The translations under genes were made by a program, and so were the position numbers. From Rossellomorea marisflavi (GTDB lineage: Bacteria; Bacillota; Bacilli; Bacillales; Bacillaceae_B): a DNA stretch of 64,000 nt. Positions 1-64,000 of the stretch are shown piece after piece. Under the pieces are notes generated by a model, which worked only from the letters and a program-made list of their open reading frames with translations, did no database searches and was not told the origin of the DNA. The stretch lies in NCBI RefSeq assembly GCF_022170785.1, contig NZ_CP081870.1:1662001-1726000 (forward strand), given 5' to 3'. Numbering within the stretch: the first letter of the stretch is position 1; each line of letters starts with the position of its first letter.

Positions 1-1064
1 CGTTTCCATTGCTTCCACAGACACATACGCAGTCTTCTTCTAATCCAAGAGTCCATCCTCTTTAAGACGCTTGGTGTGTCTGCGAGTTGGAAATATCCTA
101 CCCATCCCATGATGTATTGGTTCAGTCTCCTAATTCGTGTTTCCATCGACCAACCCGAGGATCTGGAGGTGAGAGAACGGATCTTCTGCTTAAATCGCTT
201 GATGCTTTTTAACGCGATTCTTACTTTCGGCTCCCTGCTTGCTATAAAACTGAACCCGAGAAAGGTTCTCTTCCATGAAGGCGCTACCGCAGATTTCTCC
301 CGGTTGACCTTGAGCTTCAGTTTCTTTTCGAGAAAGCTGGTGACCGATTCCATCACTCTCTTTCCGGCTTTTGGCGTGCGCACATAGATTTGACAGTCAT
401 CTGCGTATCGTACGAAACGCAGACCTCGTCTTTCCAATTCCTTATCCAGTTCGTTCAACACAATATTCGAGAGAAGGGGACTGAGGGGACCGCCTTGAGG
501 TGTTCCTTCCTCACTTTTGACCTTCACCCCTTGTATCATGATACCGGCATTCAGATAAGAACGGATCAACCTAAGGAGCACCTTATCCTCTATAGTCTTC
601 GCAAGAAGACCCATGAGCTTGTCGTGATTTACACGATCAAAGAACTTTTCCAAGTCCAAATCAACGACCCATGTGTATCCGTCCCGTATATATCCCTTTG
701 CTTTCTTAATCGCATCATGGGCACTTCGATTGGGTCGAAATCCGTAGCTGTGATTAGAAAAAGTGGGATCATATATGAGAGAGAGTACTTGGGTTATGGA
801 TTGTTGAATCATACGATCCATAACCGTCGGGATCCCTAACAATCGAACGCCGCCGTCTGATTTCGGGATTTCAATCCGACGTACCGGGTCCGGTTTGTAG
901 GTTCCCTGAAGGAGATTCTCCCGAATCACTTGCCATTCGTGTAAGATATGCCTTCGTAGGTTTTGTACGGGCATTAGGTCCACACCATGACTTCCCTTAT
1001 TACGCTCCACACGTTTTAGCGCGTTAAGCATGTTCGGTTTTGACAGGATCGTGTTCATCAACAT
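1..1064 (-). CDS. ltrA: Group II intron reverse transcriptase/maturase (C-terminus cut by window edge)
   Basis: The frame is open from about 1064 to the edge, some 354 residues. It contains the reverse-transcriptase blocks in order: QGTYKPDPVRRIEIPK (RT1), YGFRPNRSAHDAI (RT2), VVDLDLEKFFD (RT3, first catalytic Asp), GTPQGGPLSPLLSNI (RT4), RYADDCQIY (RT5, catalytic YADD), KLKVNREKS (RT6), RTFLGFSF (RT7), then the maturase X domain around GWVGYFQLAD. It splices its host intron and primes its reverse transcription into new DNA sites. Class C proteins lack an endonuclease domain, so only about 60-70 residues should be missing. Start is ATG 1064 (or ATG 1058), behind AAAGGA. All catalytic residues seen are intact. 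Confidence 0.92.
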   Translation of the reverse strand, partial: MLMNTILSKPNMLNALKRVERNKGSHGVDLMPVQNLRRHILHEWQVIRENLLQGTYKPDPVRRIEIPKSDGGVRLLGIPTVMDRMIQQSITQVLSLIYDPTFSNHSYGFRPNRSAHDAIKKAKGYIRDGYTWVVDLDLEKFFDRVNHDKLMGLLAKTIEDKVLLRLIRSYLNAGIMIQGVKVKSEEGTPQGGPLSPLLSNIVLNELDKELERRGLRFVRYADDCQIYVRTPKAGKRVMESVTSFLEKKLKLKVNREKSAVAPSWKRTFLGFSFIASREPKVRIALKSIKRFKQKIRSLTSRSSGWSMETRIRRLNQYIMGWVGYFQLADTPSVLKRMDSWIRRRLRMCLWKQWK

Positions 1065-1614
1065 CCATCATCGTTCCTTTCTTCGTGTGTTTCGTTTCCT
1101 TATTCGATGGCACTGCCTCACACTTCCGTAAGCCCTCACGAGATTCATCGCTACTTCTTAACGGATAGCTCTTTCGATTGTCTGTGAGTTTCTCAGCTAC
1201 CATGAGCCAGGGCGTAACACTCTCTTATTTGTTCAGTCCTTCCCGGCGTCCTCGATAACACCGGTACTATGACCTCTGCTGACTTCTGGCGGTTCAGCGG
1301 GGAATCACTTCCCCGGTTACCAAGTATTCAAGGCGTACCCGCCAGATCTCCCCGGGTAAGAATGCAGTCTTTCCCTCCATCTATCCGCCTCATTTACTTC
1401 CTACACCTTTGGCAGTTTGGACTTTGCCTTGTTAAGCAGACTCATCCAATGCAGAAAGCCTTCTATGAGATTCGTGTTCCTCGGACCGGAGGTTTGCCGC
1501 TCGCTTCCTTCAGATTCCGGGTCACCCCGGACACCCTTGCGTTAAGCTAACCGTTACAACTGCCTTCACGGCTCGGGACTTCCACCCTATAGACTACACC
1601 CATGCCGGGCGCAC
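1..1614 (-). mobile_element. Group IIC intron (5' part; 3' end lies beyond the window)
   Basis: On the minus strand the intron starts at 1614 with GTGCGCCCGGCATG (1614-1601), the typical 5' end of class C bacterial group II introns. About 550 bases of structured RNA (domains I-III) follow before the intron-encoded reverse transcriptase, which runs off the left edge. The catalytic domain V and the 3' splice site are therefore not in the window. The element sits seven bases past the hairpin of a Rho-independent terminator of the upstream spore-protein gene, as expected of class C introns, which recognise terminator stems. The exact 3' boundary and whether the element is active cannot be judged. 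Confidence 0.9.
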
Positions 1615-1620
1615 TTAAAG

Positions 1621-1647
1621 AAAAGCCGGCAGAAACTGCCGGCTTTT
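1621..1647 (-). terminator. Rho-independent terminator of the spore-protein gene; intron insertion target
   Basis: The stem AAAAGCCGGCAG / CTGCCGGCTTTT has a 3-base loop and is followed on the minus strand by TTTTCTTTAA, then directly by the intron 5' end at 1614. Confidence 0.9.
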
Positions 1648-1658
1648 GTTATCCATAA

Positions 1659-1859
1659 TTATTTAGTTGATTGTCCAGATAAATGTGATTGAGCTTGTTG
1701 TACCAGACGCTTAGTGATTTCTCCGCCAACTGATCCGTTTGAACGGGCTACAGTGTCTGAACCAAGGTTCACACCGAATTCCTGAGCGATTTCATATTTC
1801 ACTTGATCAAGGTATTGCTCCACTCCAGGAACCAATAATTTATTGCTGCTTCGTGCCAT
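1659..1859 (-). CDS. Alpha/beta-type small acid-soluble spore protein
   Basis: This 66-residue protein coats and protects spore DNA from UV and heat and is degraded by the GPR protease at germination. The sequence shows the family core: [13 protein letters not shown], which holds the E-I-A GPR cleavage site, and [11 protein letters not shown] near the C-terminus. Start MARSSNK at 1859 is set by GGAGGAGA five bases upstream; longer upstream reading is not supported. It should be made in the forespore under sigma G, though I could not fix the promoter. Position next to the ktrD region suggests the sspD orthologue, but paralogues are too alike to be sure. Its terminator is followed by the intron. 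Confidence 0.93.
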
Positions 1860-2088
1860 GCTTGTCTCCTCCAGTCTGTTTGTACTAGAAACAATATGCT
1901 TCTGTAAGGATATTATTTGATAAAGGCAGATGTTCATGTGTGGTAAAATTTCGAGGAAGTTGCAGAGTTTGGACAGGGTATCACAGGATCAAGTTTCAGG
2001 AACACTAATTTAAAGGTTTTCCTTTCATTCTCAGCAAGAATTCATTAATATAAGGTAGGAATCACCATACTGGAAAGGAAACGACGCT

Positions 2089-3441
2089 ATGTGGCTCAAA
2101 CTCAAATTACATATAAGCAAACTAACACCAACGCGTGTGATCGTCACCTACTACTTATTGGCGATCACCCTTTCAACCTTATTACTCAGCCTGCCTGTGG
2201 CTCATAAAAGAGGGGCGGATTGGAGTTTCATCGATGCGCTTTTTACATCGGTGAGTGCCGTAAGCGTGACGGGGCTGGCTGTCGTCAGTACGCCTGATAC
2301 GTTCAATACGCTGGGGATTTTCATTCTGATCTTTGTCCTCCAGTTCGGTGGTATCGGAATCATGACCCTCGGGACCTTTTTCTGGTTGTTATTGGGGAAG
2401 CGGATCGGGCTCAAAGAAAGACAGCTGATCATGACCGATCAGAATCAGATGAATCTTTCGGGATTGGTCAATCTGCTCAAGCAGATCCTCCTGTTGGTCA
2501 TCCTTATTGAAATCGTAGGAGCCGTTGTATTGGGAACCTATTTCTTAAGTTATTATCCATCTTGGCAGGAAGCATATATGCACGGATTATTCGCATCCGT
2601 CAGTGCCACCACCAATGCCGGTTTCGACATAACCGGTCAATCCTTCATACCATTCAAGCATGATTATTTTGTTCAGGTAATAACAGTCATCCTGATCACC
2701 TTGGGGGCCATCGGATTCCCTGTATTGATCGAGGTCAAGAATTTCATTATGAATAAAGAGAAAAAACGGCATCATTTTTCTTTATTCACAAAAATCACCA
2801 CTACGACATTCGGACTTTTGCTCATCGTGGGTACCCTTTTGATCATCGTGATGGAATTCAATCACTTTTTCCAAGGGATGAGCTGGCATGAAGCATTCTT
2901 CTATGCGTTCTTCCAGTCGGCATCGACAAGGAGCGGAGGGCTGGCCACCATGAACCTTGCCGAATTTTCACTTCCGACGCTCATGATGCTGAGCGGGATG
3001 ATGTTCATCGGTGCCTCTCCAAGTTCTGTTGGAGGGGGAATCAGGACAACGACCTTCGCGTTGAACCTTTTATTCCTTTATCATTTTGCCAAAGGGAATC
3101 AGACCATCAAGATCTTCCGGAGGGAAATCCATCAGCAGGACGTACTGAAATCCCTGGTCGTCACCATGGTGGCAGTGCTTCTATGCTTCACCTCTGTGAT
3201 CATTTTGACCATCACGGAAGATCACACCCTTATTGAAATCATCTTTGAAGTTTGTTCTGCCTTCGGAACAACTGGATTATCCCTTGGAATCACCCCCGAT
3301 TTGAGCGTCATAGGCAAATGTGTCATCATGATCCTCATGTTCATCGGACGGGTCGGCATCCTTTCATTCCTGTTCATGATCGGCGGGAAAGAGAAAAAAG
3401 CAAATTATCATTATCCGAAAGAGCGTCTGATCATCGGTTGA
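2089..3441 (+). CDS. ktrD: KtrB/KtrD-type potassium uptake channel subunit
   Basis: This 450-residue membrane protein of the Trk/Ktr/HKT family carries K+ (Na+-coupled) across the cytoplasmic membrane and works with a cytoplasmic KtrC/KtrA nucleotide-binding ring encoded elsewhere. Four M1-P-M2 repeats are visible, each with a pore-loop signature: SVSVTGLAVV, SATTNAGFDI, SASTRSGGLA and SAFGTTGLSL. Length matches B. subtilis KtrD (about 449), and the neighbours kinE-ogt-mtnA agree with the ktrD (ykrM) locus rather than ktrB. Start ATG 2089 follows AAAGGAAACG. A 10-bp hairpin (3419-3428 with 3448-3457) spans its stop codon. Confidence 0.92.
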   Translation: MWLKLKLHISKLTPTRVIVTYYLLAITLSTLLLSLPVAHKRGADWSFIDALFTSVSAVSVTGLAVVSTPDTFNTLGIFILIFVLQFGGIGIMTLGTFFWLLLGKRIGLKERQLIMTDQNQMNLSGLVNLLKQILLLVILIEIVGAVVLGTYFLSYYPSWQEAYMHGLFASVSATTNAGFDITGQSFIPFKHDYFVQVITVILITLGAIGFPVLIEVKNFIMNKEKKRHHFSLFTKITTTTFGLLLIVGTLLIIVMEFNHFFQGMSWHEAFFYAFFQSASTRSGGLATMNLAEFSLPTLMMLSGMMFIGASPSSVGGGIRTTTFALNLLFLYHFAKGNQTIKIFRREIHQQDVLKSLVVTMVAVLLCFTSVIILTITEDHTLIEIIFEVCSAFGTTGLSLGITPDLSVIGKCVIMILMFIGRVGILSFLFMIGGKEKKANYHYPKERLIIG

Positions 3442-3517
3442 TGCTGAAGACGCTCTTGGCAATCGTTTTCTGTATGTCACCGAGCACCTGAGGGGAAGAT
3501 ATCCTTAAAGGAGCTGA

Positions 3518-3685
3518 ATGAACATGAAACGAAAAGCCCAATGGGATGCTGCAGAGAAGAACAACAAGACCCCCAAGAAAAATAAACAGGAAACAGAAGT
3601 ATCTTCAGAGTTCATGAATGGAGAAGATCCAGGGAAGGCTGCAAACCGCAATTCCAAACATGGCAAACAGGGGAATGGACAATGA
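3518..3685 (+). CDS. Small basic hypothetical protein, 55 aa
   Basis: A 55-residue hydrophilic protein rich in Lys, Asn and Glu (begins MNMKRKAQWD, ends GKQGNGQ). ATG 3518 has a good ribosome site, AAAGGAGCTGA. Its TGA overlaps the ATG of the next gene in an ATGA junction, so the two are probably translated together. No transmembrane segment or Cys is present. I do not recognise the family. The size, charge and location among sporulation genes would fit a minor spore protein; B. subtilis also has a small gene (ykzE, from memory) at this place, but I cannot claim orthology. Confidence 0.6.
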   Translation: MNMKRKAQWDAAEKNNKTPKKNKQETEVSSEFMNGEDPGKAANRNSKHGKQGNGQ

Positions 3686-3819
3686 AGAAACATGAAAAGA
3701 AAAACGAACTGAACGTACGTGAAGAGTTCGGTCTTGAGTTCGGGGACATGAATGCAGCCAAATTGATGGAAGCATCCCGTAAAGAATTAAAGAAAAAAGA
3801 AGCAAATAAAAAATGTTAA
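3682..3819 (+). CDS. Small hypothetical protein, 45 aa, translationally coupled
   Basis: This 45-residue Lys/Glu-rich protein starts in the ATGA overlap with the preceding gene and has no independent ribosome site, so it depends on coupling. The segment EEFGLEFGDMNAAKLMEAS faintly recalls the G-x-EF...NAxxV repeat of gamma-type spore proteins; this is only a resemblance. Its TAA stop (3817-3819) lies inside the left arm of the terminator hairpin. Function unknown. Confidence 0.55.
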   Translation: MKKHEKKNELNVREEFGLEFGDMNAAKLMEASRKELKKKEANKKC

Positions 3820-3840
3820 GCGATATCGCTTAACATTTTT
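3809..3840. terminator. Bidirectional terminator between the small gene pair and the radical SAM gene
   Basis: Almost perfect palindrome AAAATGTTAAGCG-ATAT-CGCTTAACATTTT, with A and T runs on both sides, so it can stop transcription from both the plus-strand pair and the minus-strand gene at 3855. Confidence 0.88.
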
Positions 3841-3854
3841 TATTTGAAGAGAAA

Positions 3855-5573
3855 TCAGGAAACAACGACGGGGAAGAGGGTGGAGCGACCTGTGGAAGGT
3901 TCGAAATAGGCGAGGACATAGCCGTCCTTCCCATCTGTCCCGGTAATGGACTCCAGCATCGTATGCTTATACAGATCTTTCTCCGAAAGGTTCATCTCCA
4001 TGAATTCTGCACCCGCGCGTACAGGGGAAGCGAGGATTTCCTGATAGAGTGATGAGCGCTGTTCCTTGGTCATCGTGTTGCTCCACCATGGTTTTCTCGG
4101 CTTGTATTTTTGATTTTGGAGATAATCCAACTTCATAAGGCCTTCAACAACCGATAAAGATACTCCTTCTTTGGTCGAGAGGAATTCGCGAAGCCTCTTG
4201 AACAGGTCTTCAAGCTGGTGACCGATCCGTGACCACCCCTTGCCTTCCCAGTAGGAACCGAACTCCTGGAAGAAATCGAATGGAGTCTCGAATACTTCTG
4301 AGACGAGGTATTCAATCGTCTGGTCCATGCGGTGATCGTTCCAGTATTTTTCCAGTACGTCTTCCACTTGTTTGATCCGGACGATATCGTCAAACGATAG
4401 GATATTATTCCCGAGTATTTCATACGGAGAGTGGTCCATATAGGTGTACTGATGATCGTTTGCACGTATTCTCAGGCCTGTACCCCTCAGCATCTTCAGG
4501 AAGCCGAGCTGAAGCTCTTCCGGCCTTAGTTGGAATACATCATTAAAGGTCTTTTTGAACGAATGATAATCTTCTTCCGGCAGTCCGGCGATAAGATCCA
4601 AATGCTGGTCGATCTTTCCGCCATCTTTGACCATGGTGACGGTCCTTGTCAATTTATCATAGTTCTGCCTTCTCATCACGAGATCATTGGTCTCATCATT
4701 GGTGGACTGCACGCCGATTTCGAAGCGGAATAAACCGGCAGGGGCGTTCTGATTCAAGAACTCGATCACTTCAGGGCGCATGATATCCGCTGTGATCTCA
4801 AACTGGAAGACGGTACCCGGCAGATGCTCATCAATAAGGAATTGGAACATCTCCATGGCATAGCTTCGGCTGATATTGAAGGTCCGGTCCACAAACTTGA
4901 TTGTTTTGGCCCCGTTCTGCATGAGGAACCTGATATCTTCTTTGACCTTCTCTCTGTCAAAGTAACGGACACCGACTTCAATGGAAGATAAACAGAATTG
5001 GCATCTGAACGGACAGCCTCTGCTCGTTTCAATATAGGTTACCCGTTTTGAAAGCTGATCGAGATCTTCTTCAAATCGGAACGGAGAGGGAACCTCACGA
5101 AGGTCGATCTTGTTCGATTGTGGACGGATGACGGGCTTGTCATCTTTCATATAAGCAATACCGGCAACCTTATCCCAGTCCTCATCTCCATTGGCTTGTA
5201 CAAGGAACTGTTTGAACGATTCCTCTCCTTCACCCAAAATGATGAAGTCCACATCGGTCAGGCGTTCGAGCCAGTAGGGAACGTCATAGGTCACTTCAGG
5301 ACCACCGAGGATGATCTTGACGTCGGGCATGATCTTTCTCAGTATCCCGATGACGTTGATCGTTTCTTCGATGTTCCATATATAACAGCTGAACCCGATG
5401 ACGTCGGGACGCTTTGAGAATAAGTCGGTTGCGATATTCAAGACGGGATCTTTAATCGTATACTCGGCAAGTTCAACATCAAAGTCTGGCTCGGCATATG
5501 CTTTCAGGCAACGTATGGCCAGGTTTGTATGGATATATTTAGCGTTCAATGTACTTAAAACCACTTTCTTCAT
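3855..5573 (-). CDS. B12-binding-domain radical SAM protein (DUF4080 type)
   Basis: This 572-residue protein has an N-terminal cobalamin-binding-like Rossmann domain (about 1-140, with IILGGPEV and FIILGEGE) and a radical SAM core whose cluster motif is C187-x3-C191-x2-C194 in SRGCPFRCQFC. The C-terminal 170 residues match the DUF4080 type. Enzymes of this architecture use S-adenosylmethionine radicals for methylation or ring rearrangement; the substrate of this subgroup is unknown to me. There is no partner gene nearby. ATG 5573 follows AAAGGAG at good spacing. Assignment to the family is firm; the reaction is not known. Confidence 0.88.
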   Translation of the reverse strand: MKKVVLSTLNAKYIHTNLAIRCLKAYAEPDFDVELAEYTIKDPVLNIATDLFSKRPDVIGFSCYIWNIEETINVIGILRKIMPDVKIILGGPEVTYDVPYWLERLTDVDFIILGEGEESFKQFLVQANGDEDWDKVAGIAYMKDDKPVIRPQSNKIDLREVPSPFRFEEDLDQLSKRVTYIETSRGCPFRCQFCLSSIEVGVRYFDREKVKEDIRFLMQNGAKTIKFVDRTFNISRSYAMEMFQFLIDEHLPGTVFQFEITADIMRPEVIEFLNQNAPAGLFRFEIGVQSTNDETNDLVMRRQNYDKLTRTVTMVKDGGKIDQHLDLIAGLPEEDYHSFKKTFNDVFQLRPEELQLGFLKMLRGTGLRIRANDHQYTYMDHSPYEILGNNILSFDDIVRIKQVEDVLEKYWNDHRMDQTIEYLVSEVFETPFDFFQEFGSYWEGKGWSRIGHQLEDLFKRLREFLSTKEGVSLSVVEGLMKLDYLQNQKYKPRKPWWSNTMTKEQRSSLYQEILASPVRAGAEFMEMNLSEKDLYKHTMLESITGTDGKDGYVLAYFEPSTGRSTLFPVVVS

Positions 5574-5798
5574 ACCTGTACTCCTTTATTTCCTCATCAA
5601 TCGAGGTCACTGCATCACACTGTTCCCATTGTAGCGGAGAAGGCGAAAAAGCTCAATCTTTGTCTAAAATCAATTCAAATTTATTGTATTCCAAGGGAGG
5701 ATTTCGATGAAAGATTTCGAATAGTATTATAAAACCATATGAAATGACATATAGTGGGGAAATGGGAGATATTTTCGTTTTGTTCCATTTCATCCACC

Positions 5799-5832
5799 AA
5801 AAAGGGACTGACTCAATGAGCCAGCCCTTTCT
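5799..5832 (-). terminator. Terminator of the acyltransferase gene
   Basis: Stem AAAGGGACTGACTC / GAGCCAGCCCTTT with a 3-base loop; read on the minus strand it is followed by a T-rich run (TTTTTGG). It lies just past the stop of the gene at 5841. The rest of 5574-5798 holds no gene that I can see. Confidence 0.75.
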
Positions 5833-5840
5833 ATTGGGTT

Positions 5841-6866
5841 TTATCTTGTGTTGATTTCTTTTTTTGAAAATAACTTTTGAAATCGGGAGGTCCTGAACTC
5901 GACGAGAGGCTGAGTCAGGCTCGTAAAGAACTTGGTCGAAAACAGCATCGTTAATATAAGTGACACGCCGAGCAGGACGAGGATGCTTGTGGTAGGGTTG
6001 ATTTCATCCTTCAGCGCACTGACCCTGAACAATCTGACAAGGAATCCATGCAGGAGGTACACATAGAGGGTGTTCTTACCCCATTTCGTGAAGAACTGCT
6101 GCTTGGTCGGCACGAAGGAGAAAAAGCTGAAGATCATGATGATATTCAGTGCGTATACGGCAGCTCGAATCCCCATTCCGTACAGGTTATTCCAGTTGAA
6201 GTCGCCATAAGGTTTAGACCCAAGGAGCCATTTGTCCGAAAATTCCGGTATGAGGAACATTCCCAGGAAGACAATGATGAATGTCAGACCGGCTGCCAAG
6301 CGCATCTGTGACGTTTTGAAGTAATCGAAGTGCTCTTTTTTCAGATAGTAACCGAGGAGGAACATCGGGAAGAATACGAATGTCCTCGACAAACTGAGCG
6401 TACTCGAGATACTGTCTGCGAATCCGACGATCAGGCCAAGTGAAAATGCAACTGTCAGTCCTGCCGCAGGACCGAATTTAAACCATTTGATGAATGCATA
6501 AAGCAGGGCGTTCCAGCAGAACAGGCTGATGAGGAACCACAGGGACCAGTGTGGCGTCAGTGGATCGACCTCAAGGGTGGAGCTGTCATATAGGAAATAA
6601 TAGTACACGGTATAGATCAACTGGAACACGATATAAGGCAAAATGAGTTTTTTCGCCAGCTTCTGGATATAGCCTTTCTTATAAAACCCTTTGGCAAAGA
6701 ATCCTGCAAGCAGGATGAATGCCGGCATGTGAAAGGTATAGATGGTTTTATAAAGGGAAAGGATGACGGGATCTTTTTCAATATACGACCGGATGATGTG
6801 ACCGAATACGACGAGAAAGATCAGGATGAATTTAGCATTATCAAAATATGAATCACGCTGTTTCAT
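5841..6866 (-). CDS. ykrP: Acyltransferase 3 family membrane protein (YkrP/NolL-like)
   Basis: This 341-residue integral membrane protein belongs to the acyltransferase-3 / fucose-4-O-acetylase-like group, which moves acyl groups from the cytoplasm onto sugars of exported glycans. It starts with the typical MKQRDSYFDNAKFILIF and contains the catalytic-type His in VVFGHIIRSYI; about ten hydrophobic segments follow (AFILLAGFFAKGF, WSLWFLISLF, LYVYLLHGFLVRL and others). Location between ktrD and kinE equals that of ykrP in B. subtilis. The glycan acceptor is not known. It is transcribed divergently from kinE. Confidence 0.85.
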   Translation of the reverse strand: MKQRDSYFDNAKFILIFLVVFGHIIRSYIEKDPVILSLYKTIYTFHMPAFILLAGFFAKGFYKKGYIQKLAKKLILPYIVFQLIYTVYYYFLYDSSTLEVDPLTPHWSLWFLISLFCWNALLYAFIKWFKFGPAAGLTVAFSLGLIVGFADSISSTLSLSRTFVFFPMFLLGYYLKKEHFDYFKTSQMRLAAGLTFIIVFLGMFLIPEFSDKWLLGSKPYGDFNWNNLYGMGIRAAVYALNIIMIFSFFSFVPTKQQFFTKWGKNTLYVYLLHGFLVRLFRVSALKDEINPTTSILVLLGVSLILTMLFSTKFFTSLTQPLVEFRTSRFQKLFSKKEINTR

Positions 6867-6973
6867 AGGCTCACCAACTTTAACGATTTCATTGTTTCAT
6901 TCATACTTTCCCTAGGATACTATGGGTAAAACCTTCATTTCATTGTTAATTATCGCCAAGGGGTTGTGAACAT

Positions 6974-9175
6974 ATGCAGACTGTATTACTAAAGTCGTCT
7001 TTAATGAAGCAGGGGGATGTAGAAATGACTAACGGCAGTAAACTTGATTTGGAAGTATTGAAGGAAGAATGTCATCCTATCGATAAGGAAATCTGCTCAG
7101 CATCACCACTTCCCATGCTGGTGATCAATGAGGAAATGAAGATCCATTATGCAAATCGCGGAGCATGCACGACCCTTGCCGCCCCTGTGGAGGACCTTAT
7201 AGGGAAGCTATTCAGCACGTTTTTCACTCCTGTTCCAGCCCCTATCGTCTCTCACTATAAGGAAGTGATGGAAACGGGCAAATCCCTTGAAGATGAAACG
7301 CTCATGAACACGACAGGCGATAAGATCCTCCATGTGGAGCTGATCCTCAAAAAATCGACCATTTCTCCCAATGCCTATTTGTACTTCAAGGATGTCACGC
7401 AGCTGAAGGAAAAGGAACGGAAGGATCATATGAACGTCCATCTCCTATCGAATATTTTCCAGAATGCTTCAGAGGGGATCGTTTTGTTTGATATTGATGG
7501 GAACATCAGCGATGTGAATCAGGCCTTCTGTATACAGGTGGGCATGGATAAGAACGATGTGACAAAACGGAACATCAGCTGGTTTGTTCCTGAAAATGCC
7601 CATTACAAGATCGAAAAGATCAAAGAGCTGATCGTCGAACATAAGAAGGCAAGGGGAGAGATCCCAATCCGTAAAACGCACAGTGTATCCATTGTGGAAT
7701 TCACTACGAGTCCGTATGTTCATCATAAGCTCCATATGGCGATCCTGAGGGATGTGACAGAAAAGAGGCAAATGGAGATCCAGTTGAAGCGGAATGAGGA
7801 GCTTTTCAAAGGGTTGTTTGAAGAGGCGATCGATGCCATCGTCCTGTGGGATCAGGATGGACGGGTATTGAAAGCCAATACATCCGCCCTGAAAATTTTT
7901 GAATGCTCCCTGTCGGAACTCCTGTCCAAAAGGATCAAGGATTTCGTCTATCCCCTTGAAGTGCAAAAGTTCGATCTCCTCATGGAGCAACTCACGATTT
8001 CAGGTGCTGTAAGGGATGAAGTGTTATTTCTCATGCCCAATAATCAGCTCAAACATCTTGAATTCACATCCAAGCTCCATTCGGTCGACGGGTACAATAT
8101 GACCATCTTCCGGAATGTGAGTGAACGATATCAGATGGAAAAAGAGCTCCGGGAAAGTGAAGAACGCTTCCGGAAGATTTTTGAGGGGTCACTGGATGGG
8201 ATGCTACTGACCAACCACAATTATGTTGTCGTTGACTCGAATCCCGAAGTGAGCGAAATTTTGGATGCACCGAAGGAACACCTGATTGGTAAAGATGTAC
8301 GTGAAATATTAAATATTGATCCTGAGGAAGAAAAATATGCAGGATATCTCCGTCAATTGAAGGAAGAAGGACAGGCTACCTACCAGAAGTCCCTGTATCA
8401 GAAAGGGAGGCTGCAGCATGTAGAACTGTCATCGAAGTACAACCTCCTCTCAAACTTGAATCTGACCATTATCAGGGATATTACAGAGCAAGTCGAAATG
8501 CAGGAACAGTTGAGGAAAAGCGACACCTTGAGCGTGGTCGGAGAGCTCGCCGCCGGGATCGCCCATGAAATCCGCAACCCGATGACAGCATTGAAAGGGT
8601 TCATCCAGCTTCTCGAAAACAGCATCGGTCATGAACATGAAATGTACTTCAACGTGATCACGTCTGAATTCCAACGGATTGAATCCATCATCACCGATTT
8701 CCTTGTTCTGGCAAAACCCCAGGCCATCCAGTACCAGGAAACCAACCTCATCAAGATCATGAAAGATACGGTGGAACTGCTTAACGCTCAGGCGGTGATG
8801 CATAATGTCCAATACAGGGAGCACTACCAGGAGGGACTTCCGTGCATCATTGCTGAGCCGAATCAATTGAAGCAGGTGTTCATCAATATCATCAAAAATG
8901 CCATTGAAGTGATGACGCAGGGTGGCTTTATCTCGATTGCCATCAATGAAACAGACAATGGAATGATACACATCGAGATCCAGGATGAAGGGAGCGGGAT
9001 TTCAAAGGATAAGATCAAAAAGCTCGGTGAACCATTTTATACAACAAAAGAACGGGGCACTGGACTCGGCCTTATGGTAAGCTTTAATATTATCAAGGAG
9101 CATAAAGGGACGGTAGAGGTTGAGAGTCTGGTGGGCAGGGGCACGACCTTTCATATCTATCTCCCGAAAAACTAA
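6974..9175 (+). CDS. kinE: Multi-PAS sensor histidine kinase, KinE-like
   Basis: This 733-residue kinase has no transmembrane segment. Four PAS domains lie at roughly 35-145, 155-265, 275-385 and 395-510, followed by HisKA with the phospho-accepting His531 in GIAHEIRNP and a HATPase domain (N box FINIIKNAIEVM, G boxes DEGSGIS and GTGLGLM). KinE-type kinases feed phosphate to Spo0F in the sporulation relay; no response regulator is adjacent, as expected of an orphan kinase. Length and the ogt neighbour match B. subtilis kinE. ATG 7025, behind AGGGGGA, is a better-supported start than ATG 6974 and would give 716 residues. Confidence 0.87.
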   Translation: MQTVLLKSSLMKQGDVEMTNGSKLDLEVLKEECHPIDKEICSASPLPMLVINEEMKIHYANRGACTTLAAPVEDLIGKLFSTFFTPVPAPIVSHYKEVMETGKSLEDETLMNTTGDKILHVELILKKSTISPNAYLYFKDVTQLKEKERKDHMNVHLLSNIFQNASEGIVLFDIDGNISDVNQAFCIQVGMDKNDVTKRNISWFVPENAHYKIEKIKELIVEHKKARGEIPIRKTHSVSIVEFTTSPYVHHKLHMAILRDVTEKRQMEIQLKRNEELFKGLFEEAIDAIVLWDQDGRVLKANTSALKIFECSLSELLSKRIKDFVYPLEVQKFDLLMEQLTISGAVRDEVLFLMPNNQLKHLEFTSKLHSVDGYNMTIFRNVSERYQMEKELRESEERFRKIFEGSLDGMLLTNHNYVVVDSNPEVSEILDAPKEHLIGKDVREILNIDPEEEKYAGYLRQLKEEGQATYQKSLYQKGRLQHVELSSKYNLLSNLNLTIIRDITEQVEMQEQLRKSDTLSVVGELAAGIAHEIRNPMTALKGFIQLLENSIGHEHEMYFNVITSEFQRIESIITDFLVLAKPQAIQYQETNLIKIMKDTVELLNAQAVMHNVQYREHYQEGLPCIIAEPNQLKQVFINIIKNAIEVMTQGGFISIAINETDNGMIHIEIQDEGSGISKDKIKKLGEPFYTTKERGTGLGLMVSFNIIKEHKGTVEVESLVGRGTTFHIYLPKN

Positions 9176-9190
9176 GGGAGGGATCAGGCA

Positions 9191-9658
9191 ATGGAACCCA
9201 TCCATAAGACGATCGATTCGCCGGTCGGTCTGTTGAAGATTACAGCAGACGACCAAGACCTCATCTCCATTGAATTTTCCGAAGGAGAACTTGATGAGGG
9301 TCCAGGTCACCATATAATAGATGAAACAATTTCGCAGCTTCTGGAGTACTTCAACGGTGAGCGGAAATCATTCAATCTACCACTGAGATTGGAAGGGACT
9401 CCATTCCAGAAGGAGGTATGGACTTCTCTCCAGGAAATCCCCTATGGAAAAACCGCTTCTTATCAAGAAGTGGCGGAAAAGATCCGCCGTCCCAAAGCCG
9501 TCAGGGCCCTCGGTCAGGCGAATAAAGCGAATCGTTTTCCCATTGTCATACCGTGTCACAGAGTCATCGGAAAGAACAATCAGCTGACCGGTTATGCAGG
9601 GAAACAGGTGGATAAGAAATCCGTCCTTTTAGAATTGGAAAAAGCATTCTGCAATTGA
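9191..9658 (+). CDS. ogt: Methylated-DNA-protein-cysteine methyltransferase
   Basis: This 155-residue suicide repair enzyme moves the alkyl group from O6-alkylguanine in DNA to its own Cys. The active-site motif IPCHRVIG is intact, and the helix-turn-helix core follows the usual plan: GTPFQKEVWTSLQEIPYGKTASYQEVA and the Arg finger region RAVRALGQANKAN-like RALGQANKAN. It begins 15 bases after kinE and shares its direction, so the two are probably cotranscribed, as in B. subtilis. ATG 9191 follows GGGAGGGATC. Nothing odd. Confidence 0.93.
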   Translation: MEPIHKTIDSPVGLLKITADDQDLISIEFSEGELDEGPGHHIIDETISQLLEYFNGERKSFNLPLRLEGTPFQKEVWTSLQEIPYGKTASYQEVAEKIRRPKAVRALGQANKANRFPIVIPCHRVIGKNNQLTGYAGKQVDKKSVLLELEKAFCN

Positions 9659-9675
9659 GGGAATTTCAAAAAATC

Positions 9676-9732
9676 ACCACAAAAAAATGCACTGTATTTC
9701 TTAACGAAATCGTCAGTGCGTTTTTTTGTGGT
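9676..9732. terminator. Very long terminator hairpin after kinE-ogt
   Basis: A 19-bp stem, ACCACAAAAAAATGCACTG paired with CAGTGCGTTTTTTTGTGGT (one U-G pair), whose 19-base loop itself contains the small stem ATTTC/GAAAT. The A and T runs inside the stem make it work as a terminator in both directions. Confidence 0.85.
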
Positions 9733-9803
9733 GAATACGTCGAAACAGACGTGAATACGAGAAATGAAAATTCAGAAAAAAAGGATTGAGTTTTTATTAT
9801 CAT

Positions 9804-9833
9804 TAGATTATTATCTAAATAGATACTCATCTA
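9804..9833 (+). promoter_or_regulatory. Twin-palindrome operator upstream of the ArsR-DUF2087 gene
   Basis: Two copies of TAGAT-N4-ATCTA lie at 9804-9817 and 9820-9833, centres 16 bases apart, 20 bases before the GTG start. They lie in the expected promoter/leader of an ArsR-family gene, so an autoregulatory operator is likely. Confidence 0.65.
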
Positions 9834-9853
9834 ATTAGTTGGGGTGGTTGTAA

Positions 9854-10441
9854 GTGCAACTGAATAAGCAGGTTGAATTTCATAAAACGCTTGGGGATCC
9901 TACGAGGCTCAAAATCATTTACCTTTTGTCAGAGGGGCCTCTTCACGTGGGAGCGGTGGCGGGAAAGCTTGGTTTGACGGCGCCGACCATTTCCCATCAC
10001 TTATCACGATTGAAGGACTGTAACCTGGTGTACTCAAGAAGGGAAAAAAATACAGTATATTACCATCTCAATGCCAAGGTCCTTTTGCATCATGATAAGG
10101 TGCTACAGCAGTTTGCAGAGGGAATGAAAGGGGAGGAACGGAATATGGATCAACGGGTACTGGAGAAACAAAAGGTGATGAATGCCTTCATCGGGAAGGA
10201 TGGGAAGGTCAGTCAGCTCCCTGCTCAGCAGAAGAAGCGCTTGTACCTGCTTGAACATTGGGTGGAAGGACTGGAGATTGGGAGAAAGTATGAAGAGAAA
10301 GAAATCAATGCCTACATTAAACAGTTCCATGATGATTATGCAACAGTGAGGAGGGAGTTCATCATTCATCAATTCATGTTCAGGGAAAACAGTATTTATG
10401 AACGAAACCCAAAGGAAATGTGGGGAAGTGTAAAATCATAG
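9854..10441 (+). CDS. ArsR-family regulator fused to a DUF2087 domain
   Basis: This 195-residue protein has an N-terminal winged helix (about 5-75; LGLTAPTISHHLSRLKDCNLV is the recognition region and NTVYYHLN the wing) and a C-terminal DUF2087 domain (about 105-190) with the usual GRKYEEKEINAYIKQFHDDYATVRREFI core. No Cys pair typical of metal-sensing ArsR proteins is present, so the signal is unknown. GTG 9854 sits behind GGGGTGG. Two tandem palindromes just upstream suggest self-regulation. In B. subtilis ogt and mtnA are neighbours; this gene is an insertion relative to that order. Target genes other than itself are not known. Confidence 0.83.
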   Translation: MQLNKQVEFHKTLGDPTRLKIIYLLSEGPLHVGAVAGKLGLTAPTISHHLSRLKDCNLVYSRREKNTVYYHLNAKVLLHHDKVLQQFAEGMKGEERNMDQRVLEKQKVMNAFIGKDGKVSQLPAQQKKRLYLLEHWVEGLEIGRKYEEKEINAYIKQFHDDYATVRREFIIHQFMFRENSIYERNPKEMWGSVKS

Positions 10442-10442
10442 G

Positions 10443-10484
10443 AAAACCAAAAGCCAAGAATCTGCATTCTTGGCTTTTGGTTTG
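10443..10484. terminator. Convergent bidirectional terminator
   Basis: Stem AAACCAAAAGCCAAGAAT / ATTCTTGGCTTTTGGTTT with loop CTGC between the convergent regulator gene and mtnA. Confidence 0.92.
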
Positions 10485-10487
10485 GAC

Positions 10488-11534
10488 TTAGTTCAGTGTA
10501 TCGGCAATGCTCTGTTTAAAATCGGGATAAAGGATCCCGTTTTCGGTGATGATAGCCGAAATCAGGTCGTGGGGGGTCACATCGAAAGCGGGATTGAAGA
10601 CAGGGACTCCTTCTGGAGCGATGACGCTTTGGCCCAATGTGGTTACTTCGGTGGATGACCGCTCCTCGATTTCAATGTCGTCTCCCGAGTCGATGGTCAG
10701 GTCAAACGTCGAAGAAGGGGCGGCAACATAGAAAGGAATCCCGAAATGTTTGCACAGGATGGCTAAGGAAGAGGTCCCGATTTTATTGGCAGTGTCCCCG
10801 TTTGCTGCAACCCGGTCCGCCCCGACGATGACCGCTTCTATGTCTTTGGTTTTCATTGTATGGGCAGCCATATTATCTGTAATGAGAGTGACATCGACGC
10901 CCGATTGCTGGAGCTCCCAGGCAGTTAGCCTCGCCCCCTGAAGAACGGGTCTGGTTTCGCAGGCGAACACCTGAAAATTCCGGTCTTTTTCACGTCCAAT
11001 ATGGAACGGTGCCAAGGCAGTTCCATATTTACTTGTAGCGATGGATCCCGCATTGCAGATGGTCATGACCCTATGTGCATCGTGAAGGAGTTCTAGGCCA
11101 TTCTCCCCGATCCTCCGGCACATATCCTCATCCTCTGCATGGATCTGTATCGCTGTATGGAGAAGGTCGGTCTTGGCTTCATTGACCGTTGCTGCCTGAT
11201 ACAGTTCACGCTCGAGACGCTCGAGGGCCCATGAAAGATTTACCGCCGTCGGACGGGAAGAGAGGAGATGCGCCTTATCCTTCTTGAACAATGTCTTGAA
11301 CTCTTCAAGGGACTCCGTTTCATATCCTCCTGCTGCCTGGGCGAGGCCATATGCAGCCGTGATGCCGATGGCAGGCGCTCCCCTTACCTTAAGGGTGATG
11401 ATGGCATCGTAGTAATCCTTTATGGTATAGAGATGGACATATTCCACTGCCCCGGGAAGTTTTTGCTGGTCCAGTATGACCAGGTGGTCTTCATGCCACT
11501 CCAATGAAGTAGGTATGGTAAGTTGTGGTGTCAT
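10488..11534 (-). CDS. mtnA: S-methyl-5-thioribose-1-phosphate isomerase
   Basis: This 348-residue isomerase turns methylthioribose-1-phosphate into methylthioribulose-1-phosphate, the second committed step of methionine salvage. Family motifs are present: KVRGAPAIG, the Cys-loop [21 protein letters not shown] region, and the Asp motif [20 protein letters not shown]. Length fits the family (about 350). It follows mtnK by 18 bases; its ribosome site AAAGGAG overlaps the end of mtnK. The pair is controlled by the SAM riboswitch upstream of mtnK. Confidence 0.96.
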
Positions 11535-11552
11535 GGGTTTAAGAAAGCTCCT

Positions 11553-12731
11553 TTAAATAAGTTTATCGAGTAGATCCTGGATTGAACGGATGCGTTGGCG
11601 CTCAAGGATACATTCCCTTCCGAGGGCAAGGCACGTCTTTTTATACAAGATCCGTTTTTCTTCGTCCTGGACCGAGTCAAGATCCTCCACGTGAGCAAGA
11701 CCGATCGTCCTTCGGATCAGTTCGCAACCGAGGAAACCGATTGTATCTGCAAAGCTTTTTTCTAGAACATACTCAAGGTATCCATCAATTTTGGTGTAGG
11801 CATCTTCACTTTGATCCCAGAATTGCGAGAAGGTGGACTCAAATACGTTCCAAGTGGTTTCAATATGACGAAGGATCTCTTCCTTCTTTGGCTTTTCTTC
11901 GCGGACCACAGCCTGGAAAATGAGATTTGCCAGGAACTGTCCGATATCAAAACCGATAGGACCGTAAAAGGCAAACTCCGGATCAATGACCTTAGTTTCC
12001 TCTTTGCCTGCAAAGATGCTTCCGGTATGCAGATCACCGTGGAGAAGGGCTTCCCCCTCGGTCAAAAAGGATCTTTTCAGTTTAGCGACTTCCAGTTTCA
12101 GGGGCAGGTCGTCCCAAAGATTCCGGACCTCTTCTTCAAGGGCTTGTTCAAATTCATTCGTTTCACTATTGAAGAACGGGTCGGTAAAGACAAGATCCTC
12201 AGTAATCTTGCATAATTCGGGATTCGAAAACTCTTTGACATATCCCTTTTTCTTGAAAGGATGAAGAGCATAGTCGGATGTGAAGAACAGTGTTGCCCCG
12301 AGAAATTCCCCGATGTCCTTCGAAAGGGAGGGATAGATTCCTCCTTTGTTGAGGCCTTTTCTGGCGATTTCAAGATGGCTCAAATCTTCCATGACTGTAA
12401 TCGCAAGCTCTTCATCGGAATGATAGATCTCAGGGACAAGACGCTCAGCAAGGGAACGCTGGAGAGTCAGGGCCCGGGCTTCGATCCTCGCGCGGTCAAG
12501 GGTCAACGGCCAGCTTTCGCCTACGACTTTTGCATAAGGAAGTGCTTGTTTGATAATGATGCTTTTTCCGCTTTCGCTGCTTACAATGCGGAAAACGTAA
12601 TTGAGATTGCCGTCTCCGATCTCTTCACAGGTCAGATTTTCCGATGCATCAAACAGGGAAAGGTCTTTGGCAAGGTTTATAGCAGATTCGATCGTCAGGG
12701 AACGATACTGTTTCAATTGGGTGATGGCCAT
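11553..12731 (-). CDS. mtnK: 5-methylthioribose kinase
   Basis: This 392-residue kinase phosphorylates methylthioribose with ATP, the entry step of the salvage pathway in Bacillus. It has the aminoglycoside-phosphotransferase fold: EIGDGNLNYVFRI (glycine-rich loop), ALLHGDLHTGSIF (catalytic Brenner-type motif with HGDLH), and VIDPEFAFYGPIGFDIG (metal-binding DPE). ATG 12731 is placed by GGAGG eight bases upstream. First gene of mtnKA, behind a SAM-I riboswitch and a sigma-A promoter at 13019-13048. Confidence 0.96.
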   Translation of the reverse strand: MAITQLKQYRSLTIESAINLAKDLSLFDASENLTCEEIGDGNLNYVFRIVSSESGKSIIIKQALPYAKVVGESWPLTLDRARIEARALTLQRSLAERLVPEIYHSDEELAITVMEDLSHLEIARKGLNKGGIYPSLSKDIGEFLGATLFFTSDYALHPFKKKGYVKEFSNPELCKITEDLVFTDPFFNSETNEFEQALEEEVRNLWDDLPLKLEVAKLKRSFLTEGEALLHGDLHTGSIFAGKEETKVIDPEFAFYGPIGFDIGQFLANLIFQAVVREEKPKKEEILRHIETTWNVFESTFSQFWDQSEDAYTKIDGYLEYVLEKSFADTIGFLGCELIRRTIGLAHVEDLDSVQDEEKRILYKKTCLALGRECILERQRIRSIQDLLDKLI

Positions 12732-12780
12732 GGGGGGTTCCTCCTTAAAATAGTTTGCAGGAGGCTTTTCTTGTGGAATG

Positions 12781-12980
12781 AGAAAAGCCTCTTCCAGTTG
12801 TGAAAGAGGCTTGAAGAATACTTCGTCGCCTCTTATCTCTCAGAATGGAATCATTCTGTTGGAATTAGCACCGTGCCCTGGTCAGGCGCATCGAATCTGC
12901 GCCCCGTCTTTCAACGGTATTACGGTCGGTTGCTGGGCTTCATAGGGCCAAATCCCTCAGCCAGCTCTTGATAAGAGTTG
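12781..12980 (-). promoter_or_regulatory. SAM-I (S-box) riboswitch of mtnKA
   Basis: On the minus strand the S-box core is plain: CTCTTATCAAGAG (P1, 12977-12965), GGCTGAGGGA, GGCCCTATGAAGCCCAGCAACC, GGTGCTAATTCC and GAGAGATAAGAG closing P1. The expression platform is a terminator hairpin AAGCCTCTT / AAGAGGCTT (12785-12812) with a T run, placed before the mtnK ribosome site. High SAM should switch the operon off. Confidence 0.96.
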
Positions 12981-13018
12981 CATATTTAATTTGTTCAGAA
13001 AATTACCATTTGATTGAC

Positions 13019-13048
13019 ATCATACCACCTTGCGTTTTTTAGTGTCAA
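13019..13048 (-). promoter_or_regulatory. Sigma-A promoter of mtnKA
   Basis: Minus-strand TTGACA (13048-13043), 18-base spacer, TATGAT (13024-13019), about 40 bases before the S-box. It lies immediately beyond the 3' end of the minus-strand gene mtnU. Confidence 0.82.
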
Positions 13049-13088
13049 TGCTTTTTTTGAAAAGATATCCTGATCGATTTTCGCCTCG

Positions 13089-13868
13089 TCAACTGTAAAA
13101 GTCTGGGAGACGGTCGTCGAATATCGGGATTTGCTTCCTTACTTCATCGACGGTATCGAGATTGACAACGGCTGTCACAAGTTCTTCGTGGAGGGAGCCT
13201 TCAGCAAGGATCTCTCCCCACGGGTCGATGATCAGGGATGATCCTCCGAACGTATTGTCCGGATCAGAGCCGACGCGGTTGCATGCAGCAACATAACATT
13301 GATTTTCAATGGCACGTGCACGGAGGAGGACTTTCCAGTGGTCGATCCGCTGTTCAGGCCATTCTGCACTGACGAACAGGATCTTTGCTCCGGAGAGAAC
13401 ATGCTTACGCACCCATTCAGGGAAACGGATGTCATAGCAGATGAGGCCGGCCATTTGCTCGCCGGAAAGCGTGAATAGACCGTCCTCTTTTCCCGGCAGG
13501 AGGTAGTGATGTTCGTCCATCAGTTTGAACAGGTGAAGCTTTGAATACCCTTTGACGAAGTTTCCTTTGGAATCGATCACGATCAAGCGATTATCGATTC
13601 CCGACTCCGTTTTATTTGCAACGGATCCCCCTATCACGTTTATCCCATACTGTTTTGCAAAACGGGATAGGAAGGCAATGGTCTTTTCACTGTTTTCATC
13701 AGCGATTCCCTCTATCCTCTTAAGGTCATATCCTGTTGTCCAAAGCTCAGGGAAGACAAGGATATCGCATTGTTCGCTTTCTGCTTGTTGAAACCATCTT
13801 TCTGCTTGTGCGTAGTTGGATTTTGGATCTCCAAACCGGATGTCCATTTGCGCGAGCCCGATCTTCAT
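13089..13868 (-). CDS. mtnU: Nitrilase-family amidase of the methionine salvage locus
   Basis: This 259-residue carbon-nitrogen hydrolase has the Glu-Lys-Cys triad in order: FPELWTTGYD (Glu), YSKLHLF (Lys) and GLICYDIRFPEW (Cys). In Bacillus it is encoded beside mtnE; the proposed role is omega-amidase hydrolysis of the 2-oxoacid amide (2-oxoglutaramate or alpha-ketosuccinamate) formed when a Gln/Asn-type transaminase closes the cycle, which fits the divergent mtnE neighbour. ATG 13868 (MKIGLAQMD) follows AAAGGTG at proper spacing; an ATG six codons upstream lacks one. No SAM riboswitch is seen in its leader. Confidence 0.92.
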   Translation of the reverse strand: MKIGLAQMDIRFGDPKSNYAQAERWFQQAESEQCDILVFPELWTTGYDLKRIEGIADENSEKTIAFLSRFAKQYGINVIGGSVANKTESGIDNRLIVIDSKGNFVKGYSKLHLFKLMDEHHYLLPGKEDGLFTLSGEQMAGLICYDIRFPEWVRKHVLSGAKILFVSAEWPEQRIDHWKVLLRARAIENQCYVAACNRVGSDPDNTFGGSSLIIDPWGEILAEGSLHEELVTAVVNLDTVDEVRKQIPIFDDRLPDFYS

Positions 13869-13906
13869 ATGATCAGCACCTTTCATGGGGAATTGTAAGA
13901 TTTTAC

Positions 13907-13935
13907 TTTACATTCGTTATTTTCCGTTATATCAT
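13907..13935 (+). promoter_or_regulatory. Sigma-A promoter of mtnE
   Basis: TTTACA (13907-13912), 17-base spacer, TATCAT (13930-13935); 53 bases before the mtnE start, in the mtnU/mtnE divergent region. The short leader has no S-box. Confidence 0.7.
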
Positions 13936-13988
13936 TTGTAGCTAGAATTTGAAAGTGAAGAATATTTGAACATTCAGAAGGTGAAGAG

Positions 13989-15173
13989 ATGAAAACATTC
14001 CCATATGCGGATCGCCTCGATTCGCTGCCAAAGCAATTTTTCGCTGAATTGACAGCCAACGTTCAGCGTGTCATTAATGAAGGACACGATGTCATTAACC
14101 TTGGGCAGGGTAACCCTGATAGGCCCACACCTGAACATATTGTAGATAGTTTGAAGGCTTCGGCCGAAAACCCATTGAATCATCGCTATTCACCTTTCAG
14201 GGGGATGGCCTCTTTCAAAGAGGCGGTAGCGCTTTTCTATAAAAGGGAATACGGGGTGGAACTGGATCCTGACAAAGAAGTAGCTATCCTCTTCGGGGGG
14301 AAGGCGGGTCTCGTGGAGATTCCGCAGTGCCTGGTGAATCCGGGTGAATCCGTGCTGGTTCCGGACCCTGGGTATCCTGATTATCTATCAGGGGTGGCAC
14401 TTGCAGAAGCGGAGATGAAGCTGATGCCGCTACTTGAGGAAAATGATTTTCTCCCCGATTACAGCCGGTTTAGTGAAGCCGAACTCGACGGTTCCAAGCT
14501 TATGTTCCTGAATTATCCGAATAACCCGACGGGAGCAGTAGCCACACCAGCCTTTTTTGAGGAAACGGTAAAATTGGCAAGTAGCCATGATATCTGCGTG
14601 GTACACGATTTTGCTTATGGGGCGATCGGATTTGAAGGCAAGCGTCCCAATAGCTTCCTTGAAACAGATGGAGCTAAGGATGTCGGCATTGAAATCTATA
14701 CTCTCTCCAAAACGTATAATATGGCGGGGTGGCGAGTAGGATTTGCCGTCGGGAACGAGAGTGTGATAGAAGCCATCAATCTCATGCAGGATCATATGTA
14801 TGTGAGCCTCTTTGGCGCCATTCAGGAAGCAGCGGTGACGGCGCTCCTCGGATCGCAGGAGTGCGTCCAGGCCCAGCTTGAGACCTATGAAAGCAGAAGG
14901 AATGCCCTCATCGGTGGATTGAGATCCATCGGTTGGGATGTGGATGCACCGGCAGGCTCATTTTTCGCTTGGCTCAAAGTGCCGGAAGGCTTCACGTCGA
15001 TGGATTTCTCGAACCTACTCCTTGAAAAGGCCCATGTAGCCGTGGCGCCTGGCATCGGCTTCGGGGATCACGGGGAAGGGTATGTCCGGGTAGGTCTCCT
15101 TACCAGTGAGGAAAGGCTTCAGGAAGCAGTGAAAAGGATTGAAAATTTACATTTGTTCGATAATAGGGATTGA
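13989..15173 (+). CDS. mtnE: PLP-dependent aminotransferase for 2-keto-4-methylthiobutyrate
   Basis: This 394-residue class I/II aminotransferase carries out the last step of methionine salvage, 2-keto-4-methylthiobutyrate to methionine. Fold-type I signatures are present: NLGQGNPDRPTP at the N-terminus, NYPNNPTGAVA, the PLP-Lys motif YTLSKTYNMAGWRVGFAVGN and the Arg near the C-terminus in GYVRVGLL. Length matches MtnE (about 398). It is divergent from mtnU and its stop codon overlaps the promoter of the next transcription unit. Confidence 0.94.
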   Translation: MKTFPYADRLDSLPKQFFAELTANVQRVINEGHDVINLGQGNPDRPTPEHIVDSLKASAENPLNHRYSPFRGMASFKEAVALFYKREYGVELDPDKEVAILFGGKAGLVEIPQCLVNPGESVLVPDPGYPDYLSGVALAEAEMKLMPLLEENDFLPDYSRFSEAELDGSKLMFLNYPNNPTGAVATPAFFEETVKLASSHDICVVHDFAYGAIGFEGKRPNSFLETDGAKDVGIEIYTLSKTYNMAGWRVGFAVGNESVIEAINLMQDHMYVSLFGAIQEAAVTALLGSQECVQAQLETYESRRNALIGGLRSIGWDVDAPAGSFFAWLKVPEGFTSMDFSNLLLEKAHVAVAPGIGFGDHGEGYVRVGLLTSEERLQEAVKRIENLHLFDNRD

Positions 15174-15198
15174 CAGGACTCCCAATCGATGCAATAAT
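15170..15198 (+). promoter_or_regulatory. Sigma-A promoter of mtnWXBD, overlapping the mtnE stop codon
   Basis: TTGACA (15170-15175), 17-base spacer, AATAAT (15193-15198). The TGA stop of mtnE (15171-15173) is part of the -35 hexamer. Confidence 0.75.
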
Positions 15199-15221
15199 CC
15201 TACTGGAAACCAAATGAATAG

Positions 15222-15371
15222 ATTCTTATCAAGAGCAGGCGGAGGGACTGGCCCGATGAAGCCCGGCAACCGACTCATTACGAGCACGGTGCTAATTCTT
15301 GCAGCAGACGCTGGGAGATAAGATAGAGTGATGGATTGAAAGCCTCTTCTTATCGGAAGGGGCTTTTTTGA
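15222..15371 (+). promoter_or_regulatory. SAM-I (S-box) riboswitch of mtnWXBD
   Basis: The core elements are ATTCTTATCAAGAG, GGCGGAGGGACTGGCCCGATG, AAGCCCGGCAACC, GGTGCTAATTCTTGC and GGGAGATAAGAT. The terminator AAGCCTCTTC / GGAAGGGGCTT plus T run (15339-15370) precedes the mtnW ribosome site AAGGAGG. Confidence 0.97.
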
Positions 15372-15394
15372 TTGTATAAGGAGGTAGGCAGAAC

Positions 15395-16597
15395 ATGAGT
15401 GAAGTGATTGCAACATATAGATTGCCAGGGGCAAAAGGGTCTTTCGAAAAAAAGGCAGAAGGTATCGCCTTGGGCTTGACAGTGGGCTCTTGGACAGACC
15501 TTCCCCAACTCGAACAAGAGCAACTGCTGAAATTCAAGGGAAGGGTCGTTTCCATCAATGAAGAGGCCGGTGAAGGGGTGGGAGAAATTTCGATCGCTTA
15601 CCCCGGTGGCAATTATTCAAATGATCTCCCTGCGATACTGACAACGGTCTTCGGGAAACTCTCCCTGGATGGTCAGGTAAAGCTTATCAATCTTGAATTC
15701 AGTGACGATCTCAACCGTCACTATCCGGGACCACGGTACGGTATTGAGGGGATCAGGGAACTCGCAGGCGTCAAGGATCGCCCCCTCCTCATGAGCATTT
15801 TCAAGGGAGTGATCGGAAGGGATCTCGCTTACATGGAAGATCAGCTGCGTGCCCAGGCTCGCGGAGGTGTTGACCTGGTGAAGGATGATGAAATCCTTTT
15901 TGATAACCCCCTGACGCCTTTTGAAGAGCGGGTGAAAAACGGCAGGAGGATCCTTGATGAGGTGCAGCAGGAGACAGGTAAGAGGACGCTCTATGCGGTG
16001 AACCTGACCGGACGGACGTCTGAGCTTCGCGATAAGGCAAGAAGAGCACGGGATCTTGGGGCGGATGCCTTGCTATTCAACGTATTTTCTTATTCTCTCG
16101 ATGTACTTCAAGAACTCAGGGAAGATGAAAACATCGGACTTCCGCTCATGGCCCATCCCGCCTTTGCAGGAGCCGTTGCCCAGGCTCCCCATCATGGAGT
16201 CGCCTACTCCTTATGGCTAGGGAAATTTTTACGGATGACGGGAGCGGATTTTTCCTTGTTCCCTTCCCCTTATGGAAGTGTGGCACTGGAGAAAGATCAA
16301 GTACTCGCCATCAGTAGAGAGCTTACGGATGAGTCTTCACCGTTCAAAAAGACATTCCCTGTCCCATCGGCAGGTATCCATCCAGGACTGGTACCACATC
16401 TTGTGGAGGATTTTGGTGAGGAGTGTGTGATCAATGCCGGCGGCGGCGTCCACGGACATCCTGGAGGTGCTGTAAGCGGAGGGCTCGCCTTCCGACAGGC
16501 AATTGAAGCGGTGAAAGCGGGAATTCCCTTTGAAGAAGTCCAGGGAGAAGAGCTTAGAGTCGCTCTAAGCTTGTGGAGCAAGGGAGGGAGGGGCTGA
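15395..16597 (+). CDS. mtnW: 2,3-diketo-5-methylthiopentyl-1-phosphate enolase (RuBisCO-like)
   Basis: This 400-residue RuBisCO-like protein enolises 2,3-diketo-5-methylthiopentyl-1-phosphate. The loop [18 protein letters not shown] carries the Lys that is carbamylated and the Asp-Glu pair that binds Mg2+; [18 protein letters not shown] is the phosphate-binding region. Loop 6 lacks the CO2-fixing Lys pattern of true RuBisCO, as in this family. First gene of the four-gene mtnWXBD operon behind the S-box; ATG 15395 follows AAGGAGG. Its TGA overlaps the ATG of mtnX. Confidence 0.95.
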
Positions 16598-17259
16598 TGA
16601 CGGAACGGATCATCTTGTGTGATTTTGATGGAACGATTACGAAAACAGATAATATCATCTCCCTCATGAAGCAATTTGCCCCTCCGGAATGGGAAGGACT
16701 CAAAGATGCCATACTTGATCGGACGATGTCGATCGAGAAAGGGGTAGGGGATATGTTCGCACTTCTGCCTTCCCAACAAAAAGATGAGCTCGTGGACTAT
16801 CTTTTACATACGGCAGTCATCCGGGAAGGGTTCTGGGACTTTGTTCAATTTGCGAAAGAGGAAGGAATCCCGTTATATATCGTGAGTGGAGGGATCGATT
16901 TCTTTGTCCGCCCACTCCTGGACGGATATGGCCCATTTGCAGGAATCTACTGCAATGAAGCGGATTTCACCGGCCCCTTCATTTCCATCAACTGGCCCTA
17001 TGGCTGTGATGGGCAATGCGGGAATGGAGGATGCGGATGCTGCAAACCGTCCGTCCTCCGCTCCCTTTCCATACCGGATGGTGCAGAAGTGATTGCCATC
17101 GGTGACTCTGTAACAGACTTGGAGATGGCCAAGGTGGCTGACAAGGTGCTTGCGAGGGATTATCTTGCTGACACTTGCAATGAATTGGGGATTCCCCATA
17201 TCCCATTTGAAACATTCCATGACTGCATAGAGGCATTGAAGGAAGGGGTGAGGACATGA
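16597..17259 (+). CDS. mtnX: 2-hydroxy-3-keto-5-methylthiopentenyl-1-phosphate phosphatase
   Basis: This 220-residue HAD-family phosphatase dephosphorylates the product of MtnW to give the acireductone. Motif I is [12 protein letters not shown] (nucleophile and acid Asp), motif II the [11 protein letters not shown] Ser region, and motif [15 protein letters not shown] cluster of four Cys in [11 protein letters not shown] is typical of MtnX. ATG 16597 overlaps the mtnW stop (TGATG) behind AGGGAGGGAGGGG; upstream in-frame GTG is less likely. It overlaps mtnB by four bases (ATGA). Confidence 0.94.
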
Positions 17260-17885
17260 GTTACCAAAGAGAGTGGGAAGAGCTGTCCACCATCAAGGGG
17301 GAACTCGCAGACCGTGACTGGTTCATGGGCACTTCAGGCAACTTGGCCATCAAGGCCGGATCGGCCCCTGGTGCCTTCCTGGTAACCGCCAGCGGAAAGG
17401 ATAAGAGGAAGAGGACGGTAGAGGATTTCCTACTCGTTGACCTGGACGGGAATCCTCTGGAGGAAACGAAACTCAAGTCCTCAGCAGAAACCCTCCTCCA
17501 CACGCATATTTTCAAAGGGACCCAGGCAGTCTGTTCCCTCCACGTGCATACCGTAGCCAATAATGTGGTCAGTGAGCTTTATGGGGATCAGGGAGAGATC
17601 ACCTTCAAAAATCAAGAATTGATCAAAGCGTTTGGAAAATGGGGACAAGATGATGAACTCATCATTCCCATCATCCCGAATTACGCGGATATTCCGACCC
17701 TTGCGAGCGCCTTCTCCCATCATGTTAATGAAGACGCCGGCGCCGTGCTGATCCGGAATCATGGGATCACGGTTTGGGGACGGAGCGGTTTTGAAGCAAA
17801 AAAGCTTCTCGAAGCATCTGAGTTCCTATTTCAATATCAGCTTTCTCTCTTATCACTAAAATCCACCGTTCAACTTCAATCATAA
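17256..17885 (+). CDS. mtnB: Methylthioribulose-1-phosphate dehydratase
   Basis: This 209-residue class II aldolase-fold zinc enzyme dehydrates methylthioribulose-1-phosphate to the diketone used by MtnW. The zinc ligands are visible in CSLHVHT and in the downstream RNHGITVWG; the N-terminal [12 protein letters not shown] region binds substrate phosphate. Length fits MtnB (about 209). It starts in an ATGA overlap with mtnX and ends 14 bases before mtnD. Confidence 0.95.
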
Positions 17886-17899
17886 AAGGAGGAAAAATC

Positions 17900-18412
17900 A
17901 TGACAACAATCAAGGTCCAAGGAAGCAATAAAGTCATCGAAAATCAAGAAGAAGTGGTACAGTATCTGGAGGAGCAAGGCGTCATTTATGAACATTGGGA
18001 CATCGGGAAATTGAGCGGCGATCTTCAAGAAAAATTCGATTTGGCTGACGTGGAAAAAGAAAGGATCCTCACAACGTTCAAGGATGAAATTGAAGATATT
18101 TCAGCCAGACGGGGATATGAAGCGTGGGATATCATCTCATTATCAGACAGTACACCGAACCTTGAGGAACTGTTGAAGAATTTCCAGCAGGAACATCACC
18201 ATACGGATGACGAGGTCCGCTTCATCGTCAGTGGTCATGGGGTATTCATCATCCAGGGAAGCGATGGTGATTTCTTCGAAGTCCACCTGAATCCTGGGGA
18301 CCTTATATCCGTACCGGAGAACATCCGCCATTATTTCACACTATCAGATGACAAGAAGGTAGTGGCTGTGAGAATCTTCGTTACGAAAGAAGGATGGGTG
18401 CCGATCTACTGA
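17900..18412 (+). CDS. mtnD: Acireductone dioxygenase
   Basis: This 170-residue cupin oxidises the acireductone; the Fe2+ form gives the methionine keto-acid precursor and formate, the Ni2+ form an off-pathway product. The metal site is the cupin motif in EHHHTDDEVRFIVSG (His-x-His-x4-Glu) plus the later His in PENIRHYFTLSDD. Length is slightly below B. subtilis MtnD (about 178). ATG 17900 follows AAAAGGAGGAAAAATC. Last gene of the operon, followed by a terminator. Confidence 0.95.
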   Translation: MTTIKVQGSNKVIENQEEVVQYLEEQGVIYEHWDIGKLSGDLQEKFDLADVEKERILTTFKDEIEDISARRGYEAWDIISLSDSTPNLEELLKNFQQEHHHTDDEVRFIVSGHGVFIIQGSDGDFFEVHLNPGDLISVPENIRHYFTLSDDKKVVAVRIFVTKEGWVPIY

Positions 18413-18428
18413 TGGTCACCCACATTGT

Positions 18429-18461
18429 AACCCGTTCCCTCCTTGATAGGAACGGGTTTTA
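18429..18461 (+). terminator. Terminator of mtnWXBD
   Basis: AACCCGTTCC / GGAACGGGTT with a 10-base loop and a short T run. Confidence 0.88.
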
Positions 18462-18524
18462 ATATGGCAGTCAATGTCGAATTTTCGGCTATAACTGATT
18501 GTTTTGTCTTGTTTTGCGGTTCTA

Positions 18525-18553
18525 TTTACTTTTCTGGTAAACCCTGAGATAAT
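18525..18553 (+). promoter_or_regulatory. Putative sigma-A promoter of the spo0E-like gene
   Basis: TTTACT (18525-18530), 17-base spacer, GATAAT (18548-18553), 38 bases before the start codon. Confidence 0.6.
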
Positions 18554-18590
18554 GCTCAAATAAAGCAAGCTATCAAAAGGGGTTAGATGG

Positions 18591-18815
18591 ATGAACCAAA
18601 TGCTGAAAAGAAAGTGGTTATTGCTGAAGATCAATCAAAAGCGATCGGAAATGATCGCTCTTGGGGAAACGCACGGTCTTGGTGCAAGAGAGACCTTGGC
18701 GTGCAGTCAGGAACTTGATCGCCTCTTGAATGAGTATGATAAGGCTTCCCTGGATCGAAGCGAGGCCGAAATGGAATACTATAGTAGACATTTGCTCAAA
18801 AGACCCGCATCGTAA
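18591..18815 (+). CDS. spo0E: Spo0E-family aspartyl-phosphate phosphatase
   Basis: This 74-residue protein dephosphorylates Spo0A-P and so holds back sporulation. It shows the family signature SQELDRLLNEY in the second helix, preceded by the first helix (LLKINQKRSEMIALGETHGL) of the two-helix hairpin. Length is typical (B. subtilis Spo0E about 85). Placement between mtnD and an mhqR-like gene matches spo0E rather than its paralogues YisI/YnzD, although the C-terminal tail of Spo0E is short here. It opposes kinases such as the KinE encoded 10 kb upstream. Confidence 0.85.
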   Translation: MNQMLKRKWLLLKINQKRSEMIALGETHGLGARETLACSQELDRLLNEYDKASLDRSEAEMEYYSRHLLKRPAS

Positions 18816-18886
18816 CATGACATCTGAGAAATCCTCCAGAAAAATCACTCCGTGAAAACACGCATCACATCGACTACTACCTTGGA

Positions 18887-18915
18887 GGGACGTCCATAAT
18901 AGGGCGTCCTTTTTC
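18887..18915 (+). terminator. Terminator of the spo0E-like gene
   Basis: GGACG / CGTCC stem (extended by weaker pairs) followed by TTTTT. Confidence 0.65.
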
Positions 18916-18955
18916 CGTTAGACCCTAAGTATTGGAAAAAACAATGTCAGTTCCT

Positions 18956-18984
18956 TTGACAAAAACACGGCAGATTTGTATAAT
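18956..18984 (+). promoter_or_regulatory. Perfect-consensus sigma-A promoter of the MarR-type gene
   Basis: TTGACA (18956-18961), exactly 17 bases, TATAAT (18979-18984). Both hexamers are perfect, suggesting strong basal transcription that the MarR product would itself repress. Confidence 0.9.
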
Positions 18985-19019
18985 AGTTTGAAACCGAGAT
19001 ATTTAAAGGAATGAAAACT

Positions 19020-19460
19020 ATGAGTGAATCCAAGCAATCCCTTAAGCTATTCATTGTTCTATCGAGGGCCTTCAAAGCCATCAATGAGGAAATAAATAAA
19101 CACATCCAGGAAAATGGATTGAATCCTACGGAATTTGCCGTCCTGGAACTCCTTTATCATAAAGGAGATCAGCCCCTCCAACAGATTGGAGGAAAGATCC
19201 TTCTTGCGTCCGGGAGTATCACTTATGTCGTGGACAAGCTTGAAAAGAAGGGCCTTCTCAATCGCGTAGCCTGTCCGAATGATCGTAGGGTCACATACGC
19301 TCAAATCTCGGAAGATGGCAGGGTAATGATCGACCGTATCTTCCCCGATCATGAGAACAGGATCCATGAACTGATGTCCACCCTTACTCCGGATGAAAAA
19401 GAGGAAGCGATTGGACTCCTCAAGAAATTGGGGTTGTCGATTAAAGATCTTTCCTACTGA
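19020..19460 (+). CDS. mhqR: MarR-family transcriptional regulator, MhqR-like
   Basis: This 146-residue winged-helix repressor has the MarR core: LNPTEFAVLELLYHKGDQPLQQIGGKILLASGSITYVVDKLEKKGL (helix-turn-helix) and the wing NDRRVTYAQISEDG. MhqR represses genes for quinone and thiol-reactive electrophile resistance in B. subtilis; the assignment rests on gene order after spo0E and on length (145), not on a diagnostic residue. ATG 19020 follows AAAGGA; the ATG at 19011 abuts the ribosome site and is unlikely. The perfect promoter upstream suggests autoregulation. A clear terminator follows. Confidence 0.75.
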   Translation: MSESKQSLKLFIVLSRAFKAINEEINKHIQENGLNPTEFAVLELLYHKGDQPLQQIGGKILLASGSITYVVDKLEKKGLLNRVACPNDRRVTYAQISEDGRVMIDRIFPDHENRIHELMSTLTPDEKEEAIGLLKKLGLSIKDLSY

Positions 19461-19462
19461 AT

Positions 19463-19485
19463 GCCTGCAAAAGCAGGCTTTTTTT
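19463..19485 (+). terminator. Terminator of the MarR-type gene
   Basis: GCCTGC-AAAA-GCAGGC followed by seven T. Confidence 0.93.
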
Positions 19486-19577
19486 CATGGTAAAAAGTAG
19501 AGGTAGGGAAGGAAATGCACAATCATTGGCGAAGTACTAGAGAGCCCTGATAGATTCTATACAAAATGGAGGTCACA

Positions 19578-21275
19578 ATGAAAAAATTTGAAGAGTATAC
19601 ATACGCCAGACCGGAACTCGATGAGATAAAAGAACGATTCTATGAAGCCTTGAATCAACTGAAAAAAGGTGAAAGCATGTCCCAGCAGGTTGAAGCTATA
19701 GAGAAGATTAATAGGATCCGCATGGAAGTCGATACGATGGAGAACCTCGTGTATATCCGTCATTCCATCGATACGAACGATAGCTTTTATAAAGCGGAAC
19801 AAGACTATATGGATGAACTGTCCCCTGAGATGCACGGTCTGGTTACAGAATTCTATCATGCACTGCTTGAGTCCCCGTATCGCAGAGAATTGGAGGAGAA
19901 ATGGGGCAACCAACTTTTTTCACTGGCAGAAAGTGAAATCAGAACCTTCTCACCTGAGATCATCCCACTCCTCCAAAAGGAGAATAAGCTATCCTCAGAA
20001 TATACAAAGCTGATGGCTTCGGCCAAGATTCCTTTTGAAGGGGAGGAGAGGACGCTTGCCCAGATGGGGCCATTCAGCCAATCTCCAAACCGGGAAACGA
20101 GGAAGCAGGCGGCAACAGCTACAACCTCTTTCTTTGAAGAGAACAGAAGTGAACTGGACCGGATTTTTGATGATCTGGTGAAGGTGCGACATGAAATCGC
20201 CGTGACCCTCGGTTTTGATAACTTCGTCGAACTAGGCTATCACCGGATGACAAGGACGGATTATACACCGGAAATGGTGGAGATCTTCAGACGTCAAGTA
20301 GAAGAATTCATCGTGCCCCTTTGTGTCGAGCTGAAGGATAGGCAGGCAGATCGTATCGGTCTTCAACATCTTACATTTTATGATGAAGGCTTTAAATTCT
20401 CTTCGGGCAATGCTGATCCAAAAGGGGATCCCCAATGGATCATCGCTAACGGGAAACGGATGTATGAGGAACTTTCCACGGAGACGGCTGAATTCATTTC
20501 GTTCATGCTCGACCGCAACCTATTGGACCTTGAAGCGAAAAAGGGAAAAGCAGGAGGTGGGTATTGCACCTACATCGCTGAATACGAGTCCCCTTTCATC
20601 TTTTCCAATTTCAACGGGACGTCTGCTGATATCGACGTTTTGACCCATGAGGCTGGGCATGCCTTCCAGGTATATAAAAGCAGGGGCTACGATATCCCTG
20701 AATACCACTGGGCTACCTATGAAGCGAGTGAGATTCACTCCATGAGCATGGAATTCTTCACATGGCCGTGGATGGAGTACTTCTTCAAAGAAGATACAGA
20801 GAAATATAAGTTCACCCATTTAAGTGAAGCGTTGATGTTCCTTCCTTATGGAGTGGCCGTGGATGAATTCCAGCATTTCGTCTATGAGAATCCGGATGCT
20901 TCTCCAGATGAGAGGAAGCAGATGTGGAGGAGCCTCGAACGGAAGTATTTGCCCCACCGTGATTATGACGGCTTCGGATACCTCGAGGATGGTGGCTTCT
21001 GGCAGAGGCAGTCGCATATTTACAACTCTCCGTTCTACTATATCGATTATACCCTCGCTCAGATCTGTGCCTTCCAATTCTTCAAAAAGATGAATGAAAA
21101 TCGTGAGAGTGCGTGGGCATCTTATTTGGATCTCTGTAAGCTAGGTGGGAGCAAGTCCTTCCTGGAGCTGCTTGAGGCGGTCCAGCTCGACTCTCCTTTT
21201 GTGGAAGGCACTGTTGAGAAGGTGATCGCTCCGATCCGGAAATGGCTTAATGAAGTGGATGATCAATCGTTATAA
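19578..21275 (+). CDS. M3-family oligoendopeptidase (PepF-like)
   Basis: This 565-residue cytoplasmic zinc peptidase is of the M3 thimet/oligoendopeptidase family, which cuts peptides of about 5-20 residues. The zinc motif is H357-E-A-G-H361 in VLTHEAGHAFQVY, with the third ligand Glu expected in the downstream ASEIHSMSMEFF. ATG 19578 is placed by GGAGGT five bases upstream; an upstream ATG overlaps the ribosome site. The gene stands alone between terminators. Physiological substrates are not known. Confidence 0.9.
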   Translation: MKKFEEYTYARPELDEIKERFYEALNQLKKGESMSQQVEAIEKINRIRMEVDTMENLVYIRHSIDTNDSFYKAEQDYMDELSPEMHGLVTEFYHALLESPYRRELEEKWGNQLFSLAESEIRTFSPEIIPLLQKENKLSSEYTKLMASAKIPFEGEERTLAQMGPFSQSPNRETRKQAATATTSFFEENRSELDRIFDDLVKVRHEIAVTLGFDNFVELGYHRMTRTDYTPEMVEIFRRQVEEFIVPLCVELKDRQADRIGLQHLTFYDEGFKFSSGNADPKGDPQWIIANGKRMYEELSTETAEFISFMLDRNLLDLEAKKGKAGGGYCTYIAEYESPFIFSNFNGTSADIDVLTHEAGHAFQVYKSRGYDIPEYHWATYEASEIHSMSMEFFTWPWMEYFFKEDTEKYKFTHLSEALMFLPYGVAVDEFQHFVYENPDASPDERKQMWRSLERKYLPHRDYDGFGYLEDGGFWQRQSHIYNSPFYYIDYTLAQICAFQFFKKMNENRESAWASYLDLCKLGGSKSFLELLEAVQLDSPFVEGTVEKVIAPIRKWLNEVDDQSL

Positions 21276-21285
21276 GGGCAAAGGA

Positions 21286-21318
21286 AAAGAGGCAGGCGCA
21301 ATAGGCGCCTGCCTCTTT
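21286..21318. terminator. Convergent terminator between peptidase and RND pump genes
   Basis: AAAGAGGCAGGCGC-AATA-GGCGCCTGCCTCTTT, strong in both directions. Confidence 0.92.
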
Positions 21319-21325
21319 GTCGTAC

Positions 21326-24300
21326 TTATTTTTTCAATTCTTTCTTTACTGTTTTGTAGAAGAAGACTTCATACAGGACCGGTAGAAGGATGAGCGTCAA
21401 AAGGGTTGACGACGTCAATCCGCCGATTACGGTGATGGCGAGCCCCTTGGAGATGAGCGTACCCGATGATGTTGTGAACGCCAGGGGTAGAAGGGCCGTA
21501 ATCGTCGCAAAGGCCGTCATGAGGATCGGACGGAGCCTCGTTTTGCCCCCTTCGATCAGGGAATCCCTGATGGTCATTCCTTTTTGTTCCCTGTTTTGCC
21601 CTATGCGGTCAACGAGGACGATGGCGTTGGTGGTCACGATCCCGATCAGCATGAGCAGGCCGATCATGACCGATACGCTGAGTGGTTCATTGGCGACCGA
21701 CAGTCCGAGCAGAGATCCGATCGGCACAAAGATCAGGGATGACAGGATGATGAATGGAATCCTTGCTTTCCCGAATGTGATTAGCATGGTGATGTAGACG
21801 AGACCGATGGCGATCAGCATGGCGAGACCGAGATCCTGGAACGTCTGTACCGTTTCGTCGCTTCCGCCTCCACCTTCGAATGACACATCATCAGGAAGAT
21901 CGAGCTTCTTCACACCATCCACTGTTTCTTGTGACACGGTACGGATATCATCACTTGAGATCTGTGCGCTGACACGCGCATAGATCTTTCCTTCTAGCTT
22001 CTGGATGGACGTGTAGCCTTCGACTTCATCAATTTTCGCGATATCTGTAAGTGGGACAGGCCCCTTCGCAGTGAATAGGGTGATATCTTCAAGTTCTTCT
22101 TTGGAGGATGTTTGATCCTCATAGCTTAATTGTACTTTTCGATCCGTCCCGTCCAGTGGCAAAGTCCCGACAGATACGGGTTCTGTCTGGTCCGTCACGG
22201 TCCCGAGCACTTGGAATCCGGACACGCCCGCTTTTGCGGCCTTCTCAGGATCGATATCGATGATGATCTGCTTTTGTTTTTCAGAGAAGTTATTGTTCAC
22301 ATATTTCAATTGATCTTGATCCTTCATGTACGCTTCTACTTCCTTCGCAGCAGATTGAAGGGAATCAAGATTATTGGAGAAGAGGTCGATGTCCACGTTG
22401 TTGTTGCTTGGAGGCCCACCAGTCTGCTGCTCCTGGACGCCGAGTTTTGCATCTGGTTCATCTTTGTATACAATGTCTTCCATATTCTTTTGCAAGTCTT
22501 CTAGATAAGCATTTACATTCGTATCTTCATCGAGGGTAAGGAAGTAATTGGCCTGGTTTTTCCGTTTCAATCCAGTTTGGAAATCACGGCTACCTATACC
22601 TGCCGTCACTTCTTTGATTTCTTTTTCCCCGTCGAAGAATTCTTCCAGCTTCATGGACACGTCATTGGTCCTTTCAAGTGAAGTGGATGAAGGGAGTTGG
22701 ACACTTGCCACGAGCTGCTTTTGCTCTTCATTTGGAATGAAGGTGAAGCCCAGCCTACCGGCAAGTGCAAAAGACCCGAGAAGGGTGACAAGGGATAGGG
22801 CGATAATGACGGTTTTATGGTTCAGCGACCACTCAATTGCCCGTGCATACCATCGTTGTAGTCTCCCTTCCTTTTCCTCTGGCGGAACTTTCTTGAATGA
22901 GAATTTGGACAAGATCGGAACGATGGTGATGGCAACAAGCAGGGATGTGAGCAGAGAGAATACAATGGTCAATGCGAACGGAAGGAAGAACTCTCCCGTC
23001 ACTCCGCCGACGAATCCAAGCGGAAGGAATACGACCACTGTTGTCAACGTTGACGACGTGATGGCTTTCAGGATTTCTTTTGTCGAGTCCTCAATGATTT
23101 TATCGTTGATCTCTTCACCTGATTTCCTGACGCGCCTGAATATATTCTCAATGACGACGATACTGTCATCCACTACGCGTCCCACTGCCACGGCCATGCC
23201 CCCGAGGGTCATGATATTGAGTGAGATATCGAGCTGAGCCAGGAAAATAGAAGACACGAGCAGCGACAAGGGAATCGAGATGATGGCGATGATTGTCGCA
23301 CGGATATTCCGTAAGAACAGAAGAACGGCCAGAGAGGCGAATACGGCGCCGAGAAGACCTTCTTTCACCAGGGTCTCAACGGATTTTTTGATTCCGTCTG
23401 CCGAATCGAATCCGATGGCATAACTGAAGTCATCCTGGTAATCTTTCATTACGTCAAGAACCTGATCAGCTACTTCCACGGTGTTGGCGTCCTGCTTTTT
23501 GGTGATGGCCATGGAGAATGAATCTTCCATATTATAACGGGTGATTTCAGGACGGTCGGTCACCTCTTCAATTTTGGCAATATCACCAAGAGATGTTGGT
23601 GGAGCCTGTGGATTGACCTTCGATGTTAGGACAATCTCTTTCAACTGGTCGATGGTATCGACCTTTTCTTGCACCCTTACAGGGACCTGAATGTTATCCC
23701 CATCGAGATTCCCAGCGGGGAAAGAAAGGTCCTTTTCATTGATCTGGTCTTTAATATCCGTCAAGCTGAGTCCATTTTCAGCTGCTTTATCTTTATCGAT
23801 GGTAATTTGAAGAAGTTCTTCCTTCAGTCCACCGACAGAAACGGAATTGACTCCCTCGATTTTCTTCAATTCAGGAATGACGTCATCTTCCAACAGGGAC
23901 TGTAAATCAGCGTTGTCCTTTGCAAATAGTGAGATATTGAAGATCGGAAGCGCTCCGAATGAGGTACGGCTGATATCGGTAGTCACTTCATCCGGAAGGT
24001 CGCTGTCAGAGATGAGGGAGTCCACTTTCCTTTCTACTTCATCCATGTCTGTATTGAATGGGAATTCAAGGTTGATGACAGAAATCGTTTCGTAGGTGGA
24101 GCTTGATACTTGTTTTACTCCTTCAACACCTTTGAATTTCTCCTCGAGATCCGATGTCACTTTATCGTCAAGATCGTCGGGGGAAGCCCCAGGGTAAACG
24201 ATTTCAACTGAAAGCTGAGGAAACTCGATATTCGGGAGCAGATCCAGTTTAAGTTTCTGGAACGAATACAAACCCCCGAGAATGAGAAGGAATGAAATGA

Positions 24301-24379
24301 TAAAGACCGCTACTGCATTCCTCAGGCTAAAACGGGTAAAAAAATTCACGTGGATTCCTCTTTTCTGTATGGTTTTCAT
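21326..24379 (-). CDS. swrC: RND-family efflux transporter, SwrC/AcrB-like
   Basis: This 1017-residue proton-driven pump has twelve membrane segments and two large extracytoplasmic loops. Hallmarks are the start NFFTRFSLRNAVAVFII, the TM4 motif GGMAVAVGRVVDDSIVVIENIFR with the Asp pair used for proton relay, and the repeat-half IGIVTTNAIVLVDRIGQ. In B. subtilis SwrC exports surfactin-like lipopeptides and is needed for swarming; which substrate applies here is unknown. No membrane-fusion or outer-membrane partner is nearby, as expected in a monoderm. The true start may be GTG 24349 (GTGAATTTT behind GAGGA), which would remove the first ten residues. Confidence 0.86.
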   Translation of the reverse strand: MKTIQKRGIHVNFFTRFSLRNAVAVFIISFLLILGGLYSFQKLKLDLLPNIEFPQLSVEIVYPGASPDDLDDKVTSDLEEKFKGVEGVKQVSSSTYETISVINLEFPFNTDMDEVERKVDSLISDSDLPDEVTTDISRTSFGALPIFNISLFAKDNADLQSLLEDDVIPELKKIEGVNSVSVGGLKEELLQITIDKDKAAENGLSLTDIKDQINEKDLSFPAGNLDGDNIQVPVRVQEKVDTIDQLKEIVLTSKVNPQAPPTSLGDIAKIEEVTDRPEITRYNMEDSFSMAITKKQDANTVEVADQVLDVMKDYQDDFSYAIGFDSADGIKKSVETLVKEGLLGAVFASLAVLLFLRNIRATIIAIISIPLSLLVSSIFLAQLDISLNIMTLGGMAVAVGRVVDDSIVVIENIFRRVRKSGEEINDKIIEDSTKEILKAITSSTLTTVVVFLPLGFVGGVTGEFFLPFALTIVFSLLTSLLVAITIVPILSKFSFKKVPPEEKEGRLQRWYARAIEWSLNHKTVIIALSLVTLLGSFALAGRLGFTFIPNEEQKQLVASVQLPSSTSLERTNDVSMKLEEFFDGEKEIKEVTAGIGSRDFQTGLKRKNQANYFLTLDEDTNVNAYLEDLQKNMEDIVYKDEPDAKLGVQEQQTGGPPSNNNVDIDLFSNNLDSLQSAAKEVEAYMKDQDQLKYVNNNFSEKQKQIIIDIDPEKAAKAGVSGFQVLGTVTDQTEPVSVGTLPLDGTDRKVQLSYEDQTSSKEELEDITLFTAKGPVPLTDIAKIDEVEGYTSIQKLEGKIYARVSAQISSDDIRTVSQETVDGVKKLDLPDDVSFEGGGGSDETVQTFQDLGLAMLIAIGLVYITMLITFGKARIPFIILSSLIFVPIGSLLGLSVANEPLSVSVMIGLLMLIGIVTTNAIVLVDRIGQNREQKGMTIRDSLIEGGKTRLRPILMTAFATITALLPLAFTTSSGTLISKGLAITVIGGLTSSTLLTLILLPVLYEVFFYKTVKKELKK

Positions 24380-24423
24380 TTATGTGATCCCTCATATGTT
24401 GGAAAGGGACACAAGACTTATAT

Positions 24424-24490
24424 TCATTATAATGACAAAGGCATGAAAAAGCCCGTAGGAATATGTTCGTTTTACACTATTTCTAAATAG
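24424..24490. promoter_or_regulatory. Two palindromes in the swrC-ykvI divergent region
   Basis: TCATTATAATGA (24424-24435) is a perfect 12-base palindrome containing a TATAAT-type hexamer on each strand. CTATTT-CT-AAATAG (24477-24490) is a second one and lies in a longer imperfect dyad. They could be regulator sites or the divergent promoters themselves; no cognate regulator is adjacent. Confidence 0.4.
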
Positions 24491-24573
24491 ACATAACAAA
24501 CGGGTGTAATCTGTACTTCTGATTCGGGGGGCCTGTACATACAGTTATAAGAGTAGAAGTACGAGGTGATGGA

Positions 24574-25617
24574 ATGAAACGATTATCGGGCGCTTTTCAA
24601 ATCGCCGCCGTATATGTGGGGACGGTCATCGGTGCCGGATTCGCAACAGGCAGGGAAATTGTTGAATTTTTTACGAGATTCGGGGTTTATGGATTAGTGG
24701 GCATCCTGGTAAGTGGGTGGCTGTTCATTATGCTCGGTACGAAAATCCTCGTGATCAGCCATGATATCAAAGCGAGATCTTATGAGCAGTTCAATGAATA
24801 TGTGTTCGGCAAGTGGTTCTCAAAAGGGATGAATCTGTTGATGATGCTCATGCTGATCGGGGTTTCAGCGGTGATGGTGGCAGGGGCGGGAGCAGTCTTT
24901 GAAGAACAATTGGGTCAATCGAGGCAATTCGGTATTGTTCTTACGCTTGGTCTAGGGTTCGTGACCATGCTTGTGGGGACCAGGGGATTATTTGCAGTAA
25001 ATACCATCGTGGTGCCCCTGATGATTATTTTCAATTTGTATCTGCTTTATGTCTCCTTCACACACCAGCCTGATCTCAGCATGGTGCTCTCAAAGGGAGA
25101 CGACGGTCTGGGGTGGAAGACGGTGCTTTCACCCTTTGCCTATGTGGCTTTCAACCTTGCCATGGCCCAAGCGGTCCTCGTTCCGATCGCCGGTGAATTA
25201 AAGGACCGGAAGATGATCAAATATGGCGGATACCTTGGCGGTGTCCTGTTGACGGTCATCCTCATCTCCAGTCATCTGACGCTTAGCCTGATCCCCGATG
25301 TCACCCATTATGAGATTCCCATGGCGGTCATGATGAAGACGTTTGCTTCAGGTATGTATCTTCTCTATATCATCATTATTTATGGAGAAATCTTCACGTC
25401 GGTCATCGGCGGGATCTTCGGTCTGGAAAAACAGCTTTCGGGCTACCTATCCATCCCGGGAGTTTTTGTATTCACTATGATCATTGTCGTGATTTACAGC
25501 CTGAGCTTTTTTGAATACAGCCGTTTGCTATCCTATTTATATCCGCTATTCGGGTATATGAGCATCCTGTTTATGCTCTTGGTTGCCTGGAAGAAGGGAC
25601 ATAAGTCAGTACCTTGA
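24574..25617 (+). CDS. ykvI: YkvI-family membrane protein
   Basis: This 347-residue protein has about ten hydrophobic segments and the same length as B. subtilis YkvI. The N-terminus (IAAVYVGTVIGAGFATGREIVEFF) has the broken-helix Gly pattern of the LeuT/APC superfamily, so it is likely a secondary transporter; no substrate is known. ATG 24574 follows GAGGTGATGGA. It is divergent from the RND pump gene and followed by a strong terminator. Confidence 0.87.
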   Translation: MKRLSGAFQIAAVYVGTVIGAGFATGREIVEFFTRFGVYGLVGILVSGWLFIMLGTKILVISHDIKARSYEQFNEYVFGKWFSKGMNLLMMLMLIGVSAVMVAGAGAVFEEQLGQSRQFGIVLTLGLGFVTMLVGTRGLFAVNTIVVPLMIIFNLYLLYVSFTHQPDLSMVLSKGDDGLGWKTVLSPFAYVAFNLAMAQAVLVPIAGELKDRKMIKYGGYLGGVLLTVILISSHLTLSLIPDVTHYEIPMAVMMKTFASGMYLLYIIIIYGEIFTSVIGGIFGLEKQLSGYLSIPGVFVFTMIIVVIYSLSFFEYSRLLSYLYPLFGYMSILFMLLVAWKKGHKSVP

Positions 25618-25628
25618 TCATATGGATA

Positions 25629-25662
25629 AGAACAGGCCGTCAGTTCCCTGACGGCCTGTTCT
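25629..25662. terminator. Convergent terminator between ykvI and ykvS
   Basis: AACAGGCCGTCAG-TTCC-CTGACGGCCTGTT. Confidence 0.9.
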
Positions 25663-25669
25663 GTGCGAC

Positions 25670-25858
25670 TCATGCTTCCACGACGGTATAATTTTTATGA
25701 TTCACAACGGTCTTTTCCTCTAACTCAAGATCCCGGTAGTTCTTCATATAAGTTAAATCTACGATCACTGAGTTTTCGTTCACCTTCTCGACGACTCCTT
25801 TTAACCCATTCCTAAATTCAATGACATTCCCAATCTCCGCTTTTTTCATTAGAGGCAT
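25670..25858 (-). CDS. ykvS: YkvS/DUF2187-family small protein
   Basis: This 62-residue KOW-like beta-barrel protein (AEIGNVIEFRNGLKGVVEKV followed by NSVIVDLTYMKNYRDLELEEKTVVNHKNY) belongs to the DUF2187 family conserved in Bacillaceae. Its function is unknown; the fold resembles small nucleic-acid-binding barrels, which is inference only. Strong ribosome site AAAGGAGATG. It stands alone and converges on ykvI. Confidence 0.85.
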   Translation of the reverse strand: MPLMKKAEIGNVIEFRNGLKGVVEKVNENSVIVDLTYMKNYRDLELEEKTVVNHKNYTVVEA

Positions 25859-26013
25859 CTCCTTTTTACCAGAAATCTACAAACGATTATTAATATTTTG
25901 ACGTAAAGTGAGGAAAGAGTAAAGAGTTTTTGGAAAATTTCATCAAGAAAAAAATCTTGAGGTTTTAATATGACCCGATAAAATAGGAAAGAGAATCAAA
26001 AGGAGGATCTACC

Positions 26014-26208
26014 ATGGATGTCAAAGAGATTGAAGGATTAGTGGAAGGATTGCGAAGTGGGGAACTAAATGAAGTGTATGTGAAAAAAGAAGACTTTTTG
26101 TCCTTTCGATCGGTCCTTGTGAAACAAAAGGATTTCAAGCACTTCCGAGGCATAGCTGCACAAGGGGGACACGCCGTTTATCATTATCTGGAGACAGCCA
26201 GAAGTTAA
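26014..26208 (+). CDS. Hypothetical protein, 64 aa
   Basis: A 64-residue acidic-then-basic protein (starts MDVKEIEGLVEG, ends HAVYHYLETARS) with no membrane segment and no motif I recognise. The ribosome site AAAGGAGGATCTACC is excellent and AT-rich promoter-like sequence precedes it, so the gene is probably real. It is monocistronic between ykvS and the SDR gene. Function unknown. Confidence 0.65.
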   Translation: MDVKEIEGLVEGLRSGELNEVYVKKEDFLSFRSVLVKQKDFKHFRGIAAQGGHAVYHYLETARS

Positions 26209-26297
26209 AGACCACCTGCACGTACGCAGCCGACGTTTCTTTCACAGTATAACGGGTAAGCTTGTATAGAATGTACTGTCAGAAGGGAGCAAGGGAT

Positions 26298-27029
26298 ATG
26301 GAACGAATCATCTGCATCACAGGAGGGACAAATGGGATCGGCCGTGGTCTCGTGAAGGCATTCGCTGAAAAAGGCTGGATCGTGGAATTCATGGATATAG
26401 ACGAAAGTGGTCTTGGGTTTGCCGAGGAACTGAACGGACAAGGTCATAAGACCCGCTTTCATAAAGTTGATGTAGGAGATCACGCTGCCGTTGCCGGTGC
26501 ATTTTCAAAGATCGGTGCCGATCACGGAAAAGTGGACGTCATGATCAATAATGCGGGAGTCTCGAAATTCAAGTCGTTCTGGGAGCTCGAACCGGAGGAG
26601 TGGGACCGCATCCTCTCTGTTAATCTTGGAAGCGTCTTCCACTGCAGCAGGGAGGCGGCCAAACTGATGAAGGACGGAGGCGGTAGCATCATCAACCTGT
26701 CCTCGACTCGCGCTTTTATGTCAGAGAGGGATACAGAAGCTTACTCAGCCACGAAAGGAGGGATTTATAGTCTCTCCCATTCCTTGGCCATCACGCTTAG
26801 TGAGTTCGGAATCCGTGTCAACTCCATTAGTCCAGGGTGGATTGCGACAGAGGACTATGAGTCCCTGAGGGACATCGATCATGCCCAGCACCCTGCCGGG
26901 AGGGTCGGGAAGCCGGAGGATATCGCCAGAGCCTGCCTTTTCCTCTCAGACCCGGAAAATGACTTCATAACCGGAGAGAATCTCATCATCGATGGCGGGA
27001 TGTCACGAAAGATGATCTACGAACATTGA
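26298..27029 (+). CDS. Short-chain dehydrogenase/reductase
   Basis: This 243-residue NAD(P)-dependent oxidoreductase has the full classical SDR set: TGGTNGIGRGL (cofactor loop), NNAGVS, the catalytic Ser in NLSST, Y-S-A-T-K with Tyr and Lys, and ISPGWIAT. It acts in the cytoplasm; the substrate cannot be read from the sequence. ATG 26298 (MERIICITGG) follows GGGAGCAAGGGAT; the longer upstream frame lacks a ribosome site. A MITE-like repeat follows directly. Confidence 0.88.
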   Translation: MERIICITGGTNGIGRGLVKAFAEKGWIVEFMDIDESGLGFAEELNGQGHKTRFHKVDVGDHAAVAGAFSKIGADHGKVDVMINNAGVSKFKSFWELEPEEWDRILSVNLGSVFHCSREAAKLMKDGGGSIINLSSTRAFMSERDTEAYSATKGGIYSLSHSLAITLSEFGIRVNSISPGWIATEDYESLRDIDHAQHPAGRVGKPEDIARACLFLSDPENDFITGENLIIDGGMSRKMIYEH

Positions 27030-27030
27030 A

Positions 27031-27347
27031 CAAATGGAGGCTGAGACAAATATGTTTTAGTCATAGTAAAACCCGAATCATTTGCCTACGATAAAGCAAG
27101 TGATTCGGGTTTTAAATTTGTTTAATGAACATTCAAATTTCATCGTTTCCAGCGGTTGATCGGAGTGCAAGACGAAGACTCCTGCGGGAGAGTAGCTGAT
27201 GTGAGACCCCGCAGGCGTGCCGAGGAGGCTCACGGGCTACCCGCGGAAAGCGAAGTCTTGCACGGAGATCATGAGCGGTATTAAGATCCTATACTGATCG
27301 TGTTCGGCATTAAAGGGGCTTTATTTAGTTTTTCCCATCCTCATTTT
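27031..27347. repeat. MITE-like structured repeat, copy 1
   Basis: The copy begins and ends with imperfect terminal inverted repeats (27031-27049 and 27329-27347). Inside are a hairpin CCCGAATCATTTGC / GCAAGTGATTCGGG (27072-27109) and a larger fold closed by GTGCAAGAC / GTCTTGCAC (27165-27173 and 27255-27263) with inner stem CCTGCGGG / CCCGCAGG. It fills most of the 438-base space between the SDR and moxR genes. Related copies are at 45423 and 50632. Confidence 0.85.
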
Positions 27348-27467
27348 ATTTGTGTTTATGGATATAATTATTTGATTATTGCTAATATTTGTATACTGTT
27401 TTACACTTAAGGGGGTATAATCAATAAGCTAAAGACATTCTCATAGAAGAGAAAAGGGGGAAGACGG

Positions 27468-28400
27468 ATGTCTTCATTACAAGAATTAAAAAAAGAAATG
27501 GAAAAAGTACTGGTAGGAAGGGAAAAAGAAATCGATCTCTTGATGATCGCCCTTCTTCAGGATGGACATGTGCTCCTGGAGAGTGTTCCGGGGACAGGGA
27601 AGACACTCATGGCAAAAACCTTTGCACAATCAATCAGTGGCTCTTTCAAACGGATTCAGTTCACGCCGGATGTACTGCCGAGTGATGTGACGGGAATCCA
27701 ATTTTTCAACCCGAAAACTCAAGAATTTGAACTAAGGACCGGACCCGTCCTCACAAACGTCCTCCTTGCAGATGAGGTGAACCGTGCCACTCCAAGGACA
27801 CAGGCAAGTCTGCTTGAGGTGATGGAAGAAAAGCAGTTCACCATCGATGGCGAAACCATTGAACTTGAACCGCCCTTCATTGTCATCGCCACTCAAAATC
27901 CGATTGAATCTCAGCAGGGAACATTCCCGCTTCCTGCCGCTCAGCTCGATCGATTCTTGTTGAAGATTCCTTTCGGATATCCAGATTTCGAAGAAGAGCG
28001 GAGCATCCTCGGACGATTCAAGCGTCCACTGGCGAAAGATGCCACAACGGCAGTCCTTGACCTGGCGACGATCCGCCGTTTGTCTAAAGAAGTAAAGGAG
28101 ACCCATGTGTCCGCTGATATAGAAACCTACATACTCAAAATCACAAGGGCGACACGTGAGCATGAGTCGATCGAAGTGGGGGCGAGTCCAAGGGCCAGTC
28201 TTGCCTTATTGAAGGCCTCTCAAGGATATGCCTTCATCAACGGTCGTGACTATGTGACCCCTCATGATGTCGAGCTGACGGCGCCTTATGTACTTGAACA
28301 CAGGATTTCCCTCACTTTGGAAGCTTCCATGACAAAGACGACCGGGGAAGTGATGCGGCAGGTTCTTGAGCGTGTCATGGTACCGGTAGAAGCGAGGTAG
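27468..28400 (+). CDS. MoxR-family AAA+ ATPase (locus 1, YeaC-like)
   Basis: This 310-residue AAA+ protein has Walker A (SVPGTGKTLMAK), Walker B (VLLADEVNRA), sensor 1 (IATQNPIE) and the MoxR-typical EVMEEKQFTIDGE insert. MoxR ATPases act as chaperones that mature or load partner proteins, usually ones with von Willebrand A or DUF58 domains encoded next door. First gene of a three-gene operon (moxR, DUF58, DUF4129) like B. subtilis yeaC-yeaD-yebA. ATG 27468 follows AAGGGGGAAGACGG. A second paralogue is encoded at 56689. Confidence 0.92.
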   Translation: MSSLQELKKEMEKVLVGREKEIDLLMIALLQDGHVLLESVPGTGKTLMAKTFAQSISGSFKRIQFTPDVLPSDVTGIQFFNPKTQEFELRTGPVLTNVLLADEVNRATPRTQASLLEVMEEKQFTIDGETIELEPPFIVIATQNPIESQQGTFPLPAAQLDRFLLKIPFGYPDFEEERSILGRFKRPLAKDATTAVLDLATIRRLSKEVKETHVSADIETYILKITRATREHESIEVGASPRASLALLKASQGYAFINGRDYVTPHDVELTAPYVLEHRISLTLEASMTKTTGEVMRQVLERVMVPVEAR

Positions 28401-28405
28401 GGGGG

Positions 28406-29620
28406 ATGAGGTGGAAACGGGATATCGGGGAAGATCCGTATCTGAATATGAGCACGATGCTTCTTGTCATCATGCTGGCCGGAAGCTTATTTTTTCAATC
28501 GTACATCGCTTCCGGGGTACTTCTCTTATGCATCGTCTACGTGCGCGCCCACCGCTGGTTCCTTTTAAGAGCGGGCGAGGGTGTGAAGCTTGATTCGACA
28601 CCTAAAAAGGTACGGATGCATGAAGGAGAGGGAGGTGAGTGGACGCTAGGCTTCCGTAACGACGGGCTCCCGGTATGGGGTGCCTCATTGAAGCTGAAAT
28701 TCAAGGATATCGTAGAACCCGCCTCCAAACAGCTGCGATATGACGTATCGTCCGGAGTGGTGGAAGTCGCGATACCGTTCTCTGCAGGAAAAGGGGAGCG
28801 GGTGGAGGTCACCATCCCTGTAATTGGGAAAAGGAGGGGACTCTGCCGGATCACCTCCATGGAGCTCCATATTCCCCATCTGTTCGGGAGCGGGAGGACT
28901 GTGCTCCAGCTGATGGATCCGATTCCTTCGACATTGATGGTGTTTCCACATGCTACTCCTGTCATGGTGGAGGATCACCCCATATCGATGCGTTTTGGAG
29001 ATGTGTTTACCCCTCATTCCCTGTACAGCGATCCATTTCAAATCGTTGGTACCAGGGGGTATGTAGCAGGGGATAGGTTTCAGGACATCCACTGGAAAGC
29101 TTCAGCGAGGACCGGGGATCTGCAGACAAAACAGTTTGCACCCTCCACGCAAAAAGAGTGGCTGATCGCCATCAACTTGTCCGACCGTTATGCGATCACG
29201 GGCCGGCTGGAGTCGATCGTAAGCCAAGCTGCCTACATGATGCAGCTGGCAGTAAAAGGGGATATCCCATTCTCCATGGTGATCAATACGAGGGGACCGG
29301 GTGCCACACCGTACTTCCACCTGCCAGCGGGATCTGGGAAACCCCATATGCAGAGGGGGCTGGAACTACTATCCACCCTGTCGACGGATGACTTCACCAT
29401 GCCATTCGAGCTCGTCCTTCAGCATATGCGGAGCAGGCAGTGGGTTCCGCCCGTCATCCTTCTTGCCGGAGAGCTGAATCAGGAAATCGACCGTGTACTG
29501 ACACAGATTGCCTCAGGGGGGACACAAATCCTTGAGCTTACTACATTGAATGAACAGGGGGTGGCGTCACGGTGGAATATGAAATCCGTTCCGCGTCAAC
29601 CGATTACCAAAAGCTCCTGA
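28406..29620 (+). CDS. DUF58 domain membrane protein (locus 1, YeaD-like)
   Basis: This 404-residue protein has two N-terminal hydrophobic segments (about 12-45) and a C-terminal DUF58 domain with the signature DPFQIVGTRGYVAGDRFQDIHWKASARTG around residues 210-240. The strand that would hold a MIDAS in related proteins reads LIAINLSDRYAITGR, so a functional metal site is doubtful. It starts five bases after moxR and overlaps the next gene by 49 bases. Likely the membrane partner of the MoxR ATPase; the process served is not known. Confidence 0.87.
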   Translation: MRWKRDIGEDPYLNMSTMLLVIMLAGSLFFQSYIASGVLLLCIVYVRAHRWFLLRAGEGVKLDSTPKKVRMHEGEGGEWTLGFRNDGLPVWGASLKLKFKDIVEPASKQLRYDVSSGVVEVAIPFSAGKGERVEVTIPVIGKRRGLCRITSMELHIPHLFGSGRTVLQLMDPIPSTLMVFPHATPVMVEDHPISMRFGDVFTPHSLYSDPFQIVGTRGYVAGDRFQDIHWKASARTGDLQTKQFAPSTQKEWLIAINLSDRYAITGRLESIVSQAAYMMQLAVKGDIPFSMVINTRGPGATPYFHLPAGSGKPHMQRGLELLSTLSTDDFTMPFELVLQHMRSRQWVPPVILLAGELNQEIDRVLTQIASGGTQILELTTLNEQGVASRWNMKSVPRQPITKSS

Positions 29621-30831
29621 CCATGAAGCTTTGCTTCTTTGCGGGAGTGGAAACGCTTTTTGCATTTGTGCTTTTGACCTTCTTTGCACCAAGTGATCCT
29701 CTTCTTATGGACTATCTGCCTCTGTTGCTGCTATCCTTCATTGCGTTATCTGCGTGGTCAGTCATGATTGGACGCACGGGTAAAGTTAACCCGCTTCCGC
29801 TTTACGGAATGTTCGCACTGATTCTAATGGTTGGCGTATTCTTTTTCACGGTCAATCTGGTCTTCGTGGCAGGTGCTTTCGTGTTCCTTTACTGGAGAAT
29901 GAATGCCCACCTACAGGACATGGAATCCAACATTGAAATCAGCAGCGGTGCATGGGTGATCTTCCTTGCCATTGCCGCAGCGTCAATGATGACGAGTCCC
30001 ATGAGGGGGATGGAGAACGGTACACCGGTCATTGTCTCGATCTTCCTGTACCTGTTGTTGACTGTCAGTGTGACGCCCATTCAGCGGATGATGACCCATG
30101 CGTCAGGGAAACGTCCTTATTATGTCCCCCTGACGCTTATGGGTGCCATTGCAGGGGTGGCAACGGTCCTTGGAATGGTGAGCTATGTCCTCATGCAAGG
30201 GATATACTGGGTGTTTTCGAAAATCTTCTGGGTATTCTCCTTCGCCGTCGATCCCATCTATAATGCCATCGAGTATTTGAGGGATGTGGCGTCTTCCCTG
30301 TTTAATCAAATGTATGGAGATGGTGGGGAAGGGTCAATCGAAAAAGGGCAGGTCGAGGCTGAAGAGCCGCTTCCGATTTCGCAGGGGATGTCACTTGATT
30401 GGCTGGTGCTGGTGTCGGGTATCATCGCCGTCATCCTCATCATTTTGTACTTCTACATGAAAAGGAGGGGAACGTCCGCCACCCTACGGGAAAGGAAAGG
30501 GTTCTCTGTCCAAGCCTATCCTGATAAACCGGTGGAAGGCCACCTGAGCTCTGATTACGACTACAGTCAAGCTGATGACCGGATCCGTGAATCGGTGACA
30601 GAATTCGAACGCTTTGCCCACTCAAAGAATGCAGGAAGAAAAACCGATGAGGACTTGCGTGGGTGGTTCAGGAGGCTTGGCCTCCAGGATGAAGAACGAT
30701 TCTTCACCATTTATGAGCAGGTCAGGTACGGCAGGGGAGGAGTCCCACCAGAAGGCGGTGATTTCTTTGTCCATAGGATGGAGATCCATACATCCTCCCT
30801 CATGAATCTGTTTGAAGAAAAAGAAGCGTAA
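29572..30831 (+). CDS. Multi-pass membrane protein with DUF4129 tail, transglutaminase domain absent
   Basis: This 419-residue protein has about seven hydrophobic segments in the first 215 residues and another at 283-303 (LDWLVLVSGIIAVILIILYFY), then a cytoplasmic DUF4129-like tail (VTEFERFAHSKNAGRKTDEDLRGWFRRLG). In B. subtilis the third gene, YebA, is about 740 residues because it carries a transglutaminase-like domain between these parts; here that domain is missing and no Cys-His-Asp set is seen. GTG 29572 behind AGGGGGTGG starts inside the end of the DUF58 gene, implying coupling. The short form may be natural in this lineage. Confidence 0.8.
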   Translation: MEYEIRSASTDYQKLLTMKLCFFAGVETLFAFVLLTFFAPSDPLLMDYLPLLLLSFIALSAWSVMIGRTGKVNPLPLYGMFALILMVGVFFFTVNLVFVAGAFVFLYWRMNAHLQDMESNIEISSGAWVIFLAIAAASMMTSPMRGMENGTPVIVSIFLYLLLTVSVTPIQRMMTHASGKRPYYVPLTLMGAIAGVATVLGMVSYVLMQGIYWVFSKIFWVFSFAVDPIYNAIEYLRDVASSLFNQMYGDGGEGSIEKGQVEAEEPLPISQGMSLDWLVLVSGIIAVILIILYFYMKRRGTSATLRERKGFSVQAYPDKPVEGHLSSDYDYSQADDRIRESVTEFERFAHSKNAGRKTDEDLRGWFRRLGLQDEERFFTIYEQVRYGRGGVPPEGGDFFVHRMEIHTSSLMNLFEEKEA

Positions 30832-30835
30832 GAAC

Positions 30836-30867
30836 CCGGGATCCTGTATGAAGATGCAGGATCCCGA
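30836..30867 (+). terminator. Hairpin after the moxR locus 1 operon
   Basis: CGGGATCCTG / CAGGATCCCG with a 10-base loop; no T run follows, so it may be a weak or factor-assisted terminator. Confidence 0.5.
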
Positions 30868-30911
30868 ATAAGCTGGATCAGGTTCAAAATTCTTAAAAGG
30901 GGATGTTGAGC

Positions 30912-31172
30912 ATGAAAAGGGAAGCAGAACTTGCGTTGAGGGTGAAGAGCCTCGTGCTAGAGGGAATGGAAGAGCTTGTGAAGGATGGTGGCGCTACGGA
31001 TGATAAAGATTGGAAGAAAGTCGCAGAAGTCTATTCAAGATGCATTTGTGATCTGGTGACAGTCATTGCGGATGAACAGAGCGACCCCGAACGGATCTTA
31101 AAAGGGACGGTTGCCAAAGCAAAGATTGGATACAATATGATAGGAAGGAAACAAACGGAATACACAAAGTAA
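30912..31172 (+). CDS. Hypothetical protein, 86 aa
   Basis: An 86-residue, mostly helical, charged protein (MKREAELALRVKSLV ... IGYNMIGRKQTEYTK) with a Cys in YSRCICDLVTVIADEQ. I do not recognise the family. ATG 30912 lies nine bases after AAAGGGG; the ATG at 30903 abuts that site. It lies 80 bases downstream of the moxR operon in the same direction. The 230 bases after it hold the leader of ptsHI and no further gene. Confidence 0.6.
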   Translation: MKREAELALRVKSLVLEGMEELVKDGGATDDKDWKKVAEVYSRCICDLVTVIADEQSDPERILKGTVAKAKIGYNMIGRKQTEYTK

Positions 31173-31402
31173 AATTATTGAAGTTTCTAACATAATAAGG
31201 AACATATTGACCCTGAATGTAAGAAATACTAAAAAAACAGGATTTTATAATTGTGTATCTCCTCATTGCGTGCTATTATTTTTTTTTGAACAGGTTTATA
31301 GGAAGAAAGGATTAATGTAGAAAATGCTAACCGTTTTCATCATCATTCCGACTCTTTTTATAGATCAAACCTAAAACAGATATGATTAAGGAGTCGATTC
31401 AC

Positions 31403-31669
31403 ATGGCACAAAAAACATTCACAGTAACAGCTGAGACAGGGATCCACGCTCGCCCGGCAACTCTATTGGTTCAAACGGCAAGCAAATTCGATAGCGATGT
31501 ACATCTTGAATACAAAGATAAGAAAGTAAACTTGAAATCAATCATGGGTGTTATGTCTCTAGGTGTCGGTAAAGATGCAGAAATCACAATCATCACTGAA
31601 GGTAGCGATGAAGCAGAAGCGTTGAACAGCCTTGAAGAAACACTTACTAAAGAAGGTCTTGCTGAGTAA
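31403..31669 (+). CDS. ptsH: Phosphocarrier protein HPr
   Basis: This 88-residue protein carries phosphate from enzyme I to the sugar-specific EIIA domains. His15 lies in [12 protein letters not shown], and Ser46, the site of HPr kinase, in [13 protein letters not shown]; Ser46-P HPr is the corepressor of CcpA. Length equals B. subtilis HPr. ATG 31403 follows AAGGAG; the upstream ATG at 31382 would add a poor extension. Its TAA overlaps the ptsI start by one base. ptsG, next to ptsH in B. subtilis, is not here. Confidence 0.97.
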
Positions 31670-33390
31670 TGTCCAGCCTTCTTAACGGAATTGCAGCATC
31701 CAACGGGATTGCCATTGCAAAAGCATACCGCCTGGTCGAGCCTGATCTCAGCTTCGAAAAGAAAGCGGTTGATAATGTCGAGGCAGAGGTATCCCGTTTT
31801 CAGGATGCTATTTCCACATCAAAAACCGAACTTGAAGCTATCCGTGATAAAGCACGGGAGGATCTTGGAGAAGACAAAGCCCAGATCTTTGAAGCGCACC
31901 TGCTTGTTCTTAGTGACCCAGAGCTACTGACACCGATTGAAGACAAAGTGAAATCTGAAAATGTAAACGCTGAATTTGCCCTTAAGGAAACAGCGGATAT
32001 GTTCGTGACCATGTTTGAATCCATGGATAACGAATACATGAAAGAACGTGCGGCCGATATCCGTGACGTGACCAAACGTGTCCTGTCACATCTACTTGGC
32101 GTGCAAATTTCGAACCCAAGCATGGTGACAGAAGAAGTGATTGTCATCGCAGAAGATTTGACCCCTTCTGATACTGCTCAGCTGAACCGTCAATACGTCA
32201 AAGGGTTCACCACTGATATCGGTGGTCGTACTTCCCACTCAGCCATCATGGCTCGTTCCATGGAAATCCCGGCAGTGGTTGGTACGAAAACGGTTACCTC
32301 ATCAGTGGAAAACGGTGATCTCATCATCGTGGATGGATTGAATGGAGAAGTACATATCAATCCGACTCCTGAAGTAGTGGCTCAGTACAAAGAAGAACAT
32401 GCCCGCTATGAGGAGCAAAAAGCCGAATGGGCTAAACTCGTCAATGAACCGACTGTTTCAAAAGACGGTGAACATGTCGAGCTGGCGGCAAATATCGGTA
32501 CTCCGAATGACCTTGAAGGTGTGAAAAATAATGGCGGTGAAGGTGTGGGTCTGTACAGGACCGAATTCCTTTACATGGGCCGCGATGAGCTTCCAACAGA
32601 GGAAGAGCAATTCAAAGCTTATAAAGCCGTCCTTGAAGGCATGGAAGGAAAACCTGTTGTTGTGCGTACGCTGGACATCGGCGGAGATAAAGAGCTTCCA
32701 TACTTGAATCTGCCTAAAGAAATGAATCCATTCCTCGGCTATCGTGCAATCCGCCTGTGCCTTGATGAACAAGACATCTTCCGTACACAATTGCGTGCAC
32801 TGCTTAAAGCAAGCACCTTCGGTAATCTCAAAATCATGTTCCCTATGATTTCAAATCTTGATGAGTTCCGTGCTGCCAAAGCCGTTCTTGAAGAGGAGAA
32901 AAAGGCCCTTCTTGAAAACGGAGTAGAAGTTTCGGATCATATCGAAGTAGGAATCATGGTCGAAATTCCTTCTACAGCGGTCATGGCTGATGTGTTCGCT
33001 AAAGAAGTGGACTTCTTCTCGATTGGAACAAATGATTTGATTCAATACACAATGGCGGCCGACCGCATGAATGAACGCGTTTCCTATCTGTACCAGCCGT
33101 ATAATCCGGCGATCCTTCGCCTTGTGAAGATGGTCATCGATGCGGCTCACAAAGAAGGGAAATGGGCTGGAATGTGTGGAGAAATGGCTGGAGACGAAAT
33201 CGCCGTGCCGATCCTTCTTGGACTTGGTCTGGATGAGTTCTCCATGAGTGCCACGTCAATCCTTCGTGCCCGCTCTCAGATCTCAAACCTGAGCAAAGCC
33301 GAAATGAAGGAAATGGCTGAACATGTATTGACACTTGATACGAATGATGCTGTTCAAGAAGTCGTTAAAAAAGCAACATCAATGGAATAA
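31669..33390 (+). CDS. ptsI: Phosphoenolpyruvate-protein phosphotransferase (enzyme I)
   Basis: This 573-residue enzyme takes phosphate from PEP onto its active-site His190 ([21 protein letters not shown]) and passes it to HPr. Order of domains: swivelling phospho-His/HPr-binding region (1-230), then the PEP-binding TIM barrel with [26 protein letters not shown] and the Cys loop [10 protein letters not shown]. It starts in the TAATG junction with ptsH, so the two are translationally coupled. A strong terminator follows. Confidence 0.97.
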
Positions 33391-33473
33391 GGTTTCAAAA
33401 CAGGGGGAAAGGGTAAAGAGAAGTATCGAACAGGTTCCCCAAGAGCCTTTTCATTCTCATTTCCCCCTTTTTA

Positions 33474-33509
33474 TTGGATTGAAGGACGCGATTCCTTCAA
33501 TCCTTTTTT
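33474..33509 (+). terminator. Terminator of ptsHI
   Basis: GGATTGAAGGA-CGCGA-TTCCTTCAATCC followed by TTTTTT. It overlaps the 3' end of the convergent acetyltransferase gene. Confidence 0.9.
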
Positions 33510-34174
33510 ATGTTTGAAAACGGATTTCTCCACTCCATCAGAATGCCGTAATGGCAGGATTCTTCATCTTCGAGATAATCTTTTATGACTCGCACAGGCA
33601 TCCGTCCGCACTGGAGGAGAAAGGTGATGACTGGGTCTTTGTGTTCTCCCCTGGCTAGTTTCTCCACATATTCTTCCACTGTGTAGCGGTCGCGATATGA
33701 ATGAAAGGTCGGTATGCGTCCACCGCCGAGAAGGCGCTCAAGGCGCAGATGGACGACAATTTCATAGAGTGCATCCATCATCCATTTCCCGAGCTTCAAG
33801 CCTCTGTAGGCCGGGTCGATGCACAAATCAACCACATACAACGTATTCCCGTCATCCGAATGATTGGTGATATATCCTTCATCTGTGATGTCATCCCATG
33901 TATGATCCGGATCTTCCGGGGAGTAAGAGACAATCAGGCTGGTCATGCTGCCTACCACGAGGCCATCCATCTCTACACAGATGGCTCCCAGAGGGAAACG
34001 GTCAACATGCTGGTGCAGCTGATCTTTATTCCACCATAATTCCGGGGGGAATGGAGGTGGGAACGCCCGCTGTTGGATCGAGATCAAAGAGTCAAAGTCT
34101 TCTTCCCTGTAGTTTCGTATCGTCACAAGTACCGGATTGCCATGACGGAAGACATATTGCTTTTTTACATACAT
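33497..34174 (-). CDS. ykwB: GNAT-family N-acetyltransferase, YkwB-like
   Basis: This 225-residue acyl-CoA-dependent acetyltransferase has the GNAT core: TIRNYREEDFDSL at the N-terminus, MDGLVVGSMTSLIV (strand 4), and the acetyl-CoA pyrophosphate loop DLCIDPAYRGLKLGKWMMDALYEIV. The acceptor is unknown. Gene order (ptsI-ykwB-patA) fits B. subtilis ykwB. ATG 34174 follows GAGGGGGAC. A near-perfect cre box overlaps its promoter (34220-34235), suggesting repression by CcpA with Ser46-P HPr. Confidence 0.82.
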   Translation of the reverse strand: MYVKKQYVFRHGNPVLVTIRNYREEDFDSLISIQQRAFPPPFPPELWWNKDQLHQHVDRFPLGAICVEMDGLVVGSMTSLIVSYSPEDPDHTWDDITDEGYITNHSDDGNTLYVVDLCIDPAYRGLKLGKWMMDALYEIVVHLRLERLLGGGRIPTFHSYRDRYTVEEYVEKLARGEHKDPVITFLLQCGRMPVRVIKDYLEDEESCHYGILMEWRNPFSNIKKD

Positions 34175-34219
34175 CCGACAGTCCCCCTCGCTTCGTTATC
34201 ATTATAGTATTATACTTTA

Positions 34220-34235
34220 TGAAAGCGCTTTTTCA
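34220..34235. promoter_or_regulatory. Catabolite-responsive (cre) box at the ykwB promoter
   Basis: TGAAAGCGCTTTTT agrees with 13 of 14 positions of the consensus TGWAARCGYTWNCW. On the minus strand it lies directly upstream of TATAAT/ACTATAAT boxes 25-40 bases before the ykwB start. Confidence 0.65.
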
Positions 34236-34317
34236 TAGACCTTTTATAGGTTTTTACTATGAGAGCCAATGCAAAAGGAGAGAATCCGAAAAAATATTTA
34301 TTTTTTTAAAATGCGGG

Positions 34318-34432
34318 TTTACATTGATGATATCTGGGTAGAATTAGAGTAAGCATGAAATTGGAGATTAATTTCTCACTAACACCCCCTTTTCCTTTTT
34401 TTGAACCAGTCGAGAACTGGTTCCTTTTTTTT
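34318..34432 (+). ncRNA. Candidate small RNA with its own terminator
   Basis: In a 310-base space with no gene, a plus-strand terminator (GAACCAGT-CGAGA-ACTGGTTC plus eight T, 34403-34432) has no plus-strand gene to end. A weak promoter match lies upstream (TTTACA at 34318, TAGAAT at 34339, spacing only 15). A transcript of about 80-90 bases would include the stem GAAAT...ATTTC. This is inference; it could also be a remnant. Confidence 0.3.
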
Positions 34433-34440
34433 GCATAAAT

Positions 34441-34480
34441 AAAGAAAGGCCTTCGCTTCTCAAAGCGTAGGCCTTTCTCT
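34441..34480 (-). terminator. Terminator of patA
   Basis: AGAAAGGCCT-CGCTT / AAGCG-AGGCCTTTCT imperfect long stem followed on the minus strand by TTTATTTAT. Confidence 0.85.
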
Positions 34481-34484
34481 TTTC

Positions 34485-35624
34485 TTAAAAGGATGCAAGG
34501 AAGTTTTCCATGCGATCCAACCCTTCTTCGAGTTCTTCCATTGAACAGGCGTAAGACAACCTGAAATAGCCTTCTCCCATGACCGAGAATGCCTCTCCTG
34601 GTACGACGGCGACTTTCTCCTTCTGTACAAGCTCCAAGCAGAATGCAAAGGAATCACCGTTGAATCTTTCAGGGATCTCCACGAAATAATAGAAAGCACC
34701 GTCAGGCTTGATCACATTCCGGAAGCCCATCCCCACGAGGCGCTCATATACATATTCACGTCTTTTGCGGTAGGCATCCTTCATGGGGATGGCATCATCT
34801 TTCCCCTTAGTCAAGGCTGCGAGGGCCGCTTTCTGGGATACGGAGGTGGCGGAGGATACATTATATTGATGCACCTTCAATAGATGCTGACTGATCGCTT
34901 TTGGGGCCATGACCATACCGATACGCCAGCCTGTCATACTATGTGACTTCGAGAGACCGTTGATGACAATGGTCTGATCACGGAGGAATTCTGCGATGGA
35001 ACGATGGCTGCGATCGAAGGTGAGCTCACTGTAGATCTCATCTGCTACCACGAAAATCCCTCGCCCTCGGACCAATTCGGCAATCTCTTCCAGCTCCTCT
35101 GCTGTCAGGCTGACGCCTGTGGGATTGGACGGGTAGGGGAGGATGATGCATTTCGTTTTTGATGTGATGGCGGTCTTCAAAAGGGAAGCATCCAGCTTAA
35201 AGCCGTTTGATGTTGTATCGATATGGATCGGTTTGGCTCCAGACAGTTTAATGATGGGCTCATACCCGGGGTAAACGGGCCCAGGCAGGATGCATTCATT
35301 GCCTTCGACGAGGATCGACCTGAGCGTGACATCAATACCCTGAGAAGCCCCTGAAGTGATGATGACCTCATCTTCATCGTAGTCCAGACGATATTTTTCT
35401 TTCATGAAGTCGGAAGCGGCCTTTCTCAGCTCGACCATCCCTGCATTATGGGTATATGAAGTGAAGTTTTCATCGATTGCCCGCTTCCCGGCGTCTTTCA
35501 CGTGGAGAGGGGTGGGGAAATCGGGTTGTCCGATCGTCAGGGAAATCATGCCTTCGGTGCCTGCCACCATGTTGAAGAAACGCCGGATGCCTGATAGTTG
35601 CAATTCCAATACTCTAGGATTCAT
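34485..35624 (-). CDS. patA: Aminotransferase PatA (N-acetyl-diaminopimelate/aromatic)
   Basis: This 379-residue PLP enzyme of fold type I transaminates N-acetyl-L,L-diaminopimelate in lysine synthesis in Bacillus. It matches DapH and DapL, encoded 13 kb downstream, as the middle step of the acetylase pathway. Motifs: TIGQPDFPTP, ILPYPSNPTGVSL, and the PLP-Lys motif VINGLSKSHSMTGWRIGMV. ATG 35624 follows GGAAGAG; the longer N-terminal reading is not needed. Other class I aminotransferases look alike, but its place beside cheV-ykyB agrees with patA. Confidence 0.88.
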   Translation of the reverse strand: MNPRVLELQLSGIRRFFNMVAGTEGMISLTIGQPDFPTPLHVKDAGKRAIDENFTSYTHNAGMVELRKAASDFMKEKYRLDYDEDEVIITSGASQGIDVTLRSILVEGNECILPGPVYPGYEPIIKLSGAKPIHIDTTSNGFKLDASLLKTAITSKTKCIILPYPSNPTGVSLTAEELEEIAELVRGRGIFVVADEIYSELTFDRSHRSIAEFLRDQTIVINGLSKSHSMTGWRIGMVMAPKAISQHLLKVHQYNVSSATSVSQKAALAALTKGKDDAIPMKDAYRKRREYVYERLVGMGFRNVIKPDGAFYYFVEIPERFNGDSFAFCLELVQKEKVAVVPGEAFSVMGEGYFRLSYACSMEELEEGLDRMENFLASF

Positions 35625-35835
35625 TTTCTCTTCCAAACTGCACACCTGCTTTGTTTATTTTTATCTATTAGTGTATCACTAAGGATCCCCCTATTTAAAG
35701 ATGAGAATGGTTTTGGTACAGTATATCAGTAACGCCCGCAAGTTTCGGATGCACGTTCCGAGGGAAAGATGAACCTATAAAGAAGGCTCAGCATGGTTTC
35801 GGTTGGCGGCCCATGTGGAGGGTAAGGAGAACGAG

Positions 35836-36831
35836 ATGATTCGGACCAGTGTGATATTGAAAAATGGGGAAATCGTAAAAGATGCCTCCCTGTCCATGAT
35901 AAAAGATCCGTATGTGAAATGGTATTGGGTGGACTTTTCGGCTCCCACTGAAAAGGAAATCCGTATACTCAAGCTTTATTTCCGGTTTCACCCGCTCGCC
36001 ATAGAAGACTGCCTCGACGATTTCAGTCAGCGGCCGAAGCTGGATTTCTATGAACGATACATATTCGTATTACTGCATACCATCGATCATGAAACCCATG
36101 CAGCAAGTGAAGTGAATATGTTTGTCAATTCAAGCTTTATCGTCACATTCCATAAAGGACGGACAAAGGAACTGGACCGCATTTGGAGCCAGGTGGAAGA
36201 AGAAAGGGACGATTGGAGTCCGTTCAAGGTGATGCATGGAATTGCAGATCAGCTTGTAGATGACTATTTTCCACTTGTTTATGCCATCGAGGACCGTTTG
36301 AATATCATCGAAGACAATACCAATCAGGACTCGGACAGTGATCTGATGGACCAGCTTTTTGACATCCGCCATGAGATGTCAAAACTGAGGAGGACACTAA
36401 TTCCGATGAGGGATCTACTATACCGGATCATCAATTCCGGACGTCTGAACGCCCTGAAAGAGGAAAAGCTCTACTTCAATGATGTGTATGATCATTTGAT
36501 GAAGCTTGTGGAAATGCTTGAATCGTATCGTGAATTTTCATCGGATATCCGTGATAATTACCTTTCAATCAATTCCGATAAGATGAATAACATCATGATG
36601 ACCCTGACCGTGATCACCACGATCTTCATGCCGCTGACGTTCATTGCCGGTTTATATGGGATGAATTTCGTCAACATGCCGGAACTTCAAAGTCCGTATG
36701 GATACTTCATCGTTCTAGGGGTGATGGGTATGATTGCCATCATCATGTTCGGTCTATTCCTTAAAGTCGGTTGGCTTCGTGTCTCCTCAAAAAAACGCAA
36801 TAGGAAACGGCGGTTTCTCCGATTGAAGTGA
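35836..36831 (+). CDS. CorA-family magnesium transporter
   Basis: This 331-residue protein has a large cytoplasmic helical funnel (1-265) and two C-terminal transmembrane helices (LTVITTIFMPLTFIAGLYGMNF and FIVLGVMGMIAIIMFGLFL). The diagnostic G-M-N motif and following MPE loop are present at the end of TM1. It is probably a homopentameric Mg2+ channel regulated by cytoplasmic Mg2+. ATG 35836 follows AAGGAGAACGAG, which excludes the longer reading. It is divergent from patA. Confidence 0.92.
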   Translation: MIRTSVILKNGEIVKDASLSMIKDPYVKWYWVDFSAPTEKEIRILKLYFRFHPLAIEDCLDDFSQRPKLDFYERYIFVLLHTIDHETHAASEVNMFVNSSFIVTFHKGRTKELDRIWSQVEEERDDWSPFKVMHGIADQLVDDYFPLVYAIEDRLNIIEDNTNQDSDSDLMDQLFDIRHEMSKLRRTLIPMRDLLYRIINSGRLNALKEEKLYFNDVYDHLMKLVEMLESYREFSSDIRDNYLSINSDKMNNIMMTLTVITTIFMPLTFIAGLYGMNFVNMPELQSPYGYFIVLGVMGMIAIIMFGLFLKVGWLRVSSKKRNRKRRFLRLK

Positions 36832-36912
36832 ATTTCGGGGAAATCACTGGATTTTTTCCTCGAAAAGCGTTATATTGTTTTAGGATAAAAGAAGAAAAAT
36901 TGGGACGTACCC

Positions 36913-36981
36913 GAGAGGTTCTAGCACAACCCTCTATAAAAAACTAAGGAAAACGGCATCCTTAGGTGTCGTTGTTTTTTT
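36913..36981 (+). promoter_or_regulatory. preQ1-I riboswitch of queCDE
   Basis: The aptamer GAGAGGTTCTAGC-ACA-ACCCTCTATAAAAAACTAAGG (36913-36949) is a textbook preQ1-I H-type pseudoknot. It is followed by the terminator stem AACGGCA / TGTCGTT and seven T. The terminator loop, TCCTTAGG, is complementary to the CTAAGG at the aptamer 3' end, so an alternative CTAAGG/CCTTAG pairing gives the antiterminated state. Confidence 0.95.
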
Positions 36982-37077
36982 GTTTTGGCGAAGGAAGCCG
37001 GTATTATAGAGCATGAACAGGAATCTTTTTTCTTCTTTTCGTGGCATCTGCCGTTAGAAAAGAGAGGAGAATCTAGT

Positions 37078-37740
37078 ATGAAAAATGATAAAGCAGTCGT
37101 CGTGTTCAGCGGCGGTCAAGATAGCACAACCTGCCTGTTCTGGGCGAAAAAGAATTTTAAAGAGGTCGAGGCCGTTACATTCAACTACGGCCAGCGCCAT
37201 GTGGCTGAACTTGATTGTGCAAGGGAGATTGCGGAGGAGCTTGATATCCCTCACCATGTTCTCGACATGAGCCTCTTGAATCAACTGGCACCTAGTGCCC
37301 TGACGCGGGATGAGGACATCGTGCAGAAGGATGGCGAGCTGCCGTCCACATTTGTTCCGGGCCGTAATCTGATGTTTCTTTCATTTGCAGGGGTCCTTGC
37401 CAAGCAAATCGGTGCAAAGCATATCGTGACGGGCGTATGTGAAACAGACTTCAGTGGATATCCGGATTGCCGGGATGTTTTTGTAAAATCCCTTAACGTG
37501 ACGTTGAACCTGTCCATGGATGACGAATTTGTCATCCACACGCCGCTCATGTGGATCGACAAGGCCGAAACGTGGGAGCTTGCCGATCAGCTTGGTGCCT
37601 TCGAGTATGTACAGGAAAAGACCCTTACTTGCTATAACGGCATCAAGGGGGCAGGCTGCGGGGAGTGCCCGGCATGCGAACTCCGACAAAGGGGTCTTGA
37701 TCAATATCTTGAGAGAAGAGCAGGGGGGGATATCGAATGA
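37078..37740 (+). CDS. queC: 7-cyano-7-deazaguanine synthase
   Basis: This 220-residue ATP-dependent enzyme turns 7-carboxy-7-deazaguanine into preQ0 in queuosine synthesis. The PP-loop is [10 protein letters not shown] and the zinc site the four Cys of [19 protein letters not shown] 37078 lies behind GAGAGGAGAATCTAGT; a longer upstream reading would run back into the riboswitch terminator. It overlaps queD by ATGA. Confidence 0.96.
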
Positions 37741-38165
37741 TCCAGCAAATCTACCCTGTCCCGAATCATCCGTATGAATACGAATTGAACAAAGATATGC
37801 ACTTTGCTGCCGCTCACTATATTCCGGCCGAGTCTGCAGGAAGCTGCAGTGAAATGCATGGTCACACGTATTTCGCCAATATTACGATTGCCGGTGACGC
37901 CCTTGATGAAACAGGTTTCCTTGTCAACTTCCAGCAGATTAAAAAGCTGATCCATAAGCGCTTCGATCACACGGTCATCAATGATGACGAGAGGTTTCAA
38001 GGGGACCTCAAATTTCCGACGACGGAAGTCATGGCCAAGGTAATGTATGACATTATCCAGGAACACTTGGATACACTTCCCCACTCTCCGAAATGCCTTC
38101 AAGTATTTCTACGTGAAACCCCGACGAGCTACTGCATCTATCGGCCTAAGGGGGGACGGTCATGA
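37737..38165 (+). CDS. queD: 6-carboxy-5,6,7,8-tetrahydropterin synthase
   Basis: This 142-residue enzyme makes 6-carboxytetrahydropterin from dihydroneopterin triphosphate. Zinc His ligands are in FAAAHYIP and EMHGHTY; the Cys of GSCSEMHGH is the catalytic one. Starts in an ATGA overlap with queC and ends in an ATGA overlap with queE. Confidence 0.95.
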
Positions 38166-38884
38166 GGAAGATCCCTGTCCTTGAAGTATTCGGTCCCACC
38201 ATTCAGGGTGAAGGAATGGTGATCGGCCAGAAGACGATGTTCGTCCGTACCGCCGGCTGTGATTACAGCTGTGCATGGTGTGATTCTGCCTTCACTTGGG
38301 ACGGGTCAGCCAAGGATGATATCAGATTGATGGCGGCAACAGAAGTGTGGGACAAGCTGAAGGAAATCGGGGGGGACCGCTTCTCCCATGTCACCATTTC
38401 CGGTGGGAATCCAGCACTATTGCCTCAAATCGGTGATCTTCTGGAGATTCTGAAAGCCAATGGAATCGGCTCTGCTCTCGAAACCCAGGGAAGCCGCTGG
38501 CAAGATTGGTTCTATGATATCAATGATCTGACGATCTCACCCAAACCACCAAGCTCCACAATGGAAACGGATTATGATCGATTGGATCTCATTGTCTCCC
38601 GCCTAAAAGAGAACGGCTCCAACTTCAGCCTGAAAGTCGTGGTATTCGATGAGAAAGACCTTGAATATGCAAAGGGGATCCATATGAGGTATGAGGGTGT
38701 ACCGTTTTATATCCAGACCGGAAATCCCGAAGTATCGATGGAAGATACCCCAAGGCTTGTTTCCAATCTGCTTCTTGACTATGAACGATTGATTGATGTT
38801 GTATGTGAGCAAAAGGAATTGAATGATGTACGGGTACTTCCTCAGCTTCACACGCTTGTGTGGGGGAATAAAAGGGGAGTTTAA
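38162..38884 (+). CDS. queE: 7-carboxy-7-deazaguanine synthase (radical SAM)
   Basis: This 240-residue radical SAM enzyme contracts carboxytetrahydropterin to carboxydeazaguanine. The cluster motif is AGCDYSCAWCDSAF (Cys-x3-Cys-x2-Cys), followed by HVTISGGNPAL, the SAM-binding GGxP-type loop. It is the last gene of the operon here: queF, which follows queE in B. subtilis, is absent and must lie elsewhere if present. Confidence 0.95.
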   Translation: MRKIPVLEVFGPTIQGEGMVIGQKTMFVRTAGCDYSCAWCDSAFTWDGSAKDDIRLMAATEVWDKLKEIGGDRFSHVTISGGNPALLPQIGDLLEILKANGIGSALETQGSRWQDWFYDINDLTISPKPPSSTMETDYDRLDLIVSRLKENGSNFSLKVVVFDEKDLEYAKGIHMRYEGVPFYIQTGNPEVSMEDTPRLVSNLLLDYERLIDVVCEQKELNDVRVLPQLHTLVWGNKRGV

Positions 38885-38889
38885 TACGA

Positions 38890-38924
38890 AAGGGCTGTCT
38901 GCTTCAATGCAGACAGCCTTTTTA
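38890..38924. terminator. Terminator of queCDE
   Basis: GGCTGTCTGC / GCAGACAGCC and TTTTT; it lies at the 3' end of the convergent small gene. Confidence 0.9.
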
Positions 38925-39086
38925 TTTGGAAGCATCCCTGTCTTCGGTTTTCCCGGTTTCAACAAAAGTAAAGTGATCCGGATCATCGACGCCTTCTGCG
39001 TTTTTTCCTAAAGATATAAGTGGAGCGGGGCCTTGAAACGGCTGGATATGTGCACTGATATCACCATGCTTATCATCACGATTCAT
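38922..39086 (-). CDS. Hypothetical protein, 54 aa
   Basis: A 54-residue acidic protein (MNRDDKHGDISAHIQPFQG ... GVDDPDHFTFVETGKTEDRDASK) with no membrane segment. The ribosome site AAGGAGGTGATCG is a nearly perfect anti-16S match six bases before ATG 39086, so it should be well translated. It is monocistronic between queE and cheV. I do not recognise the family. Confidence 0.65.
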   Translation of the reverse strand: MNRDDKHGDISAHIQPFQGPAPLISLGKNAEGVDDPDHFTFVETGKTEDRDASK

Positions 39087-39223
39087 TCGATCACCTCCTT
39101 GATACATAGTGTGCACAGACAACTTTAATGTATGAGGTGTGAGATGGAACTAAAGTTTTTCCTGATCTGTTCGATATAAGGAAGGAGATTATCTTATTCT
39201 GAAAACAGATTGGACTGACGAGC

Positions 39224-40132
39224 ATGATGAACGATCAACAATCAATTCTTCTCGAAAGTGGGACGAATGAACTTGAAATCATAGAATTCGAAATTGAAAA
39301 AAGAAAATTTGGTATAAATGTCATCAAGGTGAAGGAGATCATCCTCCCAACGGCCGTCATCCCGGTCCCGCATTCCCACCCTCATGTGGAAGGTCTCATC
39401 CAGCTTAGGGGAGAGGTACTGCCCCTCATCAACCTGGCCAAAGTACTAGGGAAAACCGAGGTGCCGCCACCAGAAGCAAAATATATTGTGGCAGAATTCA
39501 ATCAGCAGAAAGTGGTCTTTCATGTGCATAACGTGACACAGATTCACCGGATCTCCTGGAATGATATCGAAAAGCCGACGTCCATGTACCAAGGAGGGGA
39601 CCAGTCGACGATCATCGGCGTCATCAAAAGGACGGAGGATATGATCCTTCTTCTCGACTTTGAGAGCATCCTTCTTGAAATCAATCCTCAGACGGGAATC
39701 AGGGTGGAGGAAGTGAAGAAGCTCGGTCACCGTGAACGCAGCGACAAACAGATTGTTGCTGCAGAAGATTCTCCGCTATTGAGGAAGCTCCTTCATGATA
39801 CATTGAGTGAAGGCGGATACGGCCATGTGGAGTTTTTCGAAAATGGAGCGGATGCACTAGCCTATCTCGAATCCCTTGCTGACCAGGGCGGGAATGTCAC
39901 GGATCAGGTTCAATTGGTCATAACGGATATCGAAATGCCCCAGATGGACGGACATCACCTGACGAGGAGGATCAAAAGCGATCAAAGGCTGAAAGATTTG
40001 CCGGTGATCATCTTCTCTTCCCTCATCACGAATGATCTTAAGCATAAGGGGCATAAGGTGGGTGCGGAGGATCAAATCAGCAAGCCTGAAATATCAGAAC
40101 TTATCAGAACCATTGATAAACATATTTTGTAG
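39224..40132 (+). CDS. cheV: Chemotaxis coupling protein CheV
   Basis: This 302-residue protein joins chemoreceptors to CheA through an N-terminal CheW domain (about 12-150) and contains a C-terminal receiver domain with phospho-acceptor Asp235 in VITDIEMPQMDG and Lys in the final helix region. Phosphorylation aids adaptation. Asp235 and the length equal those of B. subtilis CheV. The ribosome site is weak; ATG 39227 is an alternative start. Monocistronic, ended by a strong terminator. Confidence 0.95.
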   Translation: MMNDQQSILLESGTNELEIIEFEIEKRKFGINVIKVKEIILPTAVIPVPHSHPHVEGLIQLRGEVLPLINLAKVLGKTEVPPPEAKYIVAEFNQQKVVFHVHNVTQIHRISWNDIEKPTSMYQGGDQSTIIGVIKRTEDMILLLDFESILLEINPQTGIRVEEVKKLGHRERSDKQIVAAEDSPLLRKLLHDTLSEGGYGHVEFFENGADALAYLESLADQGGNVTDQVQLVITDIEMPQMDGHHLTRRIKSDQRLKDLPVIIFSSLITNDLKHKGHKVGAEDQISKPEISELIRTIDKHIL

Positions 40133-40142
40133 AAGGATACAT

Positions 40143-40172
40143 AAAGGGGATCAGCTGCTGCTGATCCCCTTT
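40143..40172 (+). terminator. Terminator of cheV
   Basis: AAGGGGATCAGC-TGCT-GCTGATCCCCTT. Confidence 0.9.
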
Positions 40173-40210
40173 ACAAAGTATTTGCGTCAGTGCACTAAAA
40201 TCTACAGGGA

Positions 40211-40672
40211 TTAAAAGAAGCTGTCCCCCAGCTTTTTGAATACGGGCTTCTGATAACAGGTACGCCGATCTCCGCCTGAAGATTGATCTGTCATGCCCGT
40301 GTAGTGTTCAAGAGTGTTCTTGGCCTGTTGAAGTCCCATCTTGCATCGCGGGTTCCTGAGAGTGGAATCCAGGGAACCGAGATGTGGAAGTTCCTTGAAG
40401 TCTTCCTTGGTTGGCGGGATGTGGAAGGTATACTCCCCGCACGTGACCAGTACATCGGACTGCTGCTGACTGAATCGGGGATTGTTGGAAAAATGCAACC
40501 CGACCTTCTTGGCTTTTCCTTCTTTGATCATTTTCAGCAGTGCTCGTTTTTTCAGAGAGTAAAGGTACTTTGGATTGCCGGCTGTCTTTGCATGACGATT
40601 CACGGTAAAGATGGCCTGGGAGAGGGTTAATGTTGATGTGGGAGAAGGGGCTTGTCTACTTGAATGGTTCAA
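40211..40672 (-). CDS. ykyB: YkyB-family protein
   Basis: This 153-residue basic soluble protein matches the YkyB family in length and in its conserved run (LSQAIFTVNRHAKTA, KKRALLKMIKEGKAKKVGLHFS, then a Cys pair region RNPRCKMGLQQAKNTLEHY). Function unknown. Position next to cheV is conserved in B. subtilis. The start follows AGGAGATCATC. Confidence 0.85.
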   Translation of the reverse strand: MNHSSRQAPSPTSTLTLSQAIFTVNRHAKTAGNPKYLYSLKKRALLKMIKEGKAKKVGLHFSNNPRFSQQQSDVLVTCGEYTFHIPPTKEDFKELPHLGSLDSTLRNPRCKMGLQQAKNTLEHYTGMTDQSSGGDRRTCYQKPVFKKLGDSFF

Positions 40673-40804
40673 ATGATGATCTCCTTTCAGAATTGATTTC
40701 TCACCTATTATAGCTCATTTTCCTTAGATTGGAAAGGGGGTGGTGCATATAGCCCGTCCCTTCCAAAAAGCTCCCCCGGGGTCATAAACTCCCAGGGTCA
40801 AGCA

Positions 40805-41107
40805 TTATCTTTGAGGGTAAATATTGATGTTTTCCGTGAAATTATAAGGGGAGGACTGGATATTGTTCCCATAAGGGACGGGACCCTGTGGATAAGGATA
40901 AGGTCCATACCCTGGTCCTGGATACGGAGGGGGATAGCAAGGACCTGGCCCATAACACTGCGGCCGATTGAATAATAATGGGCTGATGGCAAGACCTGCG
41001 AGCCCACCTGCTAAAAATGGAAGGCCGAAAAAAGGAAAGAAGCGTTGATCTCCTTGATATTCTCGATAATAAGGATAGCTTCTGTAAGGGGCATAGGTTT
41101 GATACAT
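40805..41107 (-). CDS. Pro/Tyr/Gly-rich small protein, 100 aa
   Basis: A 100-residue protein with a Tyr/Pro-rich N-terminus (MYQTYAPYRSYPYYREYQG), a hydrophobic middle (FGLPFLAGGLAGLAISPLLF) and a Pro-Gly-Tyr tail (PPPYPGPGYGPYPYPQGP). Such composition is common in Bacillus spore-coat and crust proteins, so a spore-surface role is possible, but no motif proves it. The ribosome site GAGAGGAGG lies eight bases before the ATG. Two Cys flank the repeat segment. Confidence 0.7.
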   Translation of the reverse strand: MYQTYAPYRSYPYYREYQGDQRFFPFFGLPFLAGGLAGLAISPLLFNRPQCYGPGPCYPPPYPGPGYGPYPYPQGPVPYGNNIQSSPYNFTENINIYPQR

Positions 41108-41284
41108 AGGAAAACCTCCTCTCTACTCCTTTCAGTGTATGTACCCAGGATGCCTTGGGAGCATGTCTGATATAGAATGGGCTCCGGATCAATGCGTTTG
41201 ACAGAAGCCTTCTGATGTCTTATGTTAGTGGAAGGGAACATTCCCCAATCAGATAAAGGCTGTTTGTTGAAAAGGAGAGGGACG

Positions 41285-41503
41285 ATGAAAAAGACAAAAG
41301 AAATGGAAGTTCTCTTTCTCCCTACCGAAAAAGGAACGATAAAGCTATACGTGTTCGGCTTTAAAGCTCCTCGATCTCTAGGCCGGGTGATTGCAACTTA
41401 TCATGACGTCACGTTCGAATTGAAGGGTTACAAGAGGAATAAAACCATAATCAAGGCTTTGGCACAGATTCATGAAGCCATCGTCAATAATCAGGATATA
41501 TGA
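41285..41503 (+). CDS. Hypothetical protein, 72 aa
   Basis: A 72-residue basic protein with a beta-rich centre (MEVLFLPTEKGTIKLYVFG, GRVIATYHDVTFELKGY) and a helical end (NKTIIKALAQIHEAIV). It looks like a compact alpha/beta fold, not assigned. ATG 41285 follows AAGGAGAGGGACG. Monocistronic, with a palindromic terminator. Confidence 0.65.
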   Translation: MKKTKEMEVLFLPTEKGTIKLYVFGFKAPRSLGRVIATYHDVTFELKGYKRNKTIIKALAQIHEAIVNNQDI

Positions 41504-41505
41504 TC

Positions 41506-41530
41506 AAGGCTGACGCGTCAGCCTTTTTTA
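41506..41530 (+). terminator. Terminator of the 72-aa gene
   Basis: AAGGCTGACGCGTCAGCCTT, a perfect palindrome, followed by TTTTTT. Confidence 0.88.
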
Positions 41531-41592
41531 TTTTGCCCTATAGTGTTTGAAAAATCTGAAAGTGAATGCAAAGGGTGACGAGAGTATGGTAC

Positions 41593-41598
41593 TATAAT
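41593..41598 (+). promoter_or_regulatory. -10 box of fadH
   Basis: A perfect TATAAT places the transcription start near 41605, downstream of the in-frame GTG at 41601; the -35 is not convincing. Confidence 0.5.
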
Positions 41599-41636
41599 GA
41601 GTGAGTATTCATTCATATGTGGAGGGGGAGATCAAG

Positions 41637-42404
41637 CTGGAGGAGAAACAGGTCGTAATCGTGACGGGTGGATCTAACGGCATGGGGAAATACATGGCGA
41701 AGAAGTTTCTTGAAGAGGGAGCAGATGTCTTGGTGACCGGGAGGAACAAAGAGCGCTTGGAAGCTGTCCAAGAAGAATTCTCACAACTGAAAGGGAACGT
41801 TGAGATCTTCCAGATGGACGTGAGGGAAGAAGAACACGTAAAAGCCATGCTTGCTCATTGTCTGGGCTCTTTTGGTCAGGTGGATGTCTTGATCAATAAT
41901 GCTGCAGGGAATTTCATCTGTCCGGTTGAAAAACTGTCGGCCAATGGCTGGAAGTCGGTAATCGATATCGTTCTGAATGGTACCTTCCTGTGCTCACATG
42001 CGGTTGGGAATCATTGGATCGGAGAAGGGAAGAAAGGATCCATCATCAATATCGTCGCTACCTACGCATGGGGAGCGGGTGCCGGGGTTGCCCATTCTGC
42101 TGCTGCCAAAGCAGGAGTACTGTCATTGACAAGGACCCTGGCTGTCGAGTGGGGACATAAGTATGGCATCAGAACAAATGCCATCGCACCGGGTCCAATC
42201 GAACGGACAGGCGGAGCAGACAAGCTCTGGGAATCGGAAGAAGCAGCCAAACGGACGCTGAACAGCGTTCCTCTCAAAAGGTTGGGAACTCCTGAAGAAA
42301 TTGCAGGGCTGGCCTATTTTCTTTCTTCGGAACAGGCAGCCTATATTAATGGAGAATGCGTGACAATGGATGGGGGCCAATGGCTTAATCCCTTCCCGTT
42401 TTAA
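41637..42404 (+). CDS. fadH: 2,4-dienoyl-CoA reductase, probable CTG start
   Basis: This 255-residue SDR reduces 2,4-dienoyl-CoA during unsaturated fatty-acid oxidation. It has VTGGSNGMGKYMAKKF, NNAAGNF and, instead of the usual Tyr-x3-Lys, HSAAAKAGV (Ser-x3-Lys), which is typical of dienoyl-CoA reductases. The start appears to be CTG 41637, six bases after GGAGGGGGAG. The only upstream in-frame start, GTG 41601, has no ribosome site and probably precedes the transcript start. The CTG start gives about the length of B. subtilis FadH (254). Confidence 0.85.
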   Translation: MEEKQVVIVTGGSNGMGKYMAKKFLEEGADVLVTGRNKERLEAVQEEFSQLKGNVEIFQMDVREEEHVKAMLAHCLGSFGQVDVLINNAAGNFICPVEKLSANGWKSVIDIVLNGTFLCSHAVGNHWIGEGKKGSIINIVATYAWGAGAGVAHSAAAKAGVLSLTRTLAVEWGHKYGIRTNAIAPGPIERTGGADKLWESEEAAKRTLNSVPLKRLGTPEEIAGLAYFLSSEQAAYINGECVTMDGGQWLNPFPF

Positions 42405-42608
42405 AAAGAATCAATAAAATGCAGTATGTACCCGGGGTATGGAAGCCCCGGGATATTTGACGTTGTGACTGTTAAGATCCCGCTCATGCCTGATGAACCG
42501 TTCTATGAAGGATGATGTCAAAGTTGACGAGGGGAATGGATACAAATCATAATGAATACTGTGTTATAATTATGCATACATACACTGATTGTTTTGGGGG
42601 AGATAGAG

Positions 42609-43832
42609 ATGGACTCAATGGACGTATTATCCAACAAAGAACAAATCATCCCATACTTTAAGCCGATTTTCAGCGCTGATGGTCATCGTATCGCTGGGTA
42701 TGAAGTCTGGGGGAGGCTCCTTGAGGCGGACGGGACTGCAATATGTCTCGAAGGTTTCTTTGAGGATCATGAAATCCCGGATGAATATAAAGTGGAGGTC
42801 GCCGATCATATTGCTTCCTCTGCACTCGAACGATATCTGGATGAAAAAGAGGAGGGACTCGTTTTCCTTCACCGCGATGCCCGCCTCCTGATGCTTGATC
42901 ACGGCGAATCATTCCTGCAGCTCCTTCAGCAATATGAAGAGCGGGGCTTCTCCCTTGACAGGATTGTCCTTGGACTATCAGAATATGCCTATACAGGGGA
43001 TTTTGAACAATTGGTTCATTTGCTCGTCTACTACAAAACCTATGGAATCAAAATCTCCATGAACAATATTGCTGAGAACGGCGGTCAGCTCGAAAAACTA
43101 TCCTTCTTCTCACCTGATATCCTCAGGGTCAACCTTTATCAGCTAAGAAATGATGCAGGTAATAAAGTGTACAAGGACATTTTATACAGCCTATCAGTCC
43201 TTGCAAGGAAAATTGGGGCATCCTTGCTATATGAAGGAATCGAGATCAATTACCAGCTTCAATTCGCCTGGCTAAGCGGAGGGCGATTCTATCAAGGGGA
43301 CTACCTTCACAAGGAGTCGAGCACCTTCCTTGATCCGGATATCCTTAAGCCGAAACTGAAACAAAAGTACGGTGATTTTATCAGATACGAAACCAAGCAC
43401 CTCAATGCAGGGTACGACCTTGCCGATCTTTTACATAAAGACACGGGCAGTGAGCTCCTGAGGATCAAGAAAGAAATCGGTGATTTCGACGGCATCCTCA
43501 TGGAACTGGCTAACCATTTTTCCGACAAAGCCTTCCGTCTTTATATTTGCAACGAAGTAGGGTTCCAAGTGAGCAGCAACGTCTTGAAGGTGTCAGGCAC
43601 CTGGGCGAAGGACCGTTCCTATATCGGTAAAAACTGGAGCTGGCGTCCTTACTTTCTCGAGAATATCATCCGGATGAGGATGGATAAAAAAGGACTTCTC
43701 TCCGATATGTATTCTGATATCGATTCCGGCGAATCCATCAGGACGTTTTCCTTTCCTCTCGGTAATGAACATTATCTATTCATGGACTTATCCTACGAGT
43801 TTCTTTTTGAAGAAGACAGCCTGCTTTATTGA
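42609..43832 (+). CDS. ykuI: Degenerate EAL-domain c-di-GMP-binding protein YkuI
   Basis: This 407-residue soluble protein has an EAL domain (about 10-245) and a C-terminal PAS-like domain. The EAL triplet reads E-V-W (YEVWGRLL), and the metal-binding DDFG segment reads NNIA (ISMNNIAENGG), so phosphodiesterase activity is unlikely; c-di-GMP sensing is more probable, as proposed for B. subtilis YkuI. ATG 42609 follows GGGGGAG. A TATAAT at 42562-42567 may be the promoter. Next gene in B. subtilis, ykuJ, is displaced by 2.4 kb of repeats. Confidence 0.88.
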   Translation: MDSMDVLSNKEQIIPYFKPIFSADGHRIAGYEVWGRLLEADGTAICLEGFFEDHEIPDEYKVEVADHIASSALERYLDEKEEGLVFLHRDARLLMLDHGESFLQLLQQYEERGFSLDRIVLGLSEYAYTGDFEQLVHLLVYYKTYGIKISMNNIAENGGQLEKLSFFSPDILRVNLYQLRNDAGNKVYKDILYSLSVLARKIGASLLYEGIEINYQLQFAWLSGGRFYQGDYLHKESSTFLDPDILKPKLKQKYGDFIRYETKHLNAGYDLADLLHKDTGSELLRIKKEIGDFDGILMELANHFSDKAFRLYICNEVGFQVSSNVLKVSGTWAKDRSYIGKNWSWRPYFLENIIRMRMDKKGLLSDMYSDIDSGESIRTFSFPLGNEHYLFMDLSYEFLFEEDSLLY

Positions 43833-43895
43833 TCCATTTGAAGAATCATCCGCTCTCGGTCGTTGACCGGGAGCTTTTTCCTTTTTGATCCCCTT

Positions 43896-44282
43896 GCGCT
43901 TTTCTTCATGTCCAGCTCCAGGGGCTTGAGGCTCGAGATCATAAGACAAGAACTCCAAAAAGGCACAGGACGCCTTTCCAGAGTTCTTGTCTTATGCTTG
44001 TCGCCTCAGGGCGAGCCCCTTCCGCTTTTCTTCATGTCCAGCTCCAGGGGCTTGAGGCTCGAGGTCATAAGACAAGAACTCCAAAAAGGCACAGGACGCC
44101 TTTCCGGTTCTCTTGTCTTATGCATGTCGCCTCAGGGCAAGTCCCTTGCGCTTTTCTTCATGTCCAGCTCCAGGGGCTTGAGGCTCGAGGTCATAAGACA
44201 AGAACTCCAAAAAGGCACAGGACGCCTTTCCAGAGTTCTTGTCTTATGCTTGTCGCCTCAGGGCGAGCCCCTTCCGCTTTTC
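43896..44282. repeat. Three tandem 126-bp repeats plus a partial fourth
   Basis: Units start at 43896, 44022 and 44148 with the landmark CGCTTTTC; a partial fourth starts at 44274. Each unit contains the stem ATAAGACAAGAACTC / GAGTTCTTGTCTTAT around the apical core AAGGCACAGGACGCCTTTCC. Because 126 is a multiple of three, reading frames stay open through the array and produce long false frames. It belongs to the broad class of Bacillus intergenic repeats ending in GCTTGTCGCCTCAG-like sequence. Confidence 0.9.
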
Positions 44283-44342
44283 TTGTATACCCATTCTTTT
44301 TTCTGGGGAAGTTATGGGAAGATGATGAAAGGGGGGCTTTCG

Positions 44343-44585
44343 GTGAGTGTTTATGTTTGGGTTTTGTCTTTTTTATGTGTGGGGCTTGCTGGTTACGCTC
44401 TTTACTATACGTTCAGGGTGACGGGGCAGACGAAATCGGGGAAGGACAACGGATTTGATTCCGATGTCCAAGAATCAGTGAAGGCACATCCAATCCTGCT
44501 GAACCCGGTATTTGTGACGATTGCGATCGCCACGGTTCTGATCACGGCATTTATTGTGTACCAGATCATTCTGTATTACGGTTGA
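44343..44585 (+). CDS. Small two-helix membrane protein, 80 aa
   Basis: An 80-residue protein with two transmembrane helices (YVWVLSFLCVGLAGYALYY and NPVFVTIAIATVLITAFIVYQIILYYG) and a short polar loop between them. GTG 44343 follows AAAGGGGGG at good spacing. The open frame continues upstream through the 126-bp repeats, but that part is an artefact of the repeats. Family and function unknown. It is followed by a terminator built from the same core as the repeats. Confidence 0.6.
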   Translation: MSVYVWVLSFLCVGLAGYALYYTFRVTGQTKSGKDNGFDSDVQESVKAHPILLNPVFVTIAIATVLITAFIVYQIILYYG

Positions 44586-44609
44586 TCATGGTTTTGATGA
44601 TCCTGAGTT

Positions 44610-44652
44610 AAAACCCATCAAGAAGGCCAGGGACGCCTTTCGGTGGGTTTTA
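44610..44652 (+). terminator. Terminator with repeat-like apical core
   Basis: AAAACCCATC / GGTGGGTTTT outer stem with inner AAGGC-CAGGGAC-GCCTT, then TATTTTT. The inner core matches that of the 126-bp repeats while the outer stem is unrelated. Confidence 0.75.
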
Positions 44653-44715
44653 TTTTTGGTGGAGTCGGAAAGGTTGGAACTCTTGTATTTTTAGATGAAG
44701 CCTTGTTGGCGGGTT

Positions 44716-44820
44716 GGGGATCGAGTTCATAAGCCGTGCTGATTCAGAAGGCAAAGAACGCCTTTCCGTGTGTCTTGTCTTATGCTTGTCGCCTCAGAAT
44801 GACCCGCCTCCGCTTTTCTA
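44716..44820. repeat. Degenerate copy of the 126-bp unit
   Basis: GGGGATCGAGTTCATAAG, the core AGAAGGCAAAGAACGCCTTTCC and GTCTTGTCTTATGCTTGTCGCC match the unit, but the outer arms no longer pair. It occupies much of the 329-base space 44586-44914, which has no gene. Confidence 0.75.
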
Positions 44821-44914
44821 TGTTTAAATGGCGGGGGAGCGGGAAAACAAGAAATAAGCAATTGTCAGACAATGGACAAAAGGTTTGTACCATACATACA
44901 AGGAGGAATGGCAT

Positions 44915-45421
44915 ATGGTGAGAAAATACTGGTTGATCCTGACGCTTGTCCTTGGGTTGAGTTTGACCGTTGGCACACAGGCCACGGCAATTGGAACGAC
45001 TGTAGATCAATTGGACGGAAAACAGGCTGTCACCCTGGTGGAAGATGCGTTTGAGGTTCAACGTTCTTTAAGTGAAAAGCCGAGGGGAAAGGCTGACATA
45101 GAAGCGATGCTTTCAGATTATTTCACGGATGAACAGGTGAAGGGGTTCATGGAAGAAAACCTTTATCAAGAAGGCGATGGGTATAGTGCATTCGGATCGG
45201 ATTTTGCCTCTTACTATATTCCTTTCTTTACATTTGATAAAGAAACAAAGGCTGCATTTGATGATGGGCATTGGTACATATGGGAAGTACGATCAGGAGA
45301 TGAGGAAGGACCTGTTTCCACGGTTCAAGGGGAAGAGGTAGTCAAACTATCCTTTACTGATGGAAAGTGGAAAATCTCTTCTATCTCATATGAACTTCCG
45401 TCAGGAATAAAAGGGAGTTAA
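44915..45421 (+). CDS. Secreted hypothetical protein (DUF3993-like)
   Basis: This 168-residue protein has a signal peptide (MVRKYWLILTLVLGLSLTVGTQATA, about 25 residues, no lipobox Cys) and a small exported domain with a helix (AVTLVEDAFEVQRSLSEK), an acidic segment (SDYFTDEQVKGFMEENLY) and a strand-rich C-terminus (EEVVKLSFTDGKWKISSISYEL). The pattern recalls DUF3993 proteins of Bacillus, an uncertain match. ATG 44915 follows AAGGAGG. Function unknown. A MITE-like repeat begins two bases after the stop. Confidence 0.7.
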   Translation: MVRKYWLILTLVLGLSLTVGTQATAIGTTVDQLDGKQAVTLVEDAFEVQRSLSEKPRGKADIEAMLSDYFTDEQVKGFMEENLYQEGDGYSAFGSDFASYYIPFFTFDKETKAAFDDGHWYIWEVRSGDEEGPVSTVQGEEVVKLSFTDGKWKISSISYELPSGIKGS

Positions 45422-45422
45422 A

Positions 45423-45727
45423 GAAAATGGGGTTGGGACAAGAGTGTTTAAGTCATAGTAAAATCCGAACGATCTTGCCTGAGATCGTTCGGGTTTTTGA
45501 TGTGTTTCATGTCCATTATTATTTACTTGTTCCTAGCGGTTGATTGGAGTGCAAGACGAAGACTCCTGCGGGAAGAGTAGCTGATGTGAGACCCCGCAGG
45601 CTTGCCGAGGAGGCTCACGGGCTACCCGCGGAAAGCGTAGTCTTGCACGGAAATCATGAGCGGTATAAAGAAGCCATACTGATATTGTTCGCCATGACCT
45701 TTATTGTGTTGTCCCAATCTCTTTTTC
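45423..45727. repeat. MITE-like structured repeat, copy 2 (best-preserved ends)
   Basis: Terminal inverted repeats: GAAAATGGGGTTGGGACAA (45423-45441) against the complement of 45709-45727, 16 of 19 matching, including nine perfect inner bases. Inside are the hairpin CCGAACGATCT-TGCCTG-AGATCGTTCGG (45465-45492) and the fold closed by GTGCAAGAC / GTCTTGCAC. It fills most of the 367-base gap. An open frame inside it is not a gene. Confidence 0.88.
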
Positions 45728-45788
45728 AGTGTTTTAAGGAAAGGTCGGGGGGAAGAAAAGGGATGGTCGTGTTGACATAGAATACTGT

Positions 45789-46025
45789 TTAGGAGAGATC
45801 CAGGGCTTGAGCCAACTCCTCCATCTGAAATCCTTTAATCACCTGATCGTCCACCGTAACGGTTGGTGTAGAATAGCTTTTCAACACGTTCAGCATATAG
45901 GATCGGGCGTTTGGTTCTTCTTTGATGTTCACCTCTATGTAGGGAATTTGCTGTTCTTTTAAGTATAATTTCACGATTTCGCAAGGGGGGCACTCGGGTT
46001 GAGTATATAAAGTGACAGTCTTCAC
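45789..46025 (-). CDS. Glutaredoxin-like thiol oxidoreductase
   Basis: This 78-residue thioredoxin-fold protein has the redox motif C-P-P-C (TQPECPPCEIVK) and the cis-Pro region YSTPTVTVDDQVIKGF. It reduces disulfides in the cytoplasm or serves as a bacilliredoxin-type partner; no target is indicated. GTG 46025 is favoured by GAGAGAGG eight bases upstream; ATG 46034 and a longer reading from 46061 are alternatives. Divergent from ykuJ. Confidence 0.85.
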   Translation of the reverse strand: MKTVTLYTQPECPPCEIVKLYLKEQQIPYIEVNIKEEPNARSYMLNVLKSYSTPTVTVDDQVIKGFQMEELAQALDLS

Positions 46026-46284
46026 TCTGATCATCCTCTCTCTCGGGTAATGTGAACCCATTTTACAAGAAGCAAGTACCCGTGTAAATCAAGAGGTCTT
46101 ATATGGTGGATAAAATTATTTATTGAATATGGACCGGATTAGTGGTTAACTTAGAGAGACCTTTTGGACATGCGTGATAAAAACTCATTGTCTAACAGGG
46201 CGTATCATTAGATTTTGCAGGATAGAATCTGTTACAATGCAAAAGCTATGACAAAGAATTAGAACAGGAAAGGAGAGACCTGAT

Positions 46285-46530
46285 ATGTCTCAGCTTCTTG
46301 GAATTATACAAAGACTAAAGTCTCTGCAAGAACAAGGGGAACAAGGAGAAACACAACAACGATACTTTGAATACAATGGAAAAAAAATCTGTGAGGTACG
46401 ATACCTTCCAAAGCAGGATACCTTTGAAATCGAAGTAATGAAAGAGAATGGGAGTACATACCCTTTCGATAATATAGACATTACGGCTATCGAGATTTTT
46501 GAGCTACTGCAAGAAGCAGTTCAAGAATAA
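46285..46530 (+). CDS. ykuJ: YkuJ/DUF1797-family protein
   Basis: This 81-residue protein matches YkuJ in length and sequence style (MSQLLGIIQRLKSLQEQGE ... RYFEYNGKKICEVRYLPKQDTFEIEV). The family forms a small alpha/beta dimer of unknown function. ATG 46285 follows AAAGGAGAG. In B. subtilis ykuK and ykzF follow; here neither is present before ykuL. Confidence 0.88.
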   Translation: MSQLLGIIQRLKSLQEQGEQGETQQRYFEYNGKKICEVRYLPKQDTFEIEVMKENGSTYPFDNIDITAIEIFELLQEAVQE

Positions 46531-46539
46531 ATATGTTGG

Positions 46540-46567
46540 AAAGGTAACCTGACGGGTTATCTTTTTT
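46540..46567 (+). terminator. Terminator of ykuJ
   Basis: AAAGGTAACC-TGAC-GGGTTATCTTT plus T run, one G-U pair. Confidence 0.82.
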
Positions 46568-46772
46568 CATATCCACACTCCGCTCTTCTTCCTTCAGCTA
46601 TGATGAACGGTTTTCTTTTCCTCCGATTCCCACAATCCGGCGATCTTCCAATTTGCATGGTTCGTTCGTGAAAAATAATATGTAGAAAAGGCTTACAATT
46701 TGATTCATACATTTTTCTTCCAGTATGTTAAAATGGTAAGGAATGCATTTTTAAAAAATTGAGGGGTTGTAC

Positions 46773-47222
46773 ATGATTTCTTTAAGCAGTAAAGAGTTAC
46801 TTGAAACAAGTATAAAAGAGTACATCATTCCGTCAGAGAAAGTGGCACATGTCCAAGTAGGTAATTCACTTGAGCACGCACTTTTGTTGTTGACTAGGAG
46901 CGGCTATTCATCTATTCCTGTCCTGGATCCCTCCTTCCGCCTTCACGGCCTCATCAGCTCCAGGTTGATTACCGATAATATCCTTGGATTGGAGCGCTTC
47001 GAATTTGAGAACCTCGAAGAAAGGAAAGTCGAGAGTGTCATGTCGACGGATCTTTCCACTATCTCCATCGATTCAACGTTCAAGGAAGCCTTCAATCTGC
47101 TGATCGATCAGCCGTTTTTATGTGTTGTATCCAGTGAAGGGCACTTTGAGGGCATCATGACCCGCCGTGTCGTGCTGAAGGAGCTAAAAAAACATATATA
47201 TCAAATGATTCATTCAGCGTGA
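46773..47222 (+). CDS. darB: CBS-pair protein DarB/CbpB (YkuL), c-di-AMP receptor
   Basis: This 149-residue protein consists of two CBS motifs (about 15-70 and 85-145; SGYSSIPVLDPSFRLHGLISSRLI and PFLCVVSSEGHFEGIMTRRVVL). In B. subtilis YkuL/DarB binds c-di-AMP and, when free of it, binds the Rel stringent synthetase and pyruvate carboxylase, linking potassium status to the stringent response. ATG 46773 follows GAGGGG. It lies directly upstream of ccpC in the same direction, as in B. subtilis. Confidence 0.9.
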   Translation: MISLSSKELLETSIKEYIIPSEKVAHVQVGNSLEHALLLLTRSGYSSIPVLDPSFRLHGLISSRLITDNILGLERFEFENLEERKVESVMSTDLSTISIDSTFKEAFNLLIDQPFLCVVSSEGHFEGIMTRRVVLKELKKHIYQMIHSA

Positions 47223-47230
47223 TGATTCGA

Positions 47231-47255
47231 AGATCGGGGTTCCCCCGGTCTTTTC
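47231..47255 (+). terminator. Terminator between darB and ccpC
   Basis: GATCGGGG-TTC-CCCCGGTC followed by TTTTCTTTT. Read-through from darB into ccpC is possible. Confidence 0.75.
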
Positions 47256-47303
47256 TTTTGCCCAAATTCATGAGTGTATTATGTAAATGAATCAAAAATA
47301 CGT

Positions 47304-47324
47304 TATAATATAAGAAAAACTTAT
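47304..47324 (+). promoter_or_regulatory. ccpC promoter -10 with overlapping CcpC operator
   Basis: TATAAT (47304-47309) is followed at once by ATAA-N7-TTAT (47310-47324), the dyad known to bind CcpC. The site covers the expected transcription start, so repression by its own product is likely. Confidence 0.7.
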
Positions 47325-47339
47325 GAATGTGGTGAAGAG

Positions 47340-48218
47340 ATGGCTTTTTCTGAATTTCAGCTGCTCCAGGTTTTGGCACATGAGATGAATATGCGGAAAG
47401 CGGCCGAAAGGCTCTTTGTATCTCAGCCTGCCCTTTCTCAGAGGCTGCAGAATATGGAGAAGGACTGGGGCACCAAAATTTTTCTTCGCTCACAGAAGGG
47501 CCTCTCCCTGACACCAGCAGGCGAGTTGATTGTGAAGCTTGCAGAAGACGTTCTCCAAAAAGAAGAATCCGTCCGGGAAAAGATCCATGCACTCGAATCG
47601 GAGGTTCATGGGACCCTTAAAATCGCATGCGCTTCAATTGTGGGACAAAACTGGCTTCCGAAAGTGCTGAAACGATTTGTGGAAACCTATCCTCATGCGA
47701 AGATTTCCCTGATCACCGGATGGAGTAGTGAAATCCTGAAGGCCATTTATGATAATGAGGTCCATATCGGTATCATCAGGGGGACGCCTGATTGGAAAGG
47801 GAAAAAGCACCATCTTTTTGAGGATCCGCTGTTCCTTGTCGACCGGGAAATACAATCCATCGAAGATGTCATGAAGACGGATCGTCCCTTCATCCAGTTC
47901 AAAAGCGATTCCAATTACTTTCAAGAAATCCAGGAATGGTGGCTGAAGCATTTTCAGACCACGCCGAAACGAACCATCGTCGTCGATCAGATCGAAACAT
48001 GCAAACAGATGACACTGAACGGGATCGGCTATGCCATTCTCCCGGCCATCACCTTGACGGGAATGGAACAGGACATCTTCAAAATTCCTTTAAAGGATGA
48101 GATGGGTGGTTTTATTCATCGCGATACGTGGCTGCTCGGCTATGAGTCGGCCTTCCAGCTCCGTCAGGTTGGGGCGTTTCTGGAAGTAGTGGACGATTTT
48201 CTCATTGAAAACCGGTAG
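47340..48218 (+). CDS. ccpC: LysR-type regulator CcpC
   Basis: This 292-residue LysR regulator represses TCA-cycle genes (citZ, citB) in response to citrate in B. subtilis. The N-terminal winged helix is FQLLQVLAHEMNMRKAAERLFVSQPALSQRLQNME; the effector domain starts near residue 90 (GTLKIACASIVGQNWLPKVL). ATG 47340 follows GTGGTGAAGAG; length matches CcpC (293). Gene order darB-ccpC-dapH and the CcpC-type dyad in its own promoter support the name. Confidence 0.9.
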   Translation: MAFSEFQLLQVLAHEMNMRKAAERLFVSQPALSQRLQNMEKDWGTKIFLRSQKGLSLTPAGELIVKLAEDVLQKEESVREKIHALESEVHGTLKIACASIVGQNWLPKVLKRFVETYPHAKISLITGWSSEILKAIYDNEVHIGIIRGTPDWKGKKHHLFEDPLFLVDREIQSIEDVMKTDRPFIQFKSDSNYFQEIQEWWLKHFQTTPKRTIVVDQIETCKQMTLNGIGYAILPAITLTGMEQDIFKIPLKDEMGGFIHRDTWLLGYESAFQLRQVGAFLEVVDDFLIENR

Positions 48219-48298
48219 GTACGGGTTGTGTTACGTTCTTTATCATGATAAAGTAATTCAAGAACTCTGAATTTACTGCTTATAATGGAGGGATTAAG

Positions 48299-49009
48299 AT
48301 GAAAATGATGGATGCCAATGAGATTATTTCGTTCATTCAAAATAGTACCAAGTCAACACCTGTAAAGGTATATGTGAAAGGGAAACTCGAAGGGATCAAC
48401 TTCGGGGAATCGTCACAAACATTCCTGAATGGTGACAGCGGGGTTGTATTCGGCGAATGGAGTGAGCTTGCCGGGGTACTTGAAGAGCACAAAGAATACA
48501 TAGAAGATTATGTAGTGGAAAATGACCGCCGGAATTCAGCGATCCCACTTCTTGATATGAAAGGGATCAAAGCCCGTATCGAACCGGGAGCGTTCATCCG
48601 TGATCAAGTAGAGATCGGTGACAATGCCGTCATCATGATGGGAGCCGTGATCAATATCGGATCAGTCATCGGAGAGGGTACGATGATCGACATGAATGTT
48701 GTCCTCGGAGGACGTGCAACGGTAGGAAAGAACTGCCATATAGGGGCAGGGGCCGTTCTTGCAGGAGTGATCGAGCCGCCATCCGCGAAGCCGGTTGTCA
48801 TTGAAGATGACGTCGTGATCGGGGCGAATGCCGTCGTGCTTGAAGGTGTGACCGTAGGAAAAGGCGCTGTTGTCGCTGCTGGAGCGATCGTGGTGAAAGA
48901 TGTTGAACCATATACGGTGGTGGCAGGTTCACCGGCGAAGAAGCTGAAAGATATCGACGCCAAAACAAAATCTAAAACAGAAATTAAACAAGAGCTCAGA
49001 CAGCTCTGA
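48299..49009 (+). CDS. dapH: Tetrahydrodipicolinate N-acetyltransferase
   Basis: This 236-residue hexapeptide-repeat enzyme acetylates tetrahydrodipicolinate in the acetylase route to diaminopimelate and lysine; DAP also feeds peptidoglycan and dipicolinate. The left-handed beta-helix is evident from the I-G-x4 runs ([21 protein letters not shown] and on). Length is identical to B. subtilis DapH. ATG 48299 follows GGAGGG. PatA and DapL complete the pathway in this window. Confidence 0.95.
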
Positions 49010-49015
49010 TTCAAA

Positions 49016-49048
49016 AGAGAACGGACGATTTTTCGTCTGTTCTTTCTT
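49016..49048 (+). terminator. Terminator-like hairpin between dapH and dapL
   Basis: AGAACGGACGA-TTTT-TCGTCTGTTCT with one G-U pair, then TTCTT. It sits inside an apparent operon, so it may cause partial termination. Confidence 0.65.
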
Positions 49049-49064
49049 GTAAGGAGGGAATATA

Positions 49065-50183
49065 ATGTCAACTGTCGATTTCAAAATGATCAGGCGTGAT
49101 CTTCATCAGATCCCGGAGCTTGGATTCCAGGAATTCAAGACTCAGAAATACCTTATGGACTACATTTCGTCCCTCCCAAGGGATCGGTATGAACTTAAGC
49201 AGTGGAAGACAGGATTGTTTGTCAAAGTCCGCGGGACCGAGCCGTCTAAGACGATCGGTTTCCGTGCGGATATCGATGGATTGCCCATCACGGAACAAAC
49301 GGGACTGCCGTTCCCGTCCCGTCATGAAGGTCGTATGCACGCATGCGGACATGACTTCCACATGGCCATCGGACTCGGCATCCTGACTCATTTTGTTCAT
49401 CATCCCATAAAGGACGATCTTCTCTTCATCTTCCAACCGGCTGAAGAAGGTCCTGGGGGAGCGGAACCGATGCTTCGCAGTGATGAGATGAAGGAGTGGA
49501 AACCCGATGTGATTTTTGCCCTCCATATCGCACCGGAGTATGAGGTAGGGGCCATTGCACTGAAGCCTGGTCTTCTTTTCGCCAATACGTCCGAGCTGTT
49601 CCTGACCTTCAAAGGGAAGGGGGGGCATGCCGCCTACCCCCATCAAACGAAAGACATGATCGTGGCGGCTTCGGCTTTTGTCACGCAGATGCAAGGAATC
49701 GTCTCTCGGAATGTCGACCCGCTGGACAGTGCCGTCATCACGATCGGCAAGATGGAGGCGGGAACCGTTCAAAACATCATTGCAGAGAACGCCTGTCTTG
49801 AAGGAACGATCAGGACACTCTCTGAAGCCTCCATGGTAAAGGTCAAGGCGAAGCTTGAGGCACTCATCAAGGGAATTGAGACAACCTACGATTGTTCCAT
49901 TGATGTCGATTATGGAAGCATGTATCATCAGGTGTATAATGACCCGGCATGCACACAAGATTTCCTGGATTATATTGAGGAGAGCGGTAAAACCGAAGCC
50001 ATCATTTGCAAAGAGGCCATGACAGGCGAAGATTTCGGTTACATGCTGAAAGAAATTCCCGGGTTCATGTTCTGGCTCGGTGTTGGATCTCCATACGGAC
50101 TTCACCATGCGAAGCTTGATCCCGATGAAAAAGCAATTGATCATGCCATTAATCTCATGACCGGCTATATAGGACAGCTATGA
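49065..50183 (+). CDS. dapL: N-acetyldiaminopimelate deacetylase
   Basis: This 372-residue M20-family metallohydrolase removes the acetyl group from N-acetyl-L,L-diaminopimelate. Metal-binding motifs include [10 protein letters not shown], the Glu pair in [14 protein letters not shown] and the late His in [11 protein letters not shown]; a lid domain lies at about 175-290. Length agrees with B. subtilis DapL (374). ATG 49065 follows AAGGAGGG. Overlaps the next gene by ATGA. Confidence 0.94.
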
Positions 50184-50617
50184 AAAAAGGTTCAAATGAT
50201 GAAATCCTCGCGATGAAAAGTCTGGAGGGCCCCGTACTCGTTCCTGAACTTTCTGTCAGGGATGCATCCGTATCTACAACTTTCTATACGGAGCTGCTCG
50301 GCTTTCACATCGTTTATGAACGACAGGATGAAGGCTTTGTTTACTTGTCGATGGGAAAGGCATCCCTCATGCTCGAGGAAGTGAACGGTCATTGGGAGAC
50401 AGGTGAGTTGGTCCCGCCATTCGGAAGGGGGATGAACCTTCAAATCACGGTGGATTCAATCGAACCGATCTTCAAAAGATTGAAAAAGAAAGGGATTCCG
50501 TTGTTCAGGGAACCGTTCGTCTCCGAATATGCTGCCGGGGATGAATGGTTCCGGCAACAGGAGTTCCTTGTGCAAGATCCCGATGGGTATCTCCTGCGAT
50601 TTGCACAATCCCTCTGA
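50180..50617 (+). CDS. VOC-superfamily (glyoxalase/bleomycin-resistance-like) protein
   Basis: This 145-residue protein has the paired beta-alpha-beta-beta-beta units of the vicinal-oxygen-chelate fold ([29 protein letters not shown], then [22 protein letters not shown] and [17 protein letters not shown]). The terminal [11 protein letters not shown] pattern is typical of bleomycin-resistance-like members; the metal-ligand set looks incomplete, so a binding role is possible. Translation is coupled to dapL by ATGA, an association I cannot explain functionally. Confidence 0.83.
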
Positions 50618-50631
50618 TAGGAATGCAAAAA

Positions 50632-50860
50632 AGCTGGGACAGACGTGTTCTAATCATAGTGAAACCCGAATTCATTTGCCGACAATGAATTCGGGTTTTT
50701 TATTTATTTCATGATCATTTATCGTTACTTGTTTCTATCGGTTGATTCGAGTACAAGACGAAGACTCTTGCGAGAAGAGTAGCACCCTGCAGGCTTGCCG
50801 ATGTGACTCACGGGCGACCCGCGGAATGCGAAGTCTTGCACGGGAACCATCAACGGTATA
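50632..50860. repeat. MITE-like structured repeat, copy 3 (degenerate, right end lost)
   Basis: The left end GCTGGGACAGACGTG, the hairpin CCCGAATTCATT-TGCCGAC-AATGAATTCGGG (50665-50695) and the CAAGACGAAGACT...AAGTCTTGCACG fold are present. About 11 bases of the inner part are deleted and no right inverted repeat is found. It occupies most of the 388-base gap before the 51006 operon; the remainder holds the hairpin AAACCCAA-CCTCT-TTGGGTTT (50863-50883) and the operon leader. Confidence 0.82.
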
Positions 50861-51005
50861 AACCCAACCTCTTTGGGTTTGACCAGTTCCTTCAGGTAGG
50901 AATCGGCGCGATGGAAAATATTTCAGATGATAGTAGAAAGAAGAGAAACTTTTTATCGCGTGTTACGTCTAAACCATATAGAGAGAAAGAGAGGGGGAAT
51001 GGGTC

Positions 51006-53390
51006 ATGAAGAATGTGACCAAATCGATTGCACTGATTCTATTATGTTTTTGTTTATTCCCGTTATTTCCAACCACATCATCCGCAGCTGAAGGCATTAA
51101 GATCACCGTGGACGAAGGAATTGATGGAAAGGTCAAGGAAGAGCGGGGATTCCCGATCACCGTTACCGTGCAGAATGGAGCCGATCACTTCAAGGGGGAT
51201 ATCGTCTTTGATTACGCTCAATCCTATGAAACCGGAGGGGGGAGAGTGTTGTCCATCGACCTCCCGCCCGGTGAAACCCGCACGTTTTCCTTAACCATTC
51301 CGGGGTTTGGAGATCCTTTGAGGGGTAACACGTCAAAGGAGACCATTCACTTATTCCAAGGAGATTGGAATTCCGGAAAGGAAGTGAAGTTCACCGGTGA
51401 TAAGCGGCTGAATCCAAGTTTTATTTATATGGACTATGCTTCGATCGGTGTATTGAGCAAAGACGCCGATCGCTTGAAATCATTGAAAGCCAGTCAGGTC
51501 AACGGCAACAAAGTGGAAGTGTTGAATCTTTCAGAGAAAAATTTCCCGGGAGATGCCACGGGTCTTCAGATGTTCGATTTCATCGTGATCGATGGGTTTG
51601 ATCTATCGGTATTTTCTAAGAAACAACTGGACGCCTTCAATCGCTGGGTGGATAAAGGAGGCACGGTACTCATTGGAAGTGACGTGAATGCCCAGAAGAC
51701 CCTGGGTCCACTGGCTGATATCGCTCCCCTAAAGGTGGGCGGAGAACAGACTCTTTCAGACCTGTCTTTCCTGGAAACCCAGGAGAATCTCAAAGTGAAT
51801 TTCAAAACGCTACCCGCCGTCGAAGGTGAACTGACCCAAGAGGCTGAGGCAGTGATCGGAGAGAAGAAATCACCTCTCCTTGCAAAGAAATCCGTGGGAC
51901 GAGGTGAAGTCTGGCAGACACCCTTCTTATTGAGTGATTCCCGGCTGAATGACTGGGCGGGCTTTACTCCATGGATCAATGAGTTTTATTCAAAAACCAA
52001 ATATAGCACCAACTTCTATAACATGGGGGGAAGAGCGCAAGGCTTCTATTATGAGATGGGCATGGTCAATGAACTGTTCCCTTCCAATCAATTCAAGGTC
52101 AGCACCCTCATCCTGGTGGTTGCAGTCTATCTGATCCTGGTGATCCCTGTCCTCTACTTCCTGCTCCGTAAGTTGGATAAACGGGAGCAGTCGTGGTGGA
52201 TCATCCCTACGGTGTCTATCCTTCTGTCTCTCGGGATTTTCCTTACGGGGGCTAAAGACCGCGTGACGAAGCCACACATGAATCAGATGAGTATCCTTGA
52301 AGCGGATGGAAAAGGTGCCGTTCAAGGGATATCAGCGTTCACATTCTTCTCCAACTCGAGTGGTGACTATACCCTCAGTGCCGGGCATAATCTCGAGCTG
52401 TATGCGAATAACAGCATGAACGCACCTGAATTCGATCAATACAAGTACGCCCTGGACGAAGTGACAAGGAATACGACGGATACGACGCTGAGAGATGTAG
52501 AGTACTGGTCCACAAGGACGGTTATGGGGGATGCCTACAAGAGTGATGCAGGTTCATTCACCCCAGGACTCACACTGGAAAATAAGACTCTGAAAGGAAG
52601 CATAGGCAATGACTTCCCGTATGACTTCGAAGAAGTGTATCTCTGGTCTGGAACACGCACTTATTCCCTTGGAAGCGTGAAAGCGGGGCAGTCCCTCGAA
52701 GTGGATCAAAAGGTCTCTGTTGACTATCTCTCCAGTCCGGTCAGCAATAATGCCATTCCACCTTCATTTACAGGTCAGCAAGGTTTGGATGATCAGAGAA
52801 AACAATCCCTTGAACAAGTTGCCTCCTTGCTGATGGAAGATGGAACGTCGGGAAATCGACCAGTCATCTTCGGCTACACAAAGGACGGGGTCGTGGATGT
52901 AACCATGAAGGATCGAAAGCCCAAGAAAGAGAATCTTTCCCTTGTCTATCAATCCATTCCATCCTTGGGGGATTTCAACGGACCGTTTTCACTTAAGAAT
53001 GAGCAGCTTGATATAGAGGTCAAACCGATTGACGGAAAGATCATCGATAACTACTCATGGGGTGGATCCGGAGAAATGGAAATTGAAGATGGCACGTATG
53101 AAATGATCCTTAAATTGCCTGAACAAATGAAGGACTCCGACATTTCACTGAATTCATTGAGCATCAGGCAATATCCAGAAACGCCGCTTGAGTTCGCCAT
53201 GATTGCACCCTCTAATGGGAAGGAAAAGAAACTGGAAGAACAATCAGCCAATACGTTCGAAGTGAAGGATCGTTTGACGGATTATTTGAATGAAGATGGG
53301 GAGATTGTCATTAAATTGGTGAAATCCACCCAGGGTGACACCTTTACCCAACTTCCGAAAATCGCACTGAAAGGAGAAGCAAAACAATGA
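51006..53390 (+). CDS. Exported membrane-anchored protein with GATase-like fold, first gene of an ABC-MoxR-VWA operon
   Basis: This 794-residue protein has a signal peptide (about 1-27, ending SSAAE), a beta-sandwich-like exported region (30-130), a Rossmann-type segment without catalytic Cys (DFIVIDGFDLSVFSKKQLDAFNRWVDKGGTVLIG, about 190-225), two transmembrane helices (about 366-386 and 398-415), and a long C-terminal domain to 794. The Rossmann part resembles the auxiliary subunit of GldG-type ABC systems. ATG 51006 follows GAGGGGGAATGGGTC. Its TGA overlaps the ABC ATPase start (ATGA). I infer it is the exported component of the ABC-MoxR machine; no known function. Confidence 0.8.
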   Translation: MKNVTKSIALILLCFCLFPLFPTTSSAAEGIKITVDEGIDGKVKEERGFPITVTVQNGADHFKGDIVFDYAQSYETGGGRVLSIDLPPGETRTFSLTIPGFGDPLRGNTSKETIHLFQGDWNSGKEVKFTGDKRLNPSFIYMDYASIGVLSKDADRLKSLKASQVNGNKVEVLNLSEKNFPGDATGLQMFDFIVIDGFDLSVFSKKQLDAFNRWVDKGGTVLIGSDVNAQKTLGPLADIAPLKVGGEQTLSDLSFLETQENLKVNFKTLPAVEGELTQEAEAVIGEKKSPLLAKKSVGRGEVWQTPFLLSDSRLNDWAGFTPWINEFYSKTKYSTNFYNMGGRAQGFYYEMGMVNELFPSNQFKVSTLILVVAVYLILVIPVLYFLLRKLDKREQSWWIIPTVSILLSLGIFLTGAKDRVTKPHMNQMSILEADGKGAVQGISAFTFFSNSSGDYTLSAGHNLELYANNSMNAPEFDQYKYALDEVTRNTTDTTLRDVEYWSTRTVMGDAYKSDAGSFTPGLTLENKTLKGSIGNDFPYDFEEVYLWSGTRTYSLGSVKAGQSLEVDQKVSVDYLSSPVSNNAIPPSFTGQQGLDDQRKQSLEQVASLLMEDGTSGNRPVIFGYTKDGVVDVTMKDRKPKKENLSLVYQSIPSLGDFNGPFSLKNEQLDIEVKPIDGKIIDNYSWGGSGEMEIEDGTYEMILKLPEQMKDSDISLNSLSIRQYPETPLEFAMIAPSNGKEKKLEEQSANTFEVKDRLTDYLNEDGEIVIKLVKSTQGDTFTQLPKIALKGEAKQ

Positions 53391-54322
53391 TTGAACTTAT
53401 GAACCTATCAAAATCATATGGCTCCTTTCAAGCGCTGGACGGACTTACCCTGAGTATCGGAAAAGGGACGGTATTTGGTTTTGTCGGTCAGAACGGGGCA
53501 GGGAAGTCTACAACATTTTCCATTCTGGCAACCCTTCTTGCACCGACTTCGGGAAGGGCGACAGTGAATGGCTTTGATGTATGTGAAGAACCGAAGTTGG
53601 TCAGGCGTCAAATCGGATATATGCCGGATTTCTTCGGGGTTTATGATCAGTTGAAGGCAGAGGAATACCTCGACTTTTATGGTGCGAGCTACAAGATACC
53701 GGCCGATGAGAGGGAGGCCCTCATTCCGCAGCTGCTGGAACTTGTGAATCTTACTCATAAAAAGGATTCCTATGTGGATGAACTCTCCAGGGGGATGAAG
53801 CAGAGGCTATGCCTTGCCAGGTGCCTCATCCATGATCCTGAAGTGCTGATTCTCGATGAACCGGCTTCCGGGCTGGACCCGAGGGCAAGGATCGAGATGC
53901 GTGAGATTTTAAGAGAGTTGAAGAAAATGGGCAAAACCATCCTTATCTCATCACATATCCTTCCTGAACTTGCCGAGATGTGTGATGAAATTGGCGTTAT
54001 CGATAATGGGAAGCTAGTGGCGCATGGCTCCGTCGCAGACATCCAGCAGCAATTGGAGGCGGAAAAAATCATCGAGGTGAAGGTAAGGGGGATGCTTGAA
54101 TCGGCTGCCTCTTTCTTTGAAGATGATCCGAATCTATCGAGCCTTGAAATGGATGAAGAGAAAAAGACAATCAAATTCCTCTATAAAGGTTCCGAAGTGC
54201 AGCAGGCCGAGCTGCTCCGATTGGCCATATTGAATGGGGTCGCGGTCGTCAGCTTCAAGGAGACGGAAACGGATCTTGAAGATGTCTTCATGGAGATCAC
54301 GAAAGGGGTGAAGCCGTCATGA
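53387..54322 (+). CDS. ABC transporter ATP-binding protein
   Basis: This 311-residue ATPase has Walker A GQNGAGKSTT, signature ELSRGMKQRLCLARCL (LSRGM in place of LSGGQ), Walker B VLILDEPASGLDP and the switch His in ISSHI. The C-terminal 80 residues form the extra domain common in ABC-2 and GldA-type exporters. It pairs with the permease at 54319 (ATGA overlap). Substrate unknown; the context suggests export of an envelope component or mechanical work on the exported subunit rather than drug efflux. Confidence 0.92.
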   Translation: MIELMNLSKSYGSFQALDGLTLSIGKGTVFGFVGQNGAGKSTTFSILATLLAPTSGRATVNGFDVCEEPKLVRRQIGYMPDFFGVYDQLKAEEYLDFYGASYKIPADEREALIPQLLELVNLTHKKDSYVDELSRGMKQRLCLARCLIHDPEVLILDEPASGLDPRARIEMREILRELKKMGKTILISSHILPELAEMCDEIGVIDNGKLVAHGSVADIQQQLEAEKIIEVKVRGMLESAASFFEDDPNLSSLEMDEEKKTIKFLYKGSEVQQAELLRLAILNGVAVVSFKETETDLEDVFMEITKGVKPS

Positions 54323-55170
54323 AGCAACTGTTCATCAATCCGATGCTGAATAAGGAGTTCAAGCTTCGGTTCCGGTCATTCAAATCATTCATCGGGATCC
54401 TATGCTACCTCATGGCCATCAGTATTGTTGTGATCGGTTTCATCTACTTTCAAAGCCGGATGTCCATGAACGGATACTTCCGTCCGAACGAAAGCAGGAC
54501 GATGTTCATGATTCTATCGTTCCTGCAGGTCATTCTGGTCCTATTCATCACACCCGGCCTTACCGGGGGATTAATATCGGGAGAAAGGGAGAAACAGACG
54601 CTGAGCATGCTGCTCACAACTGAACAAAGCTCCACAAGCATCATCCTGAGTAAATTGGTGTCATCGGTTTCCTATCTGCTACTGCTCATCTTGTCGAGCC
54701 TTCCGATATACAGTTTCGTGTTCTTATTCGGAGGGGTTGCACCGACGGATGTACTCATGATCTTCGGCTACAGCCTTTTCCTTGTATTCGTTTTCGGGTC
54801 ATTCGGGATCTTTTTCTCCACGATCATCCGGAAAACGATTGTCTCCATGGTAACGGCATACGGAAGCGTCTTGTTCCTCGTAGGAGGATCACTTTTCCTG
54901 TTTGCCCTCACCATGGCGCTTACAGGCGTTTCGAGTAACGGTACACAAGCGACAAACCCGATCGCTTACTTCATGGCCATGTTCAACCCGGGCATTGTTC
55001 TCTATAGTCATTTCGAACCCGGTATGATGGATGAAATCCTTTCCTTGACGGGCATCTCATTCCCATTGTGGATATCCTTTATCATCACGTACAGCATCCT
55101 GGCCATCCTTGCTTTGTTCGGAAGCATCAGGAAATTACGTCCTCGGATGAAGACCCGGGCAAGGGGGTAA
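54319..55170 (+). CDS. ABC-2 type permease
   Basis: This 283-residue membrane protein has six hydrophobic segments (IGILCYLMAISIVVIGFIYF; FMILSFLQVILVLFITPGLTG; LVSSVSYLLLLILSSLPIYSF; VLMIFGYSLFLVFVFGSFGIFF; LFLVGGSLFLFALTMAL; LWISFIITYSILAILALFG) and the ABC-2 loop GGLISGEREKQTLSMLLTT. It starts in the ATGA overlap with the ATPase gene and ends four bases before the next gene. GldF-like organisation. Confidence 0.9.
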   Translation: MKQLFINPMLNKEFKLRFRSFKSFIGILCYLMAISIVVIGFIYFQSRMSMNGYFRPNESRTMFMILSFLQVILVLFITPGLTGGLISGEREKQTLSMLLTTEQSSTSIILSKLVSSVSYLLLLILSSLPIYSFVFLFGGVAPTDVLMIFGYSLFLVFVFGSFGIFFSTIIRKTIVSMVTAYGSVLFLVGGSLFLFALTMALTGVSSNGTQATNPIAYFMAMFNPGIVLYSHFEPGMMDEILSLTGISFPLWISFIITYSILAILALFGSIRKLRPRMKTRARG

Positions 55171-55174
55171 GCCG

Positions 55175-56692
55175 ATGGAAGGGAAAGTGAAATTCCTTCG
55201 AAACCTGAGCCGATTAAGAAAGAAACTGCGGTATGCACAGTTCATCGAACAAGTGCAATGGACCGTGTTCGGTTCAAGTATCCCTGCACTGCTTATAACA
55301 GCGGCTGTATGGATCCGTCCCTTCCCATTCTGGAAGACTTACTTGTCGGGGGTGTGGATCCTGCTGATTTTTGGCATGGTGATTCACCTCTACAGAAGGA
55401 GGGCGACCTTTGAGCAAAGCGTAAAGATATATGATGAGGCAGAAGGTGAGAACACCATCAGCACGGCCAATGCGGAGCTTGAGGGCAATCATCCGTTGCT
55501 TCCTCTTGTCCTGCGGGATGCCCTTGATGCCATGAACAGACATGCAGAGAAGGTACAAGACCGCCGATACTGGTCGTTCCACACCCGATTGGCGATTGCT
55601 GCCCTCCTCCTCTATGGGGGATCTGCCCTGATCCTGACCCAGGGTCACGCATCATTCGAAACGGCAGCAGAATTGAAAAAAAAGAGTGAGATCACAAAAG
55701 AATCGGATAAGCGTCTAGAACAAGAAGCAATAAAAGATTCTGTTAAGAAAAAAGAGTTGGCAAAGGAGCTTCAGGAAATCAAAAAAGAAAAGGACCCAGT
55801 GGAGCGCCAAAAAGCCATTATGAAAAAGGTAAAAGAAAACAACCTTAAAAAACAGAAGGCGGATCTTTCACTGCGTGAGTTAGAACGGTTCAAGAAGATC
55901 GCCAAACAATCGAAGGCGGACGGAGTGGCGAAAGCTCTGAAAAACTTCGACCAAAAAGCACTGAGTAAAGAAGTGAAAGCATTGAGCGATGAACAGCTTG
56001 AACAGCTCAAAAAACAACTTGGAAGTGATCCGGAAAAGACACTCTCAGACGCATTGAAGGCGGCTGAAGGGGCTGACAAGGATTCACAAGCACTCGCAAA
56101 ATGGAGTGAAAATCTAGCCAAGGAAGCCGCGGACCTGGCCGCGGACCTTGATGACAAAGACCTTGAAAGCATGAATCTTGCGGATACGGGTGATTCACAG
56201 CCACCACAGGAACAGAGTGGTACCCAATCCGATCCGGGATCGGATCAGGAGCCCAAAGATCCGTCTTCTGGAAGCGGCTCAAATGCTCCTGGAAATGGAA
56301 GTGGGGCAGGAAACGGGAGTGGAAAAGGCAGTGGAGGAGCAAATGGAAGTGGAAATGGTAACGGAACCGGAAATGGCACAGGGAGCGGCAGTGGCTCCGG
56401 TTCTGGAAAGGGTGCAGGATTGGGTCAGGGATCAAGAGATCTTTTGACGATACCAGAACGAATGGAAGGGAAGACCAACACAGAGACTGATTCAGGCAAG
56501 CTTAACAGGGGAATGAAGGGCGAACAATTCTCTTCTGACGGCCCTGTCAAAAGGGGTTCTGTACGGTCATATGAGGAAGTGTACCAGGACTACTATTCCT
56601 CCTATCGCAAAGGTGAAGACCGACAGACAATCCCTAAAGACTTGGAATCTGTGGTGGAATCCTATTTTAGTGAAATTGATCCGGGAGAGTGA
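55175..56692 (+). CDS. Membrane coiled-coil protein with Gly/Ser/Asn tract
   Basis: This 505-residue protein has three hydrophobic segments in the first 160 residues (IPALLITAAVWI, YLSGVWILLIFGMVIHLY, LAIAALLLYGGSALIL), a Lys/Glu-rich coiled coil (about 165-330), an acidic Gln/Asp/Ser stretch, a Gly-Ser-Asn repeat tract at about 370-415, and a conserved-looking tail (VYQDYYSSYRKGEDRQTIPKDLESVVESYFSEIDPGE). The layout resembles DUF4175-like proteins found beside MoxR-Bat genes. It ends in a GTGA overlap with moxR. It may tether a complex across the wall side; this is inference. Confidence 0.75.
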   Translation: MEGKVKFLRNLSRLRKKLRYAQFIEQVQWTVFGSSIPALLITAAVWIRPFPFWKTYLSGVWILLIFGMVIHLYRRRATFEQSVKIYDEAEGENTISTANAELEGNHPLLPLVLRDALDAMNRHAEKVQDRRYWSFHTRLAIAALLLYGGSALILTQGHASFETAAELKKKSEITKESDKRLEQEAIKDSVKKKELAKELQEIKKEKDPVERQKAIMKKVKENNLKKQKADLSLRELERFKKIAKQSKADGVAKALKNFDQKALSKEVKALSDEQLEQLKKQLGSDPEKTLSDALKAAEGADKDSQALAKWSENLAKEAADLAADLDDKDLESMNLADTGDSQPPQEQSGTQSDPGSDQEPKDPSSGSGSNAPGNGSGAGNGSGKGSGGANGSGNGNGTGNGTGSGSGSGSGKGAGLGQGSRDLLTIPERMEGKTNTETDSGKLNRGMKGEQFSSDGPVKRGSVRSYEEVYQDYYSSYRKGEDRQTIPKDLESVVESYFSEIDPGE

Positions 56693-57684
56693 AAAGGGTG
56701 GACGCAGCAGATAAAGAACTGGCCTATAAACAAGCCATAGAAAAGATTGAACAGGTAAAAAGAGAGGTCGGCCGTTATATCGTCGGCCAGAAGGATATTA
56801 TCGACACGCTTTTATTGACGATCCTGGCCGGGGGCCATGCCCTACTGGAAGGGCTTCCGGGTCTCGGGAAGACTATGCTTGTGCGCTCCTTATCCGACGT
56901 CATGGAACTCAGTTTTTCACGGGTCCAGTTCACACCGGATTTGATGCCGACGGATATTACAGGGACCATGGTGATGAGCCATGACAAGGATGAACCATTC
57001 ACCTTTCATAGAGGTCCGCTCTTTCATCATTTGGTCCTTGCAGATGAAATCAACCGATCCACACCGAAGACACAAAGTGCCCTCCTTGAAGCGATGGCCG
57101 AACAAACGGTGACGGTAGTGGGAGAGACGATAAAGCTTGAGAAGCCATTCTTCGTTCTCGCTACGCAAAATCCCATTGATCTAGAAGGTACATACCCACT
57201 ACCTGAGGCTCAAATGGACCGCTTTATGTGCAAATTACTTGTTCCCCATCCTCAAAAAGCGGAGTTGAAGGAAATCGTCCGACGAACCACGGGGACAGAA
57301 GAAATCCACTTGCAATCCGTCATGGACCGGGCCGAGCTGCTGGCTATACAAAGGCTGGTAAAAGAAATCATGGTCGGCGATGAAGTATTGGACTTTGCCA
57401 TTTTACTTGTGGAGTCGACACACCCTGATCGGGAATCTTCGTCAGAGCTCGTCAAGCAGTATATCGAATATGGAAGCGGGCCGCGTGGGCTTCAAAACCT
57501 CATCCTGATGGCGAAGGCACGAGCATTGGTCAGCGGGAGATATCACGTTTCCATCGGAGACATCAAGCAGACGGCCATCCCGGTGCTCAGGCATCGGATT
57601 TCATTGAACTTCGAGGCGGAGGCAATGAATGTGAAAGAAGATGAGATCCTGATGGACCTCATCAAAAGGGGAGCAGGCTCTTGA
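56689..57684 (+). CDS. MoxR-family AAA+ ATPase (locus 2)
   Basis: This 331-residue AAA+ ATPase has Walker A GLPGLGKTMLVR, Walker B LVLADEINRS, sensor 1 LATQNPIDLEGTYPLPEAQ and the EAMAEQTVTVVGE insert. It is distinct from the locus 1 paralogue at 27468. GTG 56689 overlaps the previous stop; TTGA overlap with the next gene. MoxR proteins work with von Willebrand A partners, and three such partners (DUF58, two VWA proteins) follow at once. Confidence 0.93.
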   Translation: MKRVDAADKELAYKQAIEKIEQVKREVGRYIVGQKDIIDTLLLTILAGGHALLEGLPGLGKTMLVRSLSDVMELSFSRVQFTPDLMPTDITGTMVMSHDKDEPFTFHRGPLFHHLVLADEINRSTPKTQSALLEAMAEQTVTVVGETIKLEKPFFVLATQNPIDLEGTYPLPEAQMDRFMCKLLVPHPQKAELKEIVRRTTGTEEIHLQSVMDRAELLAIQRLVKEIMVGDEVLDFAILLVESTHPDRESSSELVKQYIEYGSGPRGLQNLILMAKARALVSGRYHVSIGDIKQTAIPVLRHRISLNFEAEAMNVKEDEILMDLIKRGAGS

Positions 57685-58562
57685 AGCCCATGTTAAGTCC
57701 GCAATTCCTATCACAACTCAAGAGGCATCGGTTAAACCCTTCACGGATCAGCACCGGTCAGCATAAAGGCGCCAGGACATCGACCCGGCACGGGAGTTCA
57801 CTTGAATTCTCGGACTATCAGATGTATGAACTTGGTGACGATGTGAGGCAGATTGATTGGAACGTCTATGCAAGGACAGAAAAGGTATATGTGAAGCGAT
57901 ATCTGGATGAGCGGGAAGTATCTATCAGCTTATACCTGGATTGTACTGAATCAATGAGAACCGAGTCCGTAAAGTGGGAGCGGGCGACGGAGCTCACGGC
58001 ATCCCTTGCTTATATGATCCTCTCCTCCGATGACCGTCTGAGCCTCCATTTGGTGGGACAACAGGCAGTTCCGTTGAAGAAGAAGGGGACGCGGGATGCG
58101 AAGGGAATCCTGCACTCCATGGGAAATGTGCAGAACGATCCAGGTGAAAGGGATAGTCGAACACCGTTCATGCGTTCCCTGAAAGGGAGGCAGCGGTCAA
58201 AGAGCTCTGTCACGATATTGATCACGGATGCGCTTGAACCTCTGTCAGAAATATACGAAGCGTTGAAGTGGCTTTCTTCCAAGAAGGAAAGGGTATATTT
58301 CATCCAACTCCTCCATGAAGACGAGATTTCCCCACCCTATACGGGTGACTGGAAGCTGAAGGACAGTGAGCGGGGTGAAGAGATTGATGTATCTTTTCAG
58401 CATTCTGTCATCGATCGCTACCTTGAAACCCTTCATTCGCACAACGAGGCAATCGAACGGGAGTGCAAGCGCTATGGCTTTACATATAGGAACCTCATTT
58501 CTTCACAGCCGGTCAATGAAATGGTGCTGAAGGATCTGAAGATGTCCGGAATGGTGAGGTGA
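57681..58562 (+). CDS. DUF58/VWA-like protein (locus 2), TTG start
   Basis: This 293-residue soluble protein begins with the DUF58 motif (HGSSLEFSDYQMYELGDDVRQIDWNVYARTEKVYVKRY) and continues as a VWA-like fold. Its first metal loop reads YLDCTESM, a DxTxS variant of the DxSxS MIDAS, so metal binding is possible. TTG 57681 (behind AGGGGAG, overlapping the moxR stop) is a better start than ATG 57690. Unlike the locus 1 DUF58 protein it lacks membrane helices. Expected to contact the MoxR ATPase. Confidence 0.87.
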   Translation: MKPMLSPQFLSQLKRHRLNPSRISTGQHKGARTSTRHGSSLEFSDYQMYELGDDVRQIDWNVYARTEKVYVKRYLDEREVSISLYLDCTESMRTESVKWERATELTASLAYMILSSDDRLSLHLVGQQAVPLKKKGTRDAKGILHSMGNVQNDPGERDSRTPFMRSLKGRQRSKSSVTILITDALEPLSEIYEALKWLSSKKERVYFIQLLHEDEISPPYTGDWKLKDSERGEEIDVSFQHSVIDRYLETLHSHNEAIERECKRYGFTYRNLISSQPVNEMVLKDLKMSGMVR

Positions 58563-58566
58563 GGGC

Positions 58567-60306
58567 ATGGGCATTCAATATCCATTCTATGCCCTGATGG
58601 GGCTGTTTCTGATCGCTGTTGTCCTCATGTACTTCTTCAGGAAGCGGTACGACATGAAAGTCGTATCATCGAATCTATTGTGGAATCAAGCGATGAACGA
58701 GTGGCAATCATCACCCTGGTTCCATAAACTTCAGCGGAATCTCTTGCTGTTCCTGCAGCTTCTAATTCTGACCTTGCTAATCTTTTCTCTGATGAAACCC
58801 TATCTGACCAGCTTTTCAGGGACCACGGGTCATACCGTCATCCTCATGGATACATCCACTTCCATGAAAGCGGTGGAAGGTGGAGTCACCCAGTTTGATC
58901 TTGCCAAGAAGGGAGCAGAGGGTGTAATTGAGAAAGCTGGAGGCCCCGTGACGATCCTTGGCGTGGGTAAGAATATTACGACAGTGATATCCGAAGAGGA
59001 GAATAAACGGACGTCTTTGAAAGCATTGAATGAGCTCGAAATGACAAATGATCACGAGGATATGCAGAAGGCCATTCAGATGGCACTTGCCATTGCAGGA
59101 GCCGGGGACGTTCATTTATTCAGTGATGCTGGTACAAAAAACATGTTTAAAGACCTTCGAACGGATGCCACGGTCACGGTACACAAGATGATCGAGAATC
59201 CCGTCAATATTAGTATGAAAAGCTTTGGAATCAAGGAGAACGGGGGAAAGATGGAAGGTGTTGTAACCATTTCAAATCAAGGTGGTGAAGACCGGAAGGG
59301 GACGCTGATCATCCATGGGGGATCGACCGTCGTGCATCAGGATGCTGTGACCATTCCCTCCGGGGAAGACGTCACCATCCCACTATCAGGTTTTCCCCTG
59401 GAAGAAACGTATTCCGCTGAGATCCGTGTGGACGATGATTTTCATGATGATAATGTCATGACGGCTCTTAATATGAGTTCATCTCCTGTAATTTATGCGA
59501 TGGGAGACATCAATCCGTTCATCATCAAAGGATTTCAGGCATTGGGAATGGATGTGAATACAGTGGAAGAAGCATCCATCCTTGATGATAATGGAATCCT
59601 AATCGCCTCCTCAAAGGATGCAGAACAAACCGGGTTGCCGGTCCTGATCGTCCCGGATGAAGCAGAAAAGGGAAGGAAGATAGGGGGTACGGTCTCTTCA
59701 AAGACGGATCATCCCTTGCTTCGCTATGCCGACGTTGAAAAAATCTTTGTAGAAAAAGCGATGGACCACAACATCTCCGGACTTTCAACGATTGCGGAGC
59801 AAGATCGTGTTCCCCTCCTGCAAGCCGGTGAAATCAAAGGCAAAAAAATGGTCCTGATGAATTTTCAGGTGAAGGATTCAGATTTTCCACTATACCCAGG
59901 CTTTCCGATTTTTTTATATAATGTCTACCATTACCTGGGTGATAATCAGCAGGTGATCGGAAACTTCCTGCCGGGTGAAAGACGGACCCTCCAGACAGAG
60001 GGTACATGGGATCTCTACAGCATGAACCAGGATTACATCGGTGAGTGGAAAATGGGCACCACCTTCACTGCACCAATCGAACCGGGAATCTACCAGGCTG
60101 TTCGTGGTGAGGATGTGAAGTATTTTTCTGTAAGCATTGATGATAGAGAAAAGATGATTGGAAAAGGGGAATCGTTCACCGTGAGTGGAAAGGGTGTGGA
60201 AGGAAAAAGCGCTCCTTCTTCCATCACTTCCTGGTTTCTGGCGCTTGCCGTCCTTTTCTTATTCATAGAGTGGGAGGTGTATAGACGTGGGAATCAACAT
60301 TCATGA
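58567..60306 (+). CDS. BatA-like membrane VWA protein
   Basis: This 579-residue protein has two N-terminal membrane helices (FYALMGLFLIAVVLMYFF and NLLLFLQLLILTLLIFSLM; the BatA N-terminal layout), a VWA domain with intact MIDAS D-T-S-T-S (VILMDTSTSMKAV), a long exported middle and a final helix (SWFLALAVLFLFIEWEVYRRG). Both ends are anchored in the membrane with the VWA part on one side. ATG 58567 comes four bases after the DUF58 stop behind GAGGTGAGGG. It overlaps the last gene by 20 bases. Confidence 0.87.
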   Translation: MGIQYPFYALMGLFLIAVVLMYFFRKRYDMKVVSSNLLWNQAMNEWQSSPWFHKLQRNLLLFLQLLILTLLIFSLMKPYLTSFSGTTGHTVILMDTSTSMKAVEGGVTQFDLAKKGAEGVIEKAGGPVTILGVGKNITTVISEEENKRTSLKALNELEMTNDHEDMQKAIQMALAIAGAGDVHLFSDAGTKNMFKDLRTDATVTVHKMIENPVNISMKSFGIKENGGKMEGVVTISNQGGEDRKGTLIIHGGSTVVHQDAVTIPSGEDVTIPLSGFPLEETYSAEIRVDDDFHDDNVMTALNMSSSPVIYAMGDINPFIIKGFQALGMDVNTVEEASILDDNGILIASSKDAEQTGLPVLIVPDEAEKGRKIGGTVSSKTDHPLLRYADVEKIFVEKAMDHNISGLSTIAEQDRVPLLQAGEIKGKKMVLMNFQVKDSDFPLYPGFPIFLYNVYHYLGDNQQVIGNFLPGERRTLQTEGTWDLYSMNQDYIGEWKMGTTFTAPIEPGIYQAVRGEDVKYFSVSIDDREKMIGKGESFTVSGKGVEGKSAPSSITSWFLALAVLFLFIEWEVYRRGNQHS

Positions 60307-63037
60307 GCCATTATGGTTTTTACTGGTTCTCCCTGTTATCGCTGTCCTGTATCTGTATGTTAAGCGAGGAAGGTTCAACAAAGAGAAGCGGATGATCATG
60401 ATCATCAGGTGCCTGACGTTTCTGCTGTTGATAACGGCCTTGACGGATCCTTATCTGACACTGCCCCAAAAAGGGAAGAATGTGATATTCCTTGCTGATC
60501 GTTCTGCATCAATCAACGATAGCGCTGATGACATGATGGTTGCCATCGAAGATCAGGTTACGAAGAAAAAAGAAACTGATGCCTACGGTATCGTGTCATT
60601 TGCCAAGGGTGCAGCACTTGAACAAAGTCTTTCTTCCAAGGAAAGTGAAGTCCCCGGGTTCTCTGGGGAGGTCGGAGAAGACGAAACGAATATTCAGAAC
60701 GGCCTCGAGTATGCATCGAATCTATTGGGCTCATCCAATGGGGGAAGGATCGTCCTCTATAGCGATGGAATCGAAACCCTCGGAGCGGGCGAGGATATCA
60801 TCCCTAAACTGAAGGACAATGGAATCGAGGTAGATTGGGTGAAGCGTCCTTCCAATGGGCAAGACGACGTAGCCGTGACATCCGTCAACTCCCCTGCCTT
60901 ACAATATAAAGGGGAGGAGGCGACTGTGAGTGTCACACTCCACAGTACCACCCAGACAAGCGTCGACCTGCAGCTTGACCTTAACGGGAATAAGATTGCT
61001 AGAAAGCAGGTCAAGGTTCAAGAGGGCAACAATGAATTCGAGTTCCAACATACTGTTGACGAGACAGGAATGCTCGTTTATCGAGCAGAGATCTACTCGG
61101 ATACGGATGCAAGACCGGAGAATAACCAGCTGAGTTCCATAGCGAGGGCCGAAGGGGATCCCCTCGTTCTCCTTGTCCATGATGACGGGAAGAAGAGTAG
61201 GTTGGAGGAACAGTTGAAGTCTGCGGGATTCAGGGTCGAGGCACTTCAATCCTCACAGCTTCCCGACAAACTCAGCTCCTATCTTGATTATCAAACGATT
61301 TTATTTGACAATGTCGCTGCCACGGATATACCTGAAGAGAAGATGAACCTGATGGAGCAAGCCGTGAAGGAATTCGGAAGGGGTTTCATCATGTTTGGCG
61401 GGGATGAAAGCTTTGCTCTGGGTGGTTACTTCAAGACACCGATTGAGAAGCTGTTGCCCGTAGACATGGAGGTCAAAGGGAAAAAAGAACTTCCTTCACT
61501 GGGACTGGTCCTCGTCATCGATCGCTCGGGGAGCATGGATGGACAGAAGCTTTCCCTTGCGAAGGAAGCTGCTGCGAGGACTGTTTCCCTCTTAAGGGAG
61601 AAAGACACGCTGGGGGTACTCGCATTCGATGACCGGCCGTGGGAGATCGTCCCGACCGAACCGATCAAAGACCGGAAAAAAGCGGAAGAGAAAATACGTA
61701 CCATTTCACCGGGTGGGGGAACGAACATCTATCCTTCTCTTGAAGAAGCGTATGTGAGCCTGCAAGACAGGCCGCTGAAGAGGAAGCATATCATCCTCCT
61801 GACAGATGGGCAGTCGGCGGCAGGGGGCGATTATGATACCCTGATCGAAGGTGGGTTATCGAAGGGGGTCACCCTTTCCACAGTGGCCATCGGTTCAGAT
61901 GCAGACAGGTATCTCTTGGAGGATCTCTCACAGATAGGGAATGGCCGATTTTACGATGTGGTGGATGCATCGGTCATTCCAAGCATCCTCACCAGGGAGA
62001 CCGTGATCACGACAAGGACCTATATAGAAGATCAGCCTTTCTACCCCACCATTCAATCGAGCAAATGGCAAAAGCTTTTCGAGAGCGGTATGCCTCGAAT
62101 GAATGCCTACATCGCCACCAGTTCTAAGGATTCTGCACAGGTGGAATTGGCAAGCGACAAGAAAGACCCTATTCTCGCCACATGGAGGTATGGACTGGGA
62201 ACCACCTTTGCCTTCACCTCTGACACAAAGGGGCAGTGGGCGGGCGATTTTGCATCATGGAAAGGCTGGCCGGAGTTCATCAACCAATTGGTTACACGTT
62301 CGTTCCCAAGTATTCAATCTAGTCCCTATTCCATCGAGTTGGACGGAAGTGGTGAGAAGACAAAGCTCCTTCTCACTTCGCCTGATAGCGGGACCATGCC
62401 TTTGACAGTCTCTGTGTTGGCTGAGGATGGGAAGCAGGTAGAAGCCACCTCAAGGATCCTTTCACCGGGCGTTCACGAAGTGGAATTCGATGAGAGGCTA
62501 TCGCCAGGGGTGTACAGCATGAGCATCGGAGATCAAGCCCTGAATCAGGCGTATGAAACCGGCTTTGCCGTCCCGTATTCAGAGGAGTATTCTTATCAGG
62601 GGGGATCAGTCAGGACAGTGGAAGGCATTGTAAAGGAGACCGGAGGAAAGACGTACGATTCGGGAATAGACGCGTTCAGATCTATGAACGATCGACCGTA
62701 TAATGAACAGTCCATTCGGACATTCCTTATTCTCTTAGCATTCCTGCTCTTCTTTGCGGAGGTCGCTCTTAGACGATTTGGTTTGCCTGTTGCCTTAGCC
62801 ACAGTCGGAGAAAAATTCGGGAGGAAGGTTCAGAAGAATAATGGACCGGAAACAACGAGAAGAAGGCCAGCAAAAGTCTTGGATGATACACATTCAAGAC
62901 GCGAGGAACCCGTGCCTGTCATGCAGGATGAACCGGAGCCTTCAGCCAAGCCGAAACTTAAACCGAAACCGCAAGTCCATCATGATCCTGACAGGATGAA
63001 AAGGCTGCTCGATGCCAAAAACCGCAGGAATAAATGA
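60287..63037 (+). CDS. Large membrane protein with two VWA domains and a GATase-like fold
   Basis: This 916-residue protein has two N-terminal helices (PLWFLLVLPVIAVLYLYV, MIMIIRCLTFLLLITAL), a first VWA domain (about 65-195, MIDAS DRSAS), an Ig-like region, a GATase-like segment (about 335-400, YQTILFDNVAATD ... FIMFGGDESFALGGY, no catalytic Cys), a second VWA domain (about 405-560, VIDRSGSMDG and ILLTDGQS), a further exported region, one helix near 805-830 and a basic Pro/Lys tail. GTG 60287 overlaps the previous gene, so coupling is likely. It is the last gene of the operon. Confidence 0.88.
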   Translation: MGINIHEPLWFLLVLPVIAVLYLYVKRGRFNKEKRMIMIIRCLTFLLLITALTDPYLTLPQKGKNVIFLADRSASINDSADDMMVAIEDQVTKKKETDAYGIVSFAKGAALEQSLSSKESEVPGFSGEVGEDETNIQNGLEYASNLLGSSNGGRIVLYSDGIETLGAGEDIIPKLKDNGIEVDWVKRPSNGQDDVAVTSVNSPALQYKGEEATVSVTLHSTTQTSVDLQLDLNGNKIARKQVKVQEGNNEFEFQHTVDETGMLVYRAEIYSDTDARPENNQLSSIARAEGDPLVLLVHDDGKKSRLEEQLKSAGFRVEALQSSQLPDKLSSYLDYQTILFDNVAATDIPEEKMNLMEQAVKEFGRGFIMFGGDESFALGGYFKTPIEKLLPVDMEVKGKKELPSLGLVLVIDRSGSMDGQKLSLAKEAAARTVSLLREKDTLGVLAFDDRPWEIVPTEPIKDRKKAEEKIRTISPGGGTNIYPSLEEAYVSLQDRPLKRKHIILLTDGQSAAGGDYDTLIEGGLSKGVTLSTVAIGSDADRYLLEDLSQIGNGRFYDVVDASVIPSILTRETVITTRTYIEDQPFYPTIQSSKWQKLFESGMPRMNAYIATSSKDSAQVELASDKKDPILATWRYGLGTTFAFTSDTKGQWAGDFASWKGWPEFINQLVTRSFPSIQSSPYSIELDGSGEKTKLLLTSPDSGTMPLTVSVLAEDGKQVEATSRILSPGVHEVEFDERLSPGVYSMSIGDQALNQAYETGFAVPYSEEYSYQGGSVRTVEGIVKETGGKTYDSGIDAFRSMNDRPYNEQSIRTFLILLAFLLFFAEVALRRFGLPVALATVGEKFGRKVQKNNGPETTRRRPAKVLDDTHSRREEPVPVMQDEPEPSAKPKLKPKPQVHHDPDRMKRLLDAKNRRNK

Positions 63038-63042
63038 AGATC

Positions 63043-63076
63043 AAAAAAGCGAAGGGGAATGATCCCTTCGCTTTTT
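63043..63076. terminator. Convergent terminator at the end of the ABC-MoxR-VWA operon
   Basis: AAAAAGCGAAGGG-GAATGAT-CCCTTCGCTTTTT, effective in both directions; also ends the minus-strand mscS-type gene. Confidence 0.92.
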
Positions 63077-63078
63077 GC

Positions 63079-63942
63079 TTACTGTTCTTTTTTCTCGATG
63101 AAGACCTGATGAGGGAATGGGATGTCGATGCCGTGGCGATCGAAGGCTTCTTTGATCCCTTTGCGTATTTTTCTTTCGACTCCCCATTGCTCCATATTCT
63201 TCGTTTTGCAGAGGACCCTCAGGACAACATCCGAGTCACCGAGGTTCTGGACGCCGACCACATTCGGACCTTCAACGATATTTTCGTCTTCTGCCGCCAG
63301 CCTGTCGCACACATCCTGCATGATCACGATGGCTTCATCAATATTGTCATCATAGGAGATGCCGATATCGACAAGGGCACGCATATTGCCGCGCGAGTGA
63401 TTGCTGACGCTTGATATTTCACGATTCGGTACATAATTGAGGGTACCATCGAATCCCCTTATATGGGTTGTCCTCAACCCGACTTCTTCCACGATCCCAT
63501 CGAATCCGCCAGTTGTCACATAGTCACCGACATCGACCTGTTTCTCCAATAGAATGAAGAATCCCGTCACGATATCGCTCACGAGACCCTGTGCACCGAA
63601 TCCGACGGCTAAACCGACAATTCCAGCCCCAGCGAGGATCGCGGTCACTTGAATGCCGAAAATCTGAAGGATGGTAACAAAAAAGATAAAAATAAGAACA
63701 TAACCGATGATATTCTTCGTGAGACTCTGGAGGGTCTGGGCCCGTCCGGTCGACACATCATTCCTTTTACTGTAGCGATCAAAGGCGCGCGTGATGATTT
63801 TATTGGCAGCCCCTTTGATTACAAGAAAAGCGATCCAGATGGCGATGATTTGGATGGCTCCGATGCCGATCTTCATAAGAAGTGTATTCCAATCGAAGTC
63901 CATGATTTTTCCTACTGCACTGTTTCCTAGTATGTAATTCAA
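63079..63942 (-). CDS. ykuT: Small-conductance mechanosensitive channel, YkuT-like
   Basis: This 287-residue MscS-family channel has three membrane segments; the pore helix TM3 is the Gly/Ala-rich GAGIVGLAVGFGAQGLVSDIVTGFFILLE, followed by the beta domain (VDVGDYVTTGGFDGIVEEVGLRTTHIRGFDG). It releases solutes on osmotic downshock. TTG 63942 follows AAAGGATG at eight bases; ATG 63903 is an alternative. A longer frame to GTG 63990 is excluded because that codon lies in the -10 box (TATACT, 63987-63982). Synteny with dapL agrees with ykuT. Confidence 0.88.
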   Translation of the reverse strand: MNYILGNSAVGKIMDFDWNTLLMKIGIGAIQIIAIWIAFLVIKGAANKIITRAFDRYSKRNDVSTGRAQTLQSLTKNIIGYVLIFIFFVTILQIFGIQVTAILAGAGIVGLAVGFGAQGLVSDIVTGFFILLEKQVDVGDYVTTGGFDGIVEEVGLRTTHIRGFDGTLNYVPNREISSVSNHSRGNMRALVDIGISYDDNIDEAIVIMQDVCDRLAAEDENIVEGPNVVGVQNLGDSDVVLRVLCKTKNMEQWGVERKIRKGIKEAFDRHGIDIPFPHQVFIEKKEQ

Positions 63943-64000
63943 AGCAAAAACATCCTTTCTGTGTAAATGGTGAACTTTTATAGTATACACAATGGGGTCC

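Follow-up and report, generated by a model that had tools for sequence, protein, structure and literature searches.

The hairpin at positions 45465–45492 of the 64,000-nt stretch of Rossellomorea marisflavi DNA that we analysed (hereafter the window) is probably the intrinsic terminator of a ~300-nt non-autonomous element (MITE) of the IS1182 family, which replaces the terminators of genes and whose hairpin arms are compensated under a function that persists. The initial annotation of this hairpin is partly supported by these results; the mobile nature of the repeat and the removal of a resident stem-loop were missing from it.

Organization of the repeat in the window

The hairpin belongs to a repeat of ~293 nt (45430–45722, plus strand) and lies close to its left end; the repeat is defined by its BLAST copies in the same genome. 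Imperfect inverted repeats mark its two termini, its core is large and structured, and the whole folds with z = −5.6. The left terminal inverted repeat, GGGTTGGGACAA (45430–45441, plus strand), resembles the ends of the IS1182-family elements L106, L109, L110, L111, L112, L114 and L117, and the right one, TTGTCCCAATCTCT, occupies 45709–45722 on the same strand. Hairpin 1, the proposed replacement terminator identified from a terminator scan and from covariation, spans 45460–45497 of the plus strand (AAAATCCGAACGATCT...AGATCGTTCGGGTTTT). It includes a left arm at 45465–45475 (CCGAACGATCT), a loop at 45476–45481 and a right arm at 45482–45492 (AGATCGTTCGG), which confirms the position, arms and loop first described. 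The conserved structured core, found as inverted repeat I1 and containing hairpin 2 (GACTCCTGCGGG...), follows at 45541–45656 (plus strand). Upstream of the repeat, a gene for a DUF3993 protein (44915–45421, plus strand; the start codon is our choice) ends with a stop codon at 45419–45421, and downstream a convergent gene with a glutaredoxin domain is encoded on the minus strand (45789–46061).

Two further copies are present on the plus strand of the window, one at 27036–27342 (hairpin 1 at 27068–27113) and a degraded one at 50631–50874 (hairpin 1 at 50662–50699), the right end of which is approximate. Pairing had been noted in all three copies and it holds, with one T.G wobble in the 27-kb copy. 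The motif TTGCC, reported at the loop side, is partly inside the stem in copies other than the one under study, and the flank, described as conserved, varies from copy to copy (TTTAAGTC, TTTTAGTC and TTCTAATC). What is left of the right end in the degraded copy (50860–50880) makes a small hairpin, AAACCCAACCTCTTTGGGTTT, which may have become a terminator for the opposite side.

A candidate tip hairpin is found at 45431–45454 (plus strand), where GGTTGGGACA could pair with TGTTTAAGTC; over the 98 aligned copies described below, 82% of its cells are paired and the exchanges are mostly among G-U, G-C and A-U. It is suggestive only that this pairing would account for part of the conserved flank. 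In 45431–45454 and its equivalents, the end GGCTGGGACA is able to pair with TGTTTTAGTC just inside it, and the ends of IS1182-type elements can fold in like manner (GGCTGGGACATAACTAGCC). A different repeat family, with 126-nt tandem units and further partial copies, lies just upstream (44000–44283 and 44621–44819) and carries AAGGC...GCCTTTCC and CATAAGACAAG/CTTGTCTTATG arms. Elsewhere, the window contains group II intron domains, two SAM riboswitches and a PreQ1 riboswitch (1236–1531, 12830–12977, 15223–15324 and 36909–36953).

Hairpin 1 as a predicted terminator

Hairpin 1 has the features of an intrinsic terminator, namely a G+C-bearing stem, a short loop and a T-tract 3′ of the stem, and the T columns 3′ of its right arm are almost invariant in the alignment. 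A scan of 44800–46200 returned three terminator sites compared to 1.2 in shuffled sequences, and all three are readings of hairpin 1, two on the plus strand (the longest with 17 pairs) and one on the minus strand. The string AGTCATAGTAAAA, allowing up to two mismatches, gave six matches against a mean of 1.1 in shuffles, three of them being the copies of the repeat. As judged from these sequence features, hairpin 1 probably ends the transcription of the upstream gene, and it looks like a stop signal carried by a mobile repeat in place of the gene's own.

Stem-loops replaced by the repeat

Using the downstream gene, we found the locus in 11 of the 36 genomes of the genus, including the genome under study. 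None of the ten relatives holds the repeat at this site, nor a GGGACAA in the middle of the locus, and the repeat is therefore most likely the derived state. The closest relative (G046), whose flanks are 96–97% identical in three flank searches, has in its place AAAAGGACCTATGATATCATAGGTCCTTTT, a terminator-like hairpin: it reads GTTAAAGAAAAGGACCTATGATATCATAGGTCCTTTTCAGTGTTTTAAGG where our genome reads GTTAAAGAAAAT-[repeat]-TTTTTCAGTGTTTTAAGG. In a second relative (G039), as in G046, the site holds only a hairpin. A strict scanner calls a terminator at this site in five of the ten relatives, and the other five show by eye an inverted repeat followed by a T-run. The terminator reading of the initial annotation fits this site as well, related genomes holding a terminator-like hairpin where hairpin 1 stands.

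We then compared the other copies with G039, which is collinear with our genome, at the predicted spots. Both flanks placed 72 of 79 copies, while the place at 3158424 has too little flank for placement. G039 was called occupied at 46 of the placed copies (one of them wrongly), had a short gap lacking the element motif at 24 and was unclear at 2. In many short gaps, a terminator-like hairpin is present in G039 where our genome has the repeat. From 28 short gaps, two were set aside as G039 carries a copy there, and six of the remaining 26 have no readable right end, leaving 20 readable sites. At 18 of these, the segment lost from our genome has a folding z-score below −2 relative to 100 single-letter shuffles (segments of 19–61 nt over all 20). 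The deletion of a target stem-loop, as expected from IS1272-type insertion, is thus observed at 18 of 20 readable sites, among which are those of all three window copies. The two exceptions are 1454472 (z = −1.9), which nevertheless has a short hairpin, and 3061062 (z = 0.7), where the flank has diverged. The junction falls exactly at the nominal end of the element in 11 of the 20 sites and within 6 nt of it in 19, and no target duplication was seen in the junctions inspected. Note that, since stem-loops are common after genes, the argument for replacement rests on these flush junctions and not on the presence of hairpins alone.

The second window copy (27036–27342) and the third (50631–~50874) are also present in G046, the latter with one compensated pair change, and G039 has a hairpin in place of each. 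At one locus, L024 (2955011), the segment replaced is itself the hairpin 1 of an earlier copy, where a newer one now stands. The copies at 1997820, 1659397 and 2149695 belong to different subfamilies in our genome and in G039, reflecting either independent insertions into one terminator or the replacement of one copy by another.

Copy number and position after genes

With a covariance model covering hairpin 1 plus flanking sequence, built from 47 copies of our genome, the repeat was found at 80 or more distinct places in that genome, a lower bound since 150 of 1546 first-look candidates were scored. These places were collapsed from 142 model matches, nearly all the surplus being the same palindromes read on the opposite strand; one weak extra place (2434321) was left out. 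The model also has matches in 29 of the 36 genomes of the genus. In a scan of named genomes with a 19-base pattern, for which we calculate about two matches by chance, 28 of the 29 stretches found lie in Rossellomorea marisflavi and one in Cyclobacterium.

According to naive ORF calls, the nearest upstream ORF is on the same strand as the repeat for 68 of 79 copies, and its stop codon is found −5 to 40 nt before GGACAA in 57 of 79. Most copies therefore follow a stop codon closely and have hairpin 1 on the side of that gene. The copies lie between convergent genes (42), between tandem genes along their direction (26) or against it (11), and none of the 79 between divergent genes. The orientation bias in tandem pairs is modest (26 versus 11, p = 0.02, naive ORFs), and some calls, chiefly among the 11 copies against the genes, may be wrong-strand artefacts. 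In other genomes, a stop codon lies −20 to 40 nt before the end of the repeat in 24 of the 35 matches examined, from a set of 37 loci (two without a match) that includes some duplicates and false matches. The same short change in the core, from CCCGCGGAAAGCGAAGTC to CCCGCGCGCAGTC, is observed in 5 of 40 copies (L006, L007, L008, L023 and L034) across subfamilies, as if copies had exchanged sequence.

Relation to IS1182-family elements

PF13751 is present in 33 of the 61 genomes searched. Ends of the type GAGGCTGGGACAAA/-ACATAA, with 0–2 mismatches, were found at 7 of 20 PF13751 loci, at both ends in six of the seven; lone matches with 2–3 mismatches in other PF13751 loci were left out of this count. 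Six of the seven come from genomes of the same genus; the seventh, L114, belongs to a different genus within the order. In L106, the transposase carries the domains DDE_Tnp_1_6, DDE_Tnp_1 and DUF772. Because GAGGCTGGGACAAA-type ends are common to IS1182-family elements, the repeat looks, on its sequence, like a non-autonomous IS1182 element (MITE). Its ends match full-length members of the family, it is ~293 nt long with a high copy number and no transposase gene, and it has both filled and empty sites.

A mobilizing transposase in the same genome, another trait of MITEs, was not found: an IS1182-type transposase has no match in our genome, in G039 or in G046. Our genome also has no full IS with the same ends, its 25 end matches (up to one mismatch) including no inverted pair 1–3 kb apart; they form five inverted pairs spaced by 269–295 nt, which is the spacing of the short repeat. 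The missing transposase is not a strict bar to MITE status, but it lowers the certainty about the mobilizer. As no transposase was found although the copy under study appears younger than the split between our genome and G046, the mobilizer is now absent, lost or not recognized.

We also folded five full-length IS1182-type elements (L106, L110, L111, L114 and L117, of which L111 and L117 have short or broken frames). All have a strong hairpin with A/T tracts 27–35 nt inside both ends, compared to 31 nt inside the end in the copy under study. The arms of these end hairpins differ among the elements, and at the right end one pair is A-T in L106 and T-A in L111. On the evidence of these five elements, end hairpins that resemble terminators may be characteristic of the family.

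Covariation of the hairpin arms

In 47 copies of our genome, stem positions 7–14 of hairpin 1 are paired in 327 of 363 cells (90%), compared to 64 ± 3% when each left arm is matched with a right arm taken from another copy (maximum 75% in 1000 shuffles) and 29–47% when partners are slid. In this count, the arms were anchored on the conserved outer CCCGAA/TTCGGG because, in copies with short arms, MAFFT puts the right arm in the wrong place. From a folding of 40 copies, five had been left out when the anchors failed; four of them entered the 47-copy count, and the fifth is the remnant of the older copy in L024, which has no hairpin 1.

We also scored covariation over an alignment of 98 copies, 79 from our genome (all that it has in the set) and 19 from other genomes, nine of 28 loci from the latter having been dropped beforehand for hairpins of another length. 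The score is 0.224 compared to 0.124 in shuffles, none of the 500 attaining the true value, and it does not exceed 0.092 with slid partners; the short-arm copies with a misplaced right arm were kept and lower it. Covariation in a larger alignment, whose absence the initial annotation had named beforehand as its refutation, is thus present. Of the 20 pairs of hairpin 1 in these copies, 15 vary on both sides, four on one side only and one never. A weaker measure, the number of pairs changed on both sides over the whole structure, does not separate the true pairing (17 of 30) from slid ones (13 to 19).

Since related copies inflate such tests, we compared orthologous copies at the same locus. Between our genome and G039, 46 loci give 82 coincident left and right changes, compared to at most 57 when the right-arm change sets are dealt across loci (5000 runs) and at most 66 when position rates are kept within each locus (3000 runs); these two nulls took the place of a less strict one with uniform positions. 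After dropping six suspect loci, among them 4153984, an ordinary G039 hairpin miscalled as a copy, the 40 clean loci give 50 coincident changes, with maxima of 37 and 38 under the two nulls. Restricting the comparison to the 22 clean loci where the hairpins are of equal length gives 23 versus at most 21 for both nulls. The closer pair alone, our genome and G046, gives two coincident changes at 12 loci where 0.5 are expected, which is not significant (p = 0.08). One-sided changes leaving a pair broken are also common in the 40 clean loci (66 cells), which speaks against compensation. Selection on the hairpin, whether as RNA or as terminator, was proposed initially and agrees well with the covariation in the larger alignment and with this same-locus comparison, and we infer that selection is the cause of the compensation.

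This selection might serve the element instead of the host. Hairpin 1 could shield the element, or the transposase gene of its parent, from outside transcription, or be a structure recognized by the transposase, with host genes doing no more than tolerate the insertion. The hairpins near both ends of all five folded full-length IS1182-type elements speak for such a role, as does the replacement of hairpin 1 of an older copy by a newer one at L024, since a hairpin can then be a target. However, the stems stay paired in orthologous copies (90% of cells in our genome and 92% in G039, 46 loci), although transposition by itself would not require this, and we consider this explanation unlikely.

Recombination or gene conversion between paralogous copies could also produce compensated arms, by moving whole hairpins rather than by mutation within the locus. 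Subfamilies with distinct arms exist, they differ between our genome and G039 at the three loci mentioned above, and the short core change recurs in five of 40 copies. Against this, single pairs change with the loop untouched, from A-T to C-G in window copy 3 versus G046 and from G-C to T-A in L003 versus G039, and the excess of coincident changes survives the removal of the six suspect loci. A further single-locus compensation, from T-A to C-G, is seen in L023 versus G046. Exchange between copies may add to the change of the arms; that it would be the origin of their compensation appears improbable.

The initial annotation had offered a templated process swapping the arms as the other reading; a whole hairpin is actually replaced in one case, L024. 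In the DNA-level form of this reading, the covariation would arise mainly as one arm is rewritten from its partner by templated repair (strand switching at a quasi-palindrome), and the terminator would be incidental. At the 40 clean loci, 24 of 38 compensated changes require a mismatched intermediate, the G.U route not being preferred, and L188 has, versus G046 and G039, three clustered changes all toward perfect pairing. By our reckoning, however, 24 of 38 is near the two thirds expected if the route does not matter, as a blind choice among pair types would also give. One-sided changes are moreover frequent at the same loci (66 cells with a broken pair and 24 wobble cells), and termination accounts for the outer A/T tracts as well as for the terminator-replacing position. 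Templated repair as the main source of the covariation is thus quite unlikely in our view.

Discussion

Taking hairpin 1 as a terminator carried by a MITE, we propose the following scenario. An IS1182 transposase would move the repeat by an insertion that replaces a stem-loop, hairpin 1 would then end transcription of the upstream gene instead of the lost terminator, and, the terminator job persisting at each locus, a mutation in one arm would be compensated in the other, the arms drifting while the fold stays.

Group IIC introns use terminators as targets and certain IS elements use REP palindromes; both insert into the palindrome or next to it. The repeat is like them in using terminators or palindromes as targets and unlike them in exchanging the stem-loop. 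Targeting of REP palindromes by IS elements has been described (PMC1525189).

The closest likeness in mode of insertion is to IS1272 and TnSha1 of staphylococci, members of the IS1182 family which target hairpins without sequence specificity and without target duplication (PMC4923244, PMC5678879). Insertion of TnSha1/IS1272 is described there as a partial blunt deletion of the hairpin (PMC4923244), and IS1272 as replacing the target inverted repeat (PMC5678879). Of seven TnSha1 sites, RNA-seq confirmed five (hairpins A–E) as terminators (PMC4923244). Our repeat likewise takes the place of a stem-loop; by contrast, the passages on IS1272 and TnSha1 describe elements with a transposase, or a transposase plus fabI, and mention neither a replacement terminator carried along nor arms covarying between copies, both of which we propose for the repeat. 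IS1182 is also listed among the families over-represented between convergent genes (PMC9208149). The bcr1 and other short repeats of Bacillus and the stem-loop families Bhal-1 and Sta-1 are likewise short, structured and repeated in Bacillales or staphylococci (PMC2267715); the passages on them, with which we compared the repeat by description, do not mention terminator replacement.

Rfam at its gathering threshold has nothing at the repeat. The S. aureus RNA tsr24 (RF02577) matches weakly over hairpin 1 and the core, with 25.5 bits, half of the 50-bit gathering score, and by Rfam's rule the repeat is not a member. This sub-threshold match is what would favour a plain, immobile family of small RNAs or regulatory elements related, for instance, to tsr24, a reading made scarcely tenable by filled and empty orthologous sites at many loci and by ends common to IS1182 elements.

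Among the literature matches listed, in which few subscription journals are covered, we found no account of a high-copy MITE that carries a replacement terminator with covarying arms, and none of a Bacillus MITE or IS1182 element carrying a terminator. Searches for the core DNA string gave no relevant match, and those for tsr24 with Staphylococcus no match. Insertion by replacement of a stem-loop is thus known from IS1272/TnSha1, while the high-copy MITE with a covarying replacement terminator is apparently new, not being found in the literature searched.

More tentatively, IS1182-type elements could be regarded as 'terminator transplants' that swap a host gene's terminator for one of theirs, the host depending on the terminator of its parasite and loss of the element being penalized, with paired changes that are frequent and arise in part by templated repair; we hold this wider reading as possible rather than probable. 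If true, terminator transplants would give a natural set of many re-randomized terminators. Overall, the data suggest a way for a mobile element to spread with low harm in a gene-dense genome, by landing on a terminator and supplying another. The three related genomes, in which some copies are shared and others private, give before-and-after pairs of terminators for individual genes, together with many compensatory changes, so that the cost of terminator loss, and stepwise versus templated compensation, would be directly testable.
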